From Brasilonema sp. CT11 (lineage in GTDB: Bacteria; Cyanobacteriota; Cyanobacteriia; Cyanobacteriales; Nostocaceae), in contig NZ_JABXYX010000086.1 of NCBI RefSeq assembly GCF_017982655.1, forward strand, positions 1 through 32,750: a stretch of DNA of 32,750 bases, in the 5' to 3' direction. The position numbers and the translations under genes are program-made. Under the pieces are notes generated by a model that did no database searches, was not told where the DNA came from, and saw nothing but the letters and a program-made list of their open reading frames with translations. Shown piece after piece: positions 1 to 32,750 of the stretch. Position 1 is the first letter of the stretch, and each line of letters starts with the position of its first letter.

Positions 1-298
1 ATTCTAAACCCGTAATTCGATCAGCTACGTCCCCCAAGGCTGTTAACATAATAATAGGGACATCTGATTCTTTACGTAATTCTTGGCACACGCCGTAACC
101 ATCTAGCTTCGGCATCATCACGTCTAAAACCACTAAGTCAGGCTCTGCTTTGCGAAAAGTATCCAGAGCTTCCTCCCCGTCACCAGCCGTTACCACATCG
201 TAACCAATCATCGAAAGCCGCGTTTCTAAAATCCGGCGAATACTGGCTTCGTCATCTACCACTAGAATTTTTTCTTTATGACTTTCCAAGTTTGTCAA
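1..298 (-). CDS. rpaB: Response regulator RpaB, N-terminal part (gene runs off the window)
   Basis: OmpR-family response regulator that in cyanobacteria controls photosystem and high-light genes and phycobilisome energy transfer. Only the receiver domain is present: the opening LVVDDEASIRRILETRLSM, the phosphoacceptor Asp in VVLDVMMPKLDG (residue 59 from this start), and the conserved Thr in IIMLTALGD. The DNA-binding half lies beyond base 1. No ATG is available. A TTG at 298 is chosen here, with AAGGAG only 2 bases upstream. A second TTG at 289 has AAGGAG at 11-base spacing, begins LESHKEK, and may be the true start. The gene is divergent from radA across about 160 AT-rich bases, an rpaB/radA neighbourhood that I recall from other cyanobacteria. 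Recognition rests on near-verbatim similarity to remembered RpaB sequences. Confidence 0.9.
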   Translation of the reverse strand, partial: MTNLESHKEKILVVDDEASIRRILETRLSMIGYDVVTAGDGEEALDTFRKAEPDLVVLDVMMPKLDGYGVCQELRKESDVPIIMLTALGDVADRITGLE

Positions 299-458
299 TG
301 CTCCTTAACTAAAATTTTTCATGATTAATTTTTACTACCATATTATTAAGATATCATTTCACAAATTGATTTAAAAAAACCATAACATACTACAATTAAT
401 GGATTCTAGTTTGCTCAAAAACTTAAGTAAAGATTAAGATTATTTAATAATATTAAGA
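299..458. promoter_or_regulatory. Divergent rpaB/radA intergenic region
   Basis: About 160 bases, very AT-rich, separating two divergently transcribed genes, so it must carry both promoters. I could not pick out a convincing HLR1-type RpaB box (paired TTACA half-sites) or a clear ribosome-binding site for radA. The only strong Shine-Dalgarno-like run is AAGGAG on the minus strand next to the rpaB start. Confidence 0.5.
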
Positions 459-2030
459 ATGCCAAAGCCAAAAAGTTATTACGTTTGTAACGAATGTGGA
501 GCAGAATCCCCTCAATGGTTTGGTAAGTGTCCAGCTTGCGGCACCTACAACTCTTTAGAAGAGCAGATTAATATCCAGTCATCAACAGATGTACCAAGTC
601 GCGGAGTGAGTGGATGGCATGGTCAAGCAGGGGGAGGCAAAACTGCTACAACAAAACCAGCCAAACCACGAGCTTCTTTAACTTTTGACCAGATTAGCGA
701 TCGCCATGTCACACGTTGGGCTTCTGGCTATGAAGAATTAGATCGCGTTCTTGGCGGTGGAGTTGTTCCCGGTTCTATGGTCCTGATAGGCGGTGATCCA
801 GGAATTGGGAAATCTACGCTGCTGTTGCAAGTATCAAATCAACTGGCACAAAGATACCGCATACTCTATGTTTCTGGAGAAGAATCAGGACAACAGGTAA
901 AATTGAGAGCTTCTCGCTTGGGAGTAGGAAAACCCCTAAGTTTAGTAGCTGATGGTAACGGTAATGGGAATAGCATAGCAGTACAAGAAACTCCCGAACC
1001 AACTCCCCAACAAACGCCCAAAATAGAGGAAGCTGAGCGTATAGGTGCTGATTTATACGTCCTGCCAGAAACAGATTTAGAAGAAATCCTGCGGGAGATG
1101 GATTCACTCAAACCGAATGTGACAATTATTGATAGTATTCAAACAGTGTTCTTCCCGGCGCTGACCTCTGCACCAGGTTCTGTCGCCCAGGTACGCGAAT
1201 GTACCGCAGCTTTGATGAAGGTGGCAAAGCACGATGACATCACAATGTTAATTGTGGGACACGTCACCAAAGAAGGGGCGATCGCCGGGCCAAAAGTCTT
1301 GGAACACCTCGTTGACACGGTGTTATATTTTGAAGGAGATCGCTTTGCATCCCATCGGTTATTACGGACAGTCAAAAACCGTTTTGGAGCAACTCATGAA
1401 ATCGGCATCTTTGAAATGGTTGACAACGGACTGCGTGAAGTCCCCAACCCCTCAGAGCTATTTTTAGGCAACCGCGATGATCCGGCTCCTGGTACTGCAA
1501 TTGTCGTAGCTTGTGAAGGGACACGCCCGATTGTCGTCGAATTGCAAGCTTTAGTAAGTCCTACCAGCTACCCCTCACCACGTCGGGCAGGAACTGGTAT
1601 AGATTATAACCGCTTAGTGCAGATTTTGGCGGTGCTAGAAAAGCGAGTCGGGATTCCAATGTCAAAGCTGGATTCTTATGTGGCGTCCGCAGGTGGGTTA
1701 AGTGTAGCAGAACCAGCAGTGGATTTAGGGATTGCGATCGCCATTGTTGCCAGTTTCCGTGATCGGATTGTTGATCCTGGTACCGTACTTATAGGGGAAG
1801 TTGGCTTAGGAGGACAAGTCCGCTCAGTATCGCAAATGGAACTGCGGTTAAAAGAAGCGGCAAAATTGGGATTTAAAAGGGCAATTGTCCCAAAAGGGCA
1901 AAAATACGCCGACTATAATATAGAAATTTTGCCAGTCTCAAAAGTCATAGATGCGATTATTGCAGCGATACCGCCGCAGCAGGGGCTAACGGAAGAAGAT
2001 TTGGCACCAGATGAGGAGGATGAGGAGTAG
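459..2030 (+). CDS. radA: DNA repair protein RadA (Sms)
   Basis: RecA-related ATPase that helps process recombination intermediates by driving branch migration. All family landmarks are present in order: an N-terminal C4 zinc finger (Cys10, Cys13, Cys24, Cys27), a Walker A motif GGDPGIGKST at residues 111-120, a Walker B-type strand NVTIIDSIQT, the RadA signature KNRFG at 306-310, and a C-terminal Lon-protease-like domain ending near residue 500. At 523 residues it is longer than the usual 450-460. The extra length includes a low-complexity insert after GKPLSLVADG (Asn/Gly, then Pro/Gln/Thr rich) and an acidic tail. The ATG at 459 is the first start and places the zinc finger at the expected position. 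Confidence 0.97.
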   Translation: MPKPKSYYVCNECGAESPQWFGKCPACGTYNSLEEQINIQSSTDVPSRGVSGWHGQAGGGKTATTKPAKPRASLTFDQISDRHVTRWASGYEELDRVLGGGVVPGSMVLIGGDPGIGKSTLLLQVSNQLAQRYRILYVSGEESGQQVKLRASRLGVGKPLSLVADGNGNGNSIAVQETPEPTPQQTPKIEEAERIGADLYVLPETDLEEILREMDSLKPNVTIIDSIQTVFFPALTSAPGSVAQVRECTAALMKVAKHDDITMLIVGHVTKEGAIAGPKVLEHLVDTVLYFEGDRFASHRLLRTVKNRFGATHEIGIFEMVDNGLREVPNPSELFLGNRDDPAPGTAIVVACEGTRPIVVELQALVSPTSYPSPRRAGTGIDYNRLVQILAVLEKRVGIPMSKLDSYVASAGGLSVAEPAVDLGIAIAIVASFRDRIVDPGTVLIGEVGLGGQVRSVSQMELRLKEAAKLGFKRAIVPKGQKYADYNIEILPVSKVIDAIIAAIPPQQGLTEEDLAPDEEDEE

Positions 2031-2108
2031 AATGATACCTCGACTCGCTTGCACGGAGGGGCTACAGCAATAACAAACAGCACTTGAACACCCAAAGAAA
2101 TACCCGTC

Positions 2109-2274
2109 ATGATAGCCACTGCTACCCAGAATTACCAAATAACTTGGGAAAAGTTACCCGATGATTACGTACTACCAGACGAACCAGTGGATAACATTAG
2201 CTGAACAAGAACGACAACGTGCTGAAAAATTGGCAGCACAATTGCGAGCAGCGGGGATAGAACCAGAAGCTTGA
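2109..2274 (+). pseudogene. Remnant of a Uma2-family (DUF820) nuclease gene
   Basis: Two short stretches in different frames read like the two ends of a Uma2 protein, a PD-(D/E)XK restriction-endonuclease-like family greatly expanded in cyanobacteria. From ATG 2109 the sequence reads MIATATQNYQITWEKLPDDY and continues to a TGA at 2202. In a shifted frame from about 2191 it reads ITLAEQERQRAEKLAAQLRA and then GIEPEA before a stop at 2272, which is the usual Uma2 C-terminus. The roughly 130-residue catalytic core is missing, so this is an internal deletion with a frame change. A strong hairpin follows at 2286. Family assignment is from memory of typical Uma2 ends. Confidence 0.72.
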
Positions 2275-2285
2275 TACTTGAGTAG

Positions 2286-2315
2286 AAGCCCTGTTTATTT
2301 CACCAAACAGGGCTT
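2286..2315. terminator. Hairpin after the Uma2 remnant
   Basis: A perfect 11-base inverted repeat, AAGCCCTGTTT and AAACAGGGCTT, encloses an 8-base loop. No T run follows on the plus strand, so it may be an inefficient or bidirectional terminator, or the original terminator of the decayed gene upstream. Confidence 0.6.
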
Positions 2316-2357
2316 GGTAGATCAAAACAGTTGAGGAACGAGAGAATCATCCCCTTA

Positions 2358-2378
2358 CCAAACTTCTTGCCAAACTTC
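2358..2378. promoter_or_regulatory. Direct repeat, possible response-regulator box
   Basis: The 9-mer CCAAACTTC occurs twice with starts 12 bases apart, about 100 bases before the response regulator start. OmpR-type regulators bind such tandem half-sites at roughly 10-12-base spacing, so this is a candidate autoregulatory operator. No second copy was found elsewhere in the module, so the assignment is weak. Confidence 0.3.
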
Positions 2379-2474
2379 AATACCTGGGAGTTGCTTAGTC
2401 GCTAGACATCGCACTTGACACATTCTATACTCACCCAGTTTTGTCAAGCCCTAACCATTTAGAAATGGCTCATT

Positions 2475-3149
2475 ATGAGAATTTTGATAGTTGAAGATGA
2501 CGATCGCATTGCCAAGCCATTAGCTGAGTATTTAAGACGCCAACACCATATTGTGGATATCACAAATGATGGGCTTGAGGGCTGGGAATGGTCTCAATCA
2601 GGGTTATACGAACTCATTTTATTAGATTTAATGCTCCCTAAATTAGATGGAATTACTCTGTGTCAGCGTTTACGTACTGCTTCATCCAACACTCTCATCT
2701 TAATGCTGACAGCACGAGATACAACAGGCGATAAAATTATTGGACTTGATGCTGGAGCTGATGATTATTTAATCAAACCCTTTGATCTAAAAGAGTTAGC
2801 AGCACGCATCAGGGCTTTAGCTAGGAGAAGTCAAGAGATTCGCCCACCGATTTTAATCCACGGGGAAATGCAACTTAATCCTGCTACCCAACAAGTTACT
2901 TATGCGGGGAATACTCTATCATTAACTCCTAAAGAATACATGATATTAGAATATTTTTTGAGAAACCCAAATCAAGTGTTGACTCGTTCGGCAATCCTTG
3001 ACAAACTCTGGGAATTTGATAAATCTTCTGGAGAAGCAAGTATCAAAACTCATATCACCAATTTACGGAATAAACTCAGAGGGGCTGGAAGCTCAGAAGA
3101 TTTCATCGAAAATATCTATGGTATTGGTTATCGTCTCGGTCACAAGTAA
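2475..3149 (+). CDS. OmpR/PhoB-family response regulator
   Basis: DNA-binding response regulator of 224 residues, the normal family length. The receiver domain (about 1-115) has the acidic pocket EDDD at 7-10, the phosphoacceptor Asp51 in ILLDLMLPKLDG, the conserved Thr in LMLTARDTTG and the Lys in LIKPFDLKEL. A winged-helix effector domain (about 128-224) ends in the typical NIYGIGYRLG. The next gene, 90 bases downstream on the same strand, is its likely sensor kinase. The pair resembles cyanobacterial RppA/RppB-like systems that respond to metals or redox state, but I cannot assign a specific orthologue or signal. The ATG at 2475 follows a spaced CCAAACTTC direct repeat. Confidence 0.93.
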   Translation: MRILIVEDDDRIAKPLAEYLRRQHHIVDITNDGLEGWEWSQSGLYELILLDLMLPKLDGITLCQRLRTASSNTLILMLTARDTTGDKIIGLDAGADDYLIKPFDLKELAARIRALARRSQEIRPPILIHGEMQLNPATQQVTYAGNTLSLTPKEYMILEYFLRNPNQVLTRSAILDKLWEFDKSSGEASIKTHITNLRNKLRGAGSSEDFIENIYGIGYRLGHK

Positions 3150-3239
3150 AATAATTTAGTAGAAATCTTTGGTCAGTTTTTCACAGTTAAAGCAACAAAG
3201 CTCTCAGCTAATAAATGATAATTTTATAGTCACAACAAT

Positions 3240-4472
3240 GTGTTTAAAAAAATTCGATATCGGTTATTGTTGTCTTACTTGCTGGTGTTCGCATCGCTGC
3301 TGGCAATATTTGCGCTCGCAGTCCGGGTTGTTTTCACTCGTAGTCTGACTCAACAAACAACAGATAAACTCATAGCCATAGGACAAGGTGCAGCTGCAAA
3401 TGCAGAGTTTGAAAAAGGTCACCTAACAGTAGAAAGTGACTTTCGTCCACAAGGCTTAATCACTCGTCATCAGGCATTGCAGTGGTTTGATATTCAGGGA
3501 AATTTGCTCGCCAAACAAGGAGAAACTGTCTTAACTTTACCCTTGTCGCCAAGCAAAATGGTGCAAATTCAGACTGATAAAGTTCCTATTCAAGCAGTAA
3601 CTATACCAATTATTGGTAGCGATAATCGTCAATTAGTTGGGTATATTAGGGTAAGTGAATCCCTAGAAGAATTTGAGGAAACACTCGAAAAATTGGACTG
3701 GGGATTAGGCGGTGGAATTATTATAACTTTGGTTCTGAGTGGAGTTGCGGGAATTTTACTCACTCGTCAAGTAATGCAGCCAATTGAGGAGAGTTTTCAA
3801 AGGCTCAAACAGTTTACTGCTGATGCTTCCCACGAACTACGCAGTCCGTTAATGGCAATTAAAATTAATGCTGATTTTGCACTGTTATATCCAGAAGAAA
3901 TAGGAGCAAAAGAGGTAGAAAAGTTTCAGGCGATCGCCAGCGCTACTAACCAGATGACTCGCCTCACAGAAGACTTACTATTCTTAGCACGCACCGATAA
4001 AGTTCCGAATCAAAATTGGGAGACTCTCAATTTAATGTCTATTTTAGATAACTTAGTACAGCTGCATAAACCTCAAGCTCAAGCCAAGCAAATTAACTTG
4101 ATATCTCAGTTGAGCGAAAATCTTTATCTGATGGGTGATTCAGTTCAATTGACACGGCTATTTACGAATTTAATTGAAAATGCCCTTTATTACACACCAT
4201 CAGGAGGTGTAGTTGAAATCAAAACTAGTCGTGTCGCTTCCCAGCTTTATGTGAACGTGCAAGACACAGGTGTGGGAATTGCGCCAGAACATATCGACAA
4301 GGTTTTTGAGCGCTTTTGGCGAGCAGATCTGTCTCGTTCTTATTGGGGAGGTGGTTCTGGTTTGGGGTTGGCGATCGCACAAGCCATTGCTCAAAATCAT
4401 GGTGGATTGATTACTGTCACGAGTCAATTAGGAATTGGTAGTTGTTTTACAGTACGCTTACCAGCTTCTTGA
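3240..4472 (+). CDS. Membrane sensor histidine kinase
   Basis: Partner kinase of the preceding response regulator, 410 residues, beginning with GTG at 3240. The order is TM helix 1 (about 10-32), a periplasmic sensor loop of about 120 residues, TM helix 2 (about 154-176), and a HisKA dimerisation helix with the phosphorylated His198 in FTADASHELRSPL. The ATP-binding domain follows with an N box (NLIENALYYTP), G1 (DTGVGIAPEH), F box (FERFWRAD) and G2 (GGGSGLGLAIAQAI). All catalytic motifs are intact. The HAMP linker between TM2 and the His helix looks very short. The sensor loop shows no recognisable ligand domain, so the stimulus is unknown. A small hairpin overlaps the stop codon. Confidence 0.93.
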   Translation: MFKKIRYRLLLSYLLVFASLLAIFALAVRVVFTRSLTQQTTDKLIAIGQGAAANAEFEKGHLTVESDFRPQGLITRHQALQWFDIQGNLLAKQGETVLTLPLSPSKMVQIQTDKVPIQAVTIPIIGSDNRQLVGYIRVSESLEEFEETLEKLDWGLGGGIIITLVLSGVAGILLTRQVMQPIEESFQRLKQFTADASHELRSPLMAIKINADFALLYPEEIGAKEVEKFQAIASATNQMTRLTEDLLFLARTDKVPNQNWETLNLMSILDNLVQLHKPQAQAKQINLISQLSENLYLMGDSVQLTRLFTNLIENALYYTPSGGVVEIKTSRVASQLYVNVQDTGVGIAPEHIDKVFERFWRADLSRSYWGGGSGLGLAIAQAIAQNHGGLITVTSQLGIGSCFTVRLPAS

Positions 4473-4484
4473 TAATGATCAAGA
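4467..4484. terminator. Small hairpin between convergent genes
   Basis: TCTTGAT and ATCAAGA pair around a 4-base loop. The hairpin overlaps the kinase stop codon and sits just before the 3' end of the convergent DUF2127 gene. No U tract is visible, so termination here is only suggested. Confidence 0.3.
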
Positions 4485-4495
4485 CTTGATAAACA

Positions 4496-4945
4496 TTACC
4501 TTCTATGCTTATCCAAATGAAGCAGTAAATACCAAAATATAGCTACATTTACTATAAATACTATGAGCTTTAATATTGTTATTCCTTTAATTAACTCAAA
4601 TATTTCTGGAGGTATGCTAATGCCAACTAGTCCCAGCACTAATAGTTTAGCCCAACGTTTTTCATACCACAAACCAACTGCTTCTATTCCCGTTATAATA
4701 GCATAGACTCCAATAGTTATTCCGCTGAATCCTAGTTGATTCGGACTAACCATTAAAATTTTATTGATGACCCATTCTATCATTGTTAGTTTTATTTCTA
4801 AAACACGAAAGTCAGAAAATGCAGCTAAGTTTTGGTAATTTTTTAGTGCTAATAGCAAGGCGATAGAAGTAACACCTAGGAGTGAAGCAACAAAAGTTTT
4901 ATAAATGACAATTGCTAATAAACCAGGTGGACGCTTATTGTTCAC
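4496..4945 (-). CDS. DUF2127 family membrane protein
   Basis: A 149-residue protein with four predicted membrane helices (about 8-30, 72-92, 96-118 and 122-143). It matches the DUF2127 pattern as I remember it: RPPGLLAIVIYKTF at the start, the middle motif QLGFSGITIGVYAIITGIEA, then GLWYEKRWAKLL and a short His/Arg-rich tail. The family's function is not established. It runs convergently with the histidine kinase, leaving only 23 bases between the two stops. The start region overlaps the beginning of a short repeat-rich gap. Product family is fairly secure, role unknown. Confidence 0.85.
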   Translation of the reverse strand: MNNKRPPGLLAIVIYKTFVASLLGVTSIALLLALKNYQNLAAFSDFRVLEIKLTMIEWVINKILMVSPNQLGFSGITIGVYAIITGIEAVGLWYEKRWAKLLVLGLVGISIPPEIFELIKGITILKLIVFIVNVAIFWYLLLHLDKHRR

Positions 4946-5061
4946 GTAATCTCTTCAAATTGTTTCACATCTATTTCGTTCTGATTATCCAGATTCTACA
5001 AAATAGGGATTGTAAAGGTTGTCTTCAACAATCCCCATCTATAGGAATCCGGTTTGATTTG

Positions 5062-5144
5062 GTGAGACCAGTGCTACAGGAGGGTTTCCCTCCGTAGGCG
5101 ACTGCGAACCCGATAGCCGTAAGGCGTGGCGTTAGCCATAGGGT
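5062..5144 (+). repeat. Dispersed palindromic repeat, copy A
   Basis: Shares with copies at about 18050 and 25860 the block CCCTCCGTAGGCGAC followed by a 36-base core starting CCCGATAGCCGTAAGGCG (5109-5144). The core ends in GTTAGCCATAGGGT. It is GC-rich against AT-rich surroundings. It looks like a member of a cyanobacterial short interspersed repeat family rather than part of a gene. Confidence 0.8.
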
Positions 5145-5159
5145 GAATCACTCGTACAG

Positions 5160-5180
5160 ACGCTTAACGCTTAACGCTTA
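5160..5180. repeat. Heptamer tandem repeat (ACGCTTA)x3
   Basis: Three perfect copies of ACGCTTA, of the short tandemly repeated repetitive type common in heterocystous cyanobacteria. A two-copy version lies at 7373-7386, near the other end of the PepSY/SbtA-like segment and in the same orientation. Confidence 0.75.
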
Positions 5181-5229
5181 AGAAGCAATAAAAGTGTACC
5201 TAGGTTCATCAAAAATCAAATACAAATCC

Positions 5230-5381
5230 TATAGCTTATTGATATCAATTGAGTCACAATAGTACCTAAAAACACTCCCATCAATAGAACCAGAGAAAAG
5301 TTTTTTATAACTTTCTTTGGTGCATAGTGATTGCACTATACACACCAAAAGTAAAGAAAAAGTCAAGATTTTATCTCAAGC
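5230..5381 (+). repeat. Left arm of a 150-bp inverted repeat
   Basis: Pairs with 7447-7597 in opposite orientation. Base-by-base comparison gives about nine differences, including one indel, clustered around a T run. The outer end begins ATAGCTTATTGATATCAA and the inner end finishes at TTTTATCTCAAGC. The two arms enclose the PepSY and SbtA-like genes. Confidence 0.9.
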
Positions 5382-5548
5382 CAAATTTACCCTTGATAGA
5401 TGAATATAAAATTGCTGAAATCTCTAATTCTTACTTTATTTCACGATTTGATATTGAATTTTGTGAACTCAAGCTAATCTTGACTATTTCTGAACTTTTA
5501 TTACGTACCGTGAAAAGACAAACCCAGAATGAAAGGTATTCTACAACT

Positions 5549-6043
5549 ATGAAAACTTCAACAAAAATCATTTTGGCAACAGCTTTTTTTGGTACTTTGG
5601 GACTTGCTGGATTATCGCGAGTTGTGTCTGCAAAACAACTACAATCTCCAGTAGCAATTGTGCGTCAGCATCACAGCGTTATCCAAGTTGCGCAAGCTAG
5701 TGATGGCGATGGTGAAACCAACGACGATGCACAAGAACAGCAAGAAGCAACTAAATTACAACCTCTAGCTAAAATTACAGCAGAACAAGCACAGCAAGCA
5801 GCTGAAACATCTGTAGGAGGTAAAGCTAGCAGCGTCAAACTCGAAAATGAAAATGGCAACTTAGTTTATGGCGTAAAAATTGCCCAGCAAGATATTAAAG
5901 TTGATGCTGGTAATGGTAAGGTTCTCTACACTGAGAATGACAATCAAGAAGATGAGAAGAATGAAGCTAATCGCCCCAAGAGTAGCATTCAAGTTCAGAA
6001 AGGCAATGATGGGGATGGTGAAAACAATAATGATGGTAAGTAG
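5549..6043 (+). CDS. Exported PepSY-domain protein
   Basis: The start chosen is ATG 5549, because it gives a clean signal peptide: MKTSTK, a hydrophobic stretch IILATAFFGTLGLAGL, then SRVVSA before KQ. An in-frame extension back to 5327 has no such character and lies partly in a repeat arm. The 164-residue product has one PepSY-like unit (about 72-130): ITAEQAQQAAETSVGGK, SVKLENENGNLVYGVKI, then the DAGNGKVLYTE turn. Acidic Asn/Asp/Gly-rich linkers lie on both sides, with GDGE repeated near residues 52 and 156. PepSY domains are found in periplasmic or secreted inhibitors and in sensory proteins, often beside two-component systems, as here. The exact role is unknown. Confidence 0.85.
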   Translation: MKTSTKIILATAFFGTLGLAGLSRVVSAKQLQSPVAIVRQHHSVIQVAQASDGDGETNDDAQEQQEATKLQPLAKITAEQAQQAAETSVGGKASSVKLENENGNLVYGVKIAQQDIKVDAGNGKVLYTENDNQEDEKNEANRPKSSIQVQKGNDGDGENNNDGK

Positions 6044-6082
6044 CGAATTCAAAAATCAAATAAGACTCCTATAGCTTTATTT

Positions 6083-6230
6083 TGGAGTTTAGACTAATTT
6101 TGGCTTTAAAACCGCTAAACCCTTATCCAGACTGCCTTTGCCAATTTATAACCTCTTTCGGATTCCAAAATCTAAAATGCTTGCTATACAAAGGTTGTAG
6201 CCTAATAAATAGAATTTAGTCTAAACTCCA
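6083..6230. mobile_element. 148-bp MITE-like element
   Basis: Terminal inverted repeats of 15 bases, TGGAGTTTAGACTAA at 6083-6097 and its reverse complement at 6216-6230, bound a 148-base non-coding segment between the PepSY and SbtA-like genes. TTTATTT lies close to both ends and might derive from a target duplication, though it is not exactly adjacent on the right. No transposase is present, so any mobility would depend on one elsewhere. Confidence 0.5.
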
Positions 6231-6316
6231 GTTTATTTTGTAACGCTGATTTACTTAAATTGCCTGATGCCTATTGTCATTCTCACTTGTGTTCAAAAAA
6301 ATCAGGGTCATAAGAA

Positions 6317-7288
6317 ATGAATTCCAGCCTTATCTTATCGAACATATTGAATCCGCCAGTACTCTTTTTCTTTATAGGAATGCTGGCAATTTTTTTTAAA
6401 TCGGATTTAGATATTCCCCAACCTTTACCAAAACTATTTTCTCTTTACTTGCTACTTGCAATTGGGTTTAAGGGAGGATATGAACTTAATGAGAGCGGAA
6501 TTAATCCACAAGTAGCGTTGACATTGATAGCAGCTATCTTGATGGCTTGTGCGGTTCCTATCTACTCCTTTTTTATTTTAAAAACAAAACTTGATGCGTA
6601 TAATGCTGGGGCTATTGCTGCAACTTATGGATCGATCAGTGCTGTCACCTTTATTACTGCACAGTCTTTTCTTAAAGTGCTTAATATTACCTCTCATGGA
6701 TACATGGTAGCTGCTTTGGCACTGATGGAATCTCCAGCAATTATTGTGGGTATTGTTTTAGTAAGAGCTTTTGGTAAAGAGAAAGAAAAAGGTGAATTTT
6801 CTTGGGGTGAAGTTTTGCAAGAGGCTTTTCTAAATGGTTCTGTATTTCTCTTAGTTGCGAGCCTTATCGTTGGCATTTTAACAGGACAGAAAGGATGGGA
6901 TAAGCTACAACCATTTACTCAAGGCATCTTCTACGGAGTTCTAGCTTTTTTTCTACTAGATATGGGAATGGTAGCTGCTAGAAGAATCAAAGATATAAGA
7001 AAAACAGGTTCTTTTCTAATTATCTTTTCTGTATTGATGCCTGTTGCCAATGCAATTTTGGGGATAATCATTGCCAAACTCATTGGTATACCACAAGGTG
7101 ATGCTCTTTTATTTGCTGTTCTTTGTGCTAGCGCTTCTTACATAGCAGTTCCTGCAGCGATGAGAATGACAATTCCTGAAGCTAATCCCAGCTTGTATAT
7201 TTCTATGGCTTTAGCACTCACTTTTCCGTTCAACATTATTGTAGGAATTCCTCTATATATGAACATTATCAAAGCTATGGGAGTGTAG
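6317..7288 (+). CDS. SbtA-family (DUF897) permease, short form
   Basis: Integral membrane protein of 323 residues with about ten hydrophobic segments. It follows the architecture of the sodium-dependent bicarbonate transporter family: an N-terminal NPPVLFFFIGMLAIF, the LLLAIGFKGGYEL motif, a TYGSISAVTF half-repeat, then a second half with SASYIAVPAAMRMTIPEANP corresponding to the SSSDISGPPTLRAGIPSANP region of SbtA. Compared with Synechocystis SbtA (about 374 residues) it lacks the long cytoplasmic loop: only about 12 charged residues (GKEKEKGE) separate the halves. No SbtB-like regulator is adjacent. Substrate is therefore uncertain; bicarbonate is possible but unproven, and divergent paralogues exist. 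It lies inside the inverted-repeat pair with the PepSY gene. Confidence 0.85.
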   Translation: MNSSLILSNILNPPVLFFFIGMLAIFFKSDLDIPQPLPKLFSLYLLLAIGFKGGYELNESGINPQVALTLIAAILMACAVPIYSFFILKTKLDAYNAGAIAATYGSISAVTFITAQSFLKVLNITSHGYMVAALALMESPAIIVGIVLVRAFGKEKEKGEFSWGEVLQEAFLNGSVFLLVASLIVGILTGQKGWDKLQPFTQGIFYGVLAFFLLDMGMVAARRIKDIRKTGSFLIIFSVLMPVANAILGIIIAKLIGIPQGDALLFAVLCASASYIAVPAAMRMTIPEANPSLYISMALALTFPFNIIVGIPLYMNIIKAMGV

Positions 7289-7372
7289 CACAGTCAAATT
7301 AGTCAAGAAGCAGGAAATGATTACCAATAGCAATCCGCGCAGGAGTTGTAAATTTACTGGTTAAGGGAAGGA

Positions 7373-7386
7373 ACGCTTAACGCTTA
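7373..7386. repeat. Heptamer tandem repeat (ACGCTTA)x2
   Basis: Two perfect ACGCTTA units, the same heptamer as at 5160-5180 and in the same orientation. Together they bracket the PepSY/SbtA-like segment. Confidence 0.7.
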
Positions 7387-7446
7387 ACTCAAGTGATGAT
7401 TAGATATTTAAGCTATTTTATGTCCATCTATTAAGGGTAAATTCCG

Positions 7447-7597
7447 CTTGAGATAAAATCTTGACTTTTTCTTTACCTTTGGTGTGTATAGTGCAATCAC
7501 TATGCATCAAAGAAAGTTATAAAAAAAAATATCTGCTTCTATTGATGGGAGTGTTTTTAGGTACTATTGTGACTCAATTGATATCAATAAGCTATAA
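7447..7597 (-). repeat. Right arm of a 150-bp inverted repeat
   Basis: Reverse complement of 5230-5381 with about nine differences. The arm ends 31 bases before the COG4705 start codon, so it probably contains or abuts that gene's promoter. Both arms point inward toward the PepSY and SbtA-like genes. Confidence 0.9.
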
Positions 7598-7628
7598 CTC
7601 ATTACTTTAATAAAGGAGGAGGAATACG

Positions 7629-8396
7629 ATGAAGAAGATGTTAAATAGGGTTCCAGAGATTACAGTTGTTTTCTGGATTATTAAGGTTCTCGCAACCACG
7701 GTAGGTGAAACGGCAGCAGATTATTTGTCAGTAACCCTGAACTTTGGTTTAAGTGCTACATCCTATATAATGAGCGGCATATTATTGATTGTGCTTTTGA
7801 ATCAGTTTAGGCTGAAACGGTATATCCCATTGAGTTACTGGGTTGTAGTCGTTTTGATGAGTATTACTGGGACACTGATCACTGATAGATTGGTGGACGA
7901 GCTTAAAGTTAGTTTGATGACAACTACTGTAATTTTTAGTGTTTCCTTATTAGTAGTCTTTGCGCTCTGGTATTCAAACGAAAAGACGTTAGCCATGCAC
8001 TCCATAAATACAGCTAAAAGAGAACTTTTCTACTGGGTAGCTATTTTATTTACGTTTGCCTTGGGCACTGCAACAGGAGACCTCTTAGCAGAGGCTTTGA
8101 GAGTGGGTTATGCAGAATCAGCACTGATATTTGGCGCTTCAATTGCAATCATAGCGAGCAGTTATTATTACTTCCATATGAATGCAGTTTTGGCATTCTG
8201 GTTAGCTTACATCTTGACTCGTCCGCTTGGAGCATCTATAGGCGATTTACTATCCCAGCCAGCTTCAAAAGGTGGCTTTGGTTTAGGTACGGTTGGCACT
8301 AGTATGCTTTTTCTTTCTATAATAACGAGCTTAGTTATTTACTTAAGCCTGAAGCGGAAGAAATCAGTATCATTGCCGATTGACTCACAAAACTGA
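7629..8396 (+). CDS. COG4705-type four-repeat membrane protein (copy 1)
   Basis: Predicted integral membrane protein, 255 residues, which I place in the uncharacterised COG4705 group. Four similar units are visible, each beginning with an aromatic-Trp pair and containing a Gly four residues before Asp: FWIIKVLATTVGETAADYL (15-33), YWVVVVLMSITGTLITDRL, YWVAILFTFALGTATGDLL and FWLAYILTRPLGASIGDLL. The fourth unit ends in a Gly-rich KGGFGLGTVGTS. A strong Shine-Dalgarno (AAAGGAGGAGG) precedes ATG 7629. A paralogue follows at 8624, and the stump of a third is at 12790. Membrane-buried acidic residues in repeated units suggest ion handling, but that is inference. Confidence 0.85.
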   Translation: MKKMLNRVPEITVVFWIIKVLATTVGETAADYLSVTLNFGLSATSYIMSGILLIVLLNQFRLKRYIPLSYWVVVVLMSITGTLITDRLVDELKVSLMTTTVIFSVSLLVVFALWYSNEKTLAMHSINTAKRELFYWVAILFTFALGTATGDLLAEALRVGYAESALIFGASIAIIASSYYYFHMNAVLAFWLAYILTRPLGASIGDLLSQPASKGGFGLGTVGTSMLFLSIITSLVIYLSLKRKKSVSLPIDSQN

Positions 8397-8623
8397 TTGG
8401 CGTATCGCCAAGGGTGTCTGCGCCCTGCGCGATACGCGTAGCGTCAAGCCAAGGGCTTATCGCCTTCTCGAACTTGGGCATTTTTCTGTTTGTGATCTGG
8501 CGATTATGTATTTTTTTTCCTGACTTCTGACTCCTTGTACTAGCAACTTACGTTATTAGTGCCATTTAGCTCTTAGTTGTAAATACCAGACTTCGCTAAT
8601 CTGATTTTTATTGTGAAAAAGAA
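8397..8623. repeat. Intergenic region with GC-rich palindromic repeats
   Basis: The first 70 bases carry short palindromic pieces (GGCGTATCGCC, GCGATACGCGTAGCG, and AAGCCAAGGGCTTATCGCC), typical of cyanobacterial interspersed repeats. The remainder is AT-rich and holds no gene that I can support. Confidence 0.5.
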
Positions 8624-9364
8624 ATGAACAAAGTTGCAAAAGTCACAATTTTCTTCTGGATCATGAAGATCATCGCTACGACGCTCGGCGAGACGGCAGG
8701 TGACTTCATTTCAATGACTCTTGGACTGGGGTATTACATAGGCTTTGCAGTAACGTTCGCCATCCTGGCCATTCTCCTGTTTTTTCAAATTCAATCCGAC
8801 AGATATCGTCCAGTCCTTTATTGGGCGGCTATCATTGCGACAACCACAGCCGGAACCGAAGTTTCAGACCTGATGGATCGATCTTTCGGATTGGGCTACG
8901 CAGTGGGATCGCTCATCTTGGTAGCCGGTCTGTTGAGCGTTCTTGCCATCTGGTACTATCGATATCGGGATCTGAGCGTTTATCCGATTATGAGGAAAGA
9001 CGCAGAGACCACCTATTGGCTGGCCATCGTGTTCTCCAACAGTTTGGGAACGGCCTTTGGTGACTTTCTAACAAGCAACTTGGGACTGAGCTATATCCAG
9101 GGCGCATTCGTGACGGGCAGCGTCATTGGTGTTGTGATCGCGCTTCACTACCTAACAAAGTTGAGTGATATTCTCTTATTCTGGCTCGCGTTCATCTTCA
9201 CGCGACCCTTCGGAGCCACCTTCGGAGATTTTCTTACCAAACCAGTCAAAGATGGCGGTCTATCACTACCAAGGGAATATGCTTCGGCGATCGCCTTTAT
9301 CCTACTGGCAGTTGTCCTATTCTTTTCCGTGCGAAATGAGAAAAAAAGTGCGTCAGCCACTTGA
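8624..9364 (+). CDS. COG4705-type four-repeat membrane protein (copy 2)
   Basis: A 246-residue paralogue of the preceding gene. The four units are clearer here: FWIMKIIATTLGETAGDFI (11-29), YWAAIIATTTAGTEVSDLM, YWLAIVFSNSLGTAFGDFL and FWLAFIFTRPFGATFGDFL, each followed by a GLGY- or KDGG-type turn. Eight hydrophobic segments are likely. Codon choice differs from copy 1: GC-rich third positions are common and several sampled 60-base lines exceed 50% GC, against a lower window average. This suggests separate acquisition rather than a recent local duplication. Function is unknown. The gene lies 128 bases upstream of a PAP2 phosphatase gene. Confidence 0.87.
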   Translation: MNKVAKVTIFFWIMKIIATTLGETAGDFISMTLGLGYYIGFAVTFAILAILLFFQIQSDRYRPVLYWAAIIATTTAGTEVSDLMDRSFGLGYAVGSLILVAGLLSVLAIWYYRYRDLSVYPIMRKDAETTYWLAIVFSNSLGTAFGDFLTSNLGLSYIQGAFVTGSVIGVVIALHYLTKLSDILLFWLAFIFTRPFGATFGDFLTKPVKDGGLSLPREYASAIAFILLAVVLFFSVRNEKKSASAT

Positions 9365-9475
9365 GTGATGCATTTAAGCAGATAGATGATTCACCCGATA
9401 ATAGGAACACCCCTCATCCTCGGAATCGTAGGTTTGCTAAACCTTCCCCTTCTGATTTTTTGTTTTGCTGAAACG

Positions 9476-10195
9476 ATGAATGACATTAAAGTATGCTCCG
9501 AAAAATTTCAACTTTCTGGTTGCGTTATATACATCCTCGTTTGGCTCCTTTAATTGCCACAATTGGTATTGTTGGACTTATTAGCTGTCTGCTCATCCTT
9601 TTTGTTTTAGCAAACTTAGCAGAAGAGGTTTTAGAGCGAGAAGCTTTTGCATTTGATACGACTTTTCTGTTATGGCTACATCAATTTGCTAATCCAACTC
9701 TAGATAATTTGATGCTGTTTATTACAAATATTGGTAATCCTAGGACAGTGGTTACGGTTGCAGCAGTTACTGTCTTGTTACTTTGGTGGCGACGTTACCG
9801 AGAAGAAGCAAAAGTTTTTGTACTTGCTTGCTTGGGAGCATTTATTTTAAATACAGAACTGAAGTTATTTTTTTCTAAACCTCGTCCTGAACTTTGGCAT
9901 CAGTTGATTTCTGAAAAATCTTTTAGTTTTCCTAGTGGTCATGCACTAGGTTCTATGGTTCTATATGGTTTTATCGCTTACTTGCTAGCAATTCACTATC
10001 CTAAGTTATCCGGAGTAATTTACAGTTTAGCAATTATTTTAATCGCAGCCATTGGCATCAGTCGCTTATATTTGGGAGTACATTGGCCCACAGATATTAT
10101 TGCAGGTTATGGAGTCGGTTTCTTGTGGTTGATGATATGTATCACGATGTTAAAACTGCAAAGATTGAGGCAGTTGAAATGATGCTTTAGAAATT
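9476..10195 (+). repeat. 720-bp direct repeat, copy 1 (PAP2 unit)
   Basis: Matches 12983-13702 at a constant offset of 3507 with no indels. It starts at ATGAATGACATTAAA ahead of the PAP2 gene and ends in GATGCTTTAGAAATT just after its stop. Two blocks, 9592-9804 and 9841-9980, are identical to the other copy. Confidence 0.93.
9493..10182 (+). CDS. PAP2-family membrane phosphatase (copy 1)
   Basis: Type 2 phosphatidate phosphatase/undecaprenyl-diphosphatase-like enzyme, 229 residues, with several membrane helices. All three PAP2 signatures are intact: KLFFSKPRP with Lys124, Arg131 and Pro132; PSGH at 147-150; and SRLYLGVHWPTD with Arg191, His197 and Asp201. These make up the His-based phosphatase site, which acts on lipid phosphates at the outer membrane face. 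ATG 9493 is the start in the conserved repeat unit. The second copy at 13000 differs at ten residues. Its place after COG4705 genes suggests co-function, but the lipid substrate cannot be told from sequence. Confidence 0.93.
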   Translation: MLRKISTFWLRYIHPRLAPLIATIGIVGLISCLLILFVLANLAEEVLEREAFAFDTTFLLWLHQFANPTLDNLMLFITNIGNPRTVVTVAAVTVLLLWWRRYREEAKVFVLACLGAFILNTELKLFFSKPRPELWHQLISEKSFSFPSGHALGSMVLYGFIAYLLAIHYPKLSGVIYSLAIILIAAIGISRLYLGVHWPTDIIAGYGVGFLWLMICITMLKLQRLRQLK

Positions 10196-10409
10196 TTATC
10201 GTTCCTATGCTCTGCTTGGGAATGCCCTCATGGAGGCTCCGCCTGCAGTAAAATTAGGCATAATTAGAAAATAAGGAATTGCGATAAGCCCTTTGGGCGG
10301 CTAAGAGCTGGAGCATCGCCTTCTCCTTCAAACACGTTACGCCCCAGAATGCTTGTGCGCAGGACTTACGGCAGTGTTCCTTGCCTAATCGCTATCAGAA
10401 ACTGAAGGA
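10183..10409. repeat. Intergenic region with interspersed palindromes
   Basis: No gene seen. Contains GC-rich palindromic fragments such as GAGGCTCCGCCTG and AAGCCCTTTGGGCGGC. It also contains GCGCAGGACTTACGGC, which reappears in nearly the same form at about 12697, suggesting shared repeat material on both sides of the KAP gene. Confidence 0.45.
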
Positions 10410-10535
10410 CTAGAACACCGATTCAGTATTCACCAATTGTGATAAAAAACCCGGTTTCTTCTCATTAGTTGTCGAAATATCAGTCTTTCCAGTAACCGAA
10501 ACCGGGTTTTTGGCATTAATGAATCGGTGTTCTAG
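10410..10535. mobile_element. 126-bp nested-palindrome element
   Basis: The outer inverted repeat CTAGAACACCGATTCA (10410-10425) pairs perfectly with 10520-10535. Nested inside, AAAAACCCGGTTTC (10445-10458) pairs with GAAACCGGGTTTTT (10498-10511). The design looks like a small MITE that also carries a bidirectional terminator. Its right end supplies the last codons and stop of the KAP NTPase gene (ARTPIH). Confidence 0.65.
10445..10511. terminator. Bidirectional terminator-like hairpin
   Basis: A 14-base perfect stem with a 39-base loop. GC-rich ACCCGGT cores are flanked by an A run on one side and a T run on the other, so it could stop transcription from both the PAP2 side and the KAP gene. 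Confidence 0.5.
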
Positions 10536-12552
10536 CTTTTTCAGAACATTCTGCGTTTTGTGCCTGCTTTCTTTTAGCAACAATTTCTTTCAGTTCTTTA
10601 AGATGTTGTCTGCTAATTAACCCATCATCTTGAAGGTGAAATATATCTGAGGTGTACTCACTTTGTTGCTCATTCAAATTTTCTAATTCTTTTGTAATTA
10701 TTGACAATGCTTTTCCTTGACTCATTGAGGTTTTTAACACTTCAAACCGTGTAGCTTCATCAAGACGACATAATAACCGTAAGATGATACGACGAATTCT
10801 AATTTCATTCCCAAAATCAAAAATTGTGCTATGAGAATCATCTTCAGAAAGTAACAGTTCTTCTCCCACATCAAATAAAGCTTCCACAATTGAGGTAATG
10901 CTAGAGGTAGGAATTTCTTTTATTGCGCCATCTTCAAGTTTTTCTAAAAATGCCCGAACTTGAGTTGTACCATCAGGACGTATTTGCTCAGACAGTTCTA
11001 TAAGTTTTTCTCCAAATGCCTTGGCATCATAGGCGCAAGCAAGAATGCCTTGGATCTGAGTCTTAGATAAATCAGCTTCTGGTAAAGTTAAACGGAAGTA
11101 GATAGGAAATATTTCTGGACAGCATACACGGTGTTGCTCTCGCCACATTAATTTTTGTTCCTTATTACATCTGTTTCCCCAAACACCTTCTAATTTAGGA
11201 AAAAGAATTCTGAGCAGAGTTTGAACAGGTTGCTTATCTTGCTCTCGCAACTGAGCCAGCCAAGAATTATGAAAATTTTTCAATTGATCTAAGGAATAAT
11301 TGATTGGCTCTATAAAAGCATTTTTGTTTTTGCGAATTATGTTATGTACCATTGGATGAAAAACCCGTAATGATTCTAAAGCAATAAAATCTACTGGGTT
11401 CACTTCGCCTTGCACTACGGGATATGTCATTGTTAAGGTGTCAGTTAGATGAACAATGTCGCGGAGGTTAGTAATGAAGTGGTCTATTCCTTGAAAGTAA
11501 ACATTGCTCCAATAAATTTGATCAAATAGTTGAGTCACTTCTGTGGCTGGATTTTCCACATCAGCTTCCTCCAAGTCAGGAACTTCTTGAGGTTCTGATT
11601 GTTCCAAGTCGGCGCTGAGATCTCTCTTAGCAGACGGCTGATTCGAGTTAGGGCGATGCTCCTGCAGGGAGCCATCCTTTGAGCGATCGCCGTCCTTTGA
11701 GCGATCGCCGCCCTTTGAGCGATCGCCGCTCTTTGAGCGATCGCCGTCCTTTGAGCGATCGCCATCTTTTGGTGTGCCAATCAGAACACTATTAAGTTTT
11801 TCAAAAAATAGCCTGCGAAGTGAAGTTTTATCTGGAGAAGGTAACTCAAAAGGAACTTGAATAGTTTTCTCCAAATATGCTTCTGGTGATATCTCCTGAG
11901 TTTCGCAAAGTGCTTTGCTAACAACTTCTTTATCAAAAACCAGAAGATAGACAACGTTACGAAAATTTGGAATTGCTTTAAAAATGCGAAATAGCTGCTT
12001 AATATCTTCTATGGGAAGCCTATCAATATCATCAATTGCAACGACTATTCGCTGCTCCTGCTGCACCACTATATTTTCGAGTTCTTCTTTTAACTCGGAA
12101 GCTTCCTTTGATTGCTCGTCAAATAATGTTGCTACTGCCATGCCAGCTTGAGCGTAAGGGAGGGGAACTTGAGAAACAACTTTAGCAACATCGGCTATTC
12201 GCTCTTTCAAGCCTTTGGGCATATATTTTCCAGAGGTTAAAACGCTGTGTAATTGGTCAAAAAAGCGCCTTGTAATGTCTTGGTTTCCAGTAAACAACCA
12301 AGCATTAAAATGAACGACGATTGGTTGCTCCTCATCAGGCTTGTGTTTAAGACAATGAACTACAAAGTTCAACAGTGTCGATTTGCCGGAACCCCACGAA
12401 CCGTACACTGCAATCACAAACCCTTCACTCAGGCTCATTTTGCAAATACTATCTGCCAAATGCTTGGCGAAGGGCGCGTATCCTAGTCGGTCTTTTTCTG
12501 GTTCGATCAAGAAGTCATCTTGCCGATGGTTATGAGTTTCAGTTTGTGCCAT
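10516..12552 (-). CDS. KAP-family P-loop NTPase
   Basis: A 678-residue protein with a KAP NTPase domain at the N-terminus. Walker A is GSWGSGKST at 51-59, preceded by FVIAVY. HFNAWLFTGN follows at 81-90, and Walker B is RIVVAIDDIDRLP with Asp174-Asp175. A YLLVFDKEVVSKAL strand-helix follows. Many KAP proteins carry membrane helices inside the domain; here that position (about 122-145) is only weakly hydrophobic, so it may be soluble. Residues 262-294 are a tandem DGDRSK-type hexapeptide repeat encoded by HIP1 sites. An acidic Pro/Gln/Glu-rich linker then runs to about 340 before a helical C-terminal region without recognised domains. KAP NTPases have been linked to membrane-associated and defence-island roles, but no partner gene is adjacent. 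It is flanked by palindromic repeats, and its last residues derive from one. Confidence 0.88.
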   Translation of the reverse strand: MAQTETHNHRQDDFLIEPEKDRLGYAPFAKHLADSICKMSLSEGFVIAVYGSWGSGKSTLLNFVVHCLKHKPDEEQPIVVHFNAWLFTGNQDITRRFFDQLHSVLTSGKYMPKGLKERIADVAKVVSQVPLPYAQAGMAVATLFDEQSKEASELKEELENIVVQQEQRIVVAIDDIDRLPIEDIKQLFRIFKAIPNFRNVVYLLVFDKEVVSKALCETQEISPEAYLEKTIQVPFELPSPDKTSLRRLFFEKLNSVLIGTPKDGDRSKDGDRSKSGDRSKGGDRSKDGDRSKDGSLQEHRPNSNQPSAKRDLSADLEQSEPQEVPDLEEADVENPATEVTQLFDQIYWSNVYFQGIDHFITNLRDIVHLTDTLTMTYPVVQGEVNPVDFIALESLRVFHPMVHNIIRKNKNAFIEPINYSLDQLKNFHNSWLAQLREQDKQPVQTLLRILFPKLEGVWGNRCNKEQKLMWREQHRVCCPEIFPIYFRLTLPEADLSKTQIQGILACAYDAKAFGEKLIELSEQIRPDGTTQVRAFLEKLEDGAIKEIPTSSITSIVEALFDVGEELLLSEDDSHSTIFDFGNEIRIRRIILRLLCRLDEATRFEVLKTSMSQGKALSIITKELENLNEQQSEYTSDIFHLQDDGLISRQHLKELKEIVAKRKQAQNAECSEKARTPIH
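11671..11772. repeat. 18-bp tandem array of HIP1 sites inside the KAP gene
   Basis: Five 18-base units of the form GCCGTCCTTTGAGCGATC plus a partial sixth place GCGATCGC at 11683, 11701, 11719, 11737 and 11755. The units differ at one to three bases, all next to the DG/SG/GG codon. The unit length is a multiple of three, so the frame is kept and the KAP protein gains repeated DGDRSK hexapeptides. Confidence 0.97.
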
Positions 12553-12789
12553 AAGAAACTTTATTGACTTTTATTCTCATCGTGGCACATATATTAGGTA
12601 GGACTACGCCATCCTAAGATAGAATTCTGTGCTATGCGCTTTGTGTCAAGCGTATGCGCAAAGCGCACGCTGCGCGCCGAGAGTGCCTGTCCGCAGGACT
12701 TACGGCTTATCGCTTAAAGGGCGGTTTCCGTACATATCATAGGTATGCGTATGCCTAACCAAGGATAAAATTTTTAAAGAGCAATAGTT
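12553..12789. repeat. Upstream region of the KAP gene with palindromic repeats
   Basis: No gene is supported. It must hold the KAP promoter on the minus strand. GC-rich repeat pieces include GCGCAAAGCGCACGCTGCGC and CCGCAGGACTTACGGC, the latter shared with about 10362. Confidence 0.45.
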
Positions 12790-12990
12790 TGGATTGCGTT
12801 TGTCTTAACCCGACCATTTGGTGCAACACTGGGGGATGTTCTTACAAAACCAGACGAAAAAGGTGGTTTCGGTTTTGGTACTATCGGCTCATCTATAGTC
12901 CTTATGTCAATACTTGGAGTCTGCTGTATTCTGTTCACAACTTTAAACCAGATAAGACTAAGTGTGGCCGGGGCTTCTAACTATGAATGA
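12790..12990 (+). pseudogene. C-terminal stump of a third COG4705 gene
   Basis: The frame starting TGG at 12790 reads WIAFVLTRPFGATLGDVLTK, then EKGGFGFGTIGSS, and ends at a TGA at 12988. This matches the fourth repeat and tail of the two intact COG4705 proteins (WLAFIFTRPFGATFGDFLTK and KGGFGLGTVGTS). The first three repeats are absent and replaced by unrelated repeat-rich DNA. The stump ends in the PAP2 repeat unit (its stop overlaps ATGAATGA), so the ancestral order was COG4705 then PAP2, as at 8624-10182. Confidence 0.85.
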
Positions 12991-13702
12991 CATTAAAATA
13001 TGCTCCGACAAATTTCTCATTTCTGGTTGCGTCATATACATCCTCGTTTAGCTCCCTTAATTGCCACAACTGGTATTGTTGGACTTATAAGTTGTCTACT
13101 CATCCTTTTTGTTTTAGCAAACTTAGCAGAAGAGGTTTTAGAGCGAGAAGCTTTTGCATTTGATACGACTTTTCTGTTATGGCTACATCAATTTGCTAAT
13201 CCAACTCTAGATAATTTGATGCTGTTTATTACAAATATTGGTAATCCTAGGACAGTGGTTACGGTTGCAGCAGTTACTGTCTTGTTACTTTGGTGGCGAC
13301 GTTACCGAGAACAAGCGAAAGTTTTTGTGCTTGCTTGCTTGGGAGCTTTTATTTTAAATACAGAACTGAAGTTATTTTTTTCTAAACCTCGTCCTGAACT
13401 TTGGCATCAGTTGATTTCTGAAAAATCTTTTAGTTTTCCTAGTGGTCATGCACTAGGTTCTATGGTTCTATATGGTTTTATCGCTTATTTGCTAGCAATT
13501 CACTATCCTAAGTTATCCAGAGTAATTTACAGTTTAGTAGTTACTTTAATCGCAGCCATTGGCATCAGTCGCTTATATTTGGGAGTACATTGGCCTACAG
13601 ATATTATTGCAGGTTATGGAGTCGGTTTCTTGTGGTTGATGACATGTATCACGATGTTAAAACTGCAAAGATTGAGGCAGTTGAAATGATGCTTTAGAAA
13701 TT
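12983..13702 (+). repeat. 720-bp direct repeat, copy 2 (PAP2 unit)
   Basis: Second copy of 9476-10195 at offset 3507, without gaps. Differences cluster at the two ends and near the codons for residues 105 and 174-182, leaving long identical blocks between. Confidence 0.93.
13000..13689 (+). CDS. PAP2-family membrane phosphatase (copy 2)
   Basis: A 229-residue duplicate of the gene at 9493. It differs at residues 4, 7, 12, 24, 105, 174, 180, 181, 182 and 215, none of which touch the catalytic KPRP, PSGH or SR-H-D motifs, so both copies should be active. The substitutions lie in the N-terminal arm, a loop and transmembrane faces. It follows the COG4705 stump. Retention of two intact copies may reflect dosage, different regulation, or a recent conversion event. 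Confidence 0.92.
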   Translation: MLRQISHFWLRHIHPRLAPLIATTGIVGLISCLLILFVLANLAEEVLEREAFAFDTTFLLWLHQFANPTLDNLMLFITNIGNPRTVVTVAAVTVLLLWWRRYREQAKVFVLACLGAFILNTELKLFFSKPRPELWHQLISEKSFSFPSGHALGSMVLYGFIAYLLAIHYPKLSRVIYSLVVTLIAAIGISRLYLGVHWPTDIIAGYGVGFLWLMTCITMLKLQRLRQLK

Positions 13703-13775
13703 ACACATCGTAGCGGAGTCCTTCCGACAGCTCCTGATAGAATCTTTAAGCTGATACAAGTCATTCTTTCTCGCC

Positions 13776-14609
13776 ATGCAAACTAACTGGCAAATAGCTA
13801 AAACCTACGAAGACATTCTCTATCACAAAGCAGATGGCATTGCCAAAATTACCATCAACCGTCCTCACAAAAGAAATGCCTTTCGTCCTAAAACTGTTTT
13901 TGAACTGTACAACGCTTTCTATGATGCCCGCGAAGATACTAGTATCGGCGTTGTTCTATTTACTGGTGCTGGTCCACATACTGATGGTAAGTATGCTTTC
14001 TGTGCAGGAGGTGACCAAAGTGTGCGAGGACACGCTGGCTATGTAGACGATGATGGTGTACCACGTTTGAACGTGCTGGACTTACAACGCCTGATTCGTT
14101 CCATGCCAAAAGTAGTTATTGCCCTTGTTGCTGGGTATGCCATTGGTGGAGGACACGTCCTGCACTTAATTTGTGATCTAACTATTGCGGCTGATAACGC
14201 CATTTTTGGACAGACTGGTCCGAAAGTTGGTAGTTTTGATGGAGGTTTTGGTGCTAGCTATCTTGCCCGCATTGTTGGACAAAAAAAGGCGCGAGAAATC
14301 TGGTTTCTCTGCCGACAGTACAATGCACAGCAAGCACTAGAAATGGGTTTAGTCAATTGCGTTGTTCCAATAGAACAACTTGAAGCTGAAGGTATCCAGT
14401 GGGCGCGAGAGATTTTAGAAAAAAGCCCAATCGCCATTCGTTGTCTCAAAGCAGCATTTAATGCTGACTGTGATGGACAAGCTGGTTTGCAAGAATTAGC
14501 AGGCAATGCCACTTTACTCTATTACATGACAGAAGAAGGACGAGAAGGAAAACAAGCTTTTCTAGAAAAGCGTCCACCGAACTTTCATCAATATCCCTGG
14601 CTCCCCTAA
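13776..14609 (+). CDS. menB: 1,4-dihydroxy-2-naphthoyl-CoA synthase
   Basis: Crotonase-family enzyme that closes the second aromatic ring in menaquinone/phylloquinone synthesis, converting o-succinylbenzoyl-CoA to 1,4-dihydroxy-2-naphthoyl-CoA. In cyanobacteria this yields the photosystem I cofactor phylloquinone. MenB hallmarks separate it from generic enoyl-CoA hydratases: [11 protein letters not shown] (28-38), CAGGDQ (76-81), [11 protein letters not shown] (120-130), [11 protein letters not shown] (147-157) and the C-terminal [16 protein letters not shown]. Length of 277 residues is normal. A strong intrinsic terminator follows. No other men genes are nearby, consistent with the scattered men genes of cyanobacteria. 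Confidence 0.96.
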
Positions 14610-14625
14610 AAATACAAAAAGTCGC

Positions 14626-14660
14626 AAAAATCGCACCTTTGATCAAAGGTGCGATTTTTT
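14626..14660 (+). terminator. Intrinsic terminator of menB
   Basis: A 15-base perfect stem, AAAAATCGCACCTTT with AAAGGTGCGATTTTT, has a 4-base GATC loop and ends in a T run. It sits 16 bases after the menB stop. Confidence 0.92.
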
Positions 14661-14928
14661 GAGTGTTCAGGTTTTTTGAAGACCTATAGATATTAAAAGC
14701 GAATTTTATTTTTGAAATTTATCAAATTATCCAACTTTGTCCAAATTCTCGCTTTCAGTTTTTTACCCTATGTATGTCACTTCCACAAAGTAAACTCTGA
14801 AATATTCGCGCTTTATACGGTCTAGGTCTTATTTGTCTTCCACAAAAACAGGTGTGAACCAATTCGCCCAAAACAGCACTAAAAGGGTGCTTCTACAATT
14901 TGACTTTTTCTGTTTTGGCAAAAGAAAG

Positions 14929-15228
14929 CTATATTAGTACAGCCTCAGCTTTCGCCTTTTCAAAAGAGCAGGGAGCAGCTGTTTCCTCAACGGGATCAAG
15001 GGCAGGCTTGTTTAAACCTGAAGCCAAGACTAATGTTGCATCTGGCAAACTCCAAACATCTTCTAAATTTTCCCAAGAAGGAGTGAACGCTGGGAGCGCC
15101 AAAGAACAAGCCTTCCAATTTCCTCGAACTGGTGCTCCTAACTGTTGGCAGAATCCGCCGCGACGTCCCTCTATATCGTAATAACGACAATGTTTACAGG
15201 CAGAAGTCAATGATTTTATCTGTTTCAT
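14929..15228 (-). CDS. Small conserved Cys-rich cyanobacterial protein
   Basis: A 99-residue protein that I recognise as a type widely conserved in cyanobacteria but without a named function. The N-terminal half carries the conserved part: SACKHCRYYDIEGRRGG, then FCQQLGAPVRGNWKACSLALP, giving Cys11, Cys14, Cys27 and Cys41. The spacing would suit a zinc or iron-sulfur site, which is inference. The C-terminal half is variable. The ATG at 15228 is preceded by AAAGGC. Plus-strand frames over the same DNA lack any recognisable signature. Confidence 0.78.
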   Translation of the reverse strand: MKQIKSLTSACKHCRYYDIEGRRGGFCQQLGAPVRGNWKACSLALPAFTPSWENLEDVWSLPDATLVLASGLNKPALDPVEETAAPCSFEKAKAEAVLI

Positions 15229-15919
15229 ATTTAATGCCTTTAGTGCCGTTTTCGGGCTACTTTTGTTCCTTTATTTTGCATCAACACATAGAATGTGGCT
15301 TTTGGCTACAACCCTTGCGTTAACTAGGTTATAGCGATCCCAACGAAAAGATTAACTTTATAATCTTTTTAGATTTGTGTTATCTTTTTCAACTTTTTTG
15401 TTAACAAAGTGATACATTAATTGCGATGGATTAAGCATACTCGGTTTTAGCTGAAAATGATTGGGGATCAAAGCTACTTATGAATATAACGATGTGAGCC
15501 ACCTTTGAACTTCAGCCTTTGGGGACACTTTTTCAGATGCAATTAACTGTATCTTTAGGAAGAACTGACATGATTGAGTCGTCACTAAGATAAAATTTAA
15601 AAATTTATATAGATTATTTCTTTAGGAAGATGAAGTTTTTGGAAAAAAAGATAAAAATTTTGAGCCATTCATCACATGAGCACAAAACTATTTTGAGATA
15701 TATATCAGAAAAAGCTCACTGCACAATGCTAAGCCATTAGTCTTGAGTAGGATTAACGAAAGTAGAAAAAAGAATCAATGAACAACTTAGGAGCAGTCCC
15801 ACAGACGGCGCACCGCCCGTTATAAATGAAAGAAACACTCTTTCGGTGTTCGGCTTTGTTTATTCAGAGAATTCCAACAGTTCTGAATTAACCGATTGGT
15901 GAGTTTTTTGTTTAAATGT
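15229..15919. other. AT-rich intergenic region without a visible gene
   Basis: About 690 bases, mainly AT-rich, between two minus-strand genes. It must hold the promoter of the Cys-rich gene at its left end. I see no convincing small ORF or tRNA. Short repeats such as CTTTAGGAAGA (15554 and 15622) occur but form no clear structure. Confidence 0.5.
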
Positions 15920-16471
15920 TCAGGAGGACTTTGAAGATTGTTTAGCAGCACACACAGAACAGACACCCCAGCGGTGAAGTTCACCGGGTGGGGTCGGACA
16001 ATCACAGAGGGGACAAACAGGTAAATCGTGCGATCGCCCTTGCACTGTTCTAGCCCAATTTTGGAAAGCAGCATTGGCATCCTTAGCTTTAGGCGTCATA
16101 TCATCGTTTCTACTCATCGCATCACCCACGTAACTGGGATGTTCTTGAGGCGATATTGTTTGTTGTTCCTTGGGAGTGTTTTGAGGACGCTGCCATCGGG
16201 CTGTAGAAAAATGAATATCCTTCAAACCTATTGAGAGTTTTTGATTCAACTTTAAAATTAAGCGCTGGCGCTCAAAAGTTAGGTTCTGTGCCCAAGCTGC
16301 ACTTGAAGTTGCCACCCGCAAAACATCGCGCTCGATCAACAACGGTTTAGTGTGAGTAGCTACTACTGCTCCTACAACTTCAGCCCAACACGTGAGCAAA
16401 CGTTGAAATGGCTGCTCTTGCCATTCAGCTTGATCTGCCAAAACCTCTAAAATATCATTAATTGATTTCAA
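15920..16471 (-). CDS. dciA: DciA-like helicase-loading protein (DUF721) with zinc ribbon
   Basis: A 183-residue protein with an N-terminal DUF721/DciA domain (about 5-95): LEVLADQAEWQEQPF, LLTCWAEVVGAVVATHTKPL, then VLRVATSSAAWAQNLTFERQ and LILKLNQKL. DciA recruits the replicative helicase DnaB in bacteria lacking DnaC/DnaI. After a disordered linker (about 95-145), a C-terminal Cys cluster, C153, C156, C158, C171 and C174 (CPLCDCPTPPGELHRWGVC), looks like a zinc ribbon. This appendage is typical of cyanobacterial homologues as I recall them. The domain assignment is firm; the helicase-loading role is transferred from the family. Confidence 0.87.
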   Translation of the reverse strand: MKSINDILEVLADQAEWQEQPFQRLLTCWAEVVGAVVATHTKPLLIERDVLRVATSSAAWAQNLTFERQRLILKLNQKLSIGLKDIHFSTARWQRPQNTPKEQQTISPQEHPSYVGDAMSRNDDMTPKAKDANAAFQNWARTVQGRSHDLPVCPLCDCPTPPGELHRWGVCSVCAAKQSSKSS

Positions 16472-16688
16472 TGAAATTTACCTAACCCTCGCAAAAACTA
16501 CAGCACAGCTGTGAAATATATTTATAGCAATCCTAAATGATTAGTGAAATTTTTCATGAAGAACACTCGACAACCCCAACAGTGGTTTCACAACTAAAAT
16601 CGGACTGCTATATGATATTTATCGCGCTTGATTGGCAAAAATATATTTTTAAATGAATCCCACACTCCAGGTTTGAGGCAGATAGGCA
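16472..16688. promoter_or_regulatory. Divergent region between dciA and the SPOR-like gene
   Basis: About 215 AT-rich bases between divergent genes, carrying both promoters. GAGGCAGATAGGCA precedes ATG 16689. No other feature was found. Confidence 0.4.
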
Positions 16689-17897
16689 ATGAGTCAAAAT
16701 CCCCTAATAGATACGACGTCGTCGGGTACTCAATCTTCTAAAACAATAGGGTTGAAACCACCACTAGCAGCAGCACTGGCGAGTTTGGAAGTCCAACTAG
16801 ATCAAGAGTTAGCTCGATACCGACGTACACGAATTGGATACAGAACCCCAAGCCAATCCGGTGCAAGCATTTCCCCCAGCAATAAATTTCAACCGTTGAC
16901 TGCTATGAGTACAACAGGGGGCAATACAAAATTATCAGCAGAGGATAATCTCAAAGAAAGTTTCCGGAAATATGGACTGACAATAGGAAAAACACATACC
17001 TCAAATACTTTACTTCAGGAGGAATCTATTCTTCCTCAAACTGAAATTAACCCAGCCAAACCTACAGTACAAACTCAAGATCAGGTGAGTGCATCAGATA
17101 CAATATTCGATGCTTTGTTAGCACCGGAAACCTCCCAACCGCTTACCTCAGCTTCGTCAAAAACACATCTACAATCAAATGTAGATTCAATCCCAACCAA
17201 CTCTGCCGAAGCACAAATTTCAACAGCGTCAAATGCCATTGTCGTACAGACACAAATCCAGGAACCAAGTCAGAGTCAGAGGGAAAATGTCTCAAACTCA
17301 CAACAAAATACAAGCAAAGAACCAAATGACTACTTGGAATCGTCTGAAGCGCTACTGAGAAGTTTAGTAGAAGAAGAACCAAAGACTCAAGCACCAAAGA
17401 ATTCTAAGAATAGTCTGCTATCTCCCTTGGGCATTGGCTCGATGTTACTACTATTCTTAGGAAGTTTGACGCTGGGCTACATCGTCTTCAATTTCCAGAG
17501 CTTGCCACAAGTTACTTTTAATCGATTATTTTCGCAAAATACGCCGAAAACGGCTCAAAAGACGTCAGAAAGTCACAAAAATGTGAAAACTGTAGCTCAA
17601 CCAACCTTCACACCCATACCTAACCTTGGACAGAACTCTACGCCCAACTCAAAAGCAACAACTTCCCAAAAGCCGGATACAGAAATCAAACCGTCAGCAG
17701 ATGGGTTTTATCATGTGATTATAGACAATCAAGGCGATCGCGCTTTTGCCTCTGCACGGCAAGTCGTTCGCGATGCTTACTTATCACCCGACGGTAAAAT
17801 TATTTATCTGGGTGCCCTCAAGAAAAAACAGGAAGCACAATCACTCCTCAAAGAATTACAAGCGCAAGGCATTAATGCCAAAATTCAGCAGCCTTAA
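16689..17897 (+). CDS. Single-pass membrane protein with SPOR-like C-terminus
   Basis: A 402-residue protein with unusual layout. A short conserved N-terminal segment (about 20-55, LKPPLAAALASLEVQLDQEL then ARYRRTRIGYRTP) is followed by about 190 residues of Ser/Thr/Gln-rich, probably disordered sequence. One membrane helix lies at about 243-268 (IGSMLLLFLGSLTLGYIVF), then another low-complexity linker. A compact C-terminal domain (about 335-402) starts FYHVIIDNQGDRAFASARQV and ends LGALKKKQEAQSLLKELQAQ. That domain has the strand-helix pattern of SPOR domains, which bind denuded glycan strands at division sites, so a cell-wall role is plausible. The topology would put this domain outside the cytoplasm. 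Confidence 0.85.
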   Translation: MSQNPLIDTTSSGTQSSKTIGLKPPLAAALASLEVQLDQELARYRRTRIGYRTPSQSGASISPSNKFQPLTAMSTTGGNTKLSAEDNLKESFRKYGLTIGKTHTSNTLLQEESILPQTEINPAKPTVQTQDQVSASDTIFDALLAPETSQPLTSASSKTHLQSNVDSIPTNSAEAQISTASNAIVVQTQIQEPSQSQRENVSNSQQNTSKEPNDYLESSEALLRSLVEEEPKTQAPKNSKNSLLSPLGIGSMLLLFLGSLTLGYIVFNFQSLPQVTFNRLFSQNTPKTAQKTSESHKNVKTVAQPTFTPIPNLGQNSTPNSKATTSQKPDTEIKPSADGFYHVIIDNQGDRAFASARQVVRDAYLSPDGKIIYLGALKKKQEAQSLLKELQAQGINAKIQQP

Positions 17898-17936
17898 GGT
17901 AGTTGACGCAGCTCTAAAAGGGGATATGGAATAGGA

Positions 17937-18143
17937 GTTATCAGTTATCAGTGAGTCAGCGCTGCAGGAGGGGAGCCACTGCGTTGGACGGGTTTCCCGG
18001 CTTGTAGACGCCCGGAGGGCGGCTTCCCGCAGGGTAGCATGTGGCGTTCTCCCTCCGTAGGCGACGGGCGTTCCCGATAGCCGTAAGGCGTGGCGTTAGC
18101 CATAGGGTTATCAGTTGGTAGCTGATAACTGATAACTGATAAC
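17937..18143. repeat. Dispersed palindromic repeat, copy B, inside an inverted repeat
   Basis: GTTATCAGTTATCAG (17937-17951) and CTGATAACTGATAAC (18122-18136, with one more unit to 18143) are inverted repeats bounding a GC-rich block. The block contains the 36-base core at 18073-18108 shared with copies A and C, preceded by CCCTCCGTAGGCGAC. The left half also carries GGGAGCCACTGCGTTG, related to sequences at 26036 and 32719. It lies between the SPOR-like gene and pspA. Confidence 0.85.
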
Positions 18144-18181
18144 CCTTACATCCCAATTTAAAAGTTCATCGAGGGTAGGAC

Positions 18182-18880
18182 ATGGGACTCATTGACCGTA
18201 TCAGGCGGGTGATTCGCGCTAATCTCAATAGCTTAACTGCCAGTGCAGAAGATCCAGAAAAAATTCTCGAAGAAACTGTCCAACAGATGCAGGAGAATTT
18301 GATGCAATTGCGACAAGGGATAGCGCAAGCGATCGCCACCCAAAAGCGCACAGAACGACAAATGGCTAATGCTCAGTCTATCGCAGAAGAATGGTATCGC
18401 CGCGCTCAACTTGCACTGCAACAAGGTAACGAATCTTTAGCACGCGAAGCTCTTACCAAACGGCGAGCATATCAACAAACGGGTGAAGCTCTTGCCACTC
18501 AGATAGACGAACAAAGTACTGTTGTGGCTAGAATCAAAAAAGATATGCGCACCTTAGAGTTAAAAATTGCCGAAGCAAAAACAAAAAAAGATATGTACAT
18601 TGCTCGCGCTCGTTCTGCTGAAGCATCATACAAACTTCAAGAAATGTTGGGCACAAGTTCCAGCTTAGATGGCATCAAAGCATTTGAGCGTATGGAAGAA
18701 AAAGTTTTGCAGCTAGAAGCTCAAACAGAAGCTATTTCCACAACGAGTAAAGATGCTTTGGCTCAGCAATTTGCTTCTTTGGAACAGGCTGGTGATGTTG
18801 ATACAGAACTAGCAGCACTGCAAAACCAGCTTTCCACTGAATCACAAAAAAGACAACAGCTACCTAAAACTCCAGATTGA
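18182..18880 (+). CDS. pspA: PspA/IM30 family protein (PspA-like)
   Basis: A 232-residue ESCRT-III-like membrane-remodelling protein, almost wholly helical coiled coil. It begins with the family's amphipathic helix MGLIDRIRRVIRANLNSLTA and EDPEKILEETVQQMQENL, and includes KKDMYIARARSAEASYKLQE and SLDGIKAFERMEEKVLQLEA. It lacks the extra C-terminal helix seen in Vipp1, so by length it is the PspA-type partner of the gene at 19048. It probably guards membrane integrity under stress. The pair is 167 bases apart on the same strand. Confidence 0.92.
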   Translation: MGLIDRIRRVIRANLNSLTASAEDPEKILEETVQQMQENLMQLRQGIAQAIATQKRTERQMANAQSIAEEWYRRAQLALQQGNESLAREALTKRRAYQQTGEALATQIDEQSTVVARIKKDMRTLELKIAEAKTKKDMYIARARSAEASYKLQEMLGTSSSLDGIKAFERMEEKVLQLEAQTEAISTTSKDALAQQFASLEQAGDVDTELAALQNQLSTESQKRQQLPKTPD

Positions 18881-19047
18881 TGAAGATTGGGCAATGATCT
18901 AACTTGCAGCTTATCTTAAAAAGATAAGGACACTTTCGTCAGCGTCAATCCAAACCGGAACGATTACATTGAAATAAGTAGCTATGAAATAGTAAAAAAC
19001 CTAACTACCCAACTAGGCGCGTAAATCACAAGAGGAAAAACAAAGTT

Positions 19048-19821
19048 ATGGGATTATTTGACCGCATGAAACGAGTCGTCAGTGCCAACCTGAACGACCT
19101 AGTCAGTAAAGCCGAAGATCCAGAAAAAATGCTGGAACAAGCCGTCTTAGAAATGCAGGAAGACTTGGTACAGCTAAAACAGGGCGTAGCTCAGGCAATA
19201 GCAGCCCAAAAACGGACTGAGAAACAGTACAATGATGCTCAGAACGAAATCAATAAGTGGCAGCGCAACGCTCAACTGGCACTGCAAAAAGGTGAAGAAA
19301 ACTTAGCAAGACAAGCACTGGAGCGTAAAAAAACTTTTACTGACACATCAAATGCACTCAAAGCCAGTCTAGATCAGCAAACTGGTCAGGTTGAGACTCT
19401 CAAGCGCAACTTAATCCAACTGGAAAGCAAAATTTCTGAGGCAAAGACCAAAAAAGAAATGCTCAGAGCACGGATTACGGCTGCAAAAGCTCAAGAGCAA
19501 CTTCAAGGCATGGTGCGTGGTATGAATACCAGCAGTGCTATGGCTGCTTTTGAACGCATGGAAGAAAAAGTTTTGACACAAGAAGCCCGTGCTCAGTCAG
19601 CAGCTGAGTTGGCGGGTGCAGATCTAGAAAACCAATTTGCATCTTTGGAAGCTAGCGATGTTGATGATGAATTGGCAGCTTTGAAAGCGCAAATGTCTTT
19701 ACCCGGAGGTTCACCAAATCAACCCCAACTACCGGAACAAACCACTCCTCCAAAATCAAATAAAAATGAAGTGGTTGATGCTGAGTTGGATTCGCTACGC
19801 AAGCAATTGGATCAAATGTAA
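19048..19821 (+). CDS. vipp1: Vipp1/IM30, thylakoid membrane remodelling protein
   Basis: A 257-residue paralogue of the preceding gene, needed for thylakoid biogenesis and maintenance in cyanobacteria and chloroplasts. The N-terminal amphipathic helix is MGLFDRMKRVVSANLNDLVS, followed by KAEDPEKMLEQAVLEMQEDL and a central INKWQRNAQLALQKGEENLA. GMNTSSAMAAFERMEEKVLT and DVDDELAALKAQM come next, and then the diagnostic Vipp1 C-terminal extension: a Pro/Gln linker and a last helix NEVVDAELDSLRKQLDQM (about 238-257). It forms rings and rods on membranes. AGAGG upstream gives a good ribosome-binding site, and a strong terminator follows. Confidence 0.95.
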   Translation: MGLFDRMKRVVSANLNDLVSKAEDPEKMLEQAVLEMQEDLVQLKQGVAQAIAAQKRTEKQYNDAQNEINKWQRNAQLALQKGEENLARQALERKKTFTDTSNALKASLDQQTGQVETLKRNLIQLESKISEAKTKKEMLRARITAAKAQEQLQGMVRGMNTSSAMAAFERMEEKVLTQEARAQSAAELAGADLENQFASLEASDVDDELAALKAQMSLPGGSPNQPQLPEQTTPPKSNKNEVVDAELDSLRKQLDQM

Positions 19822-19880
19822 TTTTTACACTGACAAGCGCTCTGTGTTGGGTTCACCACAAGCGGATTTATACTACTTTC

Positions 19881-19940
19881 AAGAGAAACCTTGATATTCT
19901 TTTGTGTTTTTGACAAAGAGTTTATCAAGGTTTCTCTTTT
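19881..19940 (+). terminator. Terminator of vipp1
   Basis: A 16-base perfect inverted repeat, AAGAGAAACCTTGATA and TATCAAGGTTTCTCTT, with a 26-base loop and T residues after the second arm. It lies about 60 bases after the vipp1 stop. Confidence 0.8.
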
Positions 19941-20115
19941 AGCGTGTTAAGCAGCCGCGCGTTGAATTTGCAGCCTTATTTTGTTCTAGTCAATCATTCA
20001 AACCCTCTTCTTAACTTGGTCGTTAATGTATTGACTTGTACCGAGTCAATAAGGTAATGAATATTTATCAAGACAATTGGGATAGTTTTCAAACTAAAAA
20101 AAGATAAAAATAAAC

Positions 20116-21276
20116 ATGAAAGCAATCCCATTCATGCAGCTGCGATTAATTCTGCTCGGATTGATCCCGTTAGTTCTGATAAGTCCAGGTTGGAGCTACA
20201 CTAAAGCGAAGCAGGAAGTCAGTGACTTGAAGACTCGCAATTTTTTGACACAGCTTCGTACTGATACTCCACAAAGTAATTTATCTAAAAAAGATATACC
20301 GACTCCAGAGACATTGCAACAAGTCCTTAAGGAAGCCTACGAAACTTTCAAAGGAGTCAATGAAGGAAAGAATGCCGACTATATTCCATTTCTAGCAAAG
20401 GCAGATCCCAACTTATTCGGAATTGTGATCGCAACCGTTGATGGAAAGGTTTACGAGATTGGCGATTCAAAGTACCCGTTTAGTATGCAATCGGTGAGCA
20501 AGGTTTTTACCTTTGCCCATGTACTACAGACTCTGGGTAGCAATGCGGTTGAGGAAAAAATAGGAGTTAATGCAACAGGCTTGCCTTTCAACTCGTTTAT
20601 AGCAATTGAACTAAATGAGACGCGTAGTGTCAATCCGTTGGTCAACGCGGGTGCTATTACTACTGTTAGTTTCGTCCCAGGTAACACTTCTGAAGAGCGA
20701 TGGAATCAGATAATCGGAACGATGAGCGATTTTGCCGGTCGTTCGCTTTCAGTCCAAGAGGAAGTCTATCGTTCTGAATCCGAAACCAACTTGCGTAATC
20801 GAGCAATTGTCCAACTGCTGGATAGCTATAACAAGCTTGGCAGCGATCCCTTGGAGTCGCTGGATCTGTATACTCGGCAATGTTCTATAGAAGTAACAGC
20901 ACGCGATCTAGCGTTGATGAGTGCAACGCTGGCAAATGGCGGGGTTAATCCAATCACTTCAAAGCGAGTCCTCGATCAAAATTACGTCCCCAAAGTGCTG
21001 GCTGTTATGTTAACCAACGGACTTTATGAGGATTCAGGCACCTGGGCTTACGAGGTTGGATTACCAGCTAAAAGTGGTGTTTCTGGCGGAATTATAGCAG
21101 TTGTTCCAGGTAAGTTTGCGATCGCCACTTACTCACCTCCATTGGATAAAGCTGGCAACAGCTTCCGTGGGCAAAAAGCAATAGAGTACATTACTAGCAA
21201 GCTTGGTGTTAATATATTTTCGGGCGCAACATCAATAACCCAAGTTGCTAGTTATCCGAAGCAAGGGGGTCAGTAA
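20116..21276 (+). CDS. glsA: Exported glutaminase (GlsA family)
   Basis: Glutaminase of the serine-dependent, beta-lactamase-fold family, hydrolysing glutamine to glutamate and ammonia. The catalytic Ser126-Val-Ser-Lys129 lies in FSMQSVSKVFTFA. Other family landmarks are PFNSFIAIE, NPLVNAGAI, a SETNLRNRAIVQLL segment, DLYTRQCSIEVTARDLALMS and the KSGVSGGIIAVVPGKFAIAT loop. At 386 residues it is longer than the usual 300-330. The extra N-terminus contains a hydrophobic segment LILLGLIPLVLISPGWS that looks like a signal peptide or anchor, implying a periplasmic or membrane-bound enzyme. The family assignment is secure, the location is predicted. Confidence 0.92.
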   Translation: MKAIPFMQLRLILLGLIPLVLISPGWSYTKAKQEVSDLKTRNFLTQLRTDTPQSNLSKKDIPTPETLQQVLKEAYETFKGVNEGKNADYIPFLAKADPNLFGIVIATVDGKVYEIGDSKYPFSMQSVSKVFTFAHVLQTLGSNAVEEKIGVNATGLPFNSFIAIELNETRSVNPLVNAGAITTVSFVPGNTSEERWNQIIGTMSDFAGRSLSVQEEVYRSESETNLRNRAIVQLLDSYNKLGSDPLESLDLYTRQCSIEVTARDLALMSATLANGGVNPITSKRVLDQNYVPKVLAVMLTNGLYEDSGTWAYEVGLPAKSGVSGGIIAVVPGKFAIATYSPPLDKAGNSFRGQKAIEYITSKLGVNIFSGATSITQVASYPKQGGQ

Positions 21277-21536
21277 AGCAAGAAAGGCTTATGGAATACC
21301 GTGATAGTGAAGGATTTACGGCGATTCAGTTAAATGAAACAATTGACATCTATAGCTATAGTCGATGAACTGTTACAAAAGATTGGATATTGTGAAGACA
21401 ACCACAACCAGATGACAACACTGGCACGTAGCGTCATTTTTTAAGAAAGCGGATAAATCCTGTGGGTATTGTCCTCAGATTGGGATAGAGTAGTCTGTGG
21501 GCAAGTTATGATGAATGGGTATTGCTGGAGAGTGCA
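21277..21536. other. Intergenic region with short overlapping ORFs
   Basis: Two short frames are visible. One starts at ATG 21291 (25 codons, MEYRDSEGFTAIQLNETIDI onward). The other starts at ATG 21334 (36 codons, MKQLTSIAIVDELLQKIGYC onward) and ends at a TAA after VIF. Both read as if real protein was once encoded here, but neither is recognised. They may be debris of a lost gene. Confidence 0.35.
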
Positions 21537-21866
21537 ATGAGCAGCAGTGTTGTAACCATAACTGATGCTGAGTTTGAAACCGAAGTGTTGAAAGCCAATA
21601 AGCCTGTATTAATTTATTTTTGGGCTTCCTGGTGTGGACCTTGTCAATTGATGTCGCCACTGGTAAACTCCGCAGCTACCACTTACAGCGATCGCCTGAA
21701 AGTGGTCAAAATCGAAGTTGATCCTAACCCAGTAGCAGTCAAGCAGTACCAGGTCGAAGGTGTACCAGCCTTCAGACTTCTTCAAGGAGACAAACTTTTG
21801 GCATCCACTGAGGGAGTCATCAGCAAAGACAAATTACTCAGCCTCTTAGATTCTCATCTCAATTAG
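21537..21866 (+). CDS. Thioredoxin
   Basis: A 109-residue thioredoxin with the canonical active site WASWCGPC (Cys33, Cys36) and the cis-proline loop GVPAF. It reduces disulfides in target enzymes; in cyanobacteria such proteins link photosynthetic reducing power to metabolism. ATG 21537 is preferred over an in-frame TTG at 21522: GGAG lies 6 bases upstream of the ATG, and SSSVVTITDAEFE is a typical thioredoxin beginning. Several thioredoxin types exist in cyanobacteria; I cannot name this one with certainty. It is followed after 85 bases by an aminotransferase gene on the same strand. Confidence 0.93.
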   Translation: MSSSVVTITDAEFETEVLKANKPVLIYFWASWCGPCQLMSPLVNSAATTYSDRLKVVKIEVDPNPVAVKQYQVEGVPAFRLLQGDKLLASTEGVISKDKLLSLLDSHLN

Positions 21867-21951
21867 TCATTTGTCGTTAGTCCTGAGTCCTTAGTCCCTT
21901 GCTAAAGACTTAAGGACTAAATGACAATTGACTTAGGACAAAGGACGAAAA
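21867..21951. repeat. Short inverted-repeat spacer
   Basis: TTAGTCATTTGTCGTTAGTC with a later GGACTAAATGACAATTGAC, plus TAGTCCTGAGTCCTTAGTCC and its inverse pieces, form nested imperfect palindromes. Similar ATTTGTC/GACAAATGAC material lies at 24454-24484. This is a common cyanobacterial spacer repeat type. Confidence 0.5.
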
Positions 21952-23154
21952 ATGCAGTTTGCTAAACGTATACAACCCCTGGAATCAAATGTATTTGCTG
22001 ATATGGACAAAGCCAAAACAAAAGCTTTGGCTTGTGGACAAGAGTTAATAGATTTGTCCCTGGGGTCTTCAGATTTATCAGCTGAGGCGCACGTTATTGA
22101 GGCGATCGCCCAATCTTTACACAACCCAAGTACCCACGGCTACTTACTATTTCACGGTACTCAAGTTTTTCGCCAAGCAGCCGCAAGCTGGTATACTGAA
22201 AGATTTGGTATTCCCGTCAATCCAGAAACAGAGGTACTGCCCCTCATTGGCTCCCAAGAAGGCACAGCACATTTGCCTCTAGCAGTCCTCAACCCAGGAG
22301 ATTTCGCCCTATTGCTTGATCCGGGTTACCCCTCCCATGCAGGGGGAGTCCACTTGGCGAACGGTCAAATTTACCCAATGCCAATACGGGCAGAAAACGG
22401 GTTTCTACCTGTGTTTACAGATATTCCGACGCCTGTATTAGCACAGTCGCGGATGATGGTCTTAAGCTATCCTCATAATCCAACTGCGGCGATCGCACCG
22501 CTATCCTTCTTTAAAGAAGCAGTTAGTTTTTGTCAGCAACACAATATCGTTCTAGTCCACGATTTCCCCTACGTAGATTTGATCTTTGAGGAAAGTAACG
22601 ACTCAGAACTAGGAACCGAGAATTGGGACAGATCCCTTGCTCCCTCAATTCTACAAGCTGATCCAGACAAAAGCGTCTCAATTGAGTTTTTCACCCTCTC
22701 CAAGTCATACAACATGGGCGGCTTCCGTATTGGGTACGCCATCGGTAATGCCCAGTTAATTAATGCTTTACGCCAGATAAAAGCAGCAGTTGATTTTAAT
22801 CAGTATCGGGGAATTTTGAACGGTGCTGTTGCTGCCCTGACAGGTCCACAGACTGGGGTCAAAACCTCTGTTAACACTTTGCGCCAACGCCGAGATACTT
22901 TTGTCACCGCTTTACACCGTATTGGTTGGTATGTTCCCACGCCCAAGGCAACAATGTATATTTGGGCAAAGTTACCAGAACGGTGGAGTCAAGATTCTAT
23001 CGGATTTTGTACTCAACTCGTAGAAAAAACAGGCGTAGCTGCCTCACCAGGTGCAGGCTTTGGTAAATCTGGAGAAGGATATGTCCGCTTTGCCTTAGTG
23101 CATGATACACCAGTATTGGAAACTGCTGTTGAGAGAATTGCAAAGTTTTTATAA
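21952..23154 (+). CDS. PLP-dependent class I/II aminotransferase
   Basis: A 400-residue fold-type I aminotransferase. The pyridoxal-phosphate lysine is Lys251 in TLSKSYNMGGFRIGYAIGN. Supporting motifs are GSQEGTAHLPLAVLNPGDF, DPGYPSHAGG, YPHNPTAA (Asn binding the cofactor) and the C-terminal VRFALVH with the substrate-carboxylate Arg. The sequence resembles the LL-diaminopimelate/aspartate aminotransferase group (COG0436), but it does not begin like the canonical cyanobacterial DapL, so the amino-acid substrate is left open. Thioredoxin lies upstream and thiL downstream on the same strand, with no proof of an operon. Confidence 0.88.
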   Translation: MQFAKRIQPLESNVFADMDKAKTKALACGQELIDLSLGSSDLSAEAHVIEAIAQSLHNPSTHGYLLFHGTQVFRQAAASWYTERFGIPVNPETEVLPLIGSQEGTAHLPLAVLNPGDFALLLDPGYPSHAGGVHLANGQIYPMPIRAENGFLPVFTDIPTPVLAQSRMMVLSYPHNPTAAIAPLSFFKEAVSFCQQHNIVLVHDFPYVDLIFEESNDSELGTENWDRSLAPSILQADPDKSVSIEFFTLSKSYNMGGFRIGYAIGNAQLINALRQIKAAVDFNQYRGILNGAVAALTGPQTGVKTSVNTLRQRRDTFVTALHRIGWYVPTPKATMYIWAKLPERWSQDSIGFCTQLVEKTGVAASPGAGFGKSGEGYVRFALVHDTPVLETAVERIAKFL

Positions 23155-23334
23155 GAAAAATTATCACGAGTCGTTTCTGTGCATTTCCTGCAAAAGTAAA
23201 TTTTTTTAAAATGAAACCACAGATACGCACAAGATAAATTATCTAAACTATCTGCCTGCATTAGTGGTTCCAAATAGCTTTAAACAGGATTTTTGCAAAG
23301 TATCAAAATAATAGTCCAAAGCACAAAAGTTACT

Positions 23335-24447
23335 GTGAACAGTGAATTATCCTCTTTGCAAGTTCAAGATATTGGAGAGCAAGGTCTTTTAGAAAGATTG
23401 CAGCGCTTTTGTCCTCCAGAAATTATCGGAGATGATGCGGCTGTGCTTTCTACTGAACCAGGACAATCTTTGGTAGTCACAACTGATGTGTTGGTTGATG
23501 GTGTCCATTTCAGTGAACTGACTACTTCTGGTGAAGATGCTGGTTGGCGCGCCGTTGCTGCTAACTTATCAGATATAGCAGCAATGGGTGCAACTCCCTT
23601 AGGAATTACTGTCGGACTAGGACTCCCTGGTGATGTTGCTGTCAGTTGGGTAGAGCAATTATACCAGGGAATGACCCAATGCCTGCAAAAGTACAATACG
23701 TCAATTGTTGGTGGTGATATTGTGCGATCGCCCACAACCACAATAGCCATTTCCGCTTTCGGTCAAGTTAACCCCTCACGTGTTATTCGCCGTAACCAAG
23801 CTAAGGTGGGAGATGCCATAGTTGTCACAGGTGTTCACGGGGGTAGTGCTGCTGGCTTACAATTGCTTCTGCATTCTGAGTTAGGGCAAAGTCTGAGTGA
23901 GAGCGATAGCGTTTGCGTAGCGCCAAAGTCTGCCGGGGGGATACTCCCCCCGGCGAGCTTTGCCCCTTCGGGGCTAGCGCTGCTGCTTTCAGCAGATCGC
24001 ACTGTCTTAATTCACGCACACCAAAGACCCAAACCCCGATTAGATGTCTTACCAGTTCTATGGGAAATTCTAAACTCTCATACCCCACACTCTGTAGCTG
24101 GTATGGACAGTAGCGACGGCTTGGCAGATGCAGTGGTACAAATTTGCCGCGCCAGTGGTGTTGGTGCGGTCATTGAATGCACTCAAATTCCTTTACCAAC
24201 ACAATTCAATCATTGGCTGACACAAGAACAAGCCCTGGAATATGCCTTATACGGTGGCGAAGACTTTGAGCTAGTATTGTGCTTGCCAAAAGAGCAAGCA
24301 TATGGTTTAGTGCAACAGCTTGGTGAGGGCGCGGCTATTGTGGGAAAAATCACAGATGGATCAACAGTCATTTTGCATGACCAAACAAAAGAATACCCCG
24401 ACCAAGTTCTCAATCTTGATCGAGGGTTTCAACATTTTCATCGTTAG
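23335..24447 (+). CDS. thiL: Thiamine-monophosphate kinase with a repeat-encoded insert
   Basis: ATP-dependent kinase making thiamine diphosphate from thiamine monophosphate, the last cofactor step. Motifs: IIGDDAAVL near residue 30, TTDVLVDGVHFSE, NLSDIAAMGATPL, IVGGDIVRS, AHQRPKPRLD, GMDSSDGLADA and YALYGGEDFEL. GTG 23335 gives the normal start (NSELSSLQVQDIGEQGL); an in-frame TTG at 23293 adds an unlikely tail. At 370 residues it is about 30 too long. Residues 192-221 come from a 90-base palindromic repeat inserted at a HIP1 site, between SESD and RTVL. The insert lies in a surface-loop-like position and keeps the frame, so the enzyme may still work. Confidence 0.93.
   Translation: MNSELSSLQVQDIGEQGLLERLQRFCPPEIIGDDAAVLSTEPGQSLVVTTDVLVDGVHFSELTTSGEDAGWRAVAANLSDIAAMGATPLGITVGLGLPGDVAVSWVEQLYQGMTQCLQKYNTSIVGGDIVRSPTTTIAISAFGQVNPSRVIRRNQAKVGDAIVVTGVHGGSAAGLQLLLHSELGQSLSESDSVCVAPKSAGGILPPASFAPSGLALLLSADRTVLIHAHQRPKPRLDVLPVLWEILNSHTPHSVAGMDSSDGLADAVVQICRASGVGAVIECTQIPLPTQFNHWLTQEQALEYALYGGEDFELVLCLPKEQAYGLVQQLGEGAAIVGKITDGSTVILHDQTKEYPDQVLNLDRGFQHFHR
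23908..23997. mobile_element. 90-bp palindromic repeat inserted in thiL
   Basis: A GC-rich block between GAGCGAT and CGCACTG; joining the flanks restores a HIP1 octamer GCGATCGC. GAT occurs on both sides (23905-23907 and 23995-23997), consistent with a 3-base target duplication. Inside, a 17-base near-perfect inverted repeat (23924-23940 with 23946-23962) contains GCCGGGGGG and CCCCCCGGC around a 5-base loop, followed by the small hairpin GCCCCTTCGGGGC. The length is exactly 30 codons with no stop in the coding frame. Confidence 0.85.
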
Positions 24448-24482
24448 CTGCTAGTTATTTGTCTTATGCAAATGACAAATGA

Positions 24483-25499
24483 CTAGTTAGTCCATTTTTC
24501 GGCTACTAACTCTGCCAAGTCAGTGACTCGCTGGCTGTAACCCCACTCGTTGTCATACCAAGCCATGACTTTCACTAAGTCGCCACCCATAACAAAAGTC
24601 AAGCTAGCATCAACAATTGAAGAGGCATCAGTACCTCGATAATCGGATGATACCAGGGGGAGATCGCTGTAATCCAAAATGCCTTTGAGTTGACCTTCGG
24701 AAGCCTCTTTGAGGACTTGGTTGACTTCTTCGGCAATGGTAGGCCTTTCAGTCTGAATCACAAAGTCCACCATGGAAACGTTAGGGGTGGGTACGCGCAA
24801 CGCCACGCCATTCAGCTTACCTTTGAGGTCTGGTAGAACCAGCGCTACAGCTTTCGCCGCACCTGTGGAGGTAGGCACAATGTTGACGGCTGCAGCACGT
24901 GCCCGCCTGACATCACGGTGAGAGGCGTCTAGTAAGCGTTGGTCACCAGTGTAGCTGTGAGTGGTCGTCATCATGCCTTTGATGATGCCGAATTTTTCGT
25001 GCAACACCTTAGCTATGGGAGCCAAGCAGTTGGTGGTACAGCTGGCGTTACTGATAATATTGTGCTTTTGGTGGTCGTAATCGTGATCATTGACGCCAAT
25101 CACAAAAGTCCCATCTTCGTTCTTTCCAGGCGCGGTGATGAGAACTTTCTTAGCACCAGCGTTAAGATGTTTTGTCGCCCCTTCTCTGGAAGTGAAAACC
25201 CCTGTTGCTTCAATAATTAGGTCAATTTCCCAGTCTTTCCAGGGCAACTTTTCTGGGTTGCGGTCGGAGACACACTTAATAGTCTTACCGTTAACGGTAA
25301 TTGAGTTATCATCGGCAGAAATGTCAACACCATTTAACTTGCCTAGCATCGAGTCATACTTCAGCAGATGAGCATTGGTTCTAGGGTCGGATGTGTCATT
25401 GATAGCGATAAGTTCGAGATTGCTATTTTCTCTCCCTACCCAGCAACGTGCAAAGTTACGCCCGATGCGCCCGAAACCGTTAATTGCAACTCTAATCAC
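24483..25499 (-). CDS. gap2: Glyceraldehyde-3-phosphate dehydrogenase, Gap2 type
   Basis: Calvin-cycle and gluconeogenic GAPDH of 338 residues, starting with GTG at 25499. The Rossmann motif is NGFGRIGRN. Catalytic Cys154 is in [12 protein letters not shown] and His181 in [14 protein letters not shown]. The S-loop is [20 protein letters not shown], and the end is [12 protein letters not shown]. Cyanobacterial Gap2 uses NADPH or NADH and runs in the photosynthetic direction. Sequence details ([40 protein letters not shown]) fit Gap2 rather than glycolytic Gap1. It runs convergent with thiL. Its promoter must lie in the long gap shared with murC. Confidence 0.95.
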
Positions 25500-26828
25500 A
25501 GCGTCTTGCCCTCTGTCTACTTATACTTAACAAAAGCTACTCATGACCCCGATCATACCGCAAAGGGGGAGTATTTATAACTATAAAGCTTTACATTATA
25601 AAAAAAATAAATATTTTCTTCCTACCTGTTTGTATACAGGTTGTGGTTATCAATATAAGCCCCAACTCCTTGGTGGAACTAAATAGGGAATTGATTGGCA
25701 ATCATGGCAAAGTTTATGAATAAGACTTCACTAACATTTCACTAGAATGTCATGCAGAAAGTACCAATGTATGCTAAAATATTCGTCTACTCCATTGAGT
25801 TGTACTTACCCCTTCGGGGTTCGCCCTATGGCTAACGCCACGCCTTACGGCTATCGGGTTAGCAGTCGCCTACGGAGGGAGACCCTCCTGCGCCGTGCTG
25901 TCTCACCAGTCGCTCATGGGGAGCCAGTACTGAAGGAGGGTTTCCCGACAGAGGTATCTGGCGTTGGAAACCACGGCAGGTGCTACAACGGGGCGGCAGC
26001 TTTTCGGGGGAAGCTTCCCCCGAAAACGTGCCTTGGGAACCCCCGCAACGCACTGCCTCCCCAAGACCGCGCTGGCTCACTTGCACATTAACCTACCTTA
26101 AGCTATGTTCTCACAGCCTAGGAGTCAGGGTGCAATTAACTAATCACACAATTGTCCTAATTCTTGTCCACGGTACCAATGAGGTAAGGCTTGAAATGTC
26201 CTATCACCAAGAATCTAGTACCAGTGAGTATTGGGATAAGTAGCCAGCAAGGCAATCAGGGTGTCCATAGCATAAAAAATCCCAGAACGACTTTTCAAAA
26301 ACGAGTGATACAGTCAATCCTAGGTTGTCTGCAATAAGTCGTTGCACTATATATACTTCTGAGAAAAATTTTGTGAAGACACCCAAACGACTCGTTATAA
26401 AAGAGTTGCGTCCAAAGCTGTCTTGGCTAGAAGCACGTGTACATTAGGAACTGGAGCAAAAGTACCTCAAATAATTGCCAATTGGTGTATCCACTAATGC
26501 TCAAGCTTTCTTCAATAAAAGGCTTTATTTACCAGTTGATAATTATAGCAAATTTGGCATCGGCAGCTAAAAACATATATTTACAATTACAACGAGGAGT
26601 TTCCCGATTGAGCATAAAGTTTCCGAATAATCATAATATCTGTTAAGAAAGAGAAAAAATGACTAACAAGGGTAAAATCGATTGGAATGAGAAAAATAAT
26701 CCTGAAAAAAACAACTTATCGGTTATAAAAATGATGGTACAAAGGCAGTATCAGTAAAAATCGAATTCCTGTTATGATACGCGTGTCATTTAGGATGATT
26801 GTGTGGTGTGGTGATAGAGGATAAATCA
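25500..26828. other. 1.3-kb gap between gap2 and murC
   Basis: Contains the promoter of gap2 at the left, a cluster of dispersed repeats (25808-26070), then about 750 bases of mixed AT-rich DNA up to murC. Short frames exist (for example 26204-26386 minus and 26437-26646 plus), but none has a ribosome-binding site and family signature that I can support. The stretch may include decayed genes. Confidence 0.5.
25808..26070 (-). repeat. Dispersed palindromic repeat cluster, copy C
   Basis: The inverse of the 36-base core of copies A and B lies at 25824-25858, followed by the inverse of CCCTCCGTAGGCGAC. To its left is CCCCTTCGGGG (also in the thiL insert). To the right come a hairpin of GGGGGAAGC and GCTTCCCCC (26008-26026) and the inverse of GGGAGCCAGTGCGTTG-like DNA at 26036-26066, which recurs at the window end. 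This looks like a mosaic of several repeat modules. Confidence 0.8.
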
Positions 26829-28292
26829 ATGAAAGATACAGTAGAGTTTGGCGGTAAACCATTTCATTTCATTGGTATTGGCGGCATAGGCATGTCTGCT
26901 TTAGCATATGTGTTAAGAAAGCGTCAGTTGCCAGTATCTGGTTCAGATCTTCGTCCAAACCATATTACTCGACGTCTAGAATCTATCGGAACTCATATTT
27001 TTGGTAAACAAGAGGCAAGCAATCTCGAATTCTTTCGTCCTCATTCTCACCCGACTGGAGTAGTATTAAACACTCAAGAAGAACTATCTACTTTCTCGAA
27101 AGCAAAATTACCTCAAGTTATTTGTTCAACAGCCATTAACACAACTAATTTAGAGTACAAAGCAGCATTAGAATTAGGTTGCCCAATTTTTCATCGGTCT
27201 GATGTACTGGCAGCATTAATTACTCAATATAATAGTATTGCTGTCGCAGGAACCCACGGAAAAACGACAACAAGTAGCATGATTGGTTATATGCTACTCG
27301 AAGCAGGTCTTGATCCAACGATTTTAGTCGGTGGAGAAGTGAATGCTTGGGAAGGCAATGCCCGACTGGGGCAAAGTCGATATTTAGTAGCAGAAGCAGA
27401 TGAATCAGATGGTTCTCTGGTTAAACATAGCCCAGAAATAGGTATTATCACTAACATAGAACTAGACCATCCCGACCACTACGACACATTAGAGGAAGTG
27501 GTGGAAACTTTTCAGACATTTGCAAAAGGCTGTAAAACTTTGGTAGGGAGCATTGATTGCACAACTGTACGCGATCGCCTACAACCAGCGATTAGCTATA
27601 GCCTAAATCCTGAAACTGGTGCTGACTACACTGTCAGCAACGTGGACTATAAAGGCGATGGTACCACAGCTCTTGTATGGGAAAGGAGCAAGGCTTTGGG
27701 TGTGTTGAACTTGCGCTTACTCAGTAAGCACAACCTCAGTAATGCTCTAGCCGCAGTGGCGGTTGGTCGGATCTTGGGCTTAGAATTTGCAGAAATAGCT
27801 AAGGGTCTTGCCACCTTTGAAGGTGCAAGACGGCGTTTTGAATTCCGGGGTGAAGTTAATGGCATCACTTTTATTGATGACTACGCCCATCACCCTAGTG
27901 AAATTCGTGCTACTCTTGCTGCTGCACGCTTACAGGCAAGACCTGGACACAGAGTAGTTGCTATCTTCCAGCCCCATCGCTATAGCCGCACGTTTACCTT
28001 TTTAGAAGAATTTGCTCAATCGTTTAGTCATGCTGATTTAGTTATCCTCACTGACATTTACAGTGCAGGGGAGCCAAACTTGGGGCAAGTCAGTGGTGAA
28101 AAACTTGCAAGTGAAGTTGCAAAACAGCACCCGCAGGTAATTTACCAACCAACTTTAGCCTCAGTCCGCGAATACTTACAGCAAACTTTGCATTATGGAG
28201 ACTTGGCGCTGTTTCTCGGAGCTGGGAATATTAATCAAGTGATTCCCGAAGTCATGGCGACACAATGTCCACCTGTTAAGGTAACTTCTTAA
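26829..28292 (+). CDS. murC: UDP-N-acetylmuramate--L-alanine ligase
   Basis: Mur ligase adding L-alanine to UDP-MurNAc, the first step of the peptidoglycan stem peptide. Motifs: N-terminal FHFIGIGGIGMSALA, the ATP loop GTHGKTTT at 141-148, EADESDGSL, NIELDHPDHYD, SKHNLSNALAAVAVG, FIDDYAHHPSEIRATL, and FQPHRYSRT. ATG 26829 is chosen because AGAGG lies 8 bases upstream and the protein then begins MKDTVEFGGKPFHF, as in relatives. An in-frame TTG at 26799 with AGGA upstream would add ten residues. The 487-residue length is normal. It is followed by murB, probably co-transcribed. Confidence 0.97.
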   Translation: MKDTVEFGGKPFHFIGIGGIGMSALAYVLRKRQLPVSGSDLRPNHITRRLESIGTHIFGKQEASNLEFFRPHSHPTGVVLNTQEELSTFSKAKLPQVICSTAINTTNLEYKAALELGCPIFHRSDVLAALITQYNSIAVAGTHGKTTTSSMIGYMLLEAGLDPTILVGGEVNAWEGNARLGQSRYLVAEADESDGSLVKHSPEIGIITNIELDHPDHYDTLEEVVETFQTFAKGCKTLVGSIDCTTVRDRLQPAISYSLNPETGADYTVSNVDYKGDGTTALVWERSKALGVLNLRLLSKHNLSNALAAVAVGRILGLEFAEIAKGLATFEGARRRFEFRGEVNGITFIDDYAHHPSEIRATLAAARLQARPGHRVVAIFQPHRYSRTFTFLEEFAQSFSHADLVILTDIYSAGEPNLGQVSGEKLASEVAKQHPQVIYQPTLASVREYLQQTLHYGDLALFLGAGNINQVIPEVMATQCPPVKVTS

Positions 28293-28447
28293 GGAAAGTT
28301 TTTTACCCCCAAAACCGGAGTACAACTTTCGTGCAAGTTGGTTTCCCTTATTCGCATAGTGTCCGTTTAGCAATAGTTACATGGCTTCTCATTGGTGTCG
28401 TCTTTTTACGGCATACAAACATCTAAATTCAGCGCGTTCTAAAAGAT
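28293..28447. other. murC-murB spacer
   Basis: 155 bases with no clear terminator, so read-through from murC is possible. No other feature seen. Confidence 0.4.
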
Positions 28448-29446
28448 ATGACAATATCCCAGGCAGTAGCAAATGTCTGCAAAGTTTCTGGTATGACAAA
28501 TAGCAGGCTAATAACATCTAATAATTCCATCGAAAGTAAAGAAATTTATTTACTTGGTACTGATTGTGTTATTAAATCTCAAGTTTCGCTGGCAGCGTAT
28601 ACTTCATACAGAGTCGGTGGACCTGCTGAGTGGTGTGTTGCTCCTCGAAACTTAGAAGCTCTGCAAGCCAGTATTCAGTATGCGAGAACACATAATATAC
28701 CAGTAACAATACTAGGAGCAGGATCTAACTTGCTCGTTAGTGATTGTGGAATACCAGGTTTAGTGATTGTGACTCGTCATTTGCGCCATAGCCATTTTGA
28801 CTTAGAAACAGGTCAGTTAACTGTCGCTGCAGGAGACCCAATACCAAGCCTAGCATGGCAGATAGCAGAGCGGGGATGGCAAGGATTTGAGTGGGCTGTT
28901 GGTATTCCTGGAACTATTGGGGGTGCCATAGTGATGAATGCAGGGGCACACAATAGTTGTATCGCAGATATATTAGTTAGTGTTCAAGTACTTTTACCGA
29001 ATGGAAGTCTCGAAACTCTCACCCGCGAACAGTTGAGCTACAGCTACCGCACCTCTATCCTCCAAGGAAGCGATCGCATCGTCACTCAAGCGACTTTTCA
29101 ACTCCAGCCAGGGGCAAACCCAACAGAAGTTTTAGCAGCTACGAAACAACACAAAGAGCATCGACTAAACACTCAACCCTATCACTTGCCCAGTTGTGGT
29201 AGTGTGTTCCGCAATCCTAAACCTCATGCTGCAGGCTGGTTAATTGAGCAAACAGGCCTCAAAGGTTACCAAATTGGCAAAGCGCAAGTTGCACAACGGC
29301 ATGCTAATTTTATCGTTAACTGTGGTGGTGCTAGTGCTTCAGATATTTTCAATCTCATTCACCATGTCCAACATCAGGTACAAGAACGTTGGTCTATTCC
29401 GTTAGAAACAGAAGTAAAAATGCTAGGAGAGTTTCAAGCTGCTTGA
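28448..29446 (+). CDS. murB: UDP-N-acetylenolpyruvoylglucosamine reductase
   Basis: FAD enzyme that reduces UDP-GlcNAc-enolpyruvate to UDP-MurNAc with NADPH, supplying the substrate that MurC then uses. FAD-binding features are YTSYRVGGPAEWCVAP, PVTILGAGSNLLVSD and WAVGIPGTIGGAIVMNAGAH. Catalytic features are SYSYRTS, the proton-donor Ser252 in SCGSVFRNP, and the Glu in PLETEVKMLGEF at the end. The length of 332 residues includes an N-terminal extension of about 40 residues. ATG 28448 is the first start, and an internal ATG (codon 16, MTNSRLITSN) is an alternative. A rho-independent terminator follows. Confidence 0.96.
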   Translation: MTISQAVANVCKVSGMTNSRLITSNNSIESKEIYLLGTDCVIKSQVSLAAYTSYRVGGPAEWCVAPRNLEALQASIQYARTHNIPVTILGAGSNLLVSDCGIPGLVIVTRHLRHSHFDLETGQLTVAAGDPIPSLAWQIAERGWQGFEWAVGIPGTIGGAIVMNAGAHNSCIADILVSVQVLLPNGSLETLTREQLSYSYRTSILQGSDRIVTQATFQLQPGANPTEVLAATKQHKEHRLNTQPYHLPSCGSVFRNPKPHAAGWLIEQTGLKGYQIGKAQVAQRHANFIVNCGGASASDIFNLIHHVQHQVQERWSIPLETEVKMLGEFQAA

Positions 29447-29542
29447 TGAACCAAGTTTTATGAGAAAAATATAACTTTTTCTCCCCTTCTTTTTCAAATA
29501 AGCAGAAGTTTTTTCACAAGAACGCTAAATATTTTTATTTGT

Positions 29543-29567
29543 AGCCCGCTTGCGCGGGCTTTATTTA
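29543..29567 (+). terminator. Intrinsic terminator of murB
   Basis: AGCCCGC and GCGGGCT pair around a TTGC loop, followed by TTTATTT, about 95 bases after the murB stop. Confidence 0.85.
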
Positions 29568-30391
29568 TGTAAAGGCAGTTTTTTTAACCCAATTAGGATT
29601 TATGCAAAAACGTGCTCTTTGCGTCCTACCCTGTAAAAAGCAGCTCCCAAGTCTTACGCGGTTCATTTTTTATTATTTTGCCTGTTGCTTGTTAAGCTGC
29701 TCAACGAGTAATTTCACAACTTATGCACGGATTACTATATATTTTGTTGGTCATTTACCAGCAAAACTCTAATCATAGTATTTCTTTTTTGAGAGAATTA
29801 GTAATCAGTAGACAGCAGTAATTTTATTCAAATAAAATAAACATTTCTTCGTAATATTTTATATTTTAGTTAAATATTTTTTAATTCGTTATTTTTAATG
29901 TGCGACATATCATGGTTTTTATATTTTTTGATATCTTCAGAAGAATTTTAAAGTTTATTAAAATTCTTGATATTGGCTAAATATTAACATGTCAATACTG
30001 AGTTAAAAAAAAGCTGATTTTTGGAACAATAGAATTGCTATAAACTGAAAAGCTATGAAAAAAAAGAATTTTAGCTAGTTTGATTTTCTTTTTTTTCTAA
30101 GTATCATGTCTTTATATGTATTTTTTATATCTTTATCAGATATTTATAAAAAACAAAAGAAAAACACTATACTTTTTTGTTTGTTTATTGTAATTTGATA
30201 CTTGTGAGTTTCAAAAACAACAGTAGTTTCAGCTAAGTAAAGGGCATTTGGCTTTTACTTTTGGCATGGAATTTCTTGTTGAATTAATACCTGGTATTTT
30301 CTAGCAGATGCATTTACTCGCATTTTGTTTTGTGAAGTATTCAGAAAAACTCATCAACACAAAGAAAACTTTCACCAAATAGTGAGTTATC
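29568..30391. other. Very AT-rich gene-poor region
   Basis: About 820 bases rich in A and T runs, ahead of the small double-glycine peptide gene. No supported ORF. A 56-codon frame from ATG 29602 has no family signature. The composition suggests a long untranslated leader or regulatory region, or foreign DNA. Confidence 0.5.
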
Positions 30392-30658
30392 ATGACGACC
30401 GAATCTAAATATCAACTAGTTTCTCTTGATGAGAGCTACATGTCCGATTTGTCTGATGAAAATCAATCCACAGTTTCGGGTGGTACTCTTGGTTTACTTT
30501 ATGGGCTTTTCGGTGGGCTTTTCGGGTACGGGAGATCGCAGCCTACTACTACTGTTATTAACAATATTTATGTCAGCAACGGTGGCTCATCAAGCGCATC
30601 AGCAGGCTCATCATCTGGCTCATCATCAGGTGGTCCAGGACCTAAACCAGGCCACTAA
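30392..30658 (+). CDS. Double-glycine-leader peptide, bacteriocin/RiPP-precursor-like
   Basis: An 88-residue small protein. Its first 31 residues look like a double-glycine leader: acidic and polar, with YMSDLSDENQSTVSGG ending in Gly30-Gly31, the processing pattern of C39-peptidase/ABC exporters. The predicted core (32-88) starts with a hydrophobic Gly/Leu/Phe stretch TLGLLYGLFGGLFGYG, passes through TTTVINNIYVSNGG, and ends in a Ser/Gly-rich tail and PGPKPGH. It resembles the loosely defined cyanobacterial bacteriocin precursors. No exporter, peptidase or modifying enzyme is in the window. The ribosome-binding site is weak. A hairpin terminator lies about 85 bases downstream. Confidence 0.68.
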   Translation: MTTESKYQLVSLDESYMSDLSDENQSTVSGGTLGLLYGLFGGLFGYGRSQPTTTVINNIYVSNGGSSSASAGSSSGSSSGGPGPKPGH

Positions 30659-30742
30659 AGGAAATACCAAAAAATAAATGATCCAATCTTGTGGTGCAGA
30701 CATCTTGCCTCCTTCTTAATCTAGGACGCACAGCCATCCAAT

Positions 30743-30777
30743 TCCACAGGATCTAGTGTGGATATTTTGTTATTTGG
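30743..30777 (+). terminator. Terminator of the small peptide gene
   Basis: TCCACA and TGTGGA form a 6-base stem with an 8-base loop, followed by TATTTTGTTATTT. It is the first hairpin with a T-rich tail after the gene. Confidence 0.6.
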
Positions 30778-30850
30778 CAGTTACAACCCGAATCGGGGTG
30801 TAAATTGTTGAAATGCTCTGCATAAGCTTTATATGTGTCAAGAATTAGGT

Positions 30851-30881
30851 AGAGTCCGGCTAATAGGGATAGCCAGACTCT
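30851..30881. terminator. Second hairpin downstream of the small peptide gene
   Basis: AGAGTCCGGCTA pairs with TAGCCAGACTCT (one mismatch) around a 7-base loop. No clean T tract follows. It may be a back-up terminator or an RNA structure. Confidence 0.4.
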
Positions 30882-31248
30882 GTTAGCCTTAGTGTTTTGA
30901 TGGCTTATGCCTAACCTAGCATTAGTTGGTTGTAAAAGCTATATTTTTTATAGACTCTTTACAGCCAGCTTATTTAGATTAATTTTGCTTAAGTTATAAA
31001 AATCACAGTTCTGACTGTTATTATTCATTAGTCATTTTTTTATACTATTAGCTATTCCCTATCGTTTTCAGAATGGATTGATTAGCGGAGATTTAGGTTG
31101 CTTAACTAATTAAGATTGACCTCTCCCCGCAATGAATGAGTGGGAATTCTAAACTGTTTGCACTCTCCGGACTTCAGGTGTGCTACTAAGCGCAAAGCGC
31201 TCAGCATGAGCGTTCGCTTTTTAGTTTTGGTTGATATGAATTCGTTCA

Positions 31249-31289
31249 AGTTTGAAGGAAGTTTGAAGGAACAATTCTTTCAAACTTCC
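31249..31289. repeat. Tandem and inverted repeat at the 3' end of cinA
   Basis: AGTTTGAAGGA occurs twice in tandem (31249-31270). GGAAGTTTGAA (31257-31267) pairs with TTCAAACTTCC (31279-31289) around an 11-base loop. It lies 27 bases beyond the cinA stop and may act as its terminator, though no U tract is obvious. Confidence 0.5.
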
Positions 31290-31315
31290 TGCCATAAATT
31301 TGCCAACAACATCAT

Positions 31316-32590
31316 TTATTTAGAAGGCATAACAGCTGCCTTCTGACTCAACAACTTCCTTCGCAGATTGTCCAATGCTGTACACGCACTGAGGTGGCGA
31401 ATTAAAGACCGACCTCGCCCTGCACCAAAATGATATTCAAAACTTTGCACTTCTCCATTCGATCCAGCTAACCCGATATAAACCAAACCGACAGGCTTAG
31501 TCTCCGTATCACCTGTGGGTCCAGCAATACCAGTGATACTCAATCCCCAAGTGGTCGAAAGACGCGACCGCACTCCCGCAGCCATTTGTTCTGCAACAAT
31601 AGAACTGACAGCCCCATACTTTGCCAAATCTTCGGAGTTAACACCCAAAAGCCCTACTTTTACCGAGTTATCATAAGAAATAACCCCACCCCAAAAGTAA
31701 TCAGAACTTCCAGAAATCTCCGTTAACATTTGCCCTAATCCGCCAGCAGTGCAAGATTCAGCCACAGAAAGAGTTTCCCCTGCACCACGCAACAACTCAC
31801 CCACAACTGAGGCAAGGGTGTCATTATCTGCACCATAATAATCTAATCCCGCAATTTCTTTAATCTGTTTTTCAATGGGGGCAATCAAATCCTGTGCTTG
31901 TGATTGGGAAGCTGCTTTAGCAGAAACTCGTAATTTCACTTCTCCTTTACTGGAATAAGGTGCAACTGTTGGGTTAGGTAAATTAAGATAAGGCGCGACC
32001 TTTTCTGCTAGTGCTGATTCTGTCACACCCCAAAACTTTAACATCCGACTATAAATAATTTCTTTACCCCAACCTTGACTTTTCAGATAAGGTACAGCAG
32101 TATCCTCCCACATCCGATACATTTCACTTGGCACACCAGGAAAGGTGAAAATCGTTAATCCTGAACGAGGCTGCCAAATAATACCGGGTGCTGTTCCTGT
32201 AGGGTTTGGTAAAACTTCCGCACCTTGGGGTATTAAAGCTTGCTTGCGGTTGCTGGCGGTCATAACCCGACCGCGTTGAACATATTTTCTGGTAATATCT
32301 TCAATAATATCTGGATGTTCTGCTAAAGGAGCGCCAAAGAAATCAGCAATGGTTTCACAAGTCAGGTCATCTGGTGTTGGACCAAGACCTCCCGTGAAAA
32401 TCAAAATTTCCGCTCTTTGACTTGCAATTTCTATAACCTGTTTTAATCTTGTTGGGTTATCTCCGACAACGGTTTGATAGTAGTGGGGAATACCTAGCCC
32501 AGCCAACTGCCGCGCCAAATATTGAGCATTACCGTTGAGGATATCTCCTAACAGGAGTTCGGTTCCAACACAAATAATTTCTGCACTCAT
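31316..32590 (-). CDS. cinA: CinA-like protein (competence/damage-inducible)
   Basis: A 424-residue two-domain protein. The N-terminal MoaB/MogA-like domain starts EIICVGTELLLGDILNGNAQ and has FTGGLGPTPDDLT and FTFPGVPSEM. The C-terminal PncC domain (from about 260) has SVAESCTAGGLGQMLTEISG, then WGGVISYDNSVKVGLLGV and LSITGIAGPTG. In characterised relatives the C-terminal domain deamidates nicotinamide mononucleotide, and the N-terminal domain is an ADP-ribose pyrophosphatase in some. The ATG at 32590 is the natural start (MSAEIICVG). Both domains look complete. No recA or other competence gene lies in the window. Confidence 0.95.
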   Translation of the reverse strand: MSAEIICVGTELLLGDILNGNAQYLARQLAGLGIPHYYQTVVGDNPTRLKQVIEIASQRAEILIFTGGLGPTPDDLTCETIADFFGAPLAEHPDIIEDITRKYVQRGRVMTASNRKQALIPQGAEVLPNPTGTAPGIIWQPRSGLTIFTFPGVPSEMYRMWEDTAVPYLKSQGWGKEIIYSRMLKFWGVTESALAEKVAPYLNLPNPTVAPYSSKGEVKLRVSAKAASQSQAQDLIAPIEKQIKEIAGLDYYGADNDTLASVVGELLRGAGETLSVAESCTAGGLGQMLTEISGSSDYFWGGVISYDNSVKVGLLGVNSEDLAKYGAVSSIVAEQMAAGVRSRLSTTWGLSITGIAGPTGDTETKPVGLVYIGLAGSNGEVQSFEYHFGAGRGRSLIRHLSACTALDNLRRKLLSQKAAVMPSK

Positions 32591-32750
32591 AAAATAGGGA
32601 ATTGTTTAGTTTGGTCGTCAAAATATAGCGGTTCTCACTTCGGTGCAATACAGTCGTCACCTCACCCCGCATTTGCTGACGCAAACGCTCCCCTCTCCTT
32701 ACCAAGGAGAGGGGTTGGGGAGCCAGTGCGTTGCGGGGGTTCCCCCCGTT
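32591..32750. repeat. cinA upstream region and dispersed repeat at the window end
   Basis: Holds the cinA promoter on the minus strand, then repeat material: CCCCTCTCC and GGAGAGGGG around TTACCAA, then GGGAGCCAGTGCGTTGCGGG (from 32719). The latter is an inverse match to 26036-26066 and resembles 17969-17984. The element continues off the window. Confidence 0.7.

Follow-up and report, generated by a model that had tools for sequence, protein, structure and literature searches.

A tiny two-hairpin repeat in a HIP1 site of a vitamin-biosynthesis gene, with other small repeats apparently nested inside it and the protein still readable

Introduction

Cyanobacterial SDRs are reportedly very small repeats with paired stems, some of them nested, as described for Nostoc punctiforme by Elhai et al. 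in 2008. In the same work, SDR5 units are said to span 21–27 nt and to reside exclusively in HIP1, and a paired structure with compensatory changes is said to be named for SDR4–6. The function of HIP1 and the movement of the smallest known mobile repeats are open questions, and both bear on the locus described here. SDR5 is stated to enter HIP1 exactly between its third and fourth bases (PMC4390886, citing Elhai 2008).

Two other systems offer likenesses. Rickettsia palindromic elements are described, in passages of two sources, as small palindromic repeats lying in frame in functionally unrelated genes (PMC10969869, PMC3733652). The inserts considered here share that behavior, which is the only basis of the comparison, and differ in that the Rickettsia elements are about 150 bp long and are described in those passages with neither a HIP1-like target nor nesting. 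REP/REPIN repeats, associated with RAYT transposases, are likewise short dispersed hairpin repeats without a gene of their own, probably moved in trans (PMC3116915, PMC3733652). The same sources give GTAG or CGTC as the tags of the large REP families, whereas the mark here is the octamer target.

Given SDR5 and the Rickettsia elements, HIP1 targeting and in-frame tolerance are known kinds of behavior. Nothing closer than these three systems was found in openly licensed papers, and none was found there to describe HIP1-resident repeats in genes whose orthologous sites are empty, filled, or nested; Elhai 2008 could hold examples. As far as the literature was searched, such states in genes are what is new. 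With the same gene site empty, filled, or nested in close genomes, target choice, nesting order, precise loss, and selection on frame become directly testable, and the states show small repeats lengthening conserved proteins.

Organization of the insert in thiL

The window, meaning the whole 32,750-nt stretch of DNA that was analyzed, is contig C39 of the 8.79-Mb genome of Brasilonema sp. CT11, which is assembled in 411 contigs. The closest named records of its ThiL are from Scytonema tolypothrichoides and Brasilonema. An initial annotation of the window had placed a 90-bp palindromic repeat in frame inside a HIP1 octamer of thiL. The split is as proposed: 90 nt (23908–23997) separate GCGAT from CGC (23998–24000), the frame is kept without a stop, and the flanks joined without the 90 nt give GCGATCGC and the protein reading SESD-RTVL, as in the insert-free relatives compared. 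The strong hairpin proposed for 23924–23962 is borne out as well, as the 99-nt stretch that carries the insert has an RNA folding energy of −58.2 kcal/mol, whereas its shuffles average −38.97 and none of 200 is as good. What did not survive is the unity of the element, because the unit is composite, its components are also found apart from one another in this genome, and shorter states occupy the same site in relatives.

Three nested layers form the insert (Table 1). The outer two-hairpin element, 27 nt with AT included, sits in HIP1; the first hairpin of that element holds a 25-nt core; and the core in turn holds a 39-nt hairpin, giving 27 − 1 + 25 + 39 = 90. The core at thiL, TTTGCGTAGCGC plus CCCCTTCGGGGCT, is identical to the unbroken core of copy L009, which is without the 39-nt hairpin. 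The pattern of the right arm has 68 rows in the CT11 genome with overlapping rows counted, and two of these are at the thiL insert.

Table 1. Features of thiL and its insert in the window
Feature	Coordinates	Strand	Evidence
thiL, thiamine-monophosphate kinase, with the frame open across the insert	23293..24447	+	ORF; PF00586 and PF02769; PDB ThiL matches
Left half of split HIP1, GCGAT	23903..23907	+	Sequence
Outer element, left arm AGCG	23908..23911	+	Same site in L032 holds the 27-nt form AGCG-A-AGCGCTGCTGCTTTCAGCAG
Core module, left part TTTGCGTAGCGC	23912..23923	+	Identical unbroken core in L009
Innermost 39-nt hairpin module CAAAGTCTGCCGGGGGG...CTTTG	23924..23962	+	Not in L009; alone in L019 and L024; folds as hairpin
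Core module, right part CCCCTTCGGGGCT	23963..23975	+	Comparison with L009
Outer element, right arm AGCGCTGCTGCTTTCAGCAG, hairpin 2	23976..23995	+	Pattern GCTGC-N-GCAGATCGC
Right half of split HIP1, ATCGC; its AT repeats the left-half AT	23996..24000	+	Sequence; empty GCGATCGC sites in relatives

HIP1 as the target of the outer element

Searched for without its flanks, the outer element has 128 copies in 79 genomes including CT11, 125 of them in this genus. Exact GCGAT...ATCGC flanks border 106 copies and inexact ones the remaining 22. Within the CT11 genome, 20 of 25 copies are exact; among the other five, four are one base off and one (L228) is two off. Six of the 25 share one flank at contig ends, so the copies amount to 20 distinct sites, 15 of them exact. 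Each of these six (L227, L235, L240, L243, L245, and L250) lies about 20 nt or less from a contig end, which suggests that they may be part of a longer repeat that breaks the assembly.

A short relative was searched for in its 19-nt form, also without flanks, in ten family genomes picked for having matches to a wider pattern, and 23 of its 28 copies are exact HIP1 splits. Reversed-pattern controls for this search and for the outer-element searches with and without flanks gave no matches. The wider pattern (AGCNNNGCT plus a free stretch in a split HIP1) matches in 88 of 217 family genomes, and its reversed control gave two matches overall. The proposal that the element targets HIP1 holds for both forms. 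The initial annotation had also offered the GATC core of HIP1 as the target. Most copies lie in exact HIP1; two of the five inexact short-relative copies (L360 and L364, from two other family genomes) lie in TTGAT...ATCA, which is GATC and not HIP1, and hint that GATC may be the minimal target.

The bounding GAT is present on both sides of the thiL insert as first noted, but it fails as a duplication rule. Element ends vary by copy type (CAG, GGC, or GCT), with related copies reading ...GGC-ATCGC or ...GCT-ATCGC; thus AT, the HIP1 center, and not GAT is doubled across all copy types. The arrangement GCGAT-X-ATCGC could come from duplication of a 2-nt target, AT, or from an element that brings its own AT and goes in between bases 3 and 4.

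With one AT counted, the outer element (25–27 nt) and the short relative (21 nt) fit the size range reportedly given for SDR5. The exclusive residence in HIP1 that is said to mark SDR5 does not carry over to the letter, as 22 of 128 and 5 of 28 copies are inexact. The exact copies (106 and 23) sit between bases 3 and 4 of HIP1, the position that PMC4390886 gives for SDR5. The likeness is one of description and not of published letters, and the present elements may be set apart from SDR5 by nesting inside a HIP1 element within genes, with orthologous intermediates. An approximate candidate SDR5 pattern matched none of the 79 genomes, a result that says nothing on true SDR5; the element is not equated with SDR5 by sequence. 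The 35-nt element had no match in PLSDB by blastn at E 1e-5.

Folding and covariation

In single-sequence folding, the 59-nt and 99-nt forms outdo their shuffles (z −2.39 and −5.56). This is not so for the 35-nt and 29-nt elements by themselves (z −0.39 and −1.00), whose best folds differ from the two-hairpin form. Pairing across copies was scored for hairpin 2 of the short relative, using 28 distinct sequences among the wider-pattern matches listed and stem columns picked by eye on the same sequences. On that footing, 78 of 84 cells are paired (28, 26, and 24 of 28 per pair), with 0 of 10,000 shuffles as good; one of the three pairs shows G-C, A-T, and T-A, and the other two show little variation. 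Several stem types occur among copies of the 27-nt element.

Empty, filled, and nested states in relatives

The thiL site differs in length among seven genomes of the genus: the insert is 90 nt in G000 (the CT11 genome), 75 nt in G001, 51 nt in G004, and 27 nt in G003, and it is absent (0 nt) from G002, G005, and G006. In the 75-nt form, which matches S. tolypothrichoides L031, a 24-nt repeat takes the place of the 39-nt hairpin of CT11. The 51-nt form has the same build with a different 25-nt core, and the 27-nt form matches B. bromeliae L032. The G005 site was scored empty by script; its ThiL shows no difference in the tree from that of L034, where HIP1 was seen directly. The ThiL alignment covers 37 of 54 ThiL loci plus the window, with L053 left out owing to a stop in its stretch. 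Beyond the genus, some empty sites read GCGATCGC (L036, L037, L045, L092, and L093), though not all, and most of the more distant relatives compared have neither HIP1 nor an insert at this position. Among the relatives in this comparison, only L085, L086, L031, and L032 carry an insert.

Eight further sites with an ORF across the insertion were read, six of them strict and two weaker (L011 and L231), with thiL treated apart and L159 left out. No insert is present at site L011 in G004, G005, and G006; G002 has 27 nt there, and G000, G001, and G003 have 75 nt. At L009, where two orthologues were read, G003 has 27 nt and G000 has 51 nt. Site L017, in a gene named by eye as an anthranilate/aminobenzoate synthase-like fusion, carries 51 nt in G000; its HIP1 is intact in G004 and imperfect in G002 and G005. 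The filled state is found in two of seven genomes at L188, two of seven at L226, and one of seven at L237; sites L205 and L231 have no clear empty orthologue among those read. Empty orthologues often read GCGATCGC, with the exceptions GCGATAGC, GCGAGCGC, and GCTATAGC. Imperfect empty orthologues occur at sites L226, L188, and L017, and none of the five empty genus sites at L226 has a perfect HIP1. Such imperfect sites point either to decay of the site or to a HIP1 that is not strictly needed. Hairpin loops of the filled copies vary by genome (AAA/TTT at L231, TCC/TGC at L226). At L231 (copies L231 and L339), it is the hairpin-2 loop that reads AAA in G000 and TTT in G004, as if inverted.

In an unrooted tree of thiL joined to the flanks of five other sites, G000 pairs with G004 (95) and G002 adjoins them; on the other side are G001 with G003 (93) and G005 with G006 (100). 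Outgroups in the ThiL tree place the root with G005 and G006. A tree of ThiL by itself sets the empty G002 beside G000 at a weak support of 0.66, and the joint tree, with G000 and G004 together at 95, is relied on for that reason. On the joint tree, thiL requires either two gains or a single gain followed by precise loss in G002, and L011 requires either three gains or a single gain followed by precise loss in G004. Presence at these two sites does not simply follow the species tree, and recombination between species could explain both patterns.

The core and the innermost hairpin elsewhere

The left part of the core, searched for as an exact pattern, occurs 64 times in the CT11 genome. By a rough sorting, 25 occurrences lie between two recognized HIP1 halves (both orientations), one has the right half only, and 38 have neither. 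The innermost hairpin also stands alone in L019 and L024. HIP1 targeting is thus seen in the outer layer only. In L127, L132, L150, L156, and L174, the core lies inside another hairpin-like host, CCCTG-core-CGAAGGG (TGAAGGG in L132), so the core modules have several host elements.

Reading frame and protein

Frame-keeping was examined in the CT11 genome. Strict ORF sites were those with at least 200 nt open on each side, the flanks being joined before the ORF search. Six of 44 inserts were dropped (three at contig ends with less than 20 nt of flank and three overlapping composites), and the composite L023 was retained. Of the 38 inserts left, 8 have weak ORFs and stood outside the main comparison. 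All eight inserts at strict ORF sites are stop-free multiples of three, compared with 12 multiples of three among 22 sites without an ORF (one-sided Fisher p 0.02). Of the eight weak-ORF inserts, five have lengths divisible by three, including L022, which contains a stop; adding L231, L152, and L011 from this class, picked post hoc, brings the count to 11 of 11 multiples of three. Modules are often multiples of three outside genes too, with 25-, 26-, 49-, and 52-nt forms also existing, and module length itself may help to keep the frame. The simplest account of frame-keeping is purifying selection, the insertions otherwise coming in several lengths.

The gene is under constraint, with a dN/dS of 0.16–0.36 for thiL in ten pairs from five genomes. 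An AlphaFold2 model built with 38 sequences has a mean pLDDT of 85.8 and a pTM of 0.83; pLDDT falls below 50 at residues 205–229 and 1–10, and the insert comprises residues 206–235. The model shows most of the insert as a predicted disordered loop on an intact ThiL fold. Being a stop-free multiple of three, the insert can be carried by ThiL as a disordered surface loop, and it is probably without function there. The early suggestion that the element is tolerated as a protein insert agrees with the open frame, the constraint on thiL, and the predicted loop.

Origin of the insert

The thiL insert is very probably a stack of very small mobile repeats, one nested in another and SDR-like in the cyanobacterial sense, with an outer element targeted to HIP1. 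A two-hairpin element of 25–27 nt, one AT included, would enter the HIP1 center and yield GCGAT-X-ATCGC, a step supported by the existence of empty and filled orthologues. A 25-nt core would then replace a single loop base of the first hairpin, for a net gain of 24 nt, and would in turn be entered by the 39-nt hairpin in CT11 or by the 24-nt repeat in G001. The states of these two later steps are seen directly, and their order is the presumed part. An enzyme supplied in trans might open HIP1, perhaps through methylated GATC, and copy the hairpin as DNA or RNA. A broader scheme is tentative and rather doubtful. In it HIP1, perhaps via GATC methylation, would be a genome-wide docking site and the element it receives a second docking site for modules; these being mostly multiples of three, peptide loops of housekeeping proteins would be built and pruned, with precise exit restoring HIP1.

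A single 90-bp palindromic transposable element that entered HIP1 in one piece and duplicated GAT would account for a clean 90-nt insertion with GAT on each side, yet it is hardly credible when the same outer arms occupy the same site in 27-, 51-, and 75-nt versions, the modules occur apart, and other copies lack the G ahead of ATCGC. If the insert acted in thiL as a regulatory RNA or in the manner of an intein or intron, and not as a passive protein loop, the very stable RNA hairpin would fit; the window contains no Rfam family at the gathering threshold, however, and variants of 0–90 nt among close relatives, together with related inserts in unrelated genes and at ORF-less sites, make this reading very improbable. 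The insert might instead be ancestral in thiL and lost in relatives, HIP1 being the scar of precise excision and not the target. Precise loss is indeed as short an account as repeated gain, or shorter, at two sites where HIP1 is intact (G002 thiL and G004 L011), but an empty HIP1 also stands in the outgroups G005, G006, and G011 and in more distant Scytonema and Nostocales, and HIP1 is abundant without any element. Ancestry of this kind is accordingly improbable, and loss as a general rule is unlikely, though precise loss may happen now and then.

HIP1 and repeats elsewhere in the window

Intact HIP1 occurs 21 times in the window, against 0.13 expected. Five intact copies at an exact 18-bp spacing (11683–11762) lie in a tandem coding repeat of SKDGDR-like type, which belongs to a minus-strand ORF (10516–12552). 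On either side of that ORF are two ORFs of 229 aa each (9493–10182 and 13000–13689), which by eye are nearly identical and PAP2-phosphatase-like, and which are probably the product of a recent duplication.
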